Positions 1 to 55,047 of a stretch of 55,047 bases of DNA are shown here, piece by piece. The stretch covers positions 1 through 55,047 of the forward strand of contig JAMPXO010000022.1 of the NCBI GenBank assembly GCA_023701125.1. The letters run 5' to 3'. The notes below the pieces were generated by a model. The model ran no database searches. It was not told the origin of the DNA and saw only the letters and a list, made by a program, of their open reading frames with translations. Position 1 is the first letter of the stretch. Each line of letters starts with the position of its first letter. The translations under genes were made by a program, and so were the position numbers. Origin of the DNA: Vicinamibacteria bacterium (GTDB taxonomy: Bacteria; Acidobacteriota; Vicinamibacteria; Fen-336).

Positions 1-567
1 CTGTCGGTCGCCGCCGTCACCGGCGCCCCGGTCAAGTTCGCCGGCGTCGGCGAGCGGGTCGACGAGTTCGAGGCCTTCGACCCGTCGCGCATGGTCTCGC
101 GCATCCTCGGCCTCGGCGACGTGATCGCGCTGATCGAGCGCGCCGAGCAGGCGGTCGACCTCGAGCAGGCCGCGCAGTTCGCCGACAAGCTGCGCAAGAA
201 CGACTTCACGCTCGAGGACTTCCGCGACCAGCTCGTGCAGCTCAAGAAGATGGGCCCGCTGGACCAGATCCTGTCGATGCTGCCCGGCATGGGCCAGGTC
301 AAGGGCCTCGACACGGCACAGGGCGAGCGCGAGATGAAGCGCACGATCGCCATCGTCGACTCGATGACGCCGGGCGAGCGCCGTGACCCGTCCGTGCTCA
401 ACGGCAGCCGCCGCAAGCGCATCGCGCGCGGCAGCGGCACGGGCGTCGAAGACGTCAACCGCCTGCTCAAGCAGTTCGTGCAGGCCCGCAAGATGATGAA
501 GTCCCTGGGCGGTCCCGGCGGCAAGGCGATGAAGCGCCTCGCCGGACGCCTCCCGCAGTTCCGCTAG
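1..567 (+). CDS. ffh: Signal recognition particle protein Ffh (C-terminal part, 5' truncated by window)
   Basis: The reading frame is open from base 1 and enters mid-protein. It shows the end of the GTPase NG domain (V-T-G-A-P-V-K-F-A-G-V-G-E) and then the methionine-rich M domain, with the usual F-D-P-S-R-M-V-S-R-I-L-G-L-G-D junction and M-L-P-G-M-G core. Ffh binds 4.5S/SRP RNA and signal sequences and delivers ribosomes to FtsY at the membrane. About 188 residues are visible. The start and the GTPase motifs G1-G4 lie upstream of the window. rpsP follows after 18 nt, the conserved ffh-rpsP order. Confidence 0.97.
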   Translation: MSVAAVTGAPVKFAGVGERVDEFEAFDPSRMVSRILGLGDVIALIERAEQAVDLEQAAQFADKLRKNDFTLEDFRDQLVQLKKMGPLDQILSMLPGMGQVKGLDTAQGEREMKRTIAIVDSMTPGERRDPSVLNGSRRKRIARGSGTGVEDVNRLLKQFVQARKMMKSLGGPGGKAMKRLAGRLPQFR

Positions 568-585
568 AAAGTCGAAGGAAGAACA

Positions 586-858
586 ATGCTCTCGATCCGC
601 CTCCGCCGCATGGGCTCGGCCAAGCGCCCCTTCTACCGCGTCGTCGTCGCCGACTCCCGCAACTGGCGTGATGGCCGCTTCCTGGAAGTGCTCGGCCACT
701 ACGACCCGCGCAAGAACCCCGCGGCCGTCAGCATCGACGCCGAGCGCGCCAACTACTGGATGACCAAGGGCGCCAAGGCGTCCGACACGGTGCGCAGCCT
801 GCTCAAGAAGCAGCCGGCGGCGGCACCGGCCGCGGCGCCCGCCCCGGCGGCCCAGTAG
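586..858 (+). CDS. rpsP: 30S ribosomal protein S16
   Basis: This 90-residue protein has the S16 hallmark start [10 protein letters not shown] and the motif [13 protein letters not shown]. It is a structural protein of the small subunit body. The ATG at 586 has a GAAGGAAG Shine-Dalgarno just upstream. The last 15 or so residues are an Ala/Pro tail, typical of variable S16 C-termini. It is the second gene of the ffh-rpsP-khpA-rimM-trmD-rplS cluster. Confidence 0.98.
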
Positions 859-881
859 CAACGGTCACGGGAGAAGCGCTC

Positions 882-1112
882 GTGCGGCAACTGGTGACGG
901 AGATCGTGCGCGGGCTGGTGTCGGAGCCCGGGCGGGTCTCCGTCGACGAGAGCCGCGACCGCGACGTCGTGTATCTCGAGGTGTCGGTGGCGGCGAGCGA
1001 CCGCGGTCGCGTGATCGGCCGCCACGGGGCGACCGCGGACGCGCTGCGCACCCTGCTCGACGCCGTCGGCCACGAGAAGGGCGTCGCCGTCGAGCTGGAG
1101 ATCCTCGACTGA
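882..1112 (+). CDS. khpA: KH-domain RNA-binding protein KhpA
   Basis: This 76-residue single KH domain carries the RNA-binding GxxG loop in G-R-V-I-G-R-H-G (about residues 46-53). KhpA is the small RNA-binding protein (formerly YlqC) that often sits between rpsP and rimM and can pair with KhpB/Jag. The start is GTG at 882. The stop TGA overlaps the rimM ATG (ATGA at 1110-1114), so the two are probably translationally coupled. Confidence rests on motif, length and conserved gene order. Confidence 0.93.
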
Positions 1113-1660
1113 TGACCTCGCGCGAGTGGGCGGGGCTGGTGGCGATCGGCCGCATCGTCAAGCCGCAGGGGCGGCATGGCGAGGTCGCGGTCGAGTTGCT
1201 GTCGGACCGACCCGACCGCTTCCCGAAACTGTCGCGGGCGTTCCTGCCCGCGCCGGCCGGGCGCGCGCGCGAGGTGGCCGTCGAGCGCTCGTGGCCCCAC
1301 AAGGGCCGCTTCGTGGTCAAGCTCGCCGGCGTCGACTCGATCGACGCCGCCGAGACGCTGCGCGGCCAGGAGCTGCGCATCGGCGAGGAGGAGCTGGCGC
1401 CGTTGCCGGCCGACACCTACTACCACCACCAGTTGATCGGCCTGCGCGCGGTCGACGCCCGCCGCGGCGAGGTCGGTACCGTTCAATCGCTGATGGAGAC
1501 CGGGGCCGGCGCGGTGGTGCTGGTGCTGCACGGGAGCGCGGGCGAGACGCTGGTCCCGCTGGCCGCCAGCTTCGTCGCCGAGGTCGACCTGGCCGCCGGC
1601 GTGCTGAAGCTGACCCTGCCCGACGAAGTCGAGGCCGGGCCGCAGGCGGCGCGATGCTGA
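1112..1660 (+). CDS. rimM: Ribosome maturation factor RimM
   Basis: This 182-residue protein has the RimM N-terminal beta barrel ([15 protein letters not shown]) and a PRC-barrel C-terminal half (H-H-Q-L-I-G-L onward). RimM assists 16S processing and assembly of the 30S head by binding S19. It starts with the ATG overlapping the khpA stop, and its own end overlaps the trmD start at 1654-1660. The order rpsP-khpA-rimM-trmD is the usual one. Confidence 0.95.
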
Positions 1661-2409
1661 AGATCGACGTCGTCAGCATCTTCCCGCGCATGCTCGAGGG
1701 CCCGACCGGCGACAGCATCGTGCGGCGGGCGGTCGACAAGGGCCTGGTGGAGATCGTGCTCCACGACCTGCGCGAGCACTCGGACGACAAGCACCGCAGC
1801 GTGGACGACGCCCCGTTCGGCGGCGGCCCGGGCATGGTGATGAAGGCCGAGCCCTTCGCGCGCGCCGTCGAGAGCCTGCTGCCCGGCGGCCCGGGTCCGC
1901 GCGACGCGGTGGTGCTGCTCTCGCCGCGCGGCCGCCGCTTCGACCAGCAGACCGCGCGGCGCTTCGCGTCGCTCGAGCGGCTGGTGCTGCTGTGCGGCCG
2001 CTACGAGGGCATCGACGAGCGCGTCGCGCAGCACGTGGCGACCGAGGAGCTGAGCCTCGGCGACTTCGTGCTGACCGGCGGGGAAGTGGCCGCGGCCGCA
2101 GTGATCGAGGCGGCCGTGCGGCTGTTGCCGGGGGCCCTGGGCGACGAAGGCTCGGCGGCCGCGGACTCGTTCGGCGACGGGCTGCTCGACCACCCGCACT
2201 ACACGCGGCCGGCGGTGTGGCGCGGCCACGCGATCCCCGAGGCGTTGCTGTCGGGGCATCATGGCGAGATCGCGCGCTGGCGGCGGGAGCAGGCGCTGCG
2301 GGCGACGGCGGAGCGCCGGCCGGACCTGCTGGCGACGGCGCCACTCGAAGCATCGGACCGGGCGCTGCTGGCGCACGGACAGGACAGATTGGCGGGGGCG
2401 CACTCGTAG
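1654..2409 (+). CDS. trmD: tRNA (guanine-37-N1)-methyltransferase TrmD
   Basis: TrmD of 251 residues, a SPOUT-fold enzyme that makes m1G37 in tRNA from S-adenosylmethionine and so prevents +1 frameshifting. Visible motifs are [10 protein letters not shown] (substrate loop), [12 protein letters not shown] and [11 protein letters not shown], which together form the knot and SAM site. The start is the ATG at 1654 ([11 protein letters not shown]), inside the end of rimM. The frame is also open upstream, but that stretch is only rimM read in another frame. Confidence 0.96.
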
Positions 2410-2496
2410 GCGAGAGCGCGCGGCGCCCGCTTTCGCGAAGCGGTGCGTCCCCGGACGGAACGAAGCGAACTTTCGAGGAAGAGAGACGAAGAGACC

Positions 2497-2892
2497 ATGA
2501 ACCGCTTGGACCACATCGAAGCCGGGGAGCTCAAGAAGGGCCTGCCCCAGATCCTCCCGGGTGACACCGTCAAGGTGCACGTCAAGGTCAAGGAGACCAC
2601 GATCAAGGAGGAGAAGGGCCGCAAGGCCAAGGAGACCGAGCGCGAGCGCGTGCAGGTCTTCGAGGGGATCGTGATCGGCCTGCGCGGCTCCGGCACGCGG
2701 GCGACCATGACCGTGCGCAAGGTCTCCTACAGCCAGGGCGTCGAGCGCATCTTCCCGCTGCACGCGACCACGATCGAGAAGATCGAGGTCGTCAAGCGCG
2801 CCCACGTGCGGCGCGCCAAGCTCTACTACCTGCGCGAGCTGAAGGGCAAGGCCAGCCGCATGAAGGAGAAGCGCCTCACCCCGCAGGCCTAG
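2497..2892 (+). CDS. rplS: 50S ribosomal protein L19, with an internal charged insertion
   Basis: This 131-residue L19 is clear from [18 protein letters not shown] and K-L-Y-Y-L-R-E. L19 sits at the 30S-50S interface. The ATG at 2497 follows a GAAGAGACC region. An in-frame ATG-like start upstream (2443) would add residues with no resemblance to L19. Compared with E. coli L19 there are roughly 13 extra, highly charged residues between the first beta strand and V-F-E-G (about residues 32-50). The gene closes the trmD-rplS pair after an 87-nt spacer. Confidence 0.96.
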
Positions 2893-2983
2893 TCCCATCC
2901 GCAAGCCCATCCTCTACAAGGGCGAGACCCTCGCCTGCGATCGCGCCTTCGAGGACGCCGCGCAGGCGGAGGGCTTCGTCGCC

Positions 2984-3544
2984 GTGGCCGGCCTCGACGA
3001 GGTCGGCCGCGGCGCCCTCTGCGGCCCCGTGTTCGCCGCGGCCGTGGTGCTCGGGGAGGGTTTCCCGACCGCGGGGCTCGACGACTCGAAGCGGTTGACC
3101 GCGCTGCAGCGCGAGCGCCTGGCGGAGCGGGTTCGAGAGCGCGCCCGTGGTTTCGCACTCGGCCGGGCCGAGGCCGCCGAGATCGACCGTTTCGACATCC
3201 TGCGCGCCACCCACCTGGCGCTGCGGCGGGCGGTGGCTGCGCTGCCGTTCAAGCCCGACCTGCTGCTCGTCGACGGCCTGCCCGTCAGCGGCCTGCCCGC
3301 ACCGCAGCGGGCGATCGTCAAGGGCGATGCGCGCTCGGTTTCGATCGCCGCCGCCTCGATCCTGGCCAAGGTCGAGCGCGACGCGCTGATGCAGGAACTC
3401 GACCGCCGCCACCCCGGTTACGGCCTCGCCGGCAACAAGGGTTACGGCTCGGCAGACCACCTCGACGCGCTGCGTCGGCTGGGTCCCAGCCCCGAGCACC
3501 GCCGCAGTTTCGGCGGCGGCCACCAGCTCCAGATGTTCGAGTAG
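2984..3544 (+). CDS. rnhB: Ribonuclease HII
   Basis: RNase HII removes ribonucleotides and RNA from RNA-DNA hybrids. The D-E-V-G-R-G metal-binding motif is at residues 5-10, followed by S-I-A-A-A-S-I-L-A-K-V and the H-P-G-Y-G-L-A-G-N-K-G-Y-G-S signature. The start is GTG 2984 with GGAGGG about 11 nt upstream, giving 186 residues. The frame stays open back to a stop at 2861, and residues that look like real protein (about 30 codons) precede the GTG, but that stretch has no ATG, GTG, TTG or CTG. The N-terminus is therefore either unusually short or uses a rare start. Confidence 0.93.
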   Translation: MAGLDEVGRGALCGPVFAAAVVLGEGFPTAGLDDSKRLTALQRERLAERVRERARGFALGRAEAAEIDRFDILRATHLALRRAVAALPFKPDLLLVDGLPVSGLPAPQRAIVKGDARSVSIAAASILAKVERDALMQELDRRHPGYGLAGNKGYGSADHLDALRRLGPSPEHRRSFGGGHQLQMFE

Positions 3545-3594
3545 GGCTGGGGGCGGCCGGGGCAGCCTCGCCTTTTGGCTCGGTCTGATGCAGA

Positions 3595-3621
3595 ATTCCG
3601 CTCCGGTATCTCAAGCGGAAT
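3595..3621. other. 8-bp perfect inverted repeat in the leader of the TPR gene
   Basis: ATTCCGCT (3595-3602) and AGCGGAAT (3614-3621) flank an 11-nt spacer, 15 nt before the GTG start of the large TPR gene. There is no T-run, so it does not look like an intrinsic terminator for rnhB. A protein-binding operator or an mRNA leader hairpin are both possible. Confidence 0.4.
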
Positions 3622-3636
3622 CGCAGGGGTCCTTTC

Positions 3637-6600
3637 GTGGCTTCCAAGATCAATCCGGTCAAGGTCAAGCAGGACGCCGACAAGCTGGAGAAGGCCGGTC
3701 GCATCGACCAGGCGATCGACCTCTACAAGCAGCTCGTCGACGACAACCCGCGCGACTGGAACACGATCAACAAGATCGGGGACCTCTACGCCCGCCTGCA
3801 GAAGAACCGGGAGGCCTCCGAGCAGTACGCCAAGGTCGCCGACTTCTACGCGAAGGACGGCTTCCTGCTGAAGGCGATCGCGATCTGGAAGAAGATCGAC
3901 AAGCTCGACGCCACCGCCCTCGAGCCCAAGGTCAACCTCGGCGAGTTGTACGCCAAGCAGGGCCTCATGATGGAGGCCAAGGGCCAGTACCAGGTCGTCG
4001 TCGACGAGTACGTCAAGCGCGGTCGCTCCCGCGACGCCGCCGACGTGCTGCGGAAGATGGTCGAGATCGACCCTTCCGACCTCAAGACCCGGTCCAAGCT
4101 GGCCGACCTGTACACGCGCGAGGGCAGCACCGCCAAGGCCGTCGAGGAGTACGTCGCGATCGCCGACGAACTCAACAAGAAGGGCCACCTGGCGGAGGGG
4201 CTGCAGGTCCTCGAGAAGGGGCTCAAGCTCGACCCCAAGAGCCAGCGCCTGCGCGAGGAGCTGGCGCGCATCCACCTCGTCCAGAAGAACTACGACAAGG
4301 CCGCCCACTTCCTCGAAGAGGCCGCCCGCTCCGCCCCGCAGGACGCCTCGATCCTGTCCCGCCTCGGCGAGGCCTACCTCGGCGCCCGCAAGATCGAGGA
4401 GGCCGAGGCGATCTTCAGGCGGCTGCTCGAGCTGAACCCGAAGGACAACGACGCCCGCCTGCAGATGGGCCGCGTCCACGTCATGCAGGGCCATCTCGAC
4501 AAGGCCTTCGACGAGCTGGGCCCGGTCATCGACGGGCTGGTCGAGAAGCGCGAGCACGACCGCGCCGCCTCGATCCTGCAGCAACTGGTCCAGAAGAACC
4601 CGGGCCACATCAAGAGCCTGGTCAAGCTGGTGGAGGTCCACCGCCAGGCCAAGAACGACCGCGCCGTGGCCCAGGCCTACTCGCAGCTCGCCGAGGCCTA
4701 CATCCAGAAGGGCGAACTCGAGCAGGCCACGTCCGTGCTCGAGATCCTCGTCGGCATGGAGCCGCAGAGCCAGCAGTACCAGTCGAAGCTGCAGTTCGTG
4801 AAGGACAAGCAGGCGCGCACGGCGCCCTCGTCCGCGCCGCCACCGCCGGCGCCCGCCGCCCGCGCCGCGACGCCCGTGGCCTCCGCGGCGCCGATGGTGG
4901 AGGAGTTCGACGTCTCGCTCGACGAGCACACGGCGCCGGTGTCGGCTCCGCGCGCGGGCGGCTCGATCCAGCCCTCCGGCCCGCTCGGCCCCGAGGATCG
5001 CGAGTTCGTCGAGGAGCACCTGGCCGAGGGCCGGGTGTTCCGCAAGTACGGCCTGATCGACAAGGCGGTCGAGCAGTTCGAGTCGGTCGTCGCCCGCTTC
5101 CCCGACAACGCGGACGCACGCAAGGAGCTGCGCGACGTCTACGAGGAGAAGGGCCAGGCCCAGCAGGCCGGCGAACAGGCGCTGGCACTGATCGAGATCG
5201 CGAAGCTGTCGGGCGACGCGGCGCTCGCCGAAGAGAACCTCGAGTACCTGAAGAACGTGGCGCCGGACCTCGTGCCCGTCGAGGCGCCTCCGGCGCCGAT
5301 GGAAGAGGAGGTCGTCGGCGACCTCGGCACCGGGGAGGAGGAGCTGGCCCTCGGCGTCGCCGTCGAGGAGGATCTGCCGCTCTCGCTCGACGAGGAGCCG
5401 GTGGCGCCCGCTCCCGCGCCGAAGCCCGCCCCGGCGCCGCCGGAAGAAGAGGTGGAGATCCCGTTCGACGCCGGCGAAGGCCTCGACCTCGGCGCGTCGG
5501 CGGAGCCGACGTTCGGTGAGGAGCTGCCCACCTTCGCCGCCCCGGAGCCCGAGCCCGCGACGCTGGACGAGGAACTGCCCGCGCTGGGCGAAGAGCTGCC
5601 GGCGATCGGCGAAGAACTGCCCGCGCTGGGCGAGGAGCTCCCGGCGTTCGGGGAGGAACTGCCCGCGCTCGGCGAGGAACTGCCCGCCCTCGGCGAAGAG
5701 CTGCCCGCGTTGGGCGAAGAACTCCCGGCGTTCGGCGAAGAACTGCCCGCGGTGGGCGAAGAGCCGCCCGCGGCGGACGCCGGTCTCGACCTCGGCGCTT
5801 TCGCGGCCCCGCCCGAGGAGCCCGGCCTCGACCTCGGCGAGCTGGCGGCGCCCGCTGCCCCCGCGGTGCCCGCGGTGCCCGAGGCGCTGGCGCGCCGCAT
5901 CTCGGAAGCCGAAGAGTTCCTGTCGCTCGGCTTCGTCGACGACGCGCGCGAGGCGCTGCGCCAGGCCTCGGGGCGCTTCCCGGATCACCCCGCGTTGCTG
6001 GCCTGCATCGCCCAGCTCGGCATCGACCTGCAGGCCCCGGTCGCGGCTCCGCCGGCCTTCGAGGATCTCGCGCCGCCCGAACCCGAGGACGCGTTCGCGG
6101 GTCTCGGCCTGGCCGAACCCGAGCCGCCCGCGCCCGAGCCGCCGCCCGCCGACGAGGGCATGATCGACCTCGGGGCCGAGCTGTCCGGCCTGTTCGGTGC
6201 GCAGTCCGCCGTCGAGCCCGAGCCGCCACCGGCTGCCGACTCCGGCACCGATCTCGGCGACGCGGGGCTGTCGGAGATCTTCCGCGAGTTCAGGAAGGGC
6301 GTCGACAAGCAACTCGGCAAGGAGGACTACGACACTCGCTACAACCTCGGCATCGCCTACAAGGAGATGGGCCTCATCGACGAGGCGATCGCCGAGTTCC
6401 AGCTCGCGGCCAAGGACGAGACGCGGCTGCTCGAGTGCTCCAGCATGCTCGGCATCTGTTTCCTCGAGAAGGGCATGCCGAAGCTGGCGGTGAAGTGGTT
6501 CGACAAGGGCCTCGCGGTGCCCGGGCGCTCGCCCGAGGAGTACCAGGGGTTGCGTTACGACCTGGCGACGGCGTACGAGGCCGACGGCGACAACGCCCGC

Positions 6601-6684
6601 GCGCTCGCTCTCTTCACCGAGCTGTTCGGCCAGGACGCGACGTTCCGCGACGTGGCCGCGAAGGTGAGGGAGCTCGGCGGCTAG
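3637..6684 (+). CDS. Large TPR protein with GEELPAL heptad tandem repeat
   Basis: This 1015-residue cytoplasmic protein has no signal peptide. Residues 1-390 hold many tetratricopeptide repeats (for example Y-K-Q-L-V-D-D-N-P-R-D-W-N-T-I-N-K-I-G-D-L-Y). A second TPR-like block follows at about 450-545. Next comes an acidic Pro/Glu/Ala linker with ten heptads (about 645-712), then a final TPR block at about 880-1015 (Y-N-L-G-I-A-Y-K-E-M-G-L). Proteins with this M-A-S-K-I-N-P-V-K-V-K start are common in Acidobacteriota and Myxococcota; no function is established, and a scaffold role is inferred. GTG 3637 has an AGGGG site upstream. Confidence 0.9.
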   Translation: MASKINPVKVKQDADKLEKAGRIDQAIDLYKQLVDDNPRDWNTINKIGDLYARLQKNREASEQYAKVADFYAKDGFLLKAIAIWKKIDKLDATALEPKVNLGELYAKQGLMMEAKGQYQVVVDEYVKRGRSRDAADVLRKMVEIDPSDLKTRSKLADLYTREGSTAKAVEEYVAIADELNKKGHLAEGLQVLEKGLKLDPKSQRLREELARIHLVQKNYDKAAHFLEEAARSAPQDASILSRLGEAYLGARKIEEAEAIFRRLLELNPKDNDARLQMGRVHVMQGHLDKAFDELGPVIDGLVEKREHDRAASILQQLVQKNPGHIKSLVKLVEVHRQAKNDRAVAQAYSQLAEAYIQKGELEQATSVLEILVGMEPQSQQYQSKLQFVKDKQARTAPSSAPPPPAPAARAATPVASAAPMVEEFDVSLDEHTAPVSAPRAGGSIQPSGPLGPEDREFVEEHLAEGRVFRKYGLIDKAVEQFESVVARFPDNADARKELRDVYEEKGQAQQAGEQALALIEIAKLSGDAALAEENLEYLKNVAPDLVPVEAPPAPMEEEVVGDLGTGEEELALGVAVEEDLPLSLDEEPVAPAPAPKPAPAPPEEEVEIPFDAGEGLDLGASAEPTFGEELPTFAAPEPEPATLDEELPALGEELPAIGEELPALGEELPAFGEELPALGEELPALGEELPALGEELPAFGEELPAVGEEPPAADAGLDLGAFAAPPEEPGLDLGELAAPAAPAVPAVPEALARRISEAEEFLSLGFVDDAREALRQASGRFPDHPALLACIAQLGIDLQAPVAAPPAFEDLAPPEPEDAFAGLGLAEPEPPAPEPPPADEGMIDLGAELSGLFGAQSAVEPEPPPAADSGTDLGDAGLSEIFREFRKGVDKQLGKEDYDTRYNLGIAYKEMGLIDEAIAEFQLAAKDETRLLECSSMLGICFLEKGMPKLAVKWFDKGLAVPGRSPEEYQGLRYDLATAYEADGDNARALALFTELFGQDATFRDVAAKVRELGG
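5569..5772 (+). repeat. Coding minisatellite: ten ~21-bp units encoding GEELPA(L/I/F/V)
   Basis: Ten tandem 21-bp units encode the heptad G-E-E-L-P-A-x, where x is L, I, F or V; the last unit is degenerate (G-E-E-P-P-A). Units differ mostly at third codon positions (ctg/ctc, gag/gaa), so the array is not a very recent expansion, but it keeps reading frame perfectly. It lies in the acidic linker of the TPR protein. Confidence 0.93.
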
Positions 6685-6698
6685 GGGCGAAAGAGCCC

Positions 6699-6920
6699 TT
6701 GGCGCACGTGCTTTCCGTCTCCAGCTCCGTGCTGGTGGGGCTGATCCTGACCGTGGCGCCGTGGACCGCGTTGTGGGAGGCACACCAGCTCTTCGCCCCC
6801 CACACGGTCCTGCGCGCGCTGCTGATGAACCCGTTCCTGCGCGGGGCCGTCAGCGGCCTCGGCCTGGTCAACCTCGTGCTCGCCGCCGCCGAGGTCCACG
6901 ACCTGCTGCGAAGGGATTGA
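6699..6920 (+). CDS. Small membrane protein, unknown function
   Basis: A 73-residue protein with two likely membrane segments: V-L-V-G-L-I-L-T-V-A-P-W near the N-terminus and A-V-S-G-L-G-L-V-N-L-V-L-A-A-A near the C-terminus. TTG 6699 is preceded by AGGGG 12 nt upstream; GTG 6708 is an alternative start. It sits 14 nt after the TPR gene and its stop overlaps the TTG start of the next gene. I do not recognise the family. A membrane partner of the neighbouring TPR/HEAT proteins is only a guess. Confidence 0.7.
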   Translation: MAHVLSVSSSVLVGLILTVAPWTALWEAHQLFAPHTVLRALLMNPFLRGAVSGLGLVNLVLAAAEVHDLLRRD

Positions 6921-7639
6921 GCGCGACCGCCGAAACGCTGCTCGATCGCGCCCGGCGCCTCGCTCCCGGAGTCGCCACGGCGCGGACCTTCTTCGACGAA
7001 GCGACCGACCTGGTCGCGCTGGCGACGGTGTTGCGCCACCCGCTGCCCGCGCCGTTGCTCGAGACCGCCGCGCAGCACGCGTGCGCGCGCGACGCCCGGG
7101 TGGCCGGCGCCCTGGTCCGCAATCCGCGCACGCCGCGCGCGGCGGCGCTGCGGCTGATGCCCGTCTTGCGTTACCTCGACCTCGCCCACGCCGCCGGCGA
7201 CGTGCGGCTGGCCGCGGCCGTGCGCCAGCGCGCCGACGGGGCGCTGCTCGAGCGACTGCGCCAGCTGGCCGCGGGAGAGCTGCTGGCGATCGCGCGGCTC
7301 GCCACCGGCCGCGTCCTCGAGTCGCTGCTCGCCCACGCGGACGTGCGTATCGTCGACGCCGCGCTGGAGAGCCGGCACCTGCACGCGTCCCGTCTGGCCG
7401 TGCTGCTGACGGCACCGGAGGCCAGCCCGCGCCTGGCCGAGCGAGCCGCGGAGTGCTGGCGGTTCCGCGAGGACTACACGATAAGGCGCGCCCTGGCGCT
7501 GGCGCCGCGCTGTCCGCTGCCGGTGGCGCTGGCCCAGCTCTCGCGGCTGACCCGGCTCGACCTGCGCGAGGTCGCCGCCCATCCCGGCCTGCACCGGCTG
7601 GTGCGGGTCGCCGCGGGCCGGCTGGCGACCGGCAGTTGA
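6917..7639 (+). CDS. HEAT-like alpha-helical repeat protein
   Basis: A 240-residue, Arg/Leu/Ala-rich helical protein. TTG 6917 overlaps the previous stop (TTGA). It contains repeats of the type N-P-R-T-P-x3-A-L-x-L-M-x2-L-x3-D-L-x2-A. The C-terminal stretch (W-R-F-R-E-D-Y ... D-L-R-E-V-A-A-H-P) aligns well by eye with the C-terminus of the protein at 8516-9586. The two are probably divergent members of one repeat family. There are no catalytic motifs; a protein-interaction role is inferred. The stop overlaps a perfect TTGACA -35 box for the next gene. Confidence 0.8.
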   Translation: MSATAETLLDRARRLAPGVATARTFFDEATDLVALATVLRHPLPAPLLETAAQHACARDARVAGALVRNPRTPRAAALRLMPVLRYLDLAHAAGDVRLAAAVRQRADGALLERLRQLAAGELLAIARLATGRVLESLLAHADVRIVDAALESRHLHASRLAVLLTAPEASPRLAERAAECWRFREDYTIRRALALAPRCPLPVALAQLSRLTRLDLREVAAHPGLHRLVRVAAGRLATGS

Positions 7640-7665
7640 CACCCCCTCGAGCTTCCCTCTAGCAT
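7636..7665 (+). promoter_or_regulatory. Sigma-70-type promoter for the RodZ-like operon
   Basis: A perfect TTGACA (7636-7641), an 18-nt spacer and TAGCAT (7660-7665), in a stretch clearly less GC-rich than its surroundings. Transcription would begin near 7672, giving a leader of about 60 nt before GTG 7732. The -35 box overlaps the stop codon of the upstream gene. Confidence 0.65.
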
Positions 7666-7731
7666 CTTTCGATTTCAGTTTCACTCTGTCTGGCTTTTCG
7701 GGACTTACGGTAACGAGGACGAGAGGGCGCG

Positions 7732-8487
7732 GTGGGTTCCTTCGGCGAGAACCTCCGGCGTGAGCGCGAACTGCGTGGGATTTCCCTGCGCGACGTCGCG
7801 GACGCCACCAAGATCTCCATTCGTTTCCTCGACGCGCTGGAGCAGGGGCGGCTCGACGTGCTGCCCGGCGGACTCTTCCCGCGAGCGTTCGTCCGCCAGT
7901 ACGCCAAGTTCCTCGGGCTGGACCCGGACCGCGCGGTGGCCGACTTCCTCTACTCGTCAGGCCTGCAGGACCCGCGTCCTGCGCCGGCCGCGCCGAGCCG
8001 CTCCGAGCAGGGGGTGCCGTGGCGCGCGCTGGCCGCGGGCGGACTGGCCCTCGTCACCGTCGTCGCCTGGCTCGCCAGCCCCGGCACCGACCGGCGCTCG
8101 ACCGGCCCGGAGGTGACCGTCACCGACGTGGCCCCCGCGCCGCCGCCGACCACGCTGCCGCCCGCGCCCGCCTACACGCCCGCGCCCGCGCCCGAGGGCC
8201 TCGTGCTGCAGGTTTCCGCCGCGGCCGACTGCTGGGTGGAGGTTCGGGCGGACGGTGACATCCGGCTGTCGCGGGAGCTGGCCGCGGGCGAGCGCCAGAC
8301 GATCGAGGCCCACGACGAGCTGGTGCTCTCGGTGGGCAACGCCGGCGGCCTCTCGTTCAGCGTCAACGACCGACCCGGCCTGCCGCTCGGCAAGAGCGGC
8401 GAGGTCAAGAAGGGAATCGTGATCTCCCGCAAGACGCTGCCGGCGCTCGTGCAGGACGCCGCCGCGGCCCGGCCGCCCGGCGCCTGA
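7732..8487 (+). CDS. RodZ-like protein: helix-turn-helix, one TM segment, DUF4115
   Basis: A 251-residue protein with the RodZ architecture. The N-terminal XRE-type HTH (residues 3-70, F-G-E-N-L-R-R-E-R-E-L-R-G-I-S-L-R-D-V) is followed by a TM helix at about 99-120 (A-L-A-A-G-G-L-A-L-V-T-V-V-A-W-L-A), a Pro/Ala linker and a C-terminal DUF4115 beta domain (V-S-A-A-A-D-C-W-V-E-V). RodZ links MreB to the envelope and sets rod shape. No mreB lies in the window, so that role is inferred by family. GTG 7732 follows GAGAGGG and the promoter at 7636. Confidence 0.88.
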   Translation: MGSFGENLRRERELRGISLRDVADATKISIRFLDALEQGRLDVLPGGLFPRAFVRQYAKFLGLDPDRAVADFLYSSGLQDPRPAPAAPSRSEQGVPWRALAAGGLALVTVVAWLASPGTDRRSTGPEVTVTDVAPAPPPTTLPPAPAYTPAPAPEGLVLQVSAAADCWVEVRADGDIRLSRELAAGERQTIEAHDELVLSVGNAGGLSFSVNDRPGLPLGKSGEVKKGIVISRKTLPALVQDAAAARPPGA

Positions 8488-8515
8488 GCAGGCCGCCCGG
8501 CCGCCCGGCTCGCTG

Positions 8516-9586
8516 ATGTCCGAAGCCCGCGTTTCCAACCCCCTCGTCGAGCAGTTCCGCGTCGGCAGCGTGCCGCGCGAGCTGCGGCTGATGGCGGCGC
8601 AGGGCGCGCTCCCGCTCAAGTCCGAGGACCTGCTCGACCTCTACCTGCTGCTGATCGGCGATCGCGACGACGCCGTGCGCCAGGCGGCGACGGACAGCCT
8701 CGGCAAGTACCCCGCGGCGGACCTGCGGCCGCTGCTCAAGGACCGCTCGACGCCGCCCGCCGTGCTGGGCTGGGCGGTCAAGTTCCGGACCGAGGCGGAC
8801 CTGCGCGAGTTCGCGCTGCAGAACGTCGCGACTCCCGACGAGGCGATCGAGGAGGTGGCCGCGGAGCTGCCCGAGTCGCTGGCCGAGCTGGTGGTGATCA
8901 ACCAGGTCCGGCTGCTCCGGCGCACGTCGTTGCTGGAGACCCTGGAGCGCAACCCCAACCTCAATCGCGACCAGAACCGGCGCCTGCGCGAGCTGCGCGA
9001 GTCGTTCCGGATCGGCGCGGTCGAGGCGCCGCCGGCGGTCCCGGCGCCGCCGCCCGCCCCCGAGCCGGAGCCCGAACCCGAGCCCGCCGCCGCCGCGCTG
9101 GCCGAGATCGAGATCAGCGAAGAAGAGGCGATGAACCTGCTGGACCCGACCGAGCGCACCCAGGAGGGCCCGATCTCGGTCGTCAAGCGCATCTTCAAGA
9201 TGTCCACCTCGCAGAAGGTGATCACGGCCCTCAAGTCCGGTCGCGAGGAGCGCTCGATCCTGATCCGCGACCCCAACCGCCTGGTGTGCGGCGCGGTGCT
9301 CGGCAGCCCCAAGCTGACGGACGCCGAGGTCGAAGGTTTCGCCGCGATGAAGAACGTGTCGGACGAGGTGCTGCGCCGCATCGGCAAGCACCGCGAGTGG
9401 ACCAAGAAGTACAACGTGGTGGCCAACCTGGTGAAGAACCCGCGCACGCCGATCGGCATCTCGCTGGGTCTCGTCAGCCGCCTCAACCCGCGCGACATCA
9501 AGCTGCTGGCCGTCGACAAGAACGTCTCCGAGGCGGTGCGCAAGGCCGCGCAGCGCTTCGTGAAGTCGACCCAGCCCCAGCGCTGA
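8516..9586 (+). CDS. HEAT-like repeat protein with Pro/Glu linker
   Basis: A 356-residue protein. An N-terminal helical-repeat domain (about 1-165, including D-D-A-V-R-Q-A-A-T-D-S-L-G-K-Y) is followed by a P-E-P-E-P linker (about 170-195), an acidic segment, and a second helical domain ending N-P-R-T-P-I-G-I-S-L-G-L-V-S-R-L-N-P-R-D-I-K. That end resembles the 6917-7639 protein. There is no signal peptide and no enzyme motif. It lies between rodZ-like and dnaJ-like genes (28 nt and 1 nt spacing), probably in one operon. Function unknown. Confidence 0.85.
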   Translation: MSEARVSNPLVEQFRVGSVPRELRLMAAQGALPLKSEDLLDLYLLLIGDRDDAVRQAATDSLGKYPAADLRPLLKDRSTPPAVLGWAVKFRTEADLREFALQNVATPDEAIEEVAAELPESLAELVVINQVRLLRRTSLLETLERNPNLNRDQNRRLRELRESFRIGAVEAPPAVPAPPPAPEPEPEPEPAAAALAEIEISEEEAMNLLDPTERTQEGPISVVKRIFKMSTSQKVITALKSGREERSILIRDPNRLVCGAVLGSPKLTDAEVEGFAAMKNVSDEVLRRIGKHREWTKKYNVVANLVKNPRTPIGISLGLVSRLNPRDIKLLAVDKNVSEAVRKAAQRFVKSTQPQR

Positions 9587-9587
9587 C

Positions 9588-10232
9588 GTGGCCGACTACT
9601 ACGAGATCCTCGGCATCGCCCGCACGGCCTCTTCGGCCGAGGTCCGCAAGGCCTACGCGGTGATCGCCCGCGAGCGCCATCCCGACCGCTTCACCGACCC
9701 GGAGCAGCGCAAGGCCGCTCAGGCCTACTTCACCGACGCCACCTCGGCGTTCAACACCCTCGCCAGCGACACGCAGCGCCGCGAGTACGACCTGTCGCTT
9801 TCGCGGCCCAGGCTGGACACTCCCGAGCGGATCGCCGAGGACGCGTTCAAGCGCGGCCAGGCGGCGATGGAGCAGAAGGACTTCCACACCGCGGTCGAGT
9901 TGTTCAAGGTTGCCGCCGACCGCCAGCCGGCGAAAGCGCTCCACCATGCCGCCCTGGCCCAGGCCCTGGCCCGCAACCCGCGCTGGGCGCGCGAGGCCGC
10001 GACGGCCTGGGAAACCGCGCTGAAGATGTCGCCGAAGAACGCGGCGTGGCACGTGGAGCTGGGTCGGCTGCTGGCGGCGCAGGGCCTGAAGCTGCGCGCC
10101 CGCCGCGCGTTCGAGGCGGCGCTGGCCGTGGCCCCCGACGACGCCTCCGCCCGCGAAGAACTGCTCGCCCTCGATCCCGAGCCCCCCGCGCCGGCCCCGG
10201 GTGGGCTGTCCGGACTGCTGCGGCGCAAGTGA
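9588..10232 (+). CDS. J-domain protein with C-terminal TPRs
   Basis: A 214-residue protein. The J domain covers residues 1-65 (D-Y-Y-E-I-L-G-I-A-R ... E-R-H-P-D-R-F), with the H-P-D motif needed to stimulate DnaK ATPase. TPR-like helices follow (about 80-195). It lacks the Gly/Phe region, zinc fingers and substrate domain of true DnaJ, so it is a specialised co-chaperone rather than DnaJ. GTG 9588 starts one base after the upstream stop, indicating an operon. Confidence 0.9.
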   Translation: MADYYEILGIARTASSAEVRKAYAVIARERHPDRFTDPEQRKAAQAYFTDATSAFNTLASDTQRREYDLSLSRPRLDTPERIAEDAFKRGQAAMEQKDFHTAVELFKVAADRQPAKALHHAALAQALARNPRWAREAATAWETALKMSPKNAAWHVELGRLLAAQGLKLRARRAFEAALAVAPDDASAREELLALDPEPPAPAPGGLSGLLRRK

Positions 10233-10253
10233 TGCGCCACGACCCCCAACCGC

Positions 10254-10282
10254 TTGCCCGGCGAGAACTTTTCGGTTCTACT
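10254..10282 (+). promoter_or_regulatory. Possible promoter for the PP2C-kinase pair
   Basis: TTGCCC (10254-10259), a 17-nt spacer and TCTACT (10277-10282), within a locally AT-richer part of the 97-nt gap before the PP2C gene. Both boxes deviate from consensus, so this is weak. Initiation would be about 40 nt before ATG 10330. Confidence 0.35.
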
Positions 10283-10329
10283 CACCGCGGAGCGGGGTGG
10301 CCGTGGGCCACCGCAAACTCGGGAGCCCG

Positions 10330-11094
10330 ATGAACATCTCGTATCAGGCGATCAGCGACGTCGGCCGCAAGCGCAAGGGGAACGAGGACAGCCATCTCGT
10401 CAACGAGGAGCAGAAGCTCTTCGTCGTCGCGGACGGCATGGGCGGCCACGCCGCGGGCGAGGTCGCCTCCAAGGTGGCCGTCGACGCGATCAACGAGTTC
10501 ATCGAGCTGACCGGCAGCGACGACGAGGTCACCTGGCCGTTCGGCTTCGAGGAGGAGATCTCGCTCCACGGCAACCGGCTGAAGACCGCGATCCGCTTCG
10601 CCAACCGCAAGGTGCTCGATGCGACTCGCGACAAGGCCGAGTACGAGGGCATGGCCACCACGGTGGCGGCGGTGCTGGTCGACGGCGACACCGCGGTGAT
10701 CGGCCACGTCGGCGACTCCCGCATCTATCGCCTGCGCGGCGACGACTTCGAGCAGCTCACCTCGGACCACTCGTGGGTCAACGAGCAGCTCCAGAACGGC
10801 ATCATCTCGGCGGAGCAGGCGCGCTCGCATCCACTGCGCAACGTGGTCACCCGGGCCCTGGGGGGGCGCGCCGACCTGCAGGTGGACCTGCAGGAGTCCA
10901 AGCTGCTGGCGGGCGACACGCTGCTGCTGTGCTCGGACGGGCTGACCACCATGGTCACCGACGACGAGATCGCGCGGCTGATGTGCGAGTCCCGGAGCGA
11001 CGTCCAGAAGGCCGCGCAGGTCCTCGTCGACGAGGCCAACCGCCACGGCGGCGAGGACAACATCACGGTCGTCCTGCTCCGCTTCGAGGAGTAG
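10330..11094 (+). CDS. PP2C-family Ser/Thr protein phosphatase (Stp1/PrpC type)
   Basis: A 254-residue soluble PPM phosphatase. The metal and catalytic motifs are intact: G-N-E-D-S near residue 19, A-D-G-M-G-G-H-A-A-G-E, G-H-V-G-D-S-R-I-Y-R and G-G-E-D-N-I-T-V-V. Such enzymes use two or three Mn/Mg ions to dephosphorylate Ser/Thr. The kinase gene begins 6 nt downstream, so the pair is a likely kinase/phosphatase switch. ATG 10330 (M-N-I-S-Y-Q-A-I-S-D-V-G) is the standard family start. Confidence 0.94.
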   Translation: MNISYQAISDVGRKRKGNEDSHLVNEEQKLFVVADGMGGHAAGEVASKVAVDAINEFIELTGSDDEVTWPFGFEEEISLHGNRLKTAIRFANRKVLDATRDKAEYEGMATTVAAVLVDGDTAVIGHVGDSRIYRLRGDDFEQLTSDHSWVNEQLQNGIISAEQARSHPLRNVVTRALGGRADLQVDLQESKLLAGDTLLLCSDGLTTMVTDDEIARLMCESRSDVQKAAQVLVDEANRHGGEDNITVVLLRFEE

Positions 11095-11100
11095 CCGGTC

Positions 11101-13065
11101 TTGGCGGGCGCCGCCGAGGCCACGCCGCACTCGCGTCCCCGGGTCGGCCGCTACGTCGTCACCGGCCGCCTGGGCAAGGGCGGCATGGGCATGGTCTACC
11201 GCGGGCTCGACGAGGCGCTCGAGCGCGAAGTCGCGGTCAAGACCCTGCACCTCGAGGGCTCCCTCGACGACGAGAGCCGGCGCCGCTTCGAGATCGAGGC
11301 CAAGGCCGCCGCCCGCCTGCAGCATCCCAACATCGTCACGGTCTACGAGCTCGGCGAGAGCCGTGGCACGCCGTTCATCGCCATGGAGCTGCTGCCCGGC
11401 ATGGACCTCGAGGCGCTGCTGCGCTCGGGCGAGGCGATGCTGCTGCAGGAGAAGCTCGAGATCGTGATCCAGGTGCTGCGCGGGCTGGCCTTCGCCCACG
11501 AGCACGGCATCGTCCACCGTGACATGAAGCCGTCCAACATCCGGCTGCTCGAGGACGGCACCGCCAAGATCATGGACTTCGGGATCGCCAAGCTGGGCGC
11601 GACCGGCGTCACCCGCACGGGCATGATGGTCGGCACCGTCTACTACATGAGCCCGGAGCAGATCCGCGGCCGCGACCTCGACGGCCGCTCCGACGTGTTC
11701 TCGATGGGCGTGATCCTGCACGAGATGCTGGAGGGCAAGCGGCCCTTCGGCGGCAAGGACGCGCCCGAGATCCTGTACAAGATCGTCAACGAGCCGCATC
11801 CCCCGCTCGGCTCGGACCTCGGCGACTTCAAGGCGCCGCTGCAGGCGATCGTCGACAAGGCCCTGGCCAAGGACCCCGATCAGCGCTGGCCCAACGCCGC
11901 GCGGCTGGCCGACGAGCTGCAGGCGCTGCTCGCCGAGTTCGCGCAGCAGACCCCGGGTGCGGTGCAGGAGGCGGTGCAGGCGGCGCGCCGGCTCTCCCGC
12001 GACGGGCGGCTCGACGAGTCGGCCCGCGGCCTGCGCGAGATCGCCCAGGCCCACCCGAGCTCGGTGGAGGCGCGACGAGCGCTGCGGTCGGCGCTGCGCG
12101 ACCTCAGCCGCCACAAGCAGCCGCCGGCCTCGGCGCCCGACTCGTTCCCCGAGCTCGAGGCGACCTTCGGGTCGGGCGAGGCCGCGACGGCGCGGCATGG
12201 CGAGCCGACCGCGACGTCGCCGGCCCCCGTGCCGACGATGGTCACGCCGGGCCGGGGCCTGCTGCTGGCCGGGGGCATCGGCCTGGCCGTCGCCGTCGCC
12301 GCCGGCGGTTTCCTGCTCTTCGGCGGCCGCGGCGCCGCGCCGCAGGCCCCTTCGACGCTGCAGGGCGTGCCGAACGTCACGCCGCCGCCCGACGCGGGCC
12401 CGGCCCCCACGACCGTCCCGGCGGGGCCGGCCCGGCCCGCGGCCGTGCGGCTGCCCGTCGAGAGCGAGCCCGCGGGCGCCACGGTGGCGCTCGACGGCAG
12501 CAAGCTCGGCACCACGCCGCTCACCATCGACGTGCCGGCGACCGGCGACCACAAGCTGGTCGTCACCCTCGCCGGCCACGAGCCGTACGAGACCAGGCTC
12601 GCCGCCGGCAAGCTGCCGGAGAAGGTGACGGCGCAGCTGGAGCCGGCCGGACCGCCGGGCACGCTGCGCGTCACGTCGGCTTATCCGGTCGATGTCGTGT
12701 TCCGCGGCCGCAGCCTGGCCCGCAACGAGACCTCGCCCACGGTCAAGCTGCCGCAGGGGCGCCACAGCGTGACGCTGGTGTCCGAGGCGCTGTTCCTGCG
12801 CCACACCGTGCAGGTCGAGATCGCCGCGGGCGGCGAAGCGTCGCTGCGCGCGCCCGAGGCCGGCAAGCTGAGCGTCAACGCCAACCCCGACAACTGCGAG
12901 GTGTTCGTCGACGGCACGTTCGTCGACTACCCGCCGATCCTCAACCGCGCGATGTCGGCGGGCAAGCACACCGTCGCCTTCAAGTGGCCGGACGGCACCC
13001 GTCGCGAGCAGACGGTCGAAGTGCCCGCAGGCTCCACGGCCTACGTCACGGGCCGCAAGGACTAG
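11101..13065 (+). CDS. Transmembrane Ser/Thr kinase with PEGA domains
   Basis: A 654-residue PknB-type kinase. The kinase domain is residues 17-275: glycine loop G-K-G-G-M-G (25-30), Lys47, catalytic Asp141 in H-R-D-M-K, DFG at 159-161. A helical linker precedes one TM helix (about 384-407), then extracytoplasmic PEGA-type beta domains (about 445-515 and 590-650; E-S-E-P-A-G-A-T-V-A-L-D-G). PEGA domains are thought to bind envelope components, so it probably senses the periplasm. TTG 11101 lies 6 nt after the phosphatase stop; GAGGAG is 10 nt upstream. Confidence 0.92.
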   Translation: MAGAAEATPHSRPRVGRYVVTGRLGKGGMGMVYRGLDEALEREVAVKTLHLEGSLDDESRRRFEIEAKAAARLQHPNIVTVYELGESRGTPFIAMELLPGMDLEALLRSGEAMLLQEKLEIVIQVLRGLAFAHEHGIVHRDMKPSNIRLLEDGTAKIMDFGIAKLGATGVTRTGMMVGTVYYMSPEQIRGRDLDGRSDVFSMGVILHEMLEGKRPFGGKDAPEILYKIVNEPHPPLGSDLGDFKAPLQAIVDKALAKDPDQRWPNAARLADELQALLAEFAQQTPGAVQEAVQAARRLSRDGRLDESARGLREIAQAHPSSVEARRALRSALRDLSRHKQPPASAPDSFPELEATFGSGEAATARHGEPTATSPAPVPTMVTPGRGLLLAGGIGLAVAVAAGGFLLFGGRGAAPQAPSTLQGVPNVTPPPDAGPAPTTVPAGPARPAAVRLPVESEPAGATVALDGSKLGTTPLTIDVPATGDHKLVVTLAGHEPYETRLAAGKLPEKVTAQLEPAGPPGTLRVTSAYPVDVVFRGRSLARNETSPTVKLPQGRHSVTLVSEALFLRHTVQVEIAAGGEASLRAPEAGKLSVNANPDNCEVFVDGTFVDYPPILNRAMSAGKHTVAFKWPDGTRREQTVEVPAGSTAYVTGRKD

Positions 13066-13087
13066 GGCGTCGGGTCGGGTGGCTGGC

Positions 13088-13165
13088 GCCGGGGTGAACC
13101 CGTCGCCAGACCCATGGGGGCTCACGCCGCGATACGGACGCGGCTCCGCCCCCAAACCCCCAGGG
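13088..13165. repeat. Dispersed intergenic repeat, copy 1 (two hairpins)
   Basis: Lies between the PEGA kinase and the next gene. It contains C-G-C-C-G-G-G-G-T-G-A-A-C-C-C-G, then CCCATGGGGGCT, a variable core, and CTCCGCCCCCAAACCCCC. TGGGGGC (13115-13121) and GCCCCCA (13148-13154) form a perfect 7-bp stem, with an inner CCGCG/CGCGG pairing. The same layout and many identical bases recur at 27759-27840. There is no coding potential. Confidence 0.7.
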
Positions 13166-13168
13166 CGG

Positions 13169-13174
13169 TAGAAT
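13169..13174 (+). promoter_or_regulatory. -10 box TAGAAT, 9 nt before ATG 13184
   Basis: TAGAAT (5 of 6 to consensus) ends 9 nt before the start codon, and no Shine-Dalgarno is visible. The transcript would start at or within 2-3 nt of the ATG, so it would be leaderless or nearly so. No clear -35 box is seen. Confidence 0.5.
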
Positions 13175-13183
13175 CGCGGCGAC

Positions 13184-14680
13184 ATGTCCCGAAAGGTCCG
13201 ACTCCGCTCTCTGGCTCTCGCGCTCGCTGTCGCCGGCAGCGCCCCGCTGTGCCTCGCGCAGGCTTCGCCGGAAGAGCAGGCCCGCGGTCTGCTCGAGGAC
13301 GGCCGCGCGTATCGACAGCAGGGCAAGAACAAGCAGGCGCTCGACAACTTCAACACCATCGCGACCGGCTTCCAGGCCACGTCGTCGGTGGACGACGCGA
13401 TCCTCGAGATCGGCCGCTTCTACCTCGAGGTCGAACGCGACTTCGAGAAGGCGCGCGCCGCCTTCGACCAGGTCGCCAAGCAGTATCCGCAGAGCGACGC
13501 GGCACCCGGCGCCTACTACTACCTCGGGCTGCTGGCGCTCGAGCGCGCCACGGGCAGCGCCGAGATCGACGACGCGATGGCCCAGTTCAACCGCGTCTCG
13601 CGGCTGTACCCGAAGAGCGACTGGGTGCCGCGCGCGCTGCGCGCCTCGGCCGAGGCCCAGCGCCGGATCGGGGCGCTGCAGGACGCCGCCTTCCTGGCCC
13701 GGCGCGTGGCGCTCGAGTACCCGGCCTCCGACGCCGCTCCCGAGGCCCAGTACCTGGTCGGCCACTGCCTCGCCCTGCAGGGCGAGGCGCGCCGCGCGAT
13801 CGAGGAGTTCCAGCAGGTCCGCAACCGCTTTCCCGAGTCGCCCGCGGCGGCCGCTGCGCTGCTGCGCACCACGTCGCTGTGGCGGCTGCACGGGGCCGGC
13901 CGCGCCGTGTTCACCGTCGACGCGGCCTGGACCGTGGGCGGCGGCGAACTGCTGAAGGACGTCGCCGGCCTGGCCGTCGCCCACGACGGCACGCTGTGGA
14001 TCGCCTCCGGCAAGACCAAGTCGGTCGTGCCGTTCGACGCCCAGGGCAAGATGGGTCCGAGCCTGCCCGGGCCGGACGTGCAGAGCCTGTCCTTCGCGGC
14101 CGATGGCGACCTGGTGATCGCCGGCAAGCTGGGGCTGCGACTGGGGCCGCGCGACGTCAAGACCTTCGCCGTGCCGGGCAACAAGCCGGGCGAGATGAAG
14201 CCGCTGGAAGAAGTGCGGGCCGGGCTGCGTCTCGCCGACGGCAGCCTGCTGGTCGCCGATGCCGGCCGCAAGGGCATGCACCGTTTCGACGCCGCGGGTG
14301 CCTACAAGGGCGTGTTCGGCGACGCCAAGGAGCGCGAGGTCACGCGTCTCGCGCTGTCGACCGAGCGCGAGGTGGTGGCGCTGTCGAAGAACCTGAAGGC
14401 GATCGAGGTCTTCGACGATCGCGGCAAGCTGCTGCGGACCTACGGGCCGCGCGGTGGCGGCTACGAACTGCGCAAGCCGGCGGACGTGGCGATCGACCCG
14501 TACGGCAACCTGTACGTCGCGGACGAAGAACTGGGCGTGCTGGTGCTCTCTCGCGCGGGGCAGCTCCTGGCCACGCTCTCGGGCGAGGAGCTCAAGCGCC
14601 CGCAGGCGGTCGCGCTCGATCCGTCTGGAGCGATCCTGGTCTACGACGCACGCGGCCAACGCGTGGTGAGGTTCAAGTGA
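13184..14680 (+). CDS. Secreted TPR / NHL-like beta-propeller protein
   Basis: A 498-residue exported protein. A signal peptide (residues 1-26, ending L-C-L-A-Q-A) precedes TPR repeats to about residue 235 (Y-P-Q-S-D-A-A-P-G-A-Y-Y-Y-L-G), resembling BamD/YbgF-type outer-membrane-lipoprotein TPRs. After that come NHL/SMP30-like propeller repeats such as P-A-D-V-A-I-D-P-Y-G-N-L-Y-V-A-D. The stop overlaps the GTG of the next gene (GTGA at 14677). A periplasmic or surface scaffold role is inferred; no enzyme residues are visible. Confidence 0.86.
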   Translation: MSRKVRLRSLALALAVAGSAPLCLAQASPEEQARGLLEDGRAYRQQGKNKQALDNFNTIATGFQATSSVDDAILEIGRFYLEVERDFEKARAAFDQVAKQYPQSDAAPGAYYYLGLLALERATGSAEIDDAMAQFNRVSRLYPKSDWVPRALRASAEAQRRIGALQDAAFLARRVALEYPASDAAPEAQYLVGHCLALQGEARRAIEEFQQVRNRFPESPAAAAALLRTTSLWRLHGAGRAVFTVDAAWTVGGGELLKDVAGLAVAHDGTLWIASGKTKSVVPFDAQGKMGPSLPGPDVQSLSFAADGDLVIAGKLGLRLGPRDVKTFAVPGNKPGEMKPLEEVRAGLRLADGSLLVADAGRKGMHRFDAAGAYKGVFGDAKEREVTRLALSTEREVVALSKNLKAIEVFDDRGKLLRTYGPRGGGYELRKPADVAIDPYGNLYVADEELGVLVLSRAGQLLATLSGEELKRPQAVALDPSGAILVYDARGQRVVRFK

Positions 14681-16875
14681 AGACCCGCACCCTGGCGGTC
14701 CTGCTGCTGCTCGCCGGCGCGGCGCTGGCCGGCGGTCCCGCCGCCGCCCAGGCGCCGGCCGAGTCGCCCGCCCTGCAGGCCGAGTTGCAGGACGTCCAGA
14801 ACATGTTCGTCGCCGCCCAGGCCGAGTTCGACGGGACCCAGCAGAGTCGCTCGATCGTCGGCTTCGATCGCGTGATCGAGCGCCTCGAGTCGTTGCGGCG
14901 CCAGGGCCAGCTTCCGCAGCGGGGCCGCGACCTGCTGGCCCAGGCCTTCGAGCTGCGCGGCCGCGCCTACTACGGCATCGGCCTGTCCGAGAAGGCGACC
15001 GAGGACTTCGGCAGCCTGGTGCGGCTGGTCCCGCAGTACCAGCTCTCGCGCGAGAAGGTGTCGCCGAAGGTGGTCGACTTCTTCGACTCCGTGAAGAAGT
15101 CGCTGGTCGGCTTCATCGCGGTCGAGTCGACGCCGGCCGGCGCTCGCGTCTCGCTCAACGGCGAGTTCCTGAGCCTGACCAACTTCTTCCCGATGGAGGT
15201 GCTGGCCGGCGACTACACGGTGGAGATCGCGCGCGAGGGCTACGCCCCCGAGACGCGCCAGGTGACGGTCGCGCCGCGCGCGACCCAGACCCTGCAGGTG
15301 CCGCTGACCCGCACCGCCGCCAGCACGTTCTTCATCACCGAGCCGGCGGGCGTCGAGATCTGGGTCGACGGCAGGATGGCTGCCGTCACGGGTGGGGCGT
15401 TGCCCGTCGACCAGCACGAGGTCGCGCGCGCGCGCGGGCTCGACCCGCTGCGATCCTCCGCCCGCACCGAGGTGGCCAACCTCTCGATCGGGGCCCACCG
15501 CGTCGAGTTCCGCAGGCGCTGCTACGAGCCGGTGGCGGCCACGCTGGAGATCCCGGAGGCGGCCGACTTCGACTACGAGCCGGTCAAGCTGGAGGACTCG
15601 CTCGGCACGCTGGTGCTGCGCTCCGACCCGGCCGGCGCCCGCATCATCATCGACGGCGAGTCGATGGGGCTCACCCCGCGCGAGCTGACCGGCGTCTGCT
15701 CCGGCAAGCACCGGCTCGAGGTCAAGCACCAGGCGGGCAAGTTCGTCCAGGAGATCACCCTGGCCCGCGGCGAGACGCTCAGCCTCGACTGCCCGATCCG
15801 GCCCAGCCTCGCCTTCCTCGGCGTGGTCGCGGCCTCGGCCGCCGGCGAGCGCCTGGTCGGCGAGGTCGAGGAGAAGCTGGTCCAGAACCTGGCTCGCATC
15901 CAGTCGTTGAACGTGCTGACGGCGCCGCGCGAGCTGGTCGACAACCTGCTCTCGGCCGAGCAGTTGACCCGGGCCAGCCTGGTCACGGCCGGCGGCGCCA
16001 CCCCCGACCAGATCCGGCGCGTGACCGAGGCGCTGGCGGCACGGCTGGAAGTGCAGGGCTTCCTGATCGCCCAACTGCCGGACGAGCGGCTGCTGCGCAC
16101 GGCGACGCTGCACCTGCTGGCGGCGGGCAACGCCACCGCGGACCAGTGGGACGTGGTGTTCTCAGAGAGCGCGTCGTACCTGCGCTTCATCGGGGCGATC
16201 GACCAGAAGGTCACCCTGTACCGGCCGTGGACCGGCCTGATCACCGTCGACACGCTGTTGCACGAGGGCGTGCCGGTGCTGCGGCTGGTGCCCGACAGCC
16301 CGGCCGCGCGGGCCGGGCTGAAGGAGGGCGACATCGTCTACGCGGTGGACGGCCAGGCCGTGCGCCGCACCGCCGACCTCCAGGCGGCCGCCCAGCGCAA
16401 GCAGGCCGGCCAGCGCATCTCGCTCCACGTGCGCGGCGCCGACGGCGCCACCCGCGCCGTCGACCTGACGCTGGAGAGCACGCCGCAGGAGATCCCGCTG
16501 TACGACCCGGGCCTGCTCTACAACAAGCTGATGATGGACCTGCGCCAGCAGGTCCAGGGCTACCCGGGGACCGAGGCCGCCGCCTTCGCGCGGCTCAACC
16601 TGGCGCTGTGCGCCTGGCACTTCGAGGACTTCGCCGCGGCCCACGAGCACGTCACGCGGGCGGCGGCGGAGCTGCCGAAGCGGCCCGGGCTCTCGCGCGG
16701 CACGGCGCTCTATTACGTCGGCGTCGCGCTGGAGCGGCTCGGCTACAAGCAGGAGGCGATCGCGGCCTACCGCGAGGCCGCCGCCGTCACCGACGCCACG
16801 CTGTTCGACAACGACGGCCCACCCGTCGCGCCGCTGGCCGCCCGCCGCGCCAGCGGCGGGACCGAGAAGCCGTGA
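14677..16875 (+). CDS. Secreted PEGA- and PDZ-domain protein
   Basis: A 732-residue protein starting GTG 14677 with a signal peptide (M-K-T-R-T-L-A-V-L-L-L-L-A-G-A-A-L-A). TPR-like helices come first. PEGA domains follow: about 148-215 (V-E-S-T-P-A-G-A-R-V-S-L-N-G-E) and about 310-370 (R-S-D-P-A-G-A-R-I-I-I-D-G-E). A PDZ domain (about 530-600; D-S-P-A-A-R-A-G-L-K-E-G-D-I-V-Y-A-V-D-G) is near the end, then short TPRs. There is no protease triad, so the PDZ is probably for binding. PEGA domains also occur in the kinase upstream, hinting that both proteins recognise the same envelope ligand. Confidence 0.85.
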   Translation: MKTRTLAVLLLLAGAALAGGPAAAQAPAESPALQAELQDVQNMFVAAQAEFDGTQQSRSIVGFDRVIERLESLRRQGQLPQRGRDLLAQAFELRGRAYYGIGLSEKATEDFGSLVRLVPQYQLSREKVSPKVVDFFDSVKKSLVGFIAVESTPAGARVSLNGEFLSLTNFFPMEVLAGDYTVEIAREGYAPETRQVTVAPRATQTLQVPLTRTAASTFFITEPAGVEIWVDGRMAAVTGGALPVDQHEVARARGLDPLRSSARTEVANLSIGAHRVEFRRRCYEPVAATLEIPEAADFDYEPVKLEDSLGTLVLRSDPAGARIIIDGESMGLTPRELTGVCSGKHRLEVKHQAGKFVQEITLARGETLSLDCPIRPSLAFLGVVAASAAGERLVGEVEEKLVQNLARIQSLNVLTAPRELVDNLLSAEQLTRASLVTAGGATPDQIRRVTEALAARLEVQGFLIAQLPDERLLRTATLHLLAAGNATADQWDVVFSESASYLRFIGAIDQKVTLYRPWTGLITVDTLLHEGVPVLRLVPDSPAARAGLKEGDIVYAVDGQAVRRTADLQAAAQRKQAGQRISLHVRGADGATRAVDLTLESTPQEIPLYDPGLLYNKLMMDLRQQVQGYPGTEAAAFARLNLALCAWHFEDFAAAHEHVTRAAAELPKRPGLSRGTALYYVGVALERLGYKQEAIAAYREAAAVTDATLFDNDGPPVAPLAARRASGGTEKP

Positions 16876-17282
16876 GCGAGCGGCCCGACTCTCCCCGGCT
16901 GGTCTGGCTGCGCCCGGACGGCCAGCCGCAGGAGTTCGTGCTGCAGGGGGACGGTCCGCTCCACGTCGGCCGCGACAACGTCGAGCTGCTGGTCGACGAG
17001 CCGCTGGTCTCGCGCTGCCACGCCCGGCTGGAGCGACGCGAGGACGGCTGGCACGTGCTCGACCTCGACTCCACCAACAAGACGCGCGTCAACGGCGCGA
17101 TCGTGACCGAGGCGCCGCTGCGCGACGGAGACGAGATCCGCTTCGGCCGCGCCGTGTGCCGTTACCGCGACGCCACGGCGACTCCGGAGGCCCCGCCTGC
17201 ACTGCCCGAGCCCGAGGTCGCCGGCGGGCCCGCCGTTCCGGCCGAGCCGCCCGCGGAGGGCGCACCCGAGTCGTCGATCTAG
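16872..17282 (+). CDS. FHA-domain phosphothreonine-binding protein
   Basis: A 136-residue protein with one FHA domain at residues 20-95: H-V-G-R-D-N, S-R-C-H-A-R-L and D-S-T-N-K-T-R-V-N-G carry the pThr-binding loops. The C-terminal 40 residues are Pro/Ala/Glu-rich. GTG 16872 overlaps the previous stop (GTGA). It is the natural reader for the kinase encoded upstream (11101-13065). Its stop and that of the opposite-strand EAL gene share the palindrome CTAG (17279-17282). Confidence 0.92.
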   Translation: MSERPDSPRLVWLRPDGQPQEFVLQGDGPLHVGRDNVELLVDEPLVSRCHARLERREDGWHVLDLDSTNKTRVNGAIVTEAPLRDGDEIRFGRAVCRYRDATATPEAPPALPEPEVAGGPAVPAEPPAEGAPESSI

Positions 17283-18517
17283 GCCTGGGGCTCCGCGACG
17301 ATCGGCCGGCCGAGGTGGAAGCCCTGGCCGTAGTCGACGCCGGCGGCGGCCAGCGACACCGACTCCTCCTCGGAGTGGATGCCCTCGCCGATGACCTTGG
17401 CGCCGATGCCGTGGCCCAGCGAGACGATCGCCTTCACCATCTCGCGGTTGACCTGGCTGACGTGGACGTCGCGGACCAGGGCCATGTCGATCTTCAGGAA
17501 CGCCGGCTTGAGGCGGGCGATCGATTCCAGTCCCGAGTAGCCGGCGCCGACGTCGTCGACGGCGAAGGACATGCCGAGGTCGGTGAAGTAGGCGGTCGTC
17601 TCCTGGAACAACGCGTAGTTCTCGATCACCAGCCGCTCCGTGATCTCGATCACGATCCGGTTGGGCGCCACCCGGGCCTTCTCCAGCGAGTCGATCAGCG
17701 TGCGGCCGCGGAAGCCGGGGTCGCGGATCGTGGCCGGCAGGGTGTTGACGAAGAGCCGCGTGTTGGCCGCCAGCTTGCCCGAGTTGAGCAGCGCCCGCAG
17801 CCGGCACAGGCGGTCGAGCTCGACCAGCAGGTGGTGATCCTCCGCGGTGCCGAACAGCTCGTCGGCCGCCTCCAGCCCGGTGCCCCGCGCGCCGCGGGAG
17901 AGCGCCTCGAAGCCCATCACCTGGCGGTCGATCAGCCCGACGATCGGCTGGTAGGCTGTGACCACCTTCTCGCCGGCGATCAGGTCGTGCAGGCGGTCGA
18001 GCTGGATCAGCTCGTCCGCCTCGCGCTGGTGGCGGGTGGCGCGGCGGGCGGCCTCGAGCGCGCGGGCCACCACCCGCTCGGGCCGCAGCAGCGGGTTGTG
18101 CAGCGCGATCGCGATGCCCACGTCGAGCCGCGGCGGCGACTTGCGGTACGGGAACACCGCGCGCGGCAGCGCGGGGCCGAGCGCGGCCAGCAGCCGCTGT
18201 CGCACCTGGCGCACGTCCGCCATCGCCACCGGCGTGTTGCGGCGGCGCTTGGGGCCGAGCACGACCACGAACGACAGCCCCGTCGGCGACTCCAGGCACA
18301 CCGAGTCGAGCTGCCGCAGCTCGCGGTCGCGGACCTCGACCACGGCCTGGGTCAGCCGCGCGCAGACCTGGTCGCGGGCTTCCTGGCCGTAGTCCTCCTC
18401 GACGTCGTCGAGCGAGGAGGCGTCGACCAGCACGACGCCGAGAGCGCCGCGCTCGGCCAGCATCGCGGCCAGCTCGGGCAGGCGCTCCTGCAGCGTGGGG
18501 ATCGTGCCGGGCGTCAT
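17279..18517 (-). CDS. EAL-domain protein (c-di-GMP phosphodiesterase candidate) 1
   Basis: A 412-residue protein. The N-terminal half looks like a degenerate GGDEF fold with no GGDEF motif. The EAL domain (about 165-405) keeps F-E-A-L-S-R-G, the N in F-V-N-T-L, E-I-T-E-R, the D-D of A-V-D-D-V-G-A-G-Y, L-K-I-D-M and G-E-G-I, so hydrolysis of c-di-GMP to pGpG looks possible. Loop 6 is D-V-G-A-G instead of D-F-G-T-G. ATG at 18517 overlaps the stop of the upstream EAL gene (ATGA). It is the last gene of the minus-strand histidine kinase operon. Confidence 0.9.
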   Translation of the reverse strand: MTPGTIPTLQERLPELAAMLAERGALGVVLVDASSLDDVEEDYGQEARDQVCARLTQAVVEVRDRELRQLDSVCLESPTGLSFVVVLGPKRRRNTPVAMADVRQVRQRLLAALGPALPRAVFPYRKSPPRLDVGIAIALHNPLLRPERVVARALEAARRATRHQREADELIQLDRLHDLIAGEKVVTAYQPIVGLIDRQVMGFEALSRGARGTGLEAADELFGTAEDHHLLVELDRLCRLRALLNSGKLAANTRLFVNTLPATIRDPGFRGRTLIDSLEKARVAPNRIVIEITERLVIENYALFQETTAYFTDLGMSFAVDDVGAGYSGLESIARLKPAFLKIDMALVRDVHVSQVNREMVKAIVSLGHGIGAKVIGEGIHSEEESVSLAAAGVDYGQGFHLGRPIVAEPQA

Positions 18518-19839
18518 CGCGCCTCCTCGGGGATGGGTTGCGGCGGGGCCAGCAGGCGCCCCTGGCCGAGCGGCACGCCGAGCTCGCGCAGGACCTGGTA
18601 CTCGGACTCGACCTCGATGCCCTCGGCGATCACCCGCGCGCCGATGCGGCTGGCCAGGTCGACCAGCGTCTCCAGCAGGCTGCGCTTGATCAGGCTGCGG
18701 TCGATGTGGCGGACCAGCGTCATGTCGAACTTCAGGTAGTCCGGCTCCACGTCGACCAGGCTCTGCAGGCTGGAGTAGCCGGCGCCCATGTCGTCGACCG
18801 CGATCTGGAAGCCGCGCCGCTTGAGGCCGGCCAGCGCCTCGCGGAACTGCCGGCGCTCCGACAGCGCGACCCGCTCGGTGATCTCGAGCACGACGTCGCC
18901 CTTGGCCAGGCCCGCGCCTTCCACCATCCGCGCGAACGTGTTGCCCGCCAGTTCCGGGTCGGCCAGCGAGGCGGCGGAGGTGTTGATGAACAGCTTGGCG
19001 CCGGCGGGCAGGTGCCGCCGGACCGTGGAGAGCGCCTGGCGGCGGCAGACGCGCTCCAGTGTCTGCAGCCGGCCCGTGCGCTCGGCCAGCGTGAAGAGCC
19101 GCTCGGGGTCCTCGAACGGACTGCCGGCCGCGCCGCGGGAGAACACCTCGTGGCCGAGCACGGAGTTGTCCTCGAGCGACACGATCGGCTGGAACCAGCC
19201 GAACACCCGGCCCTCGGTGACCAGCGCGTCGATCCGCCGTGCGGACGCGTCGTCCTCCTTGGCGCGGGCGGCCCGGCTCGCGCGCAGGGCCTCGTCCACC
19301 GCGCGCTGCACCGCCCGCTCGGCGCGCAGCATCGGGTCGCGATAGACGAGGGCGTGGCCGGCGTGGAACGCGGGCGGCGCGCTGCCCGCGGAGCGGCTGC
19401 GCACTTCCAGCGCGCCGCGCAGCGACTGGCACAGCCGATCGGAGGCCGCCTGGGCGGCTGGCGGGTCGAAGGCGCGAGCGCCGCCGCCGAGGATCACGAC
19501 GAACTTGTCGGAGCGGACGGCGGTGACCGCGATCAGGTCGCGGTGGGCCATGGGCCCCTTCTCGCGCAGGCCGCCGAGCGCGCCCGCGAAGTCGCGCAGC
19601 AGTTCGTCGTAGGCCTGCCAGCCGTGCTGGGTCTCGACCTGGCCGCCGGTGGCGAGGTCGAGGTAGACGATCGCGACGCTGCCGCGCTCCTCGATCAGCC
19701 GTCTCACGTCGTCCATCACCGCCGCCAGCGTCGGCAGGTCGGTGTTGGCGTCGTGGACGTGATTCTTGAAGCGCAGCCACTCGGCGCGCAGGACGAAGTA
19801 GTCCTGGCTGGCCGGGGCGCGCGGGCTCGCGGAGTTCAG
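18514..19839 (-). CDS. EAL-domain protein 2, probable CTG start
   Basis: A 441-residue protein if started at CTG 19839. GTG 19719 is the first ordinary start codon, but it would cut off 40 residues (including D-Y-F-V-L-R-A-E-W-L-R-F-K-N-H and D-L-P-T-L) that look genuine. A strong GGTGGAGGG lies just upstream of the CTG, which overlaps the receiver gene's stop. The N-terminal domain is GGDEF-like without the motif. The EAL domain reads E-V-F instead of E-A-L but keeps F-I-N-T, E-I-T-E-R, V-D-D-M-G-A-G-Y-S-S-L, L-K-F-D and A-E-G-I. Activity is uncertain; a regulatory or weak phosphodiesterase is plausible. Confidence 0.85.
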   Translation of the reverse strand: MNSASPRAPASQDYFVLRAEWLRFKNHVHDANTDLPTLAAVMDDVRRLIEERGSVAIVYLDLATGGQVETQHGWQAYDELLRDFAGALGGLREKGPMAHRDLIAVTAVRSDKFVVILGGGARAFDPPAAQAASDRLCQSLRGALEVRSRSAGSAPPAFHAGHALVYRDPMLRAERAVQRAVDEALRASRAARAKEDDASARRIDALVTEGRVFGWFQPIVSLEDNSVLGHEVFSRGAAGSPFEDPERLFTLAERTGRLQTLERVCRRQALSTVRRHLPAGAKLFINTSAASLADPELAGNTFARMVEGAGLAKGDVVLEITERVALSERRQFREALAGLKRRGFQIAVDDMGAGYSSLQSLVDVEPDYLKFDMTLVRHIDRSLIKRSLLETLVDLASRIGARVIAEGIEVESEYQVLRELGVPLGQGRLLAPPQPIPEEAR

Positions 19840-20216
19840 GCGCCCTCCACCTGCGCGAAGATGGCCTCGATCTTGCCCAGCAGCTCCTGCAGCGAGAACG
19901 GCTTGCAGATGTAATCGATGGCGCCTTCCTGCAGGCCCTGGACGCGGTCCTTGGCCTCGGTGCGGGCCGACAGCATGGCGACGGGGATGGAGGCGGTGGT
20001 CTCGTCGACGCGCAGCAGCTTGAGCACTTCCCAGCCGTCCATCTGCGGCATCATCACGTCGAGCAGCACCAGGTCGGGGCTCTCGATCTGCGCCTTGGTG
20101 AGCGCCTCGTGGCCGCCGGAGGCGGTCTCGACCTCGTAGCCCTTCTCGCGCAGTACCAGCTCGAGGAAGTTGAGGATGTCCTCTTCGTCGTCGACGATCA
20201 GGATCTTCTTGCTCAT
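19836..20216 (-). CDS. Single-domain response regulator (CheY-like)
   Basis: A 126-residue receiver. It has the D-D-E acidic pocket (residues 9-11), the phosphoacceptor Asp53 in L-L-D-V-M-M-P, Ser/Ala switch position and Lys in I-C-K-P-F. There is no output domain. It lies 10 nt after the hybrid kinase and overlaps the EAL gene behind it, so it probably relays phosphate from the kinase to another partner in the same unit. Confidence 0.94.
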   Translation of the reverse strand: MSKKILIVDDEEDILNFLELVLREKGYEVETASGGHEALTKAQIESPDLVLLDVMMPQMDGWEVLKLLRVDETTASIPVAMLSARTEAKDRVQGLQEGAIDYICKPFSLQELLGKIEAIFAQVEGA

Positions 20217-20226
20217 GAAACCCCGC

Positions 20227-22563
20227 TCACGAGGCCCTCCCGGCCGGTGTCACGTGCCGCCGCACCTCGCCGATCAGGGCCTGCACGTCGAACGGCTTGC
20301 TCACGTAGCGCCGTGCCCCCAGCGCCAACCCCCGCCGCACGTCGATCTCGTCGCCGCGAGCCGTCAGCACGACCACCGGGATGCCGGCCAGGTCGGGGTT
20401 GCGGCGCATCGACTCCATCACCTCGAAGCCCGACAGCCGCGGCATCATCACGTCCAGCAGCAGCAGGTCGGGCCGCTCGCGGCGCAGCACGTCCAGCGCC
20501 TCGGCGCCGTCGCGGGCGGCCACGGTGTCGAAACCCTCGGCCTGCAGCGTCTCGCACAGCAACTGGACGGTGTCGGGCTCGTCGTCCGCGACCAGCACCC
20601 GCGGTCGACTGCGACCGCCCGCCAGCAGCCGCCGCAGCACGCCAGTCAGCGCGCCGCGGTCGACCGGCTTCATCAGGCACTCCGCCGCGCCGAGGCTGAG
20701 CGCCCGCGGCGAGTCGTCGGAGACCGAGATCACCAGTACCGGCAGGTCTCGGGTGGCGTCGTCCGCCTTGAGCTGCCGCAGCAGCTCGAGGCCGCTGCCG
20801 TCGGGCAGCATCAGGTCGAGCAGCACCGCGTCGGGCCGCGAGGCCGCGATCGCCGCGGTCGCCTCGCCGACGCTGGCGGCAGTGCGCACCACGTAGCCGA
20901 CCGCCTCCAGTTGCGCCCGCAGCGAGTCGCGGAACGCGGCCTCGTCGTCGACCACCAGCAGCCGGCCGCGCGCGGCGGCGGCGGGCAGGCCGGTTGCCGC
21001 GCCACGGTCCGAGCGGTCGCCCTCGGCATCACCCTCGCGCAGCGGCAGCGCGAAGCGGAACAGCGTGCCGCGGCCCTCCTCGCTCTCCACGTCGATGGCG
21101 ACGCCGTGGGCGTCGAGGATGCTCTTGACGATCGACAGGCCGAGGCCGACGCCGCCGAAGCGCCGGGTCGTGGAACCGTCGACCTGGTGGAAGCGGTTGA
21201 ACACCTTGTCGAGCTGGGCGGGCGGGATGCCGATGCCGGTGTCCTCGATCCGGACTTCTGCGCACCAGCGCTCGCCGACCCGCGCCCGGCGCGCGGCGAC
21301 CTCGAGCCGGCCGCCCTCGGGCGTGAACTTGATCGCGTTGATGACCAGGTTCTCGATCACCTGCGAGATCTTCTCGCGGTCGGCGATCACGGCCAGGTCG
21401 TCGGGCACGTCGGGGTGCAGCGTCAGCCGCTTCTTGTCGAGCTCGGAGCGGACCGTGGTGGCGATCTGCTCGACCAGCCCGCGCAGCGAGAACGGCGCGA
21501 TGTTGAGGGCGATGCGGCCGGTCTCCATCCGCGAGAAGTCGAGCAGGTCGTTGATCGAGCGCGACAGCCGCTCCAGGTTGCGGCCGACCACCAGCAGGCC
21601 CTTCTCCTGCTTGTCCGAGACGGGCCCCAGCTTGCCCTCGCGCATGTAGTCCGTGTAGCCGCGGATCGCGGTCAGCGGCGTGCGCAGCTCGTGGCTGACG
21701 TTGGCCAGCAGGTCGGACTTGAGGCGGTCCAGCTCCTTCAGCTCCTCGTTGACCTGGCCCAGCTTCTTGTTCGACTCCTCGAGCTGCTCGACGTTCTCCT
21801 TGAGCCGCTCGGTCATGGTGTTGAAGGCGTCGGCCAGGATCTGGATCTCGTCGTTGGAGCGGATCGTCAGCCGGCGGTCGAAGTGGCCCTCGGCCAGGTC
21901 CAGCGCGCCGGCCGTCAGCTCCTCGAGCGGTCGGGTGATGCGCGAGGCCAGCCACAGCGCCACGCCGACCGAGGCCAGGATCGAGAGGAAGGTCAGGCCC
22001 ACGGTCGCGTAGACCAGCTCGCGGATCGCCGGGCCCATCTTGCGGAAGCTGACGTGGTAGACGACCGACAGCCGGTGGCGGCCCCAGTCTTCGATGTAGG
22101 GGGCGACGATCTCCAGCCGCTCCTCGCCGGTCTCGTCGACGGACGGGATGCGGGTCGGCTCCAGCTTCTTGATCGCCTCCAGCCGCTCCGGGTCGCGCAC
22201 CCAGCGCTCGAGGCCGCCCGCGTCGCGCTGCGGGTCGGTGTCGTCGAGCTCCTTGGAGTCGAACAGGATGCGGCCGTTGACGTTGACGATCAGCACCCGC
22301 TCGACGTTCTCGTCGAGCACCAGGAAGTCCCGCATCAGCTCGCGGAACTTGTAGAAACCCGAGAGGTAGTAGGTCTCGTAGCCGACGCAGATCGGGGCCC
22401 GGGTCAGGGTGGCGAAGCGGGCCGCGCCTTCTTCGATCTCCGCCTTCAGCTCGGAGCGCTTGGTGAGGATCAGGTAGACGGCGTTCACCACCAGGATCAC
22501 CACGATCACCGAAGCGATCGCGAAGGCCGTGCGCGTCTTCAGGCTGTTCAGCCGCAGCGCCAA
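20227..22563 (-). CDS. Hybrid sensor histidine kinase with two receiver domains
   Basis: A 778-residue membrane kinase. Two TM helices (about 12-33 and 182-204) flank a periplasmic sensor of about 150 residues. HAMP and a coiled coil follow, then HisKA with His291 in V-S-H-E-L-R-T-P, HATPase (D-T-G-I-G-I-P, G-V-G-L-G-L-S-I-V) and two REC domains (V-L-L-D-L-M-L-P and L-L-L-D-V-M-M-P). TTG 22563 has GGGAG 8 nt upstream. The gene heads the operon kinase-receiver-EAL-EAL. The signal it senses cannot be read from sequence. Confidence 0.92.
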   Translation of the reverse strand: MALRLNSLKTRTAFAIASVIVVILVVNAVYLILTKRSELKAEIEEGAARFATLTRAPICVGYETYYLSGFYKFRELMRDFLVLDENVERVLIVNVNGRILFDSKELDDTDPQRDAGGLERWVRDPERLEAIKKLEPTRIPSVDETGEERLEIVAPYIEDWGRHRLSVVYHVSFRKMGPAIRELVYATVGLTFLSILASVGVALWLASRITRPLEELTAGALDLAEGHFDRRLTIRSNDEIQILADAFNTMTERLKENVEQLEESNKKLGQVNEELKELDRLKSDLLANVSHELRTPLTAIRGYTDYMREGKLGPVSDKQEKGLLVVGRNLERLSRSINDLLDFSRMETGRIALNIAPFSLRGLVEQIATTVRSELDKKRLTLHPDVPDDLAVIADREKISQVIENLVINAIKFTPEGGRLEVAARRARVGERWCAEVRIEDTGIGIPPAQLDKVFNRFHQVDGSTTRRFGGVGLGLSIVKSILDAHGVAIDVESEEGRGTLFRFALPLREGDAEGDRSDRGAATGLPAAAARGRLLVVDDEAAFRDSLRAQLEAVGYVVRTAASVGEATAAIAASRPDAVLLDLMLPDGSGLELLRQLKADDATRDLPVLVISVSDDSPRALSLGAAECLMKPVDRGALTGVLRRLLAGGRSRPRVLVADDEPDTVQLLCETLQAEGFDTVAARDGAEALDVLRRERPDLLLLDVMMPRLSGFEVMESMRRNPDLAGIPVVVLTARGDEIDVRRGLALGARRYVSKPFDVQALIGEVRRHVTPAGRAS

Positions 22564-22647
22564 GACCGGTCTCCCGAGGGAACTCGAAACGAACGGTAGA
22601 AGAAGGAACCCGGATCATAACAGGGCGCCACCAACGTCGCCGCGGGC

Positions 22648-22653
22648 TACAAT
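22648..22653 (+). promoter_or_regulatory. -10 box TACAAT upstream of the MshEN-type gene
   Basis: TACAAT (5 of 6 to consensus) ends 20 nt before ATG 22674, so the leader would be roughly 12-14 nt. No convincing -35 is seen. The divergent kinase gene starts 110 nt away at 22563. Confidence 0.45.
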
Positions 22654-22673
22654 CGGCGGCCCGGCAACGAGAT

Positions 22674-23675
22674 ATGCCCATCCTGGCCCGTATCCTCAAG
22701 GACCGTGGGATCGTCACGGAGCGTCAGCTCCAGGAGGCGATCCAGCACCAGGTGCTCTACGGTGGGCGCCTCGGCACCAGCCTGCACGAGCTGGGCTTCA
22801 TCACCGAGGAGCGGCTGCACGAGGCGCTGGCGCGGGCCCACGGCGTGCCCACGGTGCAGGTCGACCCGCGGCTGATCGACCCCGAGGTCGTCAAGCTGGT
22901 GCCGAAGGCGATGGCCGCGGCCCACAAGGTGTTCCCGTACCGGGTCTCCGGCAAGACCTTGTTCCTGCTGATGGTCGATCCCTCCGACCACTCGACGGTG
23001 GCGAAGATCGGCTACTCCCGCGGCTTCATCGTCAAGCGCCACGTGATCCCCGAGTTCCGCATGATCCAGTTGCTGCGGGACTGGTACGGCATCGACGAGC
23101 GCTGGCGCTACACCGACACCCACCACCCGGCGGCCCCGGCGCCCGCCGCGATGTCGCCCGAGCAGGCGCTCGCGCAACTGGACACCGCGGGCAGCCGCGA
23201 CGAGGTCGTGGAGGCGGTGCTGGCGCTCGCCCACAAGAGCTTCCGCCGCGTCATCTTCTTCATCGTGCGCGAGCCGTGGGCGCTGGGCTGGAGCGCGCTG
23301 GGCGAGGGTGTCGACCGCGAGCGCGCCGCGTCGCTGCGGATCCCCCTCGACCAGCCGTCGCTGTTCCGGGCGGTGGCGCGCGACAAGATGCCGTTCGTGG
23401 GCCGCCCTGGCCCGGAGAGCGAGACCGAGCGCTTCCTGCGCGAGATCGGCAAGCGCCCGGGCACCAACCTGGCGTTGATCCCCGTGCTGCTGCGCGGTCG
23501 CGTGGTCAACCTCGTCTACGGCGACGCGGGGCCCGCCGGCCAGGTCAAGGTCGACCTCGGTGCGTTGTTCCTCGCGCTGCAGAAGGCGTCGAAGGCCTAC
23601 CTGCGCATCATCCGCGCCCGCATCGCGGAAGCGGAGAAGGCCGCGGGCCGCGGCGCCGACGCGCCCCAGGTCTGA
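22674..23675 (+). CDS. Stand-alone GspE N-terminal (MshEN-like) protein, possible c-di-GMP receptor
   Basis: A 333-residue protein. The N-terminal about 140 residues match the T2SS ATPase N-terminal domain (I-L-K-D-R-G-I-V-T-E-R-Q-L-Q-E-A), including G-R-L-G-T-S-L-H-E-L-G at 31-41, similar to the RLGxxLxxxG motif that binds c-di-GMP in MshEN domains. A GAF-like alpha/beta domain makes up the C-terminal half. No Walker A or B is present, so it is not a secretion ATPase. It is divergent from the EAL operon, which fits a local c-di-GMP circuit; binding itself is inferred. Confidence 0.83.
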   Translation: MPILARILKDRGIVTERQLQEAIQHQVLYGGRLGTSLHELGFITEERLHEALARAHGVPTVQVDPRLIDPEVVKLVPKAMAAAHKVFPYRVSGKTLFLLMVDPSDHSTVAKIGYSRGFIVKRHVIPEFRMIQLLRDWYGIDERWRYTDTHHPAAPAPAAMSPEQALAQLDTAGSRDEVVEAVLALAHKSFRRVIFFIVREPWALGWSALGEGVDRERAASLRIPLDQPSLFRAVARDKMPFVGRPGPESETERFLREIGKRPGTNLALIPVLLRGRVVNLVYGDAGPAGQVKVDLGALFLALQKASKAYLRIIRARIAEAEKAAGRGADAPQV

Positions 23676-23679
23676 GCCG

Positions 23680-24921
23680 GTGAGCGCGGGCGACGCACCC
23701 CGGCGCGCGCTGCCGGGTTTCCTGGCGGCCTTCCAGTTCCCCGACTTCCGCCGGCTGTGGACCGGCGCGTTCGTGTCGTCGATCGGCAGCTGGACCCAGG
23801 ACGTGGCGCTGGCGTGGCTGATCCACACCCGGATGGGGGAGCCGTTCTTCCTCGGCCTGCGCGCCTTCGCCGCCGAGTTCCCGCTGCTCGCCTTCATGCT
23901 CGTCGGCGGCGCGGTCGCCGACCGCGTCGACCGCCGCAAGATCCTGCTCACCTCGCAGTTCCTGCAGATGACCTTCGCGGCCACGCTGGCGATCCTCTAC
24001 GGCCTCGACCGCCTCGGCATCGGCGCGATCCTGATCATCGCGTTCCTGACCGGCCTCGCCCAGTCGCAGTCGGCGCCCACCTACCAGGCGGTGCTGACCA
24101 GCATCGTGCCGCCGGCCCACATCCCCAACGCAGTCGCCCTCAACTCGCTGCAGTTCAACCTGTCGCGCGCGATCGGCCCGGCGATCGCCGGCCTGCTGCT
24201 GGCCGGCGCCGGCACCGGCATCTGCTTCTCGGTCAACGCGCTCTCGTTCGTGGCCGTGATCGTCGCGATCTGGAGCCTGCGCCTGCCGCCGCCGCCCCAG
24301 GCCGCCGGGGCCTCGGGCACCACCCTCAGCCAGAGCGTCGGCGCGGGTCTCGCCCACGTGCGGCAGAGCCCCGAGCTGTTCGGGCTGACGATGCTCGCGC
24401 TGGTCGGCAGCTTCCTCGCCTTCCCGCTCATCACCTACCTGCCCGTGCTCGCCGGCGACGTGCTGAAGACCGGGTCCGCCGGCTACAGCCTGCTGCTCTC
24501 CAGCTTCGGCGGCGGCTCGATCGTCGGCGCGGTGCTGACGGCGCAGCGCGGCAAGGTGCCGGGCCGCGGCCGGCTGATGCTGTTCATGTTCGCTGCCTTC
24601 GCGCTGGCGGCCGGCCTGGCGCTGTCCTTCACCTGGCAGCCGCTGGTGATGGCGTTCCTGTTCCTGGCCGGCGGCGCCCTGGTCACGGCCTTCTCCACGC
24701 TCAACTCGCTGGTCCAGGAGCTGGCGCCCGCCGACCTCCGCGGCCGCGTGCTGTCGGCTTTCGGCCTCGCCTTCCGCGGTGGCGGCCCGCTCGGCGGCCT
24801 GGTCGCAGGCGCGCTGGTCGGACGGCTCGGCATGCGGCCCGTGCTCGGCGTGTACTGCGCGCTGCTGGGGTTGACCGCGCTCGGCCTGCTGCGGCGCTCG
24901 CGGAGGCTGGCGGGGCTGTGA
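23680..24921 (+). CDS. MFS transporter (MFS_3 / EntS-like exporter)
   Basis: A 413-residue integral membrane protein with about 12 TM helices. Family marks are F-R-R-L-W-T-G-A-F-V-S-S-I-G-S-W-T-Q near the N-terminus, G-G-A-V-A-D-R-V-D-R-R-K between TM2 and TM3, and P-A-D-L-R-G-R-V-L-S in the second half. EntS-like members export siderophores or drugs; the substrate here is unknown. GTG 23680 starts 4 nt after the upstream stop, and the stop overlaps the next GTG, so the three genes from 22674 may be co-transcribed. Confidence 0.9.
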   Translation: MSAGDAPRRALPGFLAAFQFPDFRRLWTGAFVSSIGSWTQDVALAWLIHTRMGEPFFLGLRAFAAEFPLLAFMLVGGAVADRVDRRKILLTSQFLQMTFAATLAILYGLDRLGIGAILIIAFLTGLAQSQSAPTYQAVLTSIVPPAHIPNAVALNSLQFNLSRAIGPAIAGLLLAGAGTGICFSVNALSFVAVIVAIWSLRLPPPPQAAGASGTTLSQSVGAGLAHVRQSPELFGLTMLALVGSFLAFPLITYLPVLAGDVLKTGSAGYSLLLSSFGGGSIVGAVLTAQRGKVPGRGRLMLFMFAAFALAAGLALSFTWQPLVMAFLFLAGGALVTAFSTLNSLVQELAPADLRGRVLSAFGLAFRGGGPLGGLVAGALVGRLGMRPVLGVYCALLGLTALGLLRRSRRLAGL

Positions 24922-27554
24922 GCACGGCGGCGTCCCCGGCGCAGCGCGGCTTGCCGATCGACGCGCTGGTCGTGCCGGCGCTGCTGCTGCTGTGCGCGCG
25001 CGACCTGGTTGCGTTCGACCCGCCGCGGGTGCTGGCCTGGCGGCTGCTGCACGACGACGTGCTGCTGGCCGCGGCGCCGTGGCCCGTGCGGGCGTTGGTC
25101 ACGAGACCACCCGCGGACCTCGACCGCGATCCCTTCGCGCTGACGGGCGGCGGCCTGCTCGCGCTGCTGGCCGTGGCCTATCTCGCCGCGGGGCTGCTGC
25201 GCGCCGGCGTGCGGGCGCGGCTGGCGCTGCTCTCGCTCGGCGCGTTGCTGCTGGTCGGCCTGCCGACGCTCGGCTTCGTGGCGATGGGGCGCTCGGCCGA
25301 GCGCCCCTACGGCCAGGACGGCGGCGTCGTGCAACTGCCGATGGCGATCGACCGCCTGCTGGCGGGGCAGAGTCCCTACGCGGCCGACTATTCGCAGGGC
25401 GTGCTCGGCCGCCAGTCGCGGGCCTCCGCGTTCTGGGACAAGCTGGGTGGCAACCCGATCACCCGGCACCACGCATATCTGCCGGGCACCCATGCCCTGA
25501 TGCTGCCGTTCCAGCTCGCCTCGCGCGCGGTGCTCGGCTTCTTCGACCCGCGCTTCGTCACCTTGCTGGCGTGGATGCTGGCCGCGTTCCTGGCGGCCCG
25601 GCTTGCGGGCGGCGGCGGTCGCGGGTTGCTGGCCGCCGCGGGCGTGCTGGTCCACCCGCTCGCGTGGTGGCACCAGGTGTTCGGCGCCAACGAGCTGCTG
25701 TTCGTCGCGCTCTTGCTGCTGGCCGCCCACGCCGGCGAACGTGGTTCGCTGCGCCTGGCCGGGGCCTGGCTCGGCCTCGCCTGCGCGACCAAGCAGCTCG
25801 CCTGGCCCTTCGCACCGTTCCTGCTGCTGCACTGGTCGGGCGCGCTCCACGTGGGCGAGGGCGGCTGGCGCGGCGACCTGCGGGCGCTGGTTTCAGGTGA
25901 CGCGCTGCGGCGGGTGGCCGGCGCCGCGCTGGCCGGGCTCGCGGCCGCGCTGGCGGTGATCCTGCCGGTGGTGGCGCTCGACCCGCGCGCGTTCTACGCC
26001 GACGTCATCGCCTACAACGTGGGCTTCGGCGGCGACCTGTACCCGTTTGGCGGCACGCCGGGCATCGGCCTCGCCAACTTCGTGCTCTACGCCGGCGTCC
26101 TCGCGGAATTGCGCGATCCGTTCCCGCTCGGCCGCCTGTACCCGCTGCTGGTCCCGCTCGGGTTGCTGATGGTGCGTGCGCAACTGCGCGCGCCAGGCCT
26201 CGGCACGGCGCTGCTCAACGGCTCCGCGGCGCTGTGCGCGTCGCTCTACCTGTCGCGGATCGTACACGCGAACTACTTCGTGGCCGCCGCCGTGCTGCTG
26301 CCGCTCGCCGTGTTGCTGCGCCGGCGCGACGGCGATGCGGCCGTCGTGCCGTCACTGTTGCTGCTGGCCGCGGTCGAGGTCGCCGAGAACGGGCTGTTCC
26401 GGGCGAGCTGGGAACAGGCGCGGGCCGCGGGGCTCGAGGCCTGGCTGTTCCGGCCGCTGGCCGCGCTCGCACCGCGTGCGGGCCTGGAGCTGACGGACGA
26501 CCCGTTGGGCCTCGCCGTCGCGGGCCTGCTCGCCGGCGGCGCGGTGCTGTGGCTCGCGGCCTGCGCAGCCGGGGCTTCGCTGCGGGCGCGGGCCGGCCTG
26601 CTGGCGGCGCTGCTGATCGCGATCGTCGCGCCCGTCGTGGTCGTCGCGCGCCTCGGCGAAGCCACGGGCGTAGGTCGCGAGGAGAGCGGGTGGAGCGTGC
26701 AGGCCACGGCCGCGGGCGAGCGCCTGCGCGCGTTCGGGAGCCCGTGGCAGCGCCCCGGCGAGGCCCGGCCCGCGTCGCGCGAGGCCGTTTCGTCGAGCTT
26801 CCGGCTGGAGCCGCCGCGACAGTTCACACCCGAGCCGCCGCGGGCCACGCCGGGTGCCGCCTGGCTCGGCGCACTCCACGGCGCGCTCGACCCGCGCCGC
26901 GGCGCGATCGTGGGGCTGGCCCTGCTCGCGCTGGTCTCCGCTCTCGCGGGGCGGCGCCTGGGGCTCGACCCGCGGCTGCTCGCGGCGGCCGTGGTGTCGC
27001 CGCCGATGCTGACGGCGCTCGTGTGGGGCGGCGGAGCGGCCTACGCGACCGCGCAGCTGATGCTCGCCGGGGCCGTGCTCGCCCGCGGCTACGCCCGGCT
27101 GGGCGGGGTGCTGCTGGGTGCGGCGATCGCCATCGAGCCCTGTGCCATGGGCGCGCTGCCGTTGCTCGGCCTGCTCGAGCCGGCCTTGCGTCGCGCGGCC
27201 GTGCGCAACCTCGGGCTGACGCTGCTGGTCGCCTGCTCGCCCCTGTTGCTCGACCCGGGTGGTGCGAGCGCGGCGTTGGCGCTGGCTGCCGAGCTGCGCC
27301 CGGGGATCGGGCTGTCGGGACTCTGGCTGGTGCGAGGCGCCGGCACCGCTGCGTTCCTGATCCTGGCGATCGCCGTGCTGGTGACGGTCGCCCGGGTCGC
27401 GCGGCGGGCCGTGTCCGCGACGCCGTGGAGCGCGTCGGCGCTGGCCGTCGCGGCCTGCGTCGTGCTGGCTCCGGGGCTGCCCGCGTCGGCGCTGGCCCTG
27501 CCGCTCGGCCTGCTCGCGGCAGGCGCCGCCCACGAAGCGGATGTGGAGGGCTGA
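24918..27554 (+). CDS. Large polytopic membrane protein, glycosyltransferase-87-like
   Basis: An 878-residue protein with perhaps 18-20 TM helices. The first half resembles GT87/DUF2029 polyprenol-phosphate glycosyltransferases: an early loop with P-Y-G-Q-D-G-G-V ... A-G-Q-S-P-Y-A-A-D-Y, then P-G-T-H-A-L-M-L-P-F and C-A-T-K-Q-L-A-W-P-F. The C-terminal half has further helices and a hydrophilic loop at about 580-650. GTG 24918 overlaps the MFS stop. Lipid-linked sugar transfer to the cell surface is inferred from the fold class only. It is unusually long for the family. Confidence 0.75.
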   Translation: MSTAASPAQRGLPIDALVVPALLLLCARDLVAFDPPRVLAWRLLHDDVLLAAAPWPVRALVTRPPADLDRDPFALTGGGLLALLAVAYLAAGLLRAGVRARLALLSLGALLLVGLPTLGFVAMGRSAERPYGQDGGVVQLPMAIDRLLAGQSPYAADYSQGVLGRQSRASAFWDKLGGNPITRHHAYLPGTHALMLPFQLASRAVLGFFDPRFVTLLAWMLAAFLAARLAGGGGRGLLAAAGVLVHPLAWWHQVFGANELLFVALLLLAAHAGERGSLRLAGAWLGLACATKQLAWPFAPFLLLHWSGALHVGEGGWRGDLRALVSGDALRRVAGAALAGLAAALAVILPVVALDPRAFYADVIAYNVGFGGDLYPFGGTPGIGLANFVLYAGVLAELRDPFPLGRLYPLLVPLGLLMVRAQLRAPGLGTALLNGSAALCASLYLSRIVHANYFVAAAVLLPLAVLLRRRDGDAAVVPSLLLLAAVEVAENGLFRASWEQARAAGLEAWLFRPLAALAPRAGLELTDDPLGLAVAGLLAGGAVLWLAACAAGASLRARAGLLAALLIAIVAPVVVVARLGEATGVGREESGWSVQATAAGERLRAFGSPWQRPGEARPASREAVSSSFRLEPPRQFTPEPPRATPGAAWLGALHGALDPRRGAIVGLALLALVSALAGRRLGLDPRLLAAAVVSPPMLTALVWGGGAAYATAQLMLAGAVLARGYARLGGVLLGAAIAIEPCAMGALPLLGLLEPALRRAAVRNLGLTLLVACSPLLLDPGGASAALALAAELRPGIGLSGLWLVRGAGTAAFLILAIAVLVTVARVARRAVSATPWSASALAVAACVVLAPGLPASALALPLGLLAAGAAHEADVEG

Positions 27555-27568
27555 GGGGACCGGGAAGT

Positions 27569-27653
27569 TGGTGCCGGAGGCGGGACTCGAACCCGCACGG
27601 TTTTACCCACACGCCCCTCAAACGTGCGTGTCTGCCAATTCCACCACTCCGGC
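27569..27653 (-). tRNA. tRNA-Leu(GAG)
   Basis: The reverse strand folds as an 85-nt class II tRNA. The acceptor stem is GCCGGAG/CTCCGGC, the D loop has A-A-T-T-G-G-C-A-G-A, the anticodon stem CACGT/GCGTG holds the loop TTGAGGG with anticodon GAG, a long variable arm follows (GGT/ACC stem), and the T arm is GCGGG-TTCGAGT-CCCGC. The 3' end ACCA is encoded. It reads CTC/CTT codons. It lies just after the polytopic membrane gene on the opposite strand. Confidence 0.97.
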
Positions 27654-27861
27654 ACCGGAGTACGCGGAACCCGAATCCTAGGCGCGGGGAGCGGCTCGTG
27701 TCAACCTACGGGTGGCGTCGCCGGGAGTGGATCCCGGCGACGGTCTGACGGGTTCCGACGCCGGGATGAACCCGGCGCCGGTCCCATGGGGGCTACGTCG
27801 CGAACGGACGCTCCTCCGCCCCCAAACCCCCGGTCGGGGGCTACGCACCCTCAGGGCCCGA
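27654..27861. other. Intergenic spacer with hairpins, no gene
   Basis: 208 nt between tRNA-Leu and the flavoprotein gene, with no credible reading frame. It holds an 11-bp perfect hairpin, CGTCGCCGGGA (27716-27726), loop GTGGA, TCCCGGCGACG (27732-27742), then the second copy of the dispersed repeat. The first hairpin could end transcription from either side, but there is no T-run. Confidence 0.75.
27759..27840. repeat. Dispersed intergenic repeat, copy 2 (hairpins)
   Basis: CGCCGGG-ATGAA-CCCGGCG (27759-27777) forms a 7-bp hairpin, TGGGGGC (27787-27793) pairs with GCCCCCA (27818-27824), and CCCCCG-GT-CGGGGG (27827-27840) forms a third. The order, spacing and many exact bases (CCCATGGGGGCT, ACGGACGC, CTCCGCCCCCAAACCCCC) match 13088-13165. 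Confidence 0.7.
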
Positions 27862-29433
27862 TCATCCCGCGCGCAGGTCGGCGATCGCCACACGGGCCGC
27901 GTTGGCGCCGGGCCAGCCGGTGACGCCGCCGCCGGGGTGGGCGCCGGCGCCGCACAGGTACAGGCCGGGGACGGGCGTGCGGTAGCGGCTGAAACCGATC
28001 AGCGGCCGGCCGACGAAGAGCTGGTTGAGCGACATCTCGCCGTGCGTCGGGTGGCCGCCGGTCAGCCCCCACTCGCGCTCCAGGTCGAGCGGCGTCAGCA
28101 CCTGCCGCGCCAGCACCCGCGCGCGCAGGCCCGGCATGCGCTGCTCCAGGGCGTCCAGCACGCGCTCCGCGAGCGCGTCGCGCTGCGTGTCCCAGTGCCC
28201 CTCGCGCAGTGGGTACGGGGTGAACTGCACGTGGACCGACATCACGTGCTTGCCGGCGGGAGCCAGCGCGGGGTCGTGCAGCGAAGGCAGGGCGACCTCG
28301 AGCAGCGGCTGGCGCGAAGGCGCGCCGTACTTGGCGTCGTCGTAGGCGCGCTCGAGAGCTTCGACGCTGTCGGCCAGCAGCAGGCGCGCCGCGGCGTGCT
28401 CGGGAGCGAGGCCGCGGACCTGCGGCAGGCCGTCGAGCGCGAGGTTGAGCTTGCTCACCATGCCGGCGGTGCGGAAGCAGGTCAGCCGCTCGCGGTCGTC
28501 GGGGTCGAGCGCCTCGGGCGCGAGCAGGCGCAGGAACGTCGTGTGCGGGTCGGCCGAGGAGAGCACGGCGCGGCAGGCGATCTCCTCGCCGGAGTCGAGC
28601 CCGACGGCGGCGACGCGGCCGTCGCGCACGACGAGTTTCGCGACGCGAGCGCCGGTGCGGATCTCGCCGCCGAGCGCCTGCACGCGTGCCGCCAGCGCCG
28701 CCGTCAGCGCGCCCGGGCCGCCTTTCACGAACACCGCCTCGCCCGCGGCCGAGCCGTCGCCGGCAGCGGCCTGCAGCAACAGGTTGGCGGTGGTGCCCGC
28801 CGACCCGGGGCCGGCCAGCACGCGGGTCACGGCCAGCGCGCACAGCGCCGTGCGGGCGGGCTCGGACTCCAGCCACTCCGCCGCGAAATCGGCGACCGCC
28901 ATCGGCGCGTAGCGAAGCAGGCGCTGGCCGTCGCCGCGGCCGAGCCTCACCAGCGACAGCCCGAGCCGGCCCATCGGCACCGCGTCACTCCACTTCGGCG
29001 CGCCGAGCTCGGGTGGCACGGTGTCGCACACGGCGGCCGCCAGCCGGCCGAGATGGCGCAGCGTCGCGTCGAGCGCGGGCCACGCCCGCGCGTCCGCGGC
29101 GGACAGCGAGCGCAGCGCGTCGGCGGTTCGCGCCGGGTCGCCGAACAGCGGCAGCGCGCCGCCCTCGCCATGGAGCAGCACCACGCGCGGCTCCGGCCGC
29201 AGCAGCTCGACGCCGGTCACGCCCAGCGCGTCGAGCACCGAGGCGCGGAACGGACCGGTGGTGTGGGCCAGCACGGGTGCGCGGAACCCCGGGTGGATCT
29301 CGGCGGTCGCGGCTGCACCGCCGACTTCCGCCCGGGCCTCGAGCAGCAGCGGCTGCAGCCCGGCTTTCGCCAGCAGCCCCGCGGCGGTCAGGCCGTTGGG
29401 GCCGCCGCCGAGCACCACGACGCGCGCGCTCAC
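27862..29433 (-). CDS. PYROXD2-like FAD-dependent oxidoreductase 2
   Basis: A 523-residue flavoprotein of the phytoene-desaturase/PYROXD2 superfamily. The Rossmann motif is at the very N-terminus (V-V-V-L-G-G-G-P-N-G-L-T-A-A, then L-L-E-A-R-A-E-V-G-G-A-A). The FAD-closing segment at the C-terminus is G-L-Y-L-C-G-A-G-A-H-P-G-G-G-V. GTG 29433 overlaps the stop of the upstream paralogue (GTGA). The substrate is unknown; no other carotenoid genes occur here, so carotenoid desaturation is not supported. Confidence 0.88.
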   Translation of the reverse strand: MSARVVVLGGGPNGLTAAGLLAKAGLQPLLLEARAEVGGAAATAEIHPGFRAPVLAHTTGPFRASVLDALGVTGVELLRPEPRVVLLHGEGGALPLFGDPARTADALRSLSAADARAWPALDATLRHLGRLAAAVCDTVPPELGAPKWSDAVPMGRLGLSLVRLGRGDGQRLLRYAPMAVADFAAEWLESEPARTALCALAVTRVLAGPGSAGTTANLLLQAAAGDGSAAGEAVFVKGGPGALTAALAARVQALGGEIRTGARVAKLVVRDGRVAAVGLDSGEEIACRAVLSSADPHTTFLRLLAPEALDPDDRERLTCFRTAGMVSKLNLALDGLPQVRGLAPEHAAARLLLADSVEALERAYDDAKYGAPSRQPLLEVALPSLHDPALAPAGKHVMSVHVQFTPYPLREGHWDTQRDALAERVLDALEQRMPGLRARVLARQVLTPLDLEREWGLTGGHPTHGEMSLNQLFVGRPLIGFSRYRTPVPGLYLCGAGAHPGGGVTGWPGANAARVAIADLRAG

Positions 29434-31019
29434 GCGCGCCCTCGCGCCTGGTCCTTGATCGCCTCGAGCGCCGCCAGTCGACCCGGGGCGCCCATGATGC
29501 CGCCGCCCGGGTGGGCGCCCGAGGCGCACAGGTAGAGCCCGCGCACCGGGGTGCGGAAGCGGGCGAAGCCGGCCACTGGCCGCAGCAGGAAGAGCTGCTC
29601 GAGCGACAGCTCGCCGTGGAAGATGTTGCCCTCGCTGAGGCCGAAGTCGCGCTCGAGGTCGAGCGGCGTCACCACCTGGCGGTGCAGGATGATGTCGCGG
29701 ATGTTCGGCGCGTACTGCGCGATGGTGTCGACCACCGCGTCGCCGAACGCCTCCTTCTTCTGGTCCCAGGTGCCCTCGCGCAGCTTGTAGGGGGCGTACT
29801 GCACGAAGCACGACAGCACGTGCTTGCCGGGCGGAGCGACCGTGGGGTCGGTCAGCGAGGGGATCACCATGTCGATGTACGGGCGCTTCGAGTAGTCGCC
29901 GTACTTGGCCTCGTCGTAGGCGCGCTCCATGTAGTCGACCGACGGGCTGATCGACAGCGCGCCCCGCAGGTGGGAGCCGGCCCCGGGCAGGCAGGTGAAC
30001 TCGGGCAACGCGTCGAGCGCGATGTTCACCTTGCCCGACGAGCCGCGGAACTTGAAGCGCTTCACCTCCGCCAGGAAGTCGGCGGGCAGCGCGGACGCTT
30101 CGACGAGCGAGACGAAGGTGCGCCGCGGGTCGAGACCCGAGAGCACGAGCGGCGCATCGATCTCGTCGCCGCCGACGAGCGCCACGCCGGTGGCGCGGCC
30201 CTGCTTCACCTTGATCGCGGCGACCGAGGCCTCGGTGCGGATCGCAACACCGGCCTCGCGGGCGGCGGCGGCGATCGCGTTGCTGATCGCCCCGGTGCCG
30301 CCCTTGGCGAAACCCCACGAGCGGAAGGCGCCGTCGATCTCGCCCATGTAGTGGTGGAGCAGCACGTACGCGCTGCCCGGCGAGCGCACGCCGAGGAAGG
30401 TGCCGATGATGCCCGAGGCGCTCATCGTCGCCTTCAGCACGTCGGTCTCGAACCAGCGGTCGAGCAGGTCGACCGCGCTGGTCGTCATCAGCTGCAGCAG
30501 GTTGTGCTGGTCGGCGCGGGGCAGCGCCATGAAGCGCTTCGCCATCTGGGCCTGGCTCTTGACCGCGTCCCAGTCGGGCGCCCAGGGATCGGGCGGCACC
30601 ATGGCGAGCACCGGTTTCACGAAGCGGGCCATGTCGGCCATCGCCTTGCCGTACTCGTCGTAGGCGTCCGCGTCCCGCCGCGAGTGGCGGGCGATCTCGC
30701 GCCGGGTGTGGGCGTGGTCGTTCGTGCGCCACAGGTAGTCGCCGTCCATCGGCGTGAAGGTGCCGTCGAGGGGCAGGATCTCGAGCCCGTGCCGGGGCAG
30801 TTCCAGGTCGCGGATGATCTCGGGCCGCAGCAGCGAGACCACGTAGCTGCACACGGAGTACTTGAAGCCCGGGAAGAGTTCCTCGGTCACCGCGGCGCCG
30901 CCCAGCACGTGCCGGCGCTCGAGCACCAGCACCTGGCGGCCGGCGCGCGCGAGATAGGCCGCTGCGGTCAGCCCGTTGTGGCCGCCGCCGACGACGATCG
31001 CGTCGTAACGCTGGGGCAT
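29430..31019 (-). CDS. PYROXD2-like FAD-dependent oxidoreductase 1
   Basis: A 529-residue paralogue of the next gene. It has A-I-V-V-G-G-G-H-N-G-L-T-A-A-A-Y-L (FAD-binding), V-L-E-R-R-H-V-L-G-G-A-A, and C-terminal G-L-Y-L-C-A-S-G-A-H-P-G-G-G-I-M-G-A-P-G. The shared V-T-P-L-D-L-E-R and Y-D-E-A-K-Y-G blocks identify the PYROXD2 group. ATG 31019 has a TAGAAT -10 box just upstream. It is co-transcribed with its partner; the pair may act as a heterodimer, which is only an inference from tandem arrangement. Confidence 0.9.
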   Translation of the reverse strand: MPQRYDAIVVGGGHNGLTAAAYLARAGRQVLVLERRHVLGGAAVTEELFPGFKYSVCSYVVSLLRPEIIRDLELPRHGLEILPLDGTFTPMDGDYLWRTNDHAHTRREIARHSRRDADAYDEYGKAMADMARFVKPVLAMVPPDPWAPDWDAVKSQAQMAKRFMALPRADQHNLLQLMTTSAVDLLDRWFETDVLKATMSASGIIGTFLGVRSPGSAYVLLHHYMGEIDGAFRSWGFAKGGTGAISNAIAAAAREAGVAIRTEASVAAIKVKQGRATGVALVGGDEIDAPLVLSGLDPRRTFVSLVEASALPADFLAEVKRFKFRGSSGKVNIALDALPEFTCLPGAGSHLRGALSISPSVDYMERAYDEAKYGDYSKRPYIDMVIPSLTDPTVAPPGKHVLSCFVQYAPYKLREGTWDQKKEAFGDAVVDTIAQYAPNIRDIILHRQVVTPLDLERDFGLSEGNIFHGELSLEQLFLLRPVAGFARFRTPVRGLYLCASGAHPGGGIMGAPGRLAALEAIKDQARGRA

Positions 31020-31031
31020 GGGAGTGGGCGG

Positions 31032-31037
31032 ATTCTA
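31032..31037 (-). promoter_or_regulatory. -10 box TAGAAT for the flavoprotein pair
   Basis: On the minus strand TAGAAT ends 12 nt before ATG 31019, with no Shine-Dalgarno between. The transcript would have a leader of only about 5 nt. Confidence 0.45.
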
Positions 31038-31200
31038 GCCGCGGCCGGGCCCGCGCGTCGTCGACTACCGACTACGACTACGAGCCGTCACTCGTCGTGG
31101 ACGTTCCCGGTTGTGTTGCACGAGCCGCGCCGACGCCTCGGTACCGCCGGTGGGCGCCGTCACGGCTCGTGCCCGGCTGGTCGTGGAACGCCGGTTGTAC

Positions 31201-31278
31201 CGCGCTACCTCCTCGCTGGAGGGCCCTCTGCCCGCCCTTCGAAGGCGGGGCAGAGGGCCCCGCCGAGGAGGTAGCGCG
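31201..31278 (+). repeat. 78-nt long palindrome that covers the ribosome binding site of the next gene
   Basis: CGCGCTACCTCCTCG (31201-31215) pairs perfectly with CGAGGAGGTAGCGCG (31264-31278), and GGGCCCTCTGCCC (31221-31233) with GGGCAGAGGGCCC (31248-31260). The apex contains TTCGAA flanked by GCC/GGC. Only small internal loops (5 nt and 3 nt) break the stem. The right arm contains GAGGAGGT (31265-31272), the ideal Shine-Dalgarno for ATG 31279, so in RNA it would be fully base-paired. In DNA it could extrude as a cruciform. Confidence 0.9.
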
Positions 31279-31707
31279 ATGGCACAGGCGAACCCGTACC
31301 CCGGCAAGTCCGGCACCAGTCTCGATCGCTTGGACTGTTATCGGTTAGCCCGGGTGTTCTACGGCCTGGCGGTGAACCTGGCTCCCCACGGATCCGGCTT
31401 GGGGGATCAGCTCCGGCGCGCGGCGGCGAGCACGGTGCTCAACCTGGCAGAAGGTGCGAGCCGCCCGTCGCTGCGGGAGCAAGCCCGGTTCACGGCGATC
31501 GCAAGGGGCTCGGCGCTGGAGGGCATGGCTGTCCTCGACCTGTTGTCGGTGGACACCCGAAGCCCCAAGGTCCTGGCGGAAGCCCGCACGATCCCCCCGT
31601 TTTCGGTCGAGAGGTGTCAATCCGTCCCAACTGCGGCGAGGCTACGGTACCCTCGGCCGAGCGCAGCGTCCGTTGTCGGCCGAGCCACTGGAGTGAAGCC
31701 ACTGTGA
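31279..31707 (+). CDS. Four-helix-bundle protein (S23 / IVS-type)
   Basis: A 142-residue protein. Residues about 14-100 match the four-helix-bundle family (TIGR02436-like): L-D-C-Y-R-L-A-R, Q-L-R-R-A-A-A-S-T-V-L-N-L-A-E-G-A-S-R-P-S and R-F-T-A-I-A-R-G-S-A-L-E. This family includes proteins encoded in 23S rRNA intervening sequences and the Avd accessory protein of diversity-generating retroelements. Here neither rRNA nor a reverse transcriptase is nearby. The last helix is not recognisable; after about residue 103 the sequence turns Pro/Arg-rich, so the C-terminus may be frameshifted or replaced. The stop overlaps the next GTG. Confidence 0.78.
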   Translation: MAQANPYPGKSGTSLDRLDCYRLARVFYGLAVNLAPHGSGLGDQLRRAAASTVLNLAEGASRPSLREQARFTAIARGSALEGMAVLDLLSVDTRSPKVLAEARTIPPFSVERCQSVPTAARLRYPRPSAASVVGRATGVKPL

Positions 31708-32129
31708 ACATCGCGAGCACCAGGCACGAGGTCCGGACCCGGGTCGAGGCGGGGGATATCGACCAGCTCGGGCATGTCAACAACCTCGTGTACCTGCGCT
31801 GGGTGCAGGAGGCCGCGATCTCGCACTGGCGGGTGCTGGCGAGCGCCGAAGAGCAGGCGAGCGTGGCGTGGGTCGTCCATCGCCACGAGATCGACTACCT
31901 GCGGCCCGCGTTCGTCGGCGAGGCGATCACGCTGCGGACGTGGGTCGGAGGCGCGACGCCCGCGACGTTCGAGCGGCTGACCGAGATCGTGAGGAGTGGC
32001 GACGGGCAGGTGCTGGCGCGGGCGCGGACGTTGTGGTGCCCGATCGACCCTGCGACCGGGCGGCTGCGTCGGATCGACGACGGGCTGCGGGCCCGGGCGT
32101 CCGTCGCGGAGCGGGCGCCCTCGTCCTAA
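31704..32129 (+). CDS. Acyl-CoA thioesterase, 4HBT hot-dog fold (YbgC/FadM type)
   Basis: A 141-residue hot-dog protein. G-D-I-D-Q-L-G-H-V-N-N-L-V-Y-L-R-W (residues 17-33) is the classic active-site helix region with the catalytic Asp and H-V-N-N. The later H-E-I-D-Y-L-R-P-A also fits the family. It hydrolyses acyl-CoA thioesters; chain length is not predictable. GTG 31704 has GGAG at 31690-31693 and overlaps the upstream stop. Tail to tail with the next gene, stops overlapping (32126-32129). Confidence 0.88.
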   Translation: MNIASTRHEVRTRVEAGDIDQLGHVNNLVYLRWVQEAAISHWRVLASAEEQASVAWVVHRHEIDYLRPAFVGEAITLRTWVGGATPATFERLTEIVRSGDGQVLARARTLWCPIDPATGRLRRIDDGLRARASVAERAPSS

Positions 32130-33643
32130 CCCGTCGTCGGGTTGAACAGGGTCAGCCAGCGCGGGGGCGTCGTCGGGATCTGGTCGTGGAAGCGCCAGCG
32201 TTTCGTGCCGCGGAGCAGGCGCACCGCGCGCTCGGCTTCGCTGGCCGGGCCGAGCAGCAGGCCGCGGTGCTCGCGGTCGCTCGATTCCAGCCGCGCGATC
32301 ACCGCCTGCGCGGCGCGGTCCGAGCCGCCGCCCAGGCACAGCGCGACCGCCGTGCACAGCGGGAACACCGCGATCGTGGGGTTGGCCGAGTCCGGCAGCG
32401 GCTGGACGTGCACGGAGACGAGGCCCTCGGGCCGGCGCAGCACGCCGGTGCCGCTGCCCTTGACCGCGAGCGAGTCGCCGAGCAGCCGCCAGGGCCGGGT
32501 GCGCTCGTCGACGGGGACCCTGCGGAACTGGTCGAGCACCGCCGGCCACGCGCCGGGCTCGGCCAGCAGCAGCACGTGGACCGAGCCCAGCGAGCGCTTT
32601 TGCAGCAGCGCCAGCGCCATCACGTCGCGGGTGCCCTCGTCCTCCTCGCGCAGGAAGGAGTTGACCCGCAGGCTGGCCACGTCGAAGGCGCCTGTCGGCA
32701 ACCGCTTCTGGCCGACGCCGGCGTCGATCAGGCCGCGCTCGGCGAGCAGGGCGACCGTGAGGTCGAGCCGCAACTGCGGCGCCGGTCGGGCCCGGCGCAG
32801 CGCCTCCAGGCTGGTGGCCTCGGGCCGCGACGCGCGCTCGAGCACGGCGTCGAGTGGCAGGCCCGCGTAGCGGTCCTCCCAGGGACCGACCGCAAGCCCG
32901 GTCGCCCTGATCGGCGCGAAGGCCTCGGGCAGTTCCGCGCGCCGCACGGACAGCTCGTCGAGCAGCCAGCTCGCCTCCAGCATCACGTCCTGCAGCGGCA
33001 GCGGAGCCACAGCTCCATCGAGGGCCGCCTCGTCCTCGCCGCGCGAGTCGAACGAGAAGCGGCCCTCGCGCTGGCCCAGCAGCGCCAGCACGGCTTCGCG
33101 GCCCGACCAGGGGGAGAAGTGGGCGCGGGTCACCGCGCCGCGATCGAGCTCGATCTCGGCCCGTCCGTCGGCGGACTGGGCGACCAGTCGCCCCGACAGC
33201 CGCGACTGCTCGAGGTGCTGCAGCAGGTCCCACACCGTGTAGGCGCCGAAGCGGCCCGACAGGCAGTTGTCGCCGCGATCGGGGCCGAGCAGGCGCTCGG
33301 CGCGGATCACCAACTCGTCGGCCGCGAACGGCTTGACCAGGTAGTCGTGACCGCCCGAGCGCAGGCCGCGGACGCGGTCCTCGGGACTGCTCGCGGAGGA
33401 CACGAACAGCACCGGGATGTCGCGGGTGGTGGCGTCCTGGCCGAGCTGGCTGGTGATCTCGAAGCCGGTCAGGCCGGGCATCAGCAGGTCGAGCACGATC
33501 AGCTCGGGCTGCTCGCGGGCCGCGATCGACACCGCCAGGTGGGCGTCGTCGGTGGTCATCACCGCGTGGCCCGCCTTCTGCAGGGTGGCGGCCGAGACGC
33601 GGAGCTGGATCGGCTCGTCGTCGACGACCAGGATGCGGGCCAT
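32126..33643 (-). CDS. Response regulator with PATAN/DUF4388 domain
   Basis: A 505-residue protein. The REC domain (2-120) has Asp52 in V-L-D-L-L-M-P and Lys in L-V-K-P-F. A DUF4388/PATAN domain follows (about 130-205; G-A-Y-T-V-W-D-L-L-Q-H-L-E-Q-S-R-L-S-G-R-L). The remaining 300 residues are not recognised; the end (L-L-R-G-T-K-R-W-R-F) has no known enzyme motif. ATG 33643 is chosen because it places V-D-D-E at the usual distance from the start. PATAN regulators are common in gliding or surface-associated bacteria; the partner kinase is not adjacent. Confidence 0.87.
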   Translation of the reverse strand: MARILVVDDEPIQLRVSAATLQKAGHAVMTTDDAHLAVSIAAREQPELIVLDLLMPGLTGFEITSQLGQDATTRDIPVLFVSSASSPEDRVRGLRSGGHDYLVKPFAADELVIRAERLLGPDRGDNCLSGRFGAYTVWDLLQHLEQSRLSGRLVAQSADGRAEIELDRGAVTRAHFSPWSGREAVLALLGQREGRFSFDSRGEDEAALDGAVAPLPLQDVMLEASWLLDELSVRRAELPEAFAPIRATGLAVGPWEDRYAGLPLDAVLERASRPEATSLEALRRARPAPQLRLDLTVALLAERGLIDAGVGQKRLPTGAFDVASLRVNSFLREEDEGTRDVMALALLQKRSLGSVHVLLLAEPGAWPAVLDQFRRVPVDERTRPWRLLGDSLAVKGSGTGVLRRPEGLVSVHVQPLPDSANPTIAVFPLCTAVALCLGGGSDRAAQAVIARLESSDREHRGLLLGPASEAERAVRLLRGTKRWRFHDQIPTTPPRWLTLFNPTTG

Positions 33644-33653
33644 GGCGGCGGCG

Positions 33654-35312
33654 CTAGCGCAGGCGCAGACGCAGCAGCACCGCGTCGTGGTCCGACGCAT
33701 GCGGTCCGTCTGCGCCCGGGCCCGGCGCGCCGAAGTCGACGTTGGCGTGCACGGGCAGGTACTCCGCCACCCGCGAGACCAGGGCCGCGTCGACCAGCAC
33801 GTAGTCGAGCACCTGGGCCAGGCCGTCGAACGTGTAGGTGAAGGCGCGGCCGCCCGCCGCGCGGGCGGTGAGGTCGACGAGGCGGCCGTCGGAGACGAGC
33901 CGAGCCAATGGCGGCGAGTCCTCGAAGTCGTTCAGGTCGCCGACCACGATCACCGACACGGTCGGGTCCGCCGCCTTCAGTTCTGCGGCCAGCGCGCGCA
34001 CGGCCTCGGCCTGGGCCAACCGCAGGTTCTCGTCGGTGCCCGTGCTCGAGTCCTGGGCCTTGAAGTGGTTGGCGATCAGCGCCAGCCGCTCGCCGCTGGC
34101 GATCACCGTCAACTGCACCACCAGCGGCGGGCGCGCGAACAGCGCGAAGCCGCTGCCGCTCGGGCAGGCGAGACCCGTGCCGGGGTCGGTGCCCGTGCAG
34201 CTCTGCCGCGGCTCGAACGCGCGCAGCTCCAGCCGCGCCGGGTTGTACAGCGCGCCGACGTCGATGCCGCGGCTGTCGGGGCCCTCGACCAGCACCGCGC
34301 GGTAACCCACGCCCGCCAGCTCGGGCTGGTTGGCGAGGTCCTGCAGCACCTCGATCTTCTCGGCCTCGGCGACCGCCAGCAGGTCGGGCAGCCCGAGCGA
34401 CGTCGCGATCGAGCGGGCCCGCCGCGCGAGCCCCGCCGCGTAGTCGCCGGCCGACACCACTTCATCGCTCTTGCCGGGGTCGTCGACCGCGTCGAGCAGG
34501 TTCTCGAGGTTCCAGGCGGCGATCGCCAGCGGGTCGCCGGTGGCGGCGGCGTTCTGCGCAGGAGTGATCCCGCTCTTCTCGACCAGCGGCGTGCGTCCCG
34601 CCGGCAGCAGCAGCTTCCAGGCGCCGTACGTGTACCCGAGCACGCCGCTCGTGTCGGAGACGCGGTCGCCGTGGTCGAGTGCCAACCAGCTCGCGGGCGC
34701 CGCCAGGCCCAGCTTGCGCGGGTCGTCGCCGCCGCGGAACAGGCGCTCGAGGCCCGCGCTCTCGGGCATCGCCCAGGCTTCGCCGTAGTGGTTGGTGGCG
34801 GCCACGACCCGCAGCCGGGGCGGGGCCACGAGCATGCCCTCGCGAGCCTCGAGGTACGCGACCGCGGCCGCGGTGTCGGCGGGCACGTCGAGCGTCGCCA
34901 CCTCCAGCACGCCCGGGAACGCGCCGCTGTCGGTCAGCGACTCGAACTCGAGGCCGGTGAGGCCGAACGACTCGACGACCCGGCCCACGACCGTCACCCG
35001 GTGGCCGACGGGCACGGCCGGCCGCCGGCTGCCCGTGGCGACGAAGAGCGCGTTGCTGGTGGCCGGGTCGGTGTCGCAGCTCGGGTCCTGGACGAAGAAG
35101 CCCTGCAGCGAGGTCGCCGTGAAGTCCGCGGTGACGACGCCGGCGGTGGTGACCCGGCTGCCCTGCAGGGTGGAGGTGGCGGCCGTGCCCTGGATCGCGC
35201 ACGGCGTCTGGGCCTCGGCGACGCCCGCGAGTGCGACCAGCAGGACCACGAGCGCGCTCCGCCCGTGCGGGGTGGGCAGCGCGTCGTGGGTCGCGGGTCG
35301 CGTCATCGTCAC
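33654..35312 (-). CDS. Secreted endonuclease/exonuclease/phosphatase-family nuclease (ExeM/NucH-like)
   Basis: A 552-residue exported protein. A signal peptide (to about residue 35, L-L-V-A-L-A-G-V-A-E-A-Q) precedes an N-terminal OB-like region (about 36-240) and an EEP catalytic domain. That domain has W-N-L-E-N-L, A-E-A-E-K-I-E-V, N-H-F-K-A-Q-D, V-V-G-D-L-N-D-F-E-D and S-D-H-D-A-V. These are the metal and His/Asp residues of DNase I-type enzymes, so it probably degrades extracellular DNA. GTG 35312 or ATG 35306 are both possible starts; the gene lies about 8-14 nt after the DHS-like gene. Confidence 0.88.
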   Translation of the reverse strand: MTMTRPATHDALPTPHGRSALVVLLVALAGVAEAQTPCAIQGTAATSTLQGSRVTTAGVVTADFTATSLQGFFVQDPSCDTDPATSNALFVATGSRRPAVPVGHRVTVVGRVVESFGLTGLEFESLTDSGAFPGVLEVATLDVPADTAAAVAYLEAREGMLVAPPRLRVVAATNHYGEAWAMPESAGLERLFRGGDDPRKLGLAAPASWLALDHGDRVSDTSGVLGYTYGAWKLLLPAGRTPLVEKSGITPAQNAAATGDPLAIAAWNLENLLDAVDDPGKSDEVVSAGDYAAGLARRARSIATSLGLPDLLAVAEAEKIEVLQDLANQPELAGVGYRAVLVEGPDSRGIDVGALYNPARLELRAFEPRQSCTGTDPGTGLACPSGSGFALFARPPLVVQLTVIASGERLALIANHFKAQDSSTGTDENLRLAQAEAVRALAAELKAADPTVSVIVVGDLNDFEDSPPLARLVSDGRLVDLTARAAGGRAFTYTFDGLAQVLDYVLVDAALVSRVAEYLPVHANVDFGAPGPGADGPHASDHDAVLLRLRLR

Positions 35313-35319
35313 GGCGAGC

Positions 35320-36384
35320 CTAGCGGCGGCCCGTCTCCTCCAGAACGCCCATCATCAGCAGCGGCCACACGGTGGTGGCGTCGGCGTAGACCTCCGCGAA
35401 ACGGCCACCCTCCGACGGGGGCACGAACTTGCCCCAGCTCACGCCTTCCGAGTACGTGCAGCCCGACAGCCCGCCCCAGTGCACCGGCTCGGGGCAGATG
35501 CGCACGGCGTAACTGTAGCGCGGCGGCACCAGGTCGAGGCCCAGGCGGTGGTTGGTGATGTCGACGTAGGGGCCGACCTCCTGCGCCCAGTTGCGGGGCA
35601 CGCCGCCGCCGATCGTGAAGATGCCGAGCTTCTTCGCGTCGAGCGCGAAGCGGGCGAAGCTCGACAGGTCGCGATACGGGTTGTAGCGGGGCAGGAAGTC
35701 GAAGACTTCTTTCGCGTCCTTCGGCTTGCCGCCCTTGAGCGCCAGCCGCATCGCCCAGGTCGACAGGTCGAGGCCCAGCTCCGAGTCCGTGAACGCGGGC
35801 ACGTAGACCGGCACGCCCTTCAGGTACGCGCTGCGCAGCACGCCCTGGCCGTGCGGGTCCTCCGACAGCATCTTGCCGAGCGCCTTGCAGATGACCTCGG
35901 ACGACAACTCCCGCTCGCCCTCCAGCGTGGCCAGCGTCTTCGAGGTGAACTCCTCGACGTAGTTGAGATTCGACTCCATCTCGAGCGTGTCGTAGACGCG
36001 GTTGTAGCCCTTGTCGAACAGCTCCTCGTCCGACATCCGCGGGTCGTGCCGGTAGTGGACCAGGCCGACGGCCTCGGACATGCCGTGGGCCATCAGCGCG
36101 CCGGTCGAGACCACGGCCTGCACCATGTCGGCGTCGATCATCTTCTGGATGACCTTGCCCATCTTGGCGATCGTCATCGCGCCGGACAGGGTCAGCACCA
36201 CCTTGCAGTCGGGGTCCTGGACCATCGCGGTGGTGACGTCGAGCGCCTCGCCCAGCGAGCGGCCGCTGAAGGCGGTGCGCGACATGCCCTTCAGCAGGCC
36301 GGCGAACGAGGTCACCTTGTCGAGGTCGAGGCTCTCCAGGGCGACGAGGCCGTCGTGGCGGCCGTCGTGGAAGTCGCGATGCAT
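35320..36384 (-). CDS. Deoxyhypusine-synthase-like enzyme
   Basis: A 354-residue protein of the DHS superfamily: L-T-L-S-G-A-M-T, V-S-T-G-A-L-M-A-H-G, I-G-G-G-V-P-R-N-W, T-N-H-R-L-G and S-G-C-T-Y-S-E-G-V-S-W-G-K-F. The last holds the Lys (about residue 319) that forms the aminobutyl intermediate from spermidine. Bacteria lack eIF5A, so bacterial homologues are thought to act on small polyamines (for example making homospermidine) or on unknown acceptors. No other polyamine gene is nearby. ATG 36384; a TACCAT box ends 5 nt upstream, possibly leaderless. Confidence 0.88.
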   Translation of the reverse strand: MHRDFHDGRHDGLVALESLDLDKVTSFAGLLKGMSRTAFSGRSLGEALDVTTAMVQDPDCKVVLTLSGAMTIAKMGKVIQKMIDADMVQAVVSTGALMAHGMSEAVGLVHYRHDPRMSDEELFDKGYNRVYDTLEMESNLNYVEEFTSKTLATLEGERELSSEVICKALGKMLSEDPHGQGVLRSAYLKGVPVYVPAFTDSELGLDLSTWAMRLALKGGKPKDAKEVFDFLPRYNPYRDLSSFARFALDAKKLGIFTIGGGVPRNWAQEVGPYVDITNHRLGLDLVPPRYSYAVRICPEPVHWGGLSGCTYSEGVSWGKFVPPSEGGRFAEVYADATTVWPLLMMGVLEETGRR

Positions 36385-36432
36385 GCCTGCATGGTAACGC
36401 GCGCGGCCTGCGCCGCCGAAGCCGCGCGCCGC

Positions 36433-38460
36433 CTACGGCAAATAGAGCCGGATGCGCCCGTCCTGCATCACGGCGGCGAGGCCCACGGGCGGCAGCGCGA
36501 CGCCGATGCAGGCCTCGCCGCTGGCCGCCCACGCGGTCGTGGCGGCGGGCGGCGTCGCGCGCAGGTCCCACAGCGCCACGCCGTTCTCCCCGTTCGCGAT
36601 CGCCAGCAGGCCGTCGGCCAGGGCCAGGCCCGAGGCCGGCCGCCGGGCCAGGCCGAGGCGGGCCACCGTGGCGCGGCTCTCCAGGTCGAACACGAACACG
36701 TCGCGGTCCTGGCTGGCGACCGCGATCCAGTGGCTGACGGCGTCGCCGACGATCTGCGCGATCGCTCCTTCCGGTCCGCGCAGCGTCGCCAGCAGCCGCC
36801 GCGATCGGGCGTCGAGCACGCGCAGCACGCGGTTGGCGTGGCCGCTGACCAGCTCGTCGCCGATCCAGCACAGCGCGGTCACCGGCGCCGGCTGGCGCAG
36901 CAGCTCGCGGCGCGCTTCGCCGTCACGAGCTTCGGCCAGATCCCACAGCTTGATCGTCGCGTCGAGCCCGCCGCTCGCCAGCGTCGAGCCGTCGGGCGCG
37001 AACGCGAGCGCGGGCACCGAGGCGTCGTGGCGCAGCTTGCACGGCAGCTCGCCGGCCGCCGCCAGGTCCCAGAGGTGGACCGAGCCGTCGACGTGACCCG
37101 AGGCCAGCAGTCGCCCGTCGGCCGACGTGGCGAGGCCGACCGCCAGCGCCTCGTGGCCGCTGCGGCGGTGCATCTCGGTGCGCAGGATCGCGACCCGCTC
37201 GCGGCGGGCCAGGTCCCACACGCGCAGGGCGCCGTCCGCGCCCGAGAGCACCAGCCGCACGCCGTCCGCGCACAGCAGCGCGGCGTGGGCGGCCGGCGGC
37301 TCGCCGAAGGCGACGGCCTGGCGCATCGCGCTGGCCTGGCGCGGCCGCGGCAGCGCAGGCTTCGGCGGCGGGACCGGGCTGGGGTCGGGAGCCGCGACGG
37401 GCAGCGCGGGCGTGCTGACCCGCACGGTCGGCGCCTCGTCCATCAGCTCCTCGATCTGGTCGACCAGGCCCGCCGCCTCGTGGCCCGCGGGTTCGAGGTT
37501 CTGCGCGCGGCGGGCCGCGGCCAGCGCGCCGTCGAGGGTGCCGGCGGCCAGCAGTCGCTGGGCGTCGGCGAGCGCCTGCCGCGCCATCGCCGCGCGGTCT
37601 TCCGCCGACAGCGCCGGCTCCACGGGCGCCGAGAGCTGCGCGGCCAGCGCCAGCGCCGCGGCCATCTCCGCCATGTCGAGGAAGCGCTCGTCCGGGACCT
37701 TGCGCAGCGCGCGTTCGATCACCGCGGCGACCGGCTCCGGCGCGCCGAGGACCTCGCGCGACGGCGGCAGGAACGGTTCGTGCACGATCTTGTAGGCGAG
37801 CGAGGCGACCGACTCCGCCACGAACGGGCAGCGCCCGACCAGCAGTTCGTGGAGCACGACCCCGGCGGCCCACATGTCCGCGCGCAGGTCGACCTTGCCC
37901 TCGCGCAGCGCCTCGGGGCTCATGTACGACGGCGTGCCGAGCACCAGCCCGGTCTGGGTCAGGTGCGAGTCGCGCAGGCGGGCGATGCCGAAGTCGACCA
38001 GCTTGACGCCGCCGTCGCCCGTCAGCCGGATGTTGGCCGGCTTGACGTCGCGGTGGATCACGCCGCGCTTGTGGGCGAAGTCGAGGGCGCGGCAGACGTC
38101 GACCATCAGCCGCAGCTTGTGGCCGAGCGAGAGCTGCCGGCGCTCGATGGCCTGGGCGAGGTCGACGCCGTCGAGCAGCTCCATGGCGATGAACGGGCCC
38201 TCGCGGCCGGCGTCGCCGAGCTCGTAGACCGTGACGATGGCCGGGTGGGTGAGGCGGGCCGCGGCCCGCGCCTCGCGCTCGAAGCGGGCGATCGCGTCGG
38301 CGCGGTCGAGCAGCGCCGGCGACAGCAGCTTCAGCGCGACCGGGCGATCGAGGCTCTGGTCGTGGGCTTCGTACACCGTGCCCATCGCCCCGCTGCCGAG
38401 CACCGCGCGCAGCTCGTACTTGCCGAGCGCCCGGGGCAGCGACCGCGGGGCTACGCTCAC
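36433..38460 (-). CDS. Ser/Thr kinase with C-terminal WD40 repeats
   Basis: A 675-residue soluble protein. The PknB-type kinase is residues 14-270: G-S-G-A-M-G loop (22-27), Lys44, catalytic Asp138 in H-R-D-V-K, DFG 156-158. A helical and Pro-rich linker (about 290-395) leads to a WD40-like propeller (about 400-675; L-R-V-W-D-L-A-R-R, V-H-L-W-D-L-A, I-K-L-W-D-L-A-E). No TM helix is seen. GTG 38460 overlaps the stop of RNase D. The propeller suggests substrate or partner recognition. Confidence 0.92.
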   Translation of the reverse strand: MSVAPRSLPRALGKYELRAVLGSGAMGTVYEAHDQSLDRPVALKLLSPALLDRADAIARFEREARAAARLTHPAIVTVYELGDAGREGPFIAMELLDGVDLAQAIERRQLSLGHKLRLMVDVCRALDFAHKRGVIHRDVKPANIRLTGDGGVKLVDFGIARLRDSHLTQTGLVLGTPSYMSPEALREGKVDLRADMWAAGVVLHELLVGRCPFVAESVASLAYKIVHEPFLPPSREVLGAPEPVAAVIERALRKVPDERFLDMAEMAAALALAAQLSAPVEPALSAEDRAAMARQALADAQRLLAAGTLDGALAAARRAQNLEPAGHEAAGLVDQIEELMDEAPTVRVSTPALPVAAPDPSPVPPPKPALPRPRQASAMRQAVAFGEPPAAHAALLCADGVRLVLSGADGALRVWDLARRERVAILRTEMHRRSGHEALAVGLATSADGRLLASGHVDGSVHLWDLAAAGELPCKLRHDASVPALAFAPDGSTLASGGLDATIKLWDLAEARDGEARRELLRQPAPVTALCWIGDELVSGHANRVLRVLDARSRRLLATLRGPEGAIAQIVGDAVSHWIAVASQDRDVFVFDLESRATVARLGLARRPASGLALADGLLAIANGENGVALWDLRATPPAATTAWAASGEACIGVALPPVGLAAVMQDGRIRLYLP

Positions 38461-39602
38461 GGCGTGGCCCGCACCACCGCCAGCAGCTCTTCGCCGAACG
38501 CGGCGACTCGCCAGCGCCGCAGGCCGTCGATCGTTGCCAACGCCTCGAGGTCGCGCGGCGCGGCCTCGGCCACCCGCTCCAGCAGCCGCTGCGGCAGCAG
38601 CACCGAGACGTCGGGCAGGCCCAGCTCCGCCGAGCGCTTCTGGCGCCAGGCGCGCAGGACATCGATCCGGCGCTCGGTTTCCTCCGCCACCAGGTGGCGG
38701 GGCTGGCGCGGGAAGCGCGGCAGCTCCGGCTCGGCCAGGGCGAGCGCGCGCTCGACGCCGGCGAGCAGCGCGGGCACCTCGGCCTGCAGGCGGGGCAGCA
38801 GGCCGCGGTGGCGGCGCAGGTCGTCGCGGCTGCGCGGCGGCGTGGTGGCGATCTCCAGCAGCGTCTCGTTGCCGACGATCTTGAAGGTCGGCACGTCGCG
38901 CCGCTCCGCGATGCCCTCGCGCCAGCGCCAGGCCTCGCCCAGCACGGCCAGCGCCCGCGGCGGCAGCTTGCCCGCGCCCTTGATCCGCATGAAGGCGTCG
39001 GGCTCGGGCCCGCCACGGGCCGGCGCCATCGCCGCCACGGCCGCGCTCTCCTCCTCCCACCACTCGTGGCGACCCAGCTCGTGCAGCCGCGCCGCGAAGC
39101 GGTCCTCCAGGTCGAGCAGGTAGAGCACGTCCTTCAGCGCGTAGGCCTCCTGCTCGGGGCGCAGCGGGCGCACCGACCAGTCGTCCTTCTGGTGGGCCTT
39201 CGACAGCGTCGCCCCCAGCTCGTCGCGCACGCAGGCGAGCAGGCCGATCTCGGTGCGGCCCAGGAAGCGCGCCGCCAGCATGGTGTCGCCCATGTTGGGG
39301 AAGGCGAAACCGAAGTCGCGCTTCAGCGTCGTCACGTCGTGGTCCGACCCGTGCAGCACCTTGCGCACGCCGGGATCGCCGACGACCGCCGCCAGCGCCG
39401 ACAGGTCGGGCACGGCGATCGGGTCGATCAGCACCGCCTCGCCACGGTCGGTCGCGAGCTGCAGCAGGCAGGTGCGGCCCGCGTAGTGGTGCAGGCCGTC
39501 GGCCTCGCTGTCGAGGCCGATCCGGCGCACGGCCGCGAGGGTAGCGACGAACGCCTGCAGGTCACTGGCGGTGCGCAGCCAGCGGGCGGGTGACGTGGTC
39601 AT
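38457..39602 (-). CDS. rnd: Ribonuclease D
   Basis: A 381-residue protein. The DEDD exonuclease domain comes first (G-L-D-S-E-A-D, H-G-S-D-H-D at the second Asp, and Y-A-L-K-D-V-L-Y-L with the last Tyr/Asp). An HRDC-like region follows (D-A-F-M-R-I-K-G-A-G-K-L). It trims 3' ends of tRNA precursors and other structured RNAs. ATG 39602 has CAGGAG 8 nt upstream and a TAGACT -10 box at 39637-39642 (minus). It overlaps the WD40 kinase gene, an odd partner. Confidence 0.94.
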   Translation of the reverse strand: MTTSPARWLRTASDLQAFVATLAAVRRIGLDSEADGLHHYAGRTCLLQLATDRGEAVLIDPIAVPDLSALAAVVGDPGVRKVLHGSDHDVTTLKRDFGFAFPNMGDTMLAARFLGRTEIGLLACVRDELGATLSKAHQKDDWSVRPLRPEQEAYALKDVLYLLDLEDRFAARLHELGRHEWWEEESAAVAAMAPARGGPEPDAFMRIKGAGKLPPRALAVLGEAWRWREGIAERRDVPTFKIVGNETLLEIATTPPRSRDDLRRHRGLLPRLQAEVPALLAGVERALALAEPELPRFPRQPRHLVAEETERRIDVLRAWRQKRSAELGLPDVSVLLPQRLLERVAEAAPRDLEALATIDGLRRWRVAAFGEELLAVVRATP

Positions 39603-39636
39603 GGTTGGCGCTCCTGGTGCTGCGGCATCGGCGCGG

Positions 39637-39642
39637 AGTCTA
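39637..39642 (-). promoter_or_regulatory. -10 box TAGACT for rnd
   Basis: TAGACT on the minus strand, 34 nt before ATG 39602, with a proper Shine-Dalgarno (CAGGAG at 39611-39616) in the resulting leader of about 28 nt. It contrasts with the near-leaderless promoters elsewhere in the window. Confidence 0.4.
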
Positions 39643-39653
39643 GCGCGCCCGCC

Positions 39654-40619
39654 TCAGGGCGCCCCGAGCGCGGGAGCCAGCCCGTGGGCGCGCTGGGCGC
39701 GGGCCCAGGCGGCGTCGATGCGCGGTGCCAGCCAGGCCGCGCACGGCGCCAGCGCGGCGCCGGCCAGCAGGTCGGCCACGAAGTGGTGGCGAAGGTAGAC
39801 GGTAGCGACCAGCAGGCCGAGCACGAACGGCGCGATCAGCCACGCCAGCGGCCGCAGGAAGCGCGCGGCGTAGTAGAGCGAGAGCAGCGAGATCGCCGTG
39901 TGCAGCGAGGGGAAAGCCGCCCGCGAGTCGGTCGGCAGCAGCGCCATCGCACCCGCGGCCGCGTGCGAGAGGGTGTAGCCCCCGAGGTCGACCGAGTAGC
40001 GGCCCGCCAGCGCGACCCACGGCGGGCGGGCCGGGAACGCGACGTAGAGCGCGTAGCCGAAGAAGAAGCAGAGCACGATGCCGAAGGTCGCGGTCCGCAT
40101 CTCGCGCAGCCGGCCGCGCAGCAGCAGGGCCAGCGGCACCAGCGGCGCGATCCAGCCGAAGCTCCAGTAGCAGAGGTTCATCAGCTCGGTCAGCCCCGGG
40201 CTGACGAAACGTTCCGCCCACACGGTCGGTTGCACCCCGAACAGCGCTTGATCGAAGGCGGCCAGCGCCGGGTGGATGTCGGCGTCGCGGACGAAGCCGA
40301 GGGTGTCGTGCAGGTTCGTGTAGACCAGCACGCAGGCGACGAAGGGCAGCAGCTCGCGGGCCAGCAGCGTGACGCGCGCGCCCGGCCACTGCCGCAGCAG
40401 CAGGCGCAGCAGCAGCAGCAGGGCGAGGGTGAAGGCGAGCCGCGAAACCGCCGAGGCGTAGACGCCGCCGCGGGCGATCGCCTGGCCGCGGGTGGAGGCG
40501 TCGGCGGCCAGCGTGTACCAGGTCGTGGGGACCAGGAACACGAGCGCCAGCCACTCCTCGGGTCGCAGCCGAAGCAACTGCCGCGCGAAGTCGGGAAGCG
40601 GCGGCTCGGTGTCGGTCAG
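39654..40619 (-). CDS. PAP2-superfamily membrane phosphatase/transferase, probable CTG start
   Basis: A 321-residue polytopic protein if begun at CTG 40619. The signature is A-R-P-P-W (first motif), F-P-S-L-H-T-A-I-S (PSxH) and Y-L-R-H-H-F-V-A-D-L-L-A-G, as in PAP2 and inositol-phosphorylceramide-synthase-like enzymes. It probably works on lipid phosphates at the outer membrane face. GGGAGGAG sits 5 nt before the CTG. The next candidate, ATG 40658, has no Shine-Dalgarno and would overlap the start of the divergent GT39 gene. Distinguishing phosphatase from phosphotransferase is not possible. Confidence 0.87.
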   Translation of the reverse strand: MTDTEPPLPDFARQLLRLRPEEWLALVFLVPTTWYTLAADASTRGQAIARGGVYASAVSRLAFTLALLLLLRLLLRQWPGARVTLLARELLPFVACVLVYTNLHDTLGFVRDADIHPALAAFDQALFGVQPTVWAERFVSPGLTELMNLCYWSFGWIAPLVPLALLLRGRLREMRTATFGIVLCFFFGYALYVAFPARPPWVALAGRYSVDLGGYTLSHAAAGAMALLPTDSRAAFPSLHTAISLLSLYYAARFLRPLAWLIAPFVLGLLVATVYLRHHFVADLLAGAALAPCAAWLAPRIDAAWARAQRAHGLAPALGAP

Positions 40620-40656
40620 GGATGCTCCTCCCGGAGGGCGCGGCCGGAAACGGTCC

Positions 40657-42288
40657 ATGATTGCGCCGGCGATGGAGCAGGGCAAGTGGACGGGCCTCGG
40701 GCTGCCGCTGGCGCTGGCGGCGCCGGTGCTGCTGGTGTTGCTGGGGGTGGCCCCCTTGCAGCGGGCCGAGGTCTACTTCCTCGATGCCGCGCGGGCGATG
40801 CTCGAGACCGGCGACTGGGCTGTGCCGCGCTTCCGCAGCGAGCCGTTCTTCGACAAGCCGCCGCTGCTCTACTGGCTGTTCGGCGCGGCCTTCGCGGCGC
40901 TCGGGACGGAACGCGTGGCTGCGCGGGTGGTGTCGGTGGCGGCGGCGCTGCTCGCGATCGGCCTGACGCGGAGCCTCGGCCGCCGCTTCTTCGGCGCCGC
41001 GGTGGGCGACGTGGCCGCGCTGGTGCTGGCGACGACCCCGGGCTTCCTGGCGATGGGCCGGCTGGCGATGGCGGACATGGTGCTGACCGCGTTGTGCCTG
41101 GCGGCGGTCGCGCTGGGCGCCGCGGCCGCGGAGCGCGGGGAAGACGCGCGGGGCCAGCTGCTGGCGAGCGGCGCCGTGCTCGGTCTCGCGTTCCTGGCCA
41201 AGGGGCCGGTCGCGTTGCTGTTCGCCCTCGTGCCGCTGGCGGCGCTGGGCCCGGCCCTGATGCGGCCGCGCGCCGCGGCCTGGATCGCTGCCGGGTTCGT
41301 GCCGATCGCGGTGCCGTGGTTCGCGTGGCTGGCGCTGACCCTGGGCACGGCCCCGCTGGAGCACTTCTTCTGGCGCGAGAACGTCGCCCGCTTCGCAACC
41401 GACGCCTACGCCTCGGGCCGCGGCCCGCTCTACTACGTCGGGGTCTACCTGACGCTCGGCCTGCCGTGGGCGTTGCTGCTGCCGCTCGGCCTGCGCGGGC
41501 TCGCGTCCGCCCCCGCGGCCGCGCGGGTGGCCGCGGCCGTGGTCGTCGCGCTGCTCCCGCTCAGCCTCTCGCGCGGCAAGATCGAGTACTACCTGCTGCC
41601 GCTGTACCCGTGGCTCGCGCTGCTCGTCGCCCGCGGCCTGGTCGCCGCGAACTGGGATCGCCTCTCCCGCGGGCTGGCGCGGCTGGCCTGTGCGCTGCCG
41701 GCGATCTCGGCCCTGGCGCTGGCCGCGATCGCGCCGCGACTGCCCGCGCCGTGGGCGCTGGCGCCGCTCGAGGTCGCCGCCCTGGTGGGTGCCACGCTGC
41801 TGGCCAGCGCCGCGCTGGGGGCCGCCGCGCTGCGCCCGGAGCCCGCCCGCGTAGGGGTCGCGATGGCCGGCGGCGTCGCGCTGGTGGGCCCCGTGCTGGT
41901 CGCCACGTTTCTCGCGGCGACCTGGGAGGTGCGCCCACAGGCCGAGCTCGTGCGCCGCATCGTCGCCGAGCTCGCTCGCGAGCCCGGCACGGGCGTGGTG
42001 GTCTGCCATGACGCCGCCCACGTCGAGCGCGCCCTGTTGTTCGACCACCGGATCGTCGTCCGCCACGCCTGCGAGCTCGCGGCGCCGGGCGGTGCCGGCC
42101 CGGCCCCGCTGCTCGTGCTGCACGACGACGACCTGGCCCGCTTCTCCGCGGATGCCTCACTCGAGGTGCTGGCGCGCGAGCCGTTCCTGCCGGCCAAGGC
42201 CTTCCAGCGCGCGCTGCTCGGCGAATCCGTGACCCCGCGCTTCGTCGTGCTAGCGCGTCCTCGACCTGGGCAGTCGGGTTCCGAATAG
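40657..42288 (+). CDS. GT39-family glycosyltransferase (ArnT/PMT-like)
   Basis: A 543-residue polytopic protein with about 11-12 TM helices. The conserved first periplasmic loop reads R-A-E-V-Y-F-L-D-A-A-R-A-M-L-E-T-G-D-W, then F-R-S-E-P-F-F-D-K-P-P-L-L-Y-W, as in ArnT-type enzymes that use polyprenyl-phosphate sugars. H-F-F-W-R-E-N also fits. Starts ATG 40657 or ATG 40672; neither has a good Shine-Dalgarno. It may glycosylate lipid A-like or other surface lipids, in keeping with the nearby PAP2 and GT2 genes. Confidence 0.9.
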   Translation: MIAPAMEQGKWTGLGLPLALAAPVLLVLLGVAPLQRAEVYFLDAARAMLETGDWAVPRFRSEPFFDKPPLLYWLFGAAFAALGTERVAARVVSVAAALLAIGLTRSLGRRFFGAAVGDVAALVLATTPGFLAMGRLAMADMVLTALCLAAVALGAAAAERGEDARGQLLASGAVLGLAFLAKGPVALLFALVPLAALGPALMRPRAAAWIAAGFVPIAVPWFAWLALTLGTAPLEHFFWRENVARFATDAYASGRGPLYYVGVYLTLGLPWALLLPLGLRGLASAPAAARVAAAVVVALLPLSLSRGKIEYYLLPLYPWLALLVARGLVAANWDRLSRGLARLACALPAISALALAAIAPRLPAPWALAPLEVAALVGATLLASAALGAAALRPEPARVGVAMAGGVALVGPVLVATFLAATWEVRPQAELVRRIVAELAREPGTGVVVCHDAAHVERALLFDHRIVVRHACELAAPGGAGPAPLLVLHDDDLARFSADASLEVLAREPFLPAKAFQRALLGESVTPRFVVLARPRPGQSGSE

Positions 42289-42298
42289 GATTGCAGGG

Positions 42299-43336
42299 AT
42301 GACGAGCGGGAACTTCGACGCGTTGCTGCTGCTGTCCTTTGGCGGGCCCGAGGCGCCGGCCGACGTGATGCCATTTCTGGAGAACGTCGTGCGCGGCCGG
42401 GGCGTGCCGCGCGAGCGGCTGCTGGAGGTGGCGAAGAACTACGAGATGTTCGGCGGCCGCAGCCCGATCAACGACCAGAACCGGGCGCTGCTGGCGGCGC
42501 TGCGGCCCGCGCTCGACGCGGCGGGCCTCGCGTTGCCGCTCTACTGGGGCAACCGCAACTGGGGGCCGTACCTCGCCGACGAGCTGCGGCGGATGCGCGA
42601 GCAGGGCGTGCGCCGCGCGCTGTGCTTCGTCACCTCCGCGTTCTCCTCGTACTCCGGCTGCCGGCAGTACCGCGAGGACCTGCAGAAGGCGCGCGAGGAG
42701 ATCGGCGCCGGTTGCCCCGAGGTCGAGAAGCTGCGCGTGTTCCACGACCACCCGCGCTTCGTCGCGGTCCTCGTCGCGCGCCTGCGCGAGGTGCTCGCGA
42801 CGCTGCCCGCGGAGCGCGCCGCGCGCGCGCGGCTGGTGTTCTCGGCCCACAGCGTGCCGCTGTCGATGGCGTCCACCAGCGCCTACGAGAGCCAGTTGCG
42901 CGAGACGGCCGGGCTGGTCGCCCGCGAGCTGGGCCGCGACGAGTGGACGCTGTGCTTCCAGTCGCGCTCGGGCCCGCCCGCCCAACCGTGGCTGGAGCCC
43001 GACGTCAACGACCACCTGAAGGCGCTGGCGGCGCAGGGCGCGACCGACGTCGTGCTGTCGCCGACCGGCTTCGTCTCCGACCACATGGAGGTCGTCTACG
43101 ACCTCGACACCCAGGCCCGTGCGACCGCGCACGAGCTGGGGATCGAGCTGTGGCGGGCGGCGACGCCCGGCGTGCACCCCGAGTTCGTCGCGCTGATCGT
43201 GGAGCTGATCCAGGAGCGGGTCAGCGGGGCCCCGCGCCGCGCGCTCGGCTCCGGCCCGCGGCCCGACATCTGCGCGCTGGACTGTTGCCCAGCTCCGACG
43301 CACGGCCGACCGGGCCCTCCGCGCCCCGGCGCCTGA
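42299..43336 (+). CDS. hemH: Ferrochelatase with actinobacterial-style cysteine tail
   Basis: A 345-residue protein. It has L-L-L-S-F-G-G-P-E-A-P, G-G-R-S-P-I-N-D-Q-N-R, F-S-A-H-S-V-P with metal-binding His184 and F-V-S-D-H-M-E with Glu264. It inserts Fe(II) into protoporphyrin IX or coproporphyrin III. S-S-Y-S-G-C (Cys121) plus the C-terminal D-I-C-A-L-D-C-C (Cys325, 329, 330) resemble the [2Fe-2S] ligands of actinobacterial enzymes, so a cluster is likely but inferred. ATG 42299, 10 nt after the GT39 stop. Confidence 0.93.
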   Translation: MTSGNFDALLLLSFGGPEAPADVMPFLENVVRGRGVPRERLLEVAKNYEMFGGRSPINDQNRALLAALRPALDAAGLALPLYWGNRNWGPYLADELRRMREQGVRRALCFVTSAFSSYSGCRQYREDLQKAREEIGAGCPEVEKLRVFHDHPRFVAVLVARLREVLATLPAERAARARLVFSAHSVPLSMASTSAYESQLRETAGLVARELGRDEWTLCFQSRSGPPAQPWLEPDVNDHLKALAAQGATDVVLSPTGFVSDHMEVVYDLDTQARATAHELGIELWRAATPGVHPEFVALIVELIQERVSGAPRRALGSGPRPDICALDCCPAPTHGRPGPPRPGA

Positions 43337-43351
43337 GCCCGGGCGGCCGTT

Positions 43352-43852
43352 TCAGGGGCGGTGGTGGACGAGACCTTCGCCCTCGCGCCAGGCCCACAGC
43401 GCGTGGGCGACGCTCTCGAAGGCGATCTCGTCCCACGGGATCTCGTCCCAGGGGAACAGCCTCGCCTCCAGCGTCTCGTGGCCCGCGCCGAAGAGCGGCT
43501 CGCGCAGCGTCGCGCGGTAGAAGACGTGGACCTGGCTGACGTGCGGCACCTCGAACAGCGTCAGCAAGGGACCGATCTCGACCTTGGCCAAGGCCTCTTC
43601 TTCCGCCTCGCGGGCCGCGCCCTGCGCCGTCGACTCGCCGGTCTCCATGAAGCCCGCGGGCAGCGTCCAGTAGCCGCGCCGCGGCTCGATCGCGCGCCGG
43701 CACAGCAGGATGCGGCCCTCGAACTCGGGCACGCAGCCGACCACCACCCGCGGGTTCTCGTAGTCGACGAAGTCGCAGTGGTCGCAGACGCGGCGCTCGC
43801 GGTTGTCGCCCTCGGGGACGCTCCGGTGGAAGGCCATGGGCAGCCGCGACAT
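43352..43852 (-). CDS. Nudix hydrolase
   Basis: A 166-residue protein. The Nudix box G-F-M-E-T-G-E-S ... R-E-A-E-E-E-A (about residues 72-94) is complete except that the usual final Gly is Ala. The N-terminus has C-D-H-C-D-F-V-D-Y-E-N-P-R, like the zinc-ribbon lead-in of NudC-type and ADP-ribose hydrolases, but only one Cys pair is present. Substrate unknown. ATG 43852; a -10 box (TAGCCT) ends 6 nt upstream, so the mRNA may be leaderless. Confidence 0.9.
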   Translation of the reverse strand: MSRLPMAFHRSVPEGDNRERRVCDHCDFVDYENPRVVVGCVPEFEGRILLCRRAIEPRRGYWTLPAGFMETGESTAQGAAREAEEEALAKVEIGPLLTLFEVPHVSQVHVFYRATLREPLFGAGHETLEARLFPWDEIPWDEIAFESVAHALWAWREGEGLVHHRP

Positions 43853-43858
43853 GGCGGG

Positions 43859-43868
43859 AGGCTAGCAT
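43859..43868. promoter_or_regulatory. Overlapping divergent -10 boxes, both 6 nt from their start codons
   Basis: AGGCTAGCAT contains TAGCAT on the plus strand (43863-43868) and TAGCCT on the minus strand (43859-43864), sharing the central TA. Each ends exactly 6 nt before a start codon (GTG 43875 and ATG 43852). The whole divergent intergenic region is 22 nt, with no usable Shine-Dalgarno on either side. Confidence 0.55.
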
Positions 43869-43874
43869 GGGGCC

Positions 43875-45065
43875 GTGCTCTGGATCGGGGTCGCGCTCGC
43901 CGCGCTGGGCTTCGCCGCGCTGCTCGTCTCGGCGCTGCTGACGCGGGCGACGCTGCGCGGCCTGCGCGACGTGCCGGCCGTGATGGCGGGCCCGTTCCCG
44001 CGCCTGGCCGTGATCGTCGCCGCCCGCGACGAAGAGCGCGGGATCGAGGCCGCGATGCGCTCGCTGCTGGCCCAGGACTACGAAGCGCTCGAGGTCGTGG
44101 CCGTGAACGACCGCTCGGCCGACGCGACCGGCGCGATCCTCGACCGGCTGGCCGCGGAGGACGCGCGGCTGCGCCCCGTCCACGTGCGCGAGCTGCCGCC
44201 CGGCTGGCTCGGCAAGTGCCACGCGCAGCACGCGGGCGCGTCCGCCGCCGACGCGCGCTGGCTGCTGTTCACCGACGGCGACATCCTGTTCGATCCCGGC
44301 GTGCTGAAGCGGGCGGTGGCGTACGCGGAGGCCCACCAGCTCGACCACGTCGTGGCCTTTCCGCACCTGCTGGCGCCGGGCTTCGTCGAGCGCGCGTTCG
44401 TCAGCAGCTTCGGCCTGCTGCTGCTGCCCAAGCTGCGGACGTGGACGTTGCGCCGCGCGGGCGGCGGCGGCTACGTCGGGGTCGGCGCCTTCAACCTGGT
44501 CCGCGCCGAGGCCTGGCGTGCGATCGGCGGGCACGAGCGGCTGAAGATGGAGGTCGTCGACGACGTGCGCCTCGGCTACCTCTTGCGCCGCCTCGGCTAC
44601 CGCCAGGCGGCACTCGACTCGGGCGGCCTCGTCCGCGTGCGCTGGAACGAGGGCTTCCGCGAATCGTGGCGTGGCCTGCTCAAGAACGCCTTCGCCGGCG
44701 CCGAGTGGAGCTGGCCGCAGGCGCTCGCGGGCGCGTTCGCCCTCGCCTGTCTCGGCCTCGCCCCGCTGCTGGCGGCGGCGTTCGGCTCGACCGAGACTTT
44801 GCGCACGGCCGGGCTCGCCACCTATCTCGCGGGGGCGGCGATCCAGTCTGCGGCGGCGTGGCGGATCTCCCACGGCCGTGGCCTCGAGGGCCTGCTCGGG
44901 CCGATCGCGCTGGTGGCGCTGGCGGGCGCGGTGATCGCCTCGGCCGCGCTCGCGCAGTGGCGGGGCGGGATCGAGTGGCGGCGCACCCGCTATCCGCTGC
45001 GCGCGCTGCGCGCGGGTTGCGTGCGGGAGCGCTCGCTGCCGGCCAGCGGCGCGGTCGGATGGTGA
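43875..45065 (+). CDS. Family 2 glycosyltransferase, membrane-anchored (HpnB-like)
   Basis: A 396-residue protein. An N-terminal TM helix precedes a GT-A domain: V-I-V-A-A-R-D-E-E-R-G-I, V-V-A-V-N-D-R-S-A-D-A-T, L-F-T-D-G-D-I-L-F (DxD metal site) and M-E-V-V-D-D-V-R-L-G-Y (second Asp pair). Three C-terminal TM helices end it. The layout resembles hopanoid-associated glycosyltransferase HpnB and related enzymes, but no hopanoid genes are nearby. GTG 43875; its end overlaps the alpha/beta-hydrolase start. Confidence 0.88.
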   Translation: MLWIGVALAALGFAALLVSALLTRATLRGLRDVPAVMAGPFPRLAVIVAARDEERGIEAAMRSLLAQDYEALEVVAVNDRSADATGAILDRLAAEDARLRPVHVRELPPGWLGKCHAQHAGASAADARWLLFTDGDILFDPGVLKRAVAYAEAHQLDHVVAFPHLLAPGFVERAFVSSFGLLLLPKLRTWTLRRAGGGGYVGVGAFNLVRAEAWRAIGGHERLKMEVVDDVRLGYLLRRLGYRQAALDSGGLVRVRWNEGFRESWRGLLKNAFAGAEWSWPQALAGAFALACLGLAPLLAAAFGSTETLRTAGLATYLAGAAIQSAAAWRISHGRGLEGLLGPIALVALAGAVIASAALAQWRGGIEWRRTRYPLRALRAGCVRERSLPASGAVGW

Positions 45066-45952
45066 GCCCGCGCCCCCGGGAGATCACGCTGCGCACGGCG
45101 GACGGACACAGCCTGGCCGCCAGCGCCTGGGAGCCGGAGCGCGAGCCGCCCGGCGCAGTGCTGATCACCTCCGCCACCGGCGTCAAGCGCGGCTTCTACG
45201 CACCGTTCGCGTCGTTCCTCGCCGAGCGTGGCCTGCTGGTGCTCAGCTTCGACTACCGTGGCGTCGGCGGCTCGCGGCCGCGCTCGCTGGCGATGTACGA
45301 CGCGCGGATGCGCGACTGGGGCCAGCAGGACGCCGAGGCCGCGCTGCAGTGGCTGCTCGCGCGCACGCCGCACGTCGCGCTGGTCGGCCACAGCTTCGGC
45401 GGCCAGGCGCTGGGCCTGATGCCGGGCGCGCCGCGGCTGCGGGCCGCGCTGCTGGTCGCTGCGCAAAGCGGGTACTGGCGCCACTGGCGCGGCGTCCACC
45501 GGCTCGGCCTGTGGGCGCTGTGGCACGTGTTGATCCCCGGGCTGTGCACGGCCTGCGGCTACTTCCCGGGGCGCGTGCTCGGCTCGGCCCAGGACCTGCC
45601 GTCCGGCGTGGCCCGCGAGTGGGCGCGCTGGGGACGCTTCCCGGGCCACGTGGCCGACGACGAGGGCGGCGCGCTGGCGGCGGGTTTCGCGGGCCTCACG
45701 TTGCCGATCCGCGCGTACTCCTTCGCGGACGACAATTTCGCCCCGGCGGCCGCGGTCGACGGGCTGCTGCGCCTGTACGCGGCGGCCGCGCGTGAGCACG
45801 TGCACCTGGACCCGCGCGACCTGGGCCGCCCGATCGGCCACTGGGGCTTCTTCCGCGAAAAGAGCCGCGAGCCGCTGTGGCTCGACGCGGCCGGCTGGCT
45901 GGAGGCGCAGCTGGGTGGCCCCGGCTCCCGCGGCGCAGGCCGAACCGGATGA
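45059..45952 (+). CDS. Alpha/beta hydrolase
   Basis: A 297-residue soluble hydrolase. The nucleophile elbow is G-H-S-F-G-G with Ser112; Asp is probably in Y-S-F-A-D-D-N-F-A-P and the His in R-P-I-G-H-W-G-F-F. The early F-D-Y-R-G-V-G-G-S is also typical. Similar proteins are annotated as serine aminopeptidase or COG4757-like hydrolases; the substrate is unknown. ATG 45059 (alternative GTG 45062) overlaps the GT2 stop by 7 nt, and its stop overlaps the kinase ATG (ATGA). Confidence 0.88.
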   Translation: MVSPRPREITLRTADGHSLAASAWEPEREPPGAVLITSATGVKRGFYAPFASFLAERGLLVLSFDYRGVGGSRPRSLAMYDARMRDWGQQDAEAALQWLLARTPHVALVGHSFGGQALGLMPGAPRLRAALLVAAQSGYWRHWRGVHRLGLWALWHVLIPGLCTACGYFPGRVLGSAQDLPSGVAREWARWGRFPGHVADDEGGALAAGFAGLTLPIRAYSFADDNFAPAAAVDGLLRLYAAAAREHVHLDPRDLGRPIGHWGFFREKSREPLWLDAAGWLEAQLGGPGSRGAGRTG

Positions 45953-47121
45953 CCTCGACGGTGCGCCGCGGCAGCGTGATCGCCGGCCGCTACGAGCTCG
46001 TGGACTTCCTGGGGCGGGGCGGCATGGGCACGGTGTTCCGCGCCCGCGACCAGGCGCTCGGCGACGACGTGGCGCTCAAGGTGCTCCGGCCCGAGATCGC
46101 GACGCCCGAGTACGAACGCCGCTTTCGTGGCGAGGTCAAGATCGCGCGGCGGGTCCGTCATCGCAACGTGTGCGCCATCCACGACTACGGCCAGGAGGCG
46201 GGGCTCCACTACATCGTGATGGAGCTGGTGGAGGGCGTCGATCTCAAGCACCTCGTCAAGGAGCGGGGTGCGCTGCCGTTGCCCGAGGCGATCCACCTCG
46301 TCGGCCAGCTCGCCGCCGGACTGCAGGCGATCCACGACGCCGGCATCGTGCACCGCGACCTCAAGACGCCGAACGTGATGGTCGACCGCCGCGGCGTCGT
46401 GCGCCTGATGGACTTCGGGATCGCCAAGTCGATGGACTCGCAGACGCTGGCGACGGCCGTCGGCATGATCCTCGGCACCCCCGAGTACATGAGCCCCGAG
46501 CAGGTCCGGGCAGCGACGCTCGACCCGCGCAGCGACCTGTACGCGCTCGGCGTGGTCGCCTTCGAGTTGCTGACGGGGCGCGTGCCGTTCAAGGGCGACA
46601 CGCCGCTGGCGACGCTGATGATGCACCTGCAGGACGAACCGCCCCTCGAACTGCCGCTCGCCGCCGGGCTTCCCGCCGGCATCCGCGCCGCCCTGAAGCG
46701 GGTGCTGGCGAAGGACCCGCAGGAGCGCTTCGCGACGGCCGCCGAGTTCGCGCAGGCACTCGCCGCCGACGGCGCCGACGCCCCGCGCGCCTCCGCGCGT
46801 CTGGCGCCCCGACTCGCGGCGGCCGACGAACGCGCGCCGATCGACAGCGACGAGATCCCCACGGCCCTGACCCCGGCGCCGACACCCGGGCGGCCGCCGG
46901 TCGCCCCCGCGGCGCCGCCTCCGGCCCCCGACTGGGAGGAGGACTTCGCACGCGCCAGCGTCGCCGCCGTGAGCGCAGATTGGGAAGTGGACCTGGCGCC
47001 AGCGCCCGAGGAGTGGGAGGAGGACCTCACGCCCACCCCCGCGCCCCCGCCGACGCCCCCGCCCGCGGACTGGGAAGAGGACTTCGGCGAGTCGCGACCC
47101 ACGCGATTCAGGAACTCTTAA
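45949..47121 (+). CDS. Ser/Thr kinase with acidic tryptophan motifs in its tail
   Basis: A 390-residue soluble PknB-type kinase. The domain is residues 14-270: G-R-G-G-M-G (22-27), Lys44, catalytic Asp137 in H-R-D-L-K, DFG 155-157. The last 110 residues are disordered, Pro/Ala-rich, and carry four (D/E)-W-E-x-D-(F/L) motifs. There is no TM helix. It is translationally coupled to the hydrolase upstream. The repeated acidic-Trp motifs may dock a partner or be autophosphorylation-linked; that is speculation. Confidence 0.92.
   Translation: MTSTVRRGSVIAGRYELVDFLGRGGMGTVFRARDQALGDDVALKVLRPEIATPEYERRFRGEVKIARRVRHRNVCAIHDYGQEAGLHYIVMELVEGVDLKHLVKERGALPLPEAIHLVGQLAAGLQAIHDAGIVHRDLKTPNVMVDRRGVVRLMDFGIAKSMDSQTLATAVGMILGTPEYMSPEQVRAATLDPRSDLYALGVVAFELLTGRVPFKGDTPLATLMMHLQDEPPLELPLAAGLPAGIRAALKRVLAKDPQERFATAAEFAQALAADGADAPRASARLAPRLAAADERAPIDSDEIPTALTPAPTPGRPPVAPAAPPPAPDWEEDFARASVAAVSADWEVDLAPAPEEWEEDLTPTPAPPPTPPPADWEEDFGESRPTRFRNS
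46930..47085 (+). repeat. Four acidic-tryptophan motifs, (D/E)WExD(F/L)
   Basis: D-W-E-E-D-F, D-W-E-V-D-L, E-W-E-E-D-L and D-W-E-E-D-F are spaced along the Pro/Ala-rich tail of the kinase. They look like repeated short linear motifs rather than a folded domain. Confidence 0.8.
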
Positions 47122-47165
47122 GGTCTCGCGCGTCCAATCGGTGAGAGGCAGGGGAGGCCTCGCCG

Positions 47166-49301
47166 ATGGTGCGCGTGACGTGGGTCGTGGGGACGGTCGT
47201 CGTCGCTTGCGCCGCGTTCGCCGAGTCCTCCCCGCCTTTCGGCGCAGCCAACGCCGTGGCGGCTGCCGCGGGCAGCCCGCGCCGGGCCGTGCTCGCGGAC
47301 TGGAATCACGACGGCCTGCAGGACCTGGGCCTGCTGCGCGCGGACGACGGCAGCAGCCACCTGGAGTTGCTGGTCGGCAACGGCGCCGGCGCGTTCAGCC
47401 TCGGCGCGCGGGCGGAGATCGCTGCGGACGCGGTCGACCTCGCCGTCGGCGACTGGAACCAGGACGGCGCGCCCGACCTCGCGGCGGCCGGGGCGGGCCG
47501 GATCGAAATCCGCCTCCACGACGGTACCAGCGCCTTCATCGCCCGGCCCGACGTGGCCGTCACGGGCGCCACTGCGGTCGCCGCGGGCTACTTCGACTTC
47601 GACGGTCGTCTCGATCTCGCGGCGCTGGTGGCCGGTGGTGCTGACGTCCTGCTGTTCGCCGGCGACGGCAGCGGCGGCTTCGCGTCCCCGGCGCGGCTGG
47701 CGACGGGGGGGACGGCCGATCGCCTGTTGGCCATGGACCTCGACGGCAACGGCCTGACGGACCTCGTCGTGCTCGACCGCAGCGCCGGCGAGATCGCGAT
47801 CTTCCGCGGCTACGAGGCGGGTTTCGCCACCGTCGGCCGCTTCCCGGTCGGTCAGCTCCCGGCCGCGGCGACCGCCGTCGACCTCGACCGCGACGGCACG
47901 CTCGACCTCGTGGTCGCCAACGAGGGCTCGAGCAACGTGTCGGTGCTGCTGGCGCGGAACGGGACGTTCGACGCCGTGACGTTGTTCTCGACCGACGCGG
48001 CGCCGCGGGCGATCGCGGCCGGGGACGTCAGCGGCGACGGCATTCCCGACCTGGTCGTGGCCAACGCCGGCGCATCGACGCTGGGCGTGCTGCAGGGCGA
48101 CGGCAGCGGCGGCTTCACACTGCTGCAGACTGTGGAGGCGGTCGGGGAACTGACCTGGGTCGCCCTCGCCGACCTCAACGGCGATTCGTCGCTCGACCTG
48201 GTGGCAGGGCCGTCGGCCGGAGGCGGGCTGCTGCTGGCTCTCAACCCGGGTGCGGGCAGCTTCGTGCGCAGCGCGACGTACGCGGCCACGGAGTTGCCCT
48301 ACGGGCTCGACGCGGGCGACCTCGACCGCGACGGCCGTCTCGACATCGTGGCCGCGGGCTACGCGTCCGGCGCGGTCGCCCTGTTGCGCGGCGCCGAGGT
48401 GGGCCTGCTCGCGGCGGCGACGACTCCGGACGTCGGCGTCCAATTGCTCGCGGCGGCCGTCGCCGACTTCGACGCGGACGGGAACCCGGACGTCGCCGTC
48501 TCGGCCCACGGGTCGAAACAGGTCGTGGTGCTCGAGGGCGATGGGGCGGGCGGTTTTCGGCGGCGGGTGGAAGTCGGGGGCGACTTCGAGTCGCCGAGTG
48601 GCCTCGTCGTCGCCCGCCTCGACCGCGACGCTCGCCCGGATCTCGTCGTGGCCGACCAGGCCGGCGGTCGCCTGGTGGCGCTGCTGTCGGCCACGGGCGG
48701 GCTGACCCGCTCCGCGAGCCTCGACCTCGGCGGCCAGCCGTTCGCGGTGGCGGCCGGCGACGTCGACGGCAACGGCTCCGACGACGTTGTCGTGGCCGAT
48801 GCGGGCGACAGCCGCGTCCGGGTCGTGCTGGGCGACGGGGCGGGGGGACTGCGCGCGGGTCAGGAGTTCGACGTCGGCCGCGTGCCGATGGCGATCGCGC
48901 TGGCGGATCTCGACCGCGACGGTCGCCTCGACCTGATCGTGACCAGCCACGGCGAGGGCACCGCGGCGCTCTGGAAGGGGGATGGGCAAGGGCGTTTTTC
49001 TACGCATCTCCTGCTCGACCTCGGCGCACCGGCGCGCGGGGTCGCGGTCGGCGACTTCGACGGCGACGGCTGGCCCGACCTGGCGATCGCACTGCAGAGC
49101 GCGTCGCGGGTGGCGGTCGTGCTTTCCGACGGCGCGGGTCGCTTCGCCGAGCCCGTGCAGTACGCCGCGGGCAGCGGCGTGACCGCGCTGGTCGCCCGCG
49201 ACTTCGACCGCGACGGCGACCTCGACCTGGTCACGGCCGACAGCGCGGGCAGCACGGTCTCGCTGCTGGTCGGGCGCGGCGACGGCAGCTTCGGTCAGTG
49301 A
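47166..49301 (+). CDS. Secreted FG-GAP/VCBS repeat protein
   Basis: A 711-residue exported protein. A signal peptide (V-V-G-T-V-V-V-A-C-A-A-F-A) is followed by about 14 FG-GAP/VCBS repeats, most with a calcium-binding loop of the D-x-D-x-D-G-x-x-D type (for example D-L-D-R-D-G-R-L-D, D-F-D-G-D-G-W-P-D). This predicts a seven-bladed, integrin-alpha-like propeller, possibly two. Such proteins bind surfaces, polysaccharides or partner cells. ATG 47166 has GGGGAGG upstream inside a small hairpin loop (47145-47161). There is no sorting tail. Confidence 0.9.
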   Translation: MVRVTWVVGTVVVACAAFAESSPPFGAANAVAAAAGSPRRAVLADWNHDGLQDLGLLRADDGSSHLELLVGNGAGAFSLGARAEIAADAVDLAVGDWNQDGAPDLAAAGAGRIEIRLHDGTSAFIARPDVAVTGATAVAAGYFDFDGRLDLAALVAGGADVLLFAGDGSGGFASPARLATGGTADRLLAMDLDGNGLTDLVVLDRSAGEIAIFRGYEAGFATVGRFPVGQLPAAATAVDLDRDGTLDLVVANEGSSNVSVLLARNGTFDAVTLFSTDAAPRAIAAGDVSGDGIPDLVVANAGASTLGVLQGDGSGGFTLLQTVEAVGELTWVALADLNGDSSLDLVAGPSAGGGLLLALNPGAGSFVRSATYAATELPYGLDAGDLDRDGRLDIVAAGYASGAVALLRGAEVGLLAAATTPDVGVQLLAAAVADFDADGNPDVAVSAHGSKQVVVLEGDGAGGFRRRVEVGGDFESPSGLVVARLDRDARPDLVVADQAGGRLVALLSATGGLTRSASLDLGGQPFAVAAGDVDGNGSDDVVVADAGDSRVRVVLGDGAGGLRAGQEFDVGRVPMAIALADLDRDGRLDLIVTSHGEGTAALWKGDGQGRFSTHLLLDLGAPARGVAVGDFDGDGWPDLAIALQSASRVAVVLSDGAGRFAEPVQYAAGSGVTALVARDFDRDGDLDLVTADSAGSTVSLLVGRGDGSFGQ

Positions 49302-49322
49302 ACGAGAAGCAGGAGGACGACG

Positions 49323-49820
49323 ATGAGACGGCGTGACTTCGTGGTAGCCGTGCCGCTGGCGACGTGGGCCGTCGCGTGCTCGCAGGACGACGCCACCGAC
49401 ACCTCGACCAGCGCGAGCAGCACCACGGTGACGCCGACGGTCACGGCGGCGGCCGACCCCCAGCCGGCCGCCGCCGTGGCCTCCACGGACTCGGCTTTCG
49501 CCTGGCAGGCGAGCTTCCGGGTGACGCTCGCGGAGTCGGCCGGCGCGTCCGCCACGGTGCGCACCCTGACCGCCGACCTGGAGCAGGCGGCCGGCGGGAT
49601 CGTGATCACGCCGCCGACGGGCCTCGACGAGAGCTTCCGCTTCGTCGTCCGGGCCGACGCCGGAAACCGGGTCGCGGCCAGCGGCAGCCTGCCGATCGAG
49701 TTCGACTTCTTCTACTCGTTGCCCAACCTGGGCCGCGAGGCGCTGGTGACGATCGTGCTGACCCTGGTCGACGACGAGTCGAGCACGTCGACGGTCACGG
49801 TCTCCGCTCGCGTGGTCTGA
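49323..49820 (+). CDS. Putative Tat-type lipoprotein, unknown function
   Basis: A 165-residue protein. M-R-R-R-D-F-V-V-A-V-P-L-A-T-W-A-V-A-C-S combines a twin-arginine motif with a lipobox (A-V-A-C), so it is probably exported folded and lipidated at Cys19. A Thr/Ser-rich linker follows, then a beta-rich domain of about 100 residues. No family is recognised. AGGAGG lies 7 nt before ATG 49323. It begins 21 nt after the FG-GAP gene and may anchor or assist it. Confidence 0.8.
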   Translation: MRRRDFVVAVPLATWAVACSQDDATDTSTSASSTTVTPTVTAAADPQPAAAVASTDSAFAWQASFRVTLAESAGASATVRTLTADLEQAAGGIVITPPTGLDESFRFVVRADAGNRVAASGSLPIEFDFFYSLPNLGREALVTIVLTLVDDESSTSTVTVSARVV

Positions 49821-49835
49821 GCGGCCAGCGGGGGC

Positions 49836-50594
49836 TCAGGTACGCGGGGCTTCCGCTCGCCAGTCCGCGATCGTCGTGCCGATCGCCGCCTCCGCCTGGC
49901 GCAGCAGGCCCTCGCGGTCTTCGCCCTCTGCGCGCGGCAGCGACGGGCAGAAGCGGACGCGGATGCGCTGGCCCCACAGCATCGGCTTCATCCTGCGGGC
50001 GACGACGCGCCACATGCCGTCGATCGCGATCGGCACCACCGGCGCGTCGGGCATCACCTCGAGCAGGGCCAGCGTGCCGGCGGGCTTGAAGGGCTTGAGC
50101 GCGCCGTCCCACGCCCGCGTGCCCTCGGGGAAGATCAGCACGCTGACCCGGCGCTGCTCGGCTTCGACGCCCATCGCGCGGATGGCGGCGACGGCCTGCG
50201 CGCGGTTCTTGCGGTCGATCGAGGCCAGGCCGCCGCGGCGCATGGCGATCGAGATCGAGGGCACCCCGTGCGCCAGCTCCTTCTTCGCCACGTACTTGAG
50301 GAAATGGCGGCCGGTCCAGGCGGCGAAGATCGGCATGTCGAACATCGCCTGGTGGTTGGCGACGAAGATCACGGGCGGTGGCGGCAGCAGGGCCGCGCCG
50401 TCGACCTCGATCCGCATCCCGGACAGCGGCAGCACGAAGTGGGCGAGCACCCACTGCATGGCGAACAGGGAGCGGTCGTGGGCTTCGCGCGAGACGAGCA
50501 GCGCGAGCCGTTGCACGACGTCGAAGCAGACCATCGTGGCGCCGAAGGCCGGCACGAACAGCAGCGTGCCGAACCAGTCGAGGAGCAGCCGCAC
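49836..50594 (-). CDS. 1-acyl-sn-glycerol-3-phosphate acyltransferase (PlsC family)
   Basis: A 252-residue protein. N-H-Q-A-M-F-D is the NHxxxxD catalytic motif and F-P-E-G-T-R the glycerol-phosphate binding motif; two hydrophobic N-terminal segments anchor it. It makes phosphatidic acid from lysophosphatidic acid. GTG 50594 starts 12 nt after the stop of the kinase-globin gene, so both are probably on one mRNA. The arginine-rich R-R-G-G-L-A-S-I-D-R-K-N is also as expected for PlsC. Confidence 0.93.
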   Translation of the reverse strand: MRLLLDWFGTLLFVPAFGATMVCFDVVQRLALLVSREAHDRSLFAMQWVLAHFVLPLSGMRIEVDGAALLPPPPVIFVANHQAMFDMPIFAAWTGRHFLKYVAKKELAHGVPSISIAMRRGGLASIDRKNRAQAVAAIRAMGVEAEQRRVSVLIFPEGTRAWDGALKPFKPAGTLALLEVMPDAPVVPIAIDGMWRVVARRMKPMLWGQRIRVRFCPSLPRAEGEDREGLLRQAEAAIGTTIADWRAEAPRT

Positions 50595-50606
50595 GGAACC
50601 GCCGGG

Positions 50607-52931
50607 CTAGGCGGCCGCGCCCTCGAGCATGACCGCGGTCAGCTCGGAGTAGATCCGCGCCCACGCCAGCCGCACGTCGGCCGAGAACTCCTGGCCCGTG
50701 ATCCGGCGCACCATCTCCAGCAGCGCCTGCTCGACCGAGTCGTAGTGGCGCAGCTCGACGCCGTAGCCCTCGTGGCGGCGGCCCAGCTCGCGCAGCACGG
50801 GCTTCAGCTCGTCGATGCGGTCGAGCCCGCGGACCGCCGTCGCCAGCACGCTCATCAGCATGTCGCCCTGGGTCTTCATGTCGTTGACCCGGAACAGCGG
50901 CCTCGCGCTGGGGTCGACCTGGAACAGCAGCTCGTAGAACAGCGCCGCGGCCTCGTCCTTGCGCCTGGCCACCTGCTCGAAGGTGTCCTGCACGATCATC
51001 ACCGCGTCGCGCTTCTCGAAGTCGACGATCTCGTGGATCGTCGTGTGCCGGCCGTCGAGGGTGTCGTCCTCCTGGACCACGACCCCGAGCCGGACCTCCG
51101 ACTCGATCACGTTGACGAGTTCCTCGGTGGCCAGGATGCGAGTGCCGCGGCCGCGGTTGAGCACGCGCAGGCGCTCGGCGGCGGCGGCCGCCCCGCCCAC
51201 CGCGGTCGTCTCCATCTTCGACGGGTGGCCGACGCGGCCGACGACCATGCGGCCGAAGTGGAGCCCGACGCCCAGCTCCAGCTCCAGCTTGAAGTGCTCC
51301 TTCAGCCACTTGTTGAAGTCGTCCATCCGCGCCTGCATGCGCAGCGCCGCGCGCACGGCCGTGACGCACTTGGCCTTGGCGTCGCCGCCGTCGAGCCCGA
51401 ACAGCGCGTTGAAGCCGTCGCCGGTATAGCCCTGGATCGTGCCGCCGCCGGTGACCGCGGGGTCGGCGACGAACGAGAAGAAGCGGTTCAGCACGTGGAC
51501 CACGTCGTACGGCGGCAGCTTGCGCAACCGCGAGGCCATGTCGAGCAGGCCCGCGGACATCACGGCCACCGCCATCTCGCGGGTCGGCGCCGGAGCCCGG
51601 CGCTCGCTGACCAGCAGGCCGAGGTCCTCCTCGTCGAGCACCAGCCGGCGCACGCTGACGGGCCCCGTCACCTTGGCCTGGCAGGCGAGGCGGATGTCGT
51701 CGCCCCAGCCCAGCCGGGTCGCCAGCCGCGCCTCGTCGGCCGAGCGCGGCGCCAGCGTTCCCTGCGCCACCCGCACCCGGCAGGTGGAGCAGCGGGCGCG
51801 CCCGCCGCACTCGTGGAAGTGGGGGATGCCCTCCTGCAGCGCCGCTTCCAGCAGGGTGCGGCCCGTCGCCACGGTGAGCGACTTGTCGGCGCCGCCCTCG
51901 GCCTGGTAGACGACACGAGCCGTCTGCACGCCGCTCGCCGCGGCCGCGACCGGCGCCGTGTCGACCGCCGATACGGACGCGCCGGCGCGGGACATCGACG
52001 CCGAGGCGCGCAACCAGGCTCCCGCAGCTTGGCCGCCGGCAGCGCTGGCGCCAGCCGGGGCCTCGAGGCGAGCCTCGACCTCGGCCGCGGTGGCGCGGCC
52101 CTCCACCAGCGCGTGCAGCGCGGCGAAGGCCTCGGCCAGCGCCTGGCCGTCGCGGAACCGCTCGCTCGCCTGCTTGGCCAGCGCGCGGCGCAGCACGCGG
52201 TCGACGATCGGCGGCACCTCGGGGTTCAGCTCGTGGACCGGCTCGGGCTCGCGCTCCAGCACCTGGAACAGCGCCGCATGCACGCTCGGCGCCGGGAACG
52301 GCTTGCGTCCCGACAGCACCTCGTACCCGATCGCGCCCAGCGCGAACACGTCGGAGCGGGCGTCGGCGCGCTCGCCACGCACCTGCTCCGGCGACATGTA
52401 GTGCGGCGTGCCGAGCACCTGGCCGCTGCGGGTGGCGTCGCTGCCCTCGATCCGAGCCAGGCCGAAGTCGAGGATCTTGAGCCCGCCGCCGGGCAGCAGC
52501 CGGATGTTGGCGGGTTTCAGGTCGCGGTGGACGACGCCCTTGGCGTGGGCGAAGCCGACCGCGGCGCCGGCCTGCGCGAGCAGCGCGAGGCGCGCGGGCA
52601 GCGGCCCCAGCGGGCCGCGGCGCAGGGCGTCCGAGAGGTCCTCGCCCTCGAGCAGTTCCATCGCCAGGTAGCAGCGGCCGTCGGCCTCGCCGAAGTCGTA
52701 GATGGTGACGATGTTCGGGTGGGTGAGGCCGGCTGCCGCCTGGGCCTCGCGCCGGAACCGCTCGCGGCGCTCCTCCGGGGCGTCGTCGCCCGCCCGCTCG
52801 AGGATCGTCTTGAGCGCCACGACTCGGTCCAGGCCCTCGTCGCGGGCCTTGAAGACCTCGCCCATCGCTCCCGCGCCGATGCGCTCCAGGATGCGGTACT
52901 TGGCCAGGGCGGAGATCGAAGCGGAGGACAT
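50607..52931 (-). CDS. Ser/Thr kinase - [2Fe-2S] ferredoxin - cyclase-like - globin fusion
   Basis: A single 774-residue frame. The kinase domain is 11-275 (G-A-G-A-M-G at 19-24, Lys41, Asp137 in H-R-D-L-K, DFG 155-157), apparently active. After an Ala-rich linker, a ferredoxin domain (about 338-430) has Cys375, 381, 384 and 417 (C-x5-C-x2-C-x32-C). A class III cyclase-like domain (about 452-640) follows: P-P-Y-D-V-V-H-V-L-N-R-F-F and G-Y-T-G-D-G-F-N-A-L-F-G. It lacks the first metal Asp and the D-x-V-N segment (reads V-G-G-A-A-A-A-A). The C-terminal globin (about 650-770) keeps Tyr666 (B10), Gln688 (E7) and proximal His720 in R-R-H-E-G-Y-G-V. There is no TM helix. ATG 52931. Individual domains are confident; function as a redox/gas-gated kinase is inferred. 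Confidence 0.93.
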   Translation of the reverse strand: MSSASISALAKYRILERIGAGAMGEVFKARDEGLDRVVALKTILERAGDDAPEERRERFRREAQAAAGLTHPNIVTIYDFGEADGRCYLAMELLEGEDLSDALRRGPLGPLPARLALLAQAGAAVGFAHAKGVVHRDLKPANIRLLPGGGLKILDFGLARIEGSDATRSGQVLGTPHYMSPEQVRGERADARSDVFALGAIGYEVLSGRKPFPAPSVHAALFQVLEREPEPVHELNPEVPPIVDRVLRRALAKQASERFRDGQALAEAFAALHALVEGRATAAEVEARLEAPAGASAAGGQAAGAWLRASASMSRAGASVSAVDTAPVAAAASGVQTARVVYQAEGGADKSLTVATGRTLLEAALQEGIPHFHECGGRARCSTCRVRVAQGTLAPRSADEARLATRLGWGDDIRLACQAKVTGPVSVRRLVLDEEDLGLLVSERRAPAPTREMAVAVMSAGLLDMASRLRKLPPYDVVHVLNRFFSFVADPAVTGGGTIQGYTGDGFNALFGLDGGDAKAKCVTAVRAALRMQARMDDFNKWLKEHFKLELELGVGLHFGRMVVGRVGHPSKMETTAVGGAAAAAERLRVLNRGRGTRILATEELVNVIESEVRLGVVVQEDDTLDGRHTTIHEIVDFEKRDAVMIVQDTFEQVARRKDEAAALFYELLFQVDPSARPLFRVNDMKTQGDMLMSVLATAVRGLDRIDELKPVLRELGRRHEGYGVELRHYDSVEQALLEMVRRITGQEFSADVRLAWARIYSELTAVMLEGAAA

Positions 52932-52999
52932 GGGGAACCTCTTCGGGTGGATTTTGGCCGGCTAGGGTACCCGATCTTGCCGGTCCTGCCGCGCGGGCG

Positions 53000-53896
53000 C
53001 TAGCTGTCGTCCTCGTCGAAGCCCAGGGCCTGCAGCGCGTCGTGATGCCGGGTGGCGGCGAAGAACGTCAGCGGGATCGCCGCCAGCGCGAGCGACACGA
53101 GGCCGCTGGCCAGCGTCTGCACCCGCAGCCACGTGTAGTTGGAGAGGGTGACCAGGTCGTGGTCGATGCCGGCCTTGCCCTGCTGGTAGATGGCGCGTTG
53201 CGCCGCGCTGCCGACCAGCCCGCTCCCGAAGGTCACCACGTTGAAGAGCAGGAAGAAGCCGACGAAGCAGGAGAGCGGGCGCTCGAGCGGGGAGCGCGAG
53301 CCCCAGCCGGTCAGCCCGCGGTACAGGAACACGGCGCCGAACACCACCTCGAACAGGTGGCCGCCGGCCACGGTCAGCCACTCGTCCCAGCCACGCCAGA
53401 TCAGCAGGGCCCACATCGCGAAGGCGCCGATCGCGACCCGCCGCGGCCACCCCGGCCACACCCAGGCGGCGCCCCCGGCCGCGGCCGCCCACGCCAGCAG
53501 GATCAGGTTCGAGCGCTCGCCGTGGGTGGTCAGGCCGCCGCCGCCCGCGAAATCGAACGCGGGCAGCGAGGGGTGGCCGAACAGCCAGCCGCAGGCGGCG
53601 TGGCCGATCTCGTGCAGCAGCGTCGACAGCGGCGTCAGCAGGAAGTGGGCGAACGGGAAGCGCGGCAGCACCAGCGCGACCGCGAGGCCGATCGCCGCCG
53701 CCTTCCAGGCAGCATGGGTCAGGCCCAGGCGGCGCGGTTCTTCGCCCGGGAGCGGGGCCGCGACGTCCGGCCGCGGCTCGCGCTCGGGGCGCAATCGCGG
53801 CGCCCCGGCGGCGCGGGCGCGAGCCAGGATCACGCCGCAGGCGGCGCACTCGACGGCACCCGGCGCTGTCGCCTCCCCACACCGAGGACAGGTCAT
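53000..53896 (-). CDS. M50B-like membrane metalloprotease with N-terminal zinc ribbon
   Basis: A 298-residue protein. Zinc ribbon C-P-R-C-G ... C-A-A-C-G (Cys 3, 6, 17, 20) is followed by about 6 TM helices. L-L-H-E-I-G-H-A (His95, Glu96, His99) is the zinc-binding HExxH of the M50 family, placed at a membrane surface. I do not see the second N/D-x-x-P-G motif clearly, so protease activity is uncertain. ATG 53896 has a TACGAT box 7 nt upstream. It is upstream of the kinase-globin gene on the same strand (68-nt gap). Confidence 0.82.
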   Translation of the reverse strand: MTCPRCGEATAPGAVECAACGVILARARAAGAPRLRPEREPRPDVAAPLPGEEPRRLGLTHAAWKAAAIGLAVALVLPRFPFAHFLLTPLSTLLHEIGHAACGWLFGHPSLPAFDFAGGGGLTTHGERSNLILLAWAAAAGGAAWVWPGWPRRVAIGAFAMWALLIWRGWDEWLTVAGGHLFEVVFGAVFLYRGLTGWGSRSPLERPLSCFVGFFLLFNVVTFGSGLVGSAAQRAIYQQGKAGIDHDLVTLSNYTWLRVQTLASGLVSLALAAIPLTFFAATRHHDALQALGFDEDDS

Positions 53897-53903
53897 GGGG
53901 GGA

Positions 53904-53934
53904 ATCGTACCGTCACCGTGTCCTGTGGTAGCTT
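53904..53934. promoter_or_regulatory. Divergent -10 boxes between the M50B-like gene and gcvT
   Basis: Minus strand: TACGAT (ATCGTA at 53904-53909), 7 nt before ATG 53896. Plus strand: TAGCTT (53929-53934) preceded by TGG, an extended -10, 9 nt before ATG 53944. No Shine-Dalgarno is seen for either gene. The divergent region is only 47 nt, leaving no room for a glycine riboswitch. Confidence 0.45.
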
Positions 53935-53943
53935 GCCCCCGCC

Positions 53944-55047
53944 ATGGACAACACGCCTCTCAAGAAGACCCCGATCAACGCCGTCCACCGCGAGTTGAAG
54001 GCCAAGATGGTCCCGTTCGGCGGCTGGGACATGCCCGTCGAGTACGCCGGCCTGATCTCGGAGCACCAGGCCGTGCGCCAGGCGGCCGGGCTGTTCGACG
54101 TCTCGCACATGGGGGAGTTCTTCGTCGAGGGGGCGGGTGCCCTGGCCTTCCTCCAGCGGGTCACTTGCAACGACGTGGCCAAGCTGGTCGACGGCCAGGC
54201 CCAGTACTCGGCGCTGCCGATGCCCACCGGCTGCCCGGTGGACGACGTGATCGTGTACCGCTTCGGGCCCGAGAAGTTCATGTTGATCGTCAACGCGGGC
54301 AACCTGGAAAAGGACTGGGCCTGGCTCAATGCCCAGAAGCCCGAGGGCTGCACGCTCACCAACCGCAGCGACGAGATCGCGCTGATGGCGCTGCAGGGCC
54401 CGCTCGCGCAGGAGATCCTCGCGGGTCTGACCGCGGTCGATCTCGCCGCCATCAAGTACTACCACTTCGCCCAGGGCGACGTGGTCGGCGTGCCCGCCAC
54501 CGTCTCGCGCACGGGCTACACGGGCGAGGACGGCTTCGAGATCGGGGTGCCGGCGGACAAGGCGGAGATCGTCTGGCGGCGGCTGCTCGACCAGGGCAAG
54601 GAGCGCGGGCTGGTGCCGGTGGGCCTCGGCGCTCGCGACACGCTGCGGCTGGAAGCCAAGATGGCGCTGTACGGCAACGACATCGACGAGAGCACGACGC
54701 TGATCGAGGCCGGCCTCGGCTGGATCGTGGCCCTCACCGATGCCAAGGGCGACTTCAACGGCCGCGCCGTGCTCGAGCCGCAGAAGAAGGGCGGCACCGC
54801 GCGCAAGCTGGTCGGCTTCGAGATGACCGGCCGCGGCATCGCGCGCCACGGCTACCCGGTGTTCGTCGACGGCCACCGCTCCGGCGACGTGACCTCGGGC
54901 AGCTACGCGCCGTTCCTGCAGAAGAACATCGGCCTGTGCTACCTGCCGGCCGCCAAGGCGGTCCCGGGTACGGCGATCGAGATCGAGATCCGCGGCCACC
55001 GGGTGGCGGCCAAGGTGGTCCCGACCCCGTTCTACAAGAGAGTGAAG
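53944..55047 (+). CDS. gcvT: Aminomethyltransferase GcvT (glycine cleavage T protein), 3' end cut
   Basis: 368 residues to the window edge, essentially complete; only the last codon(s) and stop are missing. Typical blocks are F-G-G-W-D-M-P-V-E-Y, F-D-V-S-H-M-G-E, G-Y-T-G-E-D-G-F-E-I and G-L-G-A-R-D-T-L-R-L-E. GcvT moves the methylene group from the aminomethyl-lipoyl arm of GcvH to tetrahydrofolate, releasing ammonia. gcvH and gcvP probably follow outside the window. The last residues (T-P-F-Y-K-R) match the family end. Confidence 0.96.
   Translation, partial: MDNTPLKKTPINAVHRELKAKMVPFGGWDMPVEYAGLISEHQAVRQAAGLFDVSHMGEFFVEGAGALAFLQRVTCNDVAKLVDGQAQYSALPMPTGCPVDDVIVYRFGPEKFMLIVNAGNLEKDWAWLNAQKPEGCTLTNRSDEIALMALQGPLAQEILAGLTAVDLAAIKYYHFAQGDVVGVPATVSRTGYTGEDGFEIGVPADKAEIVWRRLLDQGKERGLVPVGLGARDTLRLEAKMALYGNDIDESTTLIEAGLGWIVALTDAKGDFNGRAVLEPQKKGGTARKLVGFEMTGRGIARHGYPVFVDGHRSGDVTSGSYAPFLQKNIGLCYLPAAKAVPGTAIEIEIRGHRVAAKVVPTPFYKRVK

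Follow-up and report, generated by a model that had tools for sequence, protein, structure and literature searches.

Predicted soluble Ser/Thr kinases fused to a ferredoxin, pseudocyclase and globin module in Acidobacteriota and Myxococcota

The window, a stretch of 55,047 nucleotides from a Vicinamibacteria genome assembly, contains a frame which runs from an ATG at 52931 to its stop with no internal stop codon (Table 1). Its GC content by codon position (GC1/GC2/GC3 = 0.76/0.48/0.97) matches the expectation for coding DNA at such GC. Pfam matches to Pkinase, Fer2, Guanylate_cyc and Globin were obtained within the translated protein, the Guanylate_cyc match (residues 455-612, E 1.5e-4) being weak and slightly below the curated cut-off. 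The four domains which the first-pass annotation had read in one uninterrupted frame were thereby recovered. No transmembrane (TM) segment was found in the protein (maximum 19-residue hydropathy 1.25), which is predicted to be soluble, as that annotation had proposed.

Table 1. Kinase gene of the window, the domains of its product and the adjoining genes
Feature	Residues	Coordinates	Strand	Remarks
Whole gene: kinase - 2Fe-2S ferredoxin - pseudocyclase - globin protein		50607..52931	-	774 aa
Hanks-type Ser/Thr kinase domain (predicted)	12-265	52137..52898	-	Pfam Pkinase, E 6e-46
Low-complexity Ala/Ser linker	271-334	51930..52121	-	weakly conserved, model confidence mostly low
[2Fe-2S] ferredoxin domain (predicted)	348-422	51666..51890	-	Pfam Fer2, E 2e-11
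Pseudocyclase, class III cyclase fold without catalytic residues	451-630	51042..51581	-	residues and fold
Globin domain	640-774	50610..51014	-	Pfam Globin match residues 665-768, E 5e-12
PlsC-like acyltransferase		49836..50594	-	start 12 bp past kinase-gene stop
Weak M50B-like / Zn-ribbon protein gene		53000..53896	-	68 bp upstream of kinase gene

The PlsC-like gene and the kinase gene likely share a transcript. No functional link between the two is known, and the PlsC-like neighbour, kept in two congeners (G001 and G002), was absent beside the other family members examined. The upstream M50B-like / Zn-ribbon gene was also retained in the two congeners, in which the whole protein occupies a single frame (approx. 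89% identity) with identical flanking gene order. A sequencing or assembly error which fused separate genes, named beforehand as something that would undo the reading, might be imagined for a draft genome of 254 contigs, but it is refuted because homologues are intact elsewhere: the same single frame and flanks were found in both congener assemblies and the protein also occurs in six further genomes, which leaves such an error a negligible chance. Comparison with the two congeners gave a dN/dS of 0.17-0.19 overall and below 0.4 for each domain (kinase 0.13, Fer2 0.25-0.38, pseudocyclase 0.09-0.10, globin 0.23-0.26). Purifying selection acts on every domain and is strongest on the cyclase-like one, which is predicted to be dead. 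Two plus-strand genes lie nearby in the window. One (45937-47118) encodes a further Ser/Thr kinase with a W-E-(E/V)-D motif repeated in its Pro/Ala-rich tail, and the other (47166-49301), which adjoins the kinase-plsC pair and is kept in the congeners, encodes a long secreted-looking repeat protein, FG-GAP/VCBS-like by eye.

The kinase domain was intact as first described, and its residues K41, E62, HRD135-137, K139, N142 and DFG155-157 were invariant in eight acidobacterial members of the family. On the VAIK Lys, C-helix Glu, HRD Asp and DFG Asp the domain is assigned to the Hanks-type Ser/Thr kinases, and phosphotransfer is predicted. In a model of the whole chain the kinase part was closest in fold to PknA/PknB. 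PknA/PknB-type bacterial Ser/Thr kinases are alike in kinase fold and catalytic motifs, but the protein described here has no PASTA domain or TM segment and carries instead a C-terminal module with predicted cofactors. The TOMM_kin_cyc kinase/cyclase fusions (TIGR03903) likewise combine kinase and cyclase-like parts in one chain, but against that profile the window protein scored 153 (cut-off 706), with the best stretch within the kinase. The domains of the whole-chain model were confident individually, while its pTM was 0.42 and the mutual packing of the domains is therefore not defined by the model. Since the linker between the kinase and Fer2 domains is long and weakly conserved, rigid coupling is not evident.

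The ferredoxin motif reported earlier was confirmed with the ligand pattern C375-x5-C381-x2-C384-x32-C417, and all four Cys were present in 32/32 aligned Fer2 domains, including those of the 12 family members. The Fer2 match and the four Cys ligands identify a [2Fe-2S] ferredoxin domain in which the cluster is predicted. Its dN/dS exceeded that of the other three domains, and its identity among congeners was lower (80%). Directly downstream of the gene for one family member, G519b, lies a flavodoxin gene (L134:5861-6391, minus strand), whose product might supply electrons to the ferredoxin domain.

For the domain which had been called class III cyclase-like, the fold was upheld and the catalytic residues were found to be lost, hence the name pseudocyclase. 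The model of residues 326-774, based on 52 sequences (pLDDT 92.3, pTM 0.77), contained a class III cyclase fold closest to that of Cya2 (2w01, TM 0.87 by target length). The Me-a Asp is replaced by Gly461, the purine Asp by Gly580 and the Asn by Ala583, and only the Me-b Asp505 remains. The complete cyclase set (two metal Asp, Asn, Arg) was found in 0/12 kinase-fused proteins versus 29/30 kinase-less Fer2-cyclases, Sinorhizobium CyaC among them, a contrast which is descriptive as the aligned proteins are related. Most kinase-fused members have neither metal Asp. The domain is accordingly predicted from its residues to be catalytically dead in all 12 members and, as the kinase-fused clade forms one branch, the loss may have been a single event. 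A bifunctional protein, with a kinase and a still-active cyclase, could draw on the class III fold and on the Me-b Asp505 and Arg587 position, which are retained within the window's genus. With the Me-a Asp, purine Asp and Asn missing from the window protein itself, and the full set present in no member, we consider it very improbable. If dead, the domain would serve as a relay or dimer scaffold and not as an output.

The previously noted B10 Tyr, E7 Gln and F8 His were located by alignment to HGbRL (3wfw), a globin of solved structure, at Tyr666, Gln688 and His720, with Phe680 at CD1. These four residues were found in 33/33 aligned globins, including 12/12 family members. HGbRL was the closest solved globin (E 2e-22), followed by 3s1i/3ubc. 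The domain, which is C-terminal and matches PF00042 and not Protoglobin, is assigned as F-type (flavohaemoglobin-like), with haem binding predicted. HGbRL of Methylacidiphilum, a globin-Roadblock protein proposed to be a sensor, shares the B10 Tyr and E7 Gln, and the globin group with these residues includes flavohaemoglobin (PMC4476040). In HGbRL, however, the globin is N-terminal and no kinase, Fe-S or cyclase domain is present. A fused E-F helix like that of HGbRL appeared in a first model and was absent from the model with a deeper alignment. Membership of the flavohaemoglobin NO dioxygenases was rejected, NF009805 scoring 49 (cut-off 432) over the globin part only and H23 not being conserved. 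H23 Glu belongs to the proximal triad of flavohaemoglobins, and across the family this position varies (A/D/T/R/E/P). In globin-coupled sensors (HemAT, AfGcHK, globin-DGCs) the haem ligation or redox state of the globin controls an output enzyme (PMC12805357). Their globin is of the S family and usually N-terminal, whereas that of the window family is C-terminal, F-type and nearest to HGbRL/HGbIV and flavohaemoglobin. The C-terminal position and the lack of a Protoglobin match place the protein outside the S-family sensors, so that any likeness is functional at most. Sensor outputs in the literature examined were DGC, PDE, histidine kinase, MCP and STAS, with no Hanks-type kinase. A HemB (ALAD, haem synthesis) frame lies directly downstream of the gene for another family member, G1418a (L211:4975-6177, minus strand).

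A search for the architecture across genomes, suggested with the original reading, established that the kinase-Fer2-pseudocyclase-globin protein is a real family and not unique to the window genome. At least 12 proteins with uniform domain order were found across two phyla and 9 genomes: the window's genus accounts for three, a second acidobacterial class for five and Myxococcota for four. The C-terminal part was used as query, as the full-length query returned mainly kinases and was uninformative on architecture. Among 193 genomes of the window's class the module was found in one piece only in the three congeners. When 396 genomes of the phylum were searched with the globin alone, G519 was found to carry two full-length paralogues (G519a, G519b), and a profile search of 149 genomes of its class added G570 (two members) and G564 (one), with a clean gap from E 1e-154 down to 1e-33 for single-domain globins. 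The Myxococcota members are in G891 and G878 (one each) and G1418 (two). Beyond the genus, full-length homologues were 32-49% identical in five genomes, with an additional pair in a sixth. Pfam domain content was verified directly for the window protein, G891, G878, G570b and G564, and the remaining members were assigned by full-length alignment or three-part BLAST. Samples of Pseudomonadota (299 genomes), Chloroflexota (161), Gemmatimonadota (140) and Desulfobacterota (148) contained Fer2-cyclases, none of them with a continuous Fer2-to-globin match. Plasmid records likewise gave Fer2-cyclases only, none spanning 80% of the module. The parts are known separately, as Fer2-cyclases, globin sensors and Hanks kinases. 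The open-access papers searched contained no description of this four-domain order or of any globin joined to a Hanks-type kinase; the expectation that the architecture had not been well described held to that extent, and the family is apparently undescribed.

Kinase-fused proteins formed one side of a branch both in the Fer2-cyclase tree (support 90/98) and in the globin tree (97/97). Grouping of their kinase domains as one clade was rejected for all 11 (p-AU 0.0098) and for the seven acidobacterial ones (0.037), in both cases with long branches. The window's kinase grouped with ordinary kinases of its own family. The G519a/b and G570a kinases fell in other parts of the tree, and the myxobacterial kinases in others again. 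Because the sensor parts each form one clade and the kinases have several origins, the Fer2-pseudocyclase-globin module appears to have been inherited as a unit, with the kinase replaced or re-recruited, although the long branches call for caution. Different kinases on one sensory module are as expected if the module is a regulator. A kinase-less myxobacterial Fer2-cyclase-globin protein of 474 aa with intact cyclase residues was also found (L210:6737-8158, plus strand). This protein, likely a redox/gas-sensing nucleotide cyclase, stood apart from the family in both the Fer2-cyclase and the globin trees, and may have arisen by an independent fusion of a globin to an active Fer2-cyclase.

CyaC of S. 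meliloti contains a cyclase together with one [2Fe-2S] cluster and two haem b, and its activity follows the quinone redox state (PMC10463352, citing Wissig 2019). The Fer2-cyclase core of such CyaC-type class III cyclases is homologous to that of the family (33-42% identical), and CyaC, with its redox-responsive output, has haem and [2Fe-2S] in one chain, as predicted for the family. In CyaC the haem lies in a 6TM di-haem b anchor and the output is a cyclase, whereas in the family the predicted haem is in a soluble C-terminal globin, the cyclase appears dead and the output would be a kinase. With no TM segment and a cyclase predicted to be dead, the window protein was not counted among the CyaC redox cyclases. 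CyaC is the best analogue for the proposed mechanism, and as part of the explanation we favour, the sensory module probably descends from redox-regulated Fer2-cyclases of this type.

In that explanation the protein is probably a soluble Ser/Thr kinase set by its C-terminal [2Fe-2S] ferredoxin, dead cyclase and haem globin module. The globin haem would sense O2, NO or CO, or else whether its iron is Fe(II) or Fe(III). The 2Fe-2S cluster would sense how far a soluble electron carrier is reduced, and electrons may pass between cluster and haem. The pseudocyclase, keeping the dimerising class III fold, would convert the cofactor states into a shift of two kinase domains relative to each other, and altered kinase pairing would then alter autophosphorylation and activity. 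The ancestral cyclase output would have been lost, with phosphorylation in its place. We infer the cofactor loading, the dimer, the gating and its direction, the identity of the signal and the substrates. The two-input sensor kinase proposed initially thus remains the best reading, its ligands being conserved across two phyla, with the amendment that the cyclase-like domain, if dead, would be a relay or scaffold. A direct link from the kinase to respiration might be drawn by analogy with CyaC. Gene neighbours across the family include no conserved partner, and the flavodoxin and HemB neighbours are consistent with redox or haem use.

Two other readings keep the cofactors and assign them differently. 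A single-input kinase, in which one cofactor domain is live and the other structural or vestigial, would fit the dN/dS of the Fer2 domain, above that of the other three, and its reduced identity (80%) between congeners. Neither the four Cys nor any haem-pocket residue varies in 12/12 proteins spanning two phyla, however, and we regard this reading as unlikely. The chain could otherwise be a redox enzyme, its ferredoxin feeding the globin haem to remove NO or O2 in the manner of a flavohaemoglobin NO dioxygenase, with ferredoxin replacing the FAD reductase and the kinase regulated otherwise or regulating the enzyme. The globin does fall in the B10 Tyr / E7 Gln group with flavohaemoglobin (PMC4476040), a 2Fe-2S electron carrier is predicted in the same chain and a flavodoxin gene adjoins one homologue. 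Nevertheless the chain has no FAD/NAD(P)H domain, H23 Glu is not conserved, CyaC, the nearest Fer2-cyclase to have been characterised, is a sensor, and bulk detoxification offers no obvious reason to carry a pseudocyclase and a kinase; we rate an enzyme of this kind a little lower still, as improbable. Returning to the sensor kinase, we tentatively, and at somewhat less than even chance, propose a dual-cofactor class in which haem globin and [2Fe-2S] would jointly gate a Hanks-type kinase by way of a dimer of dead cyclase domains, perhaps with electrons passing between the two cofactors within the chain, a redox-sensing cyclase module having lost its cyclic-nucleotide output and been coupled to kinases more than once.

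To our knowledge, the signal sensed by most bacterial Hanks-type kinases is unknown. The inputs of the present kinases are legible from sequence and both cofactors give spectra, so that sensing is directly testable. The sensory module would have kept its shape while the output moved from cyclic nucleotide to phosphorylation, and an apparently dead enzyme, on which selection is strong (dN/dS about 0.09), would have been retained as its relay. Haem/redox sensing would thereby also cover Ser/Thr phosphorylation in environmental members of two bacterial phyla.

A second kinase-globin architecture, kinase-LRR-globin with a C-terminal globin, was observed in the window's class and in Myxococcota as frames of 1072-1231 aa (L115:6773-10027, L117:2791-6483, L118:3423-6638, L176:4561-8100), which suggests that regulation of Ser/Thr kinases by globins may be more widespread. 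At L095-L097, L114 and L116, also in the window's class, single-domain globin frames lie beside Ser/Thr kinase frames, mostly tail-to-tail, and several of these kinases form a clade, the neighbourhoods being few and the association weak. A Pseudomonadota Fer2-cyclase gene has a single-domain globin frame on either side (L185:1-699, 1066-2385, 2489-3148). Finally, L177:3988-6615 (minus strand) encodes an N-terminal F-type globin followed, on reading of the sequence only, by PAS and chemoreceptor signalling-like sequence.
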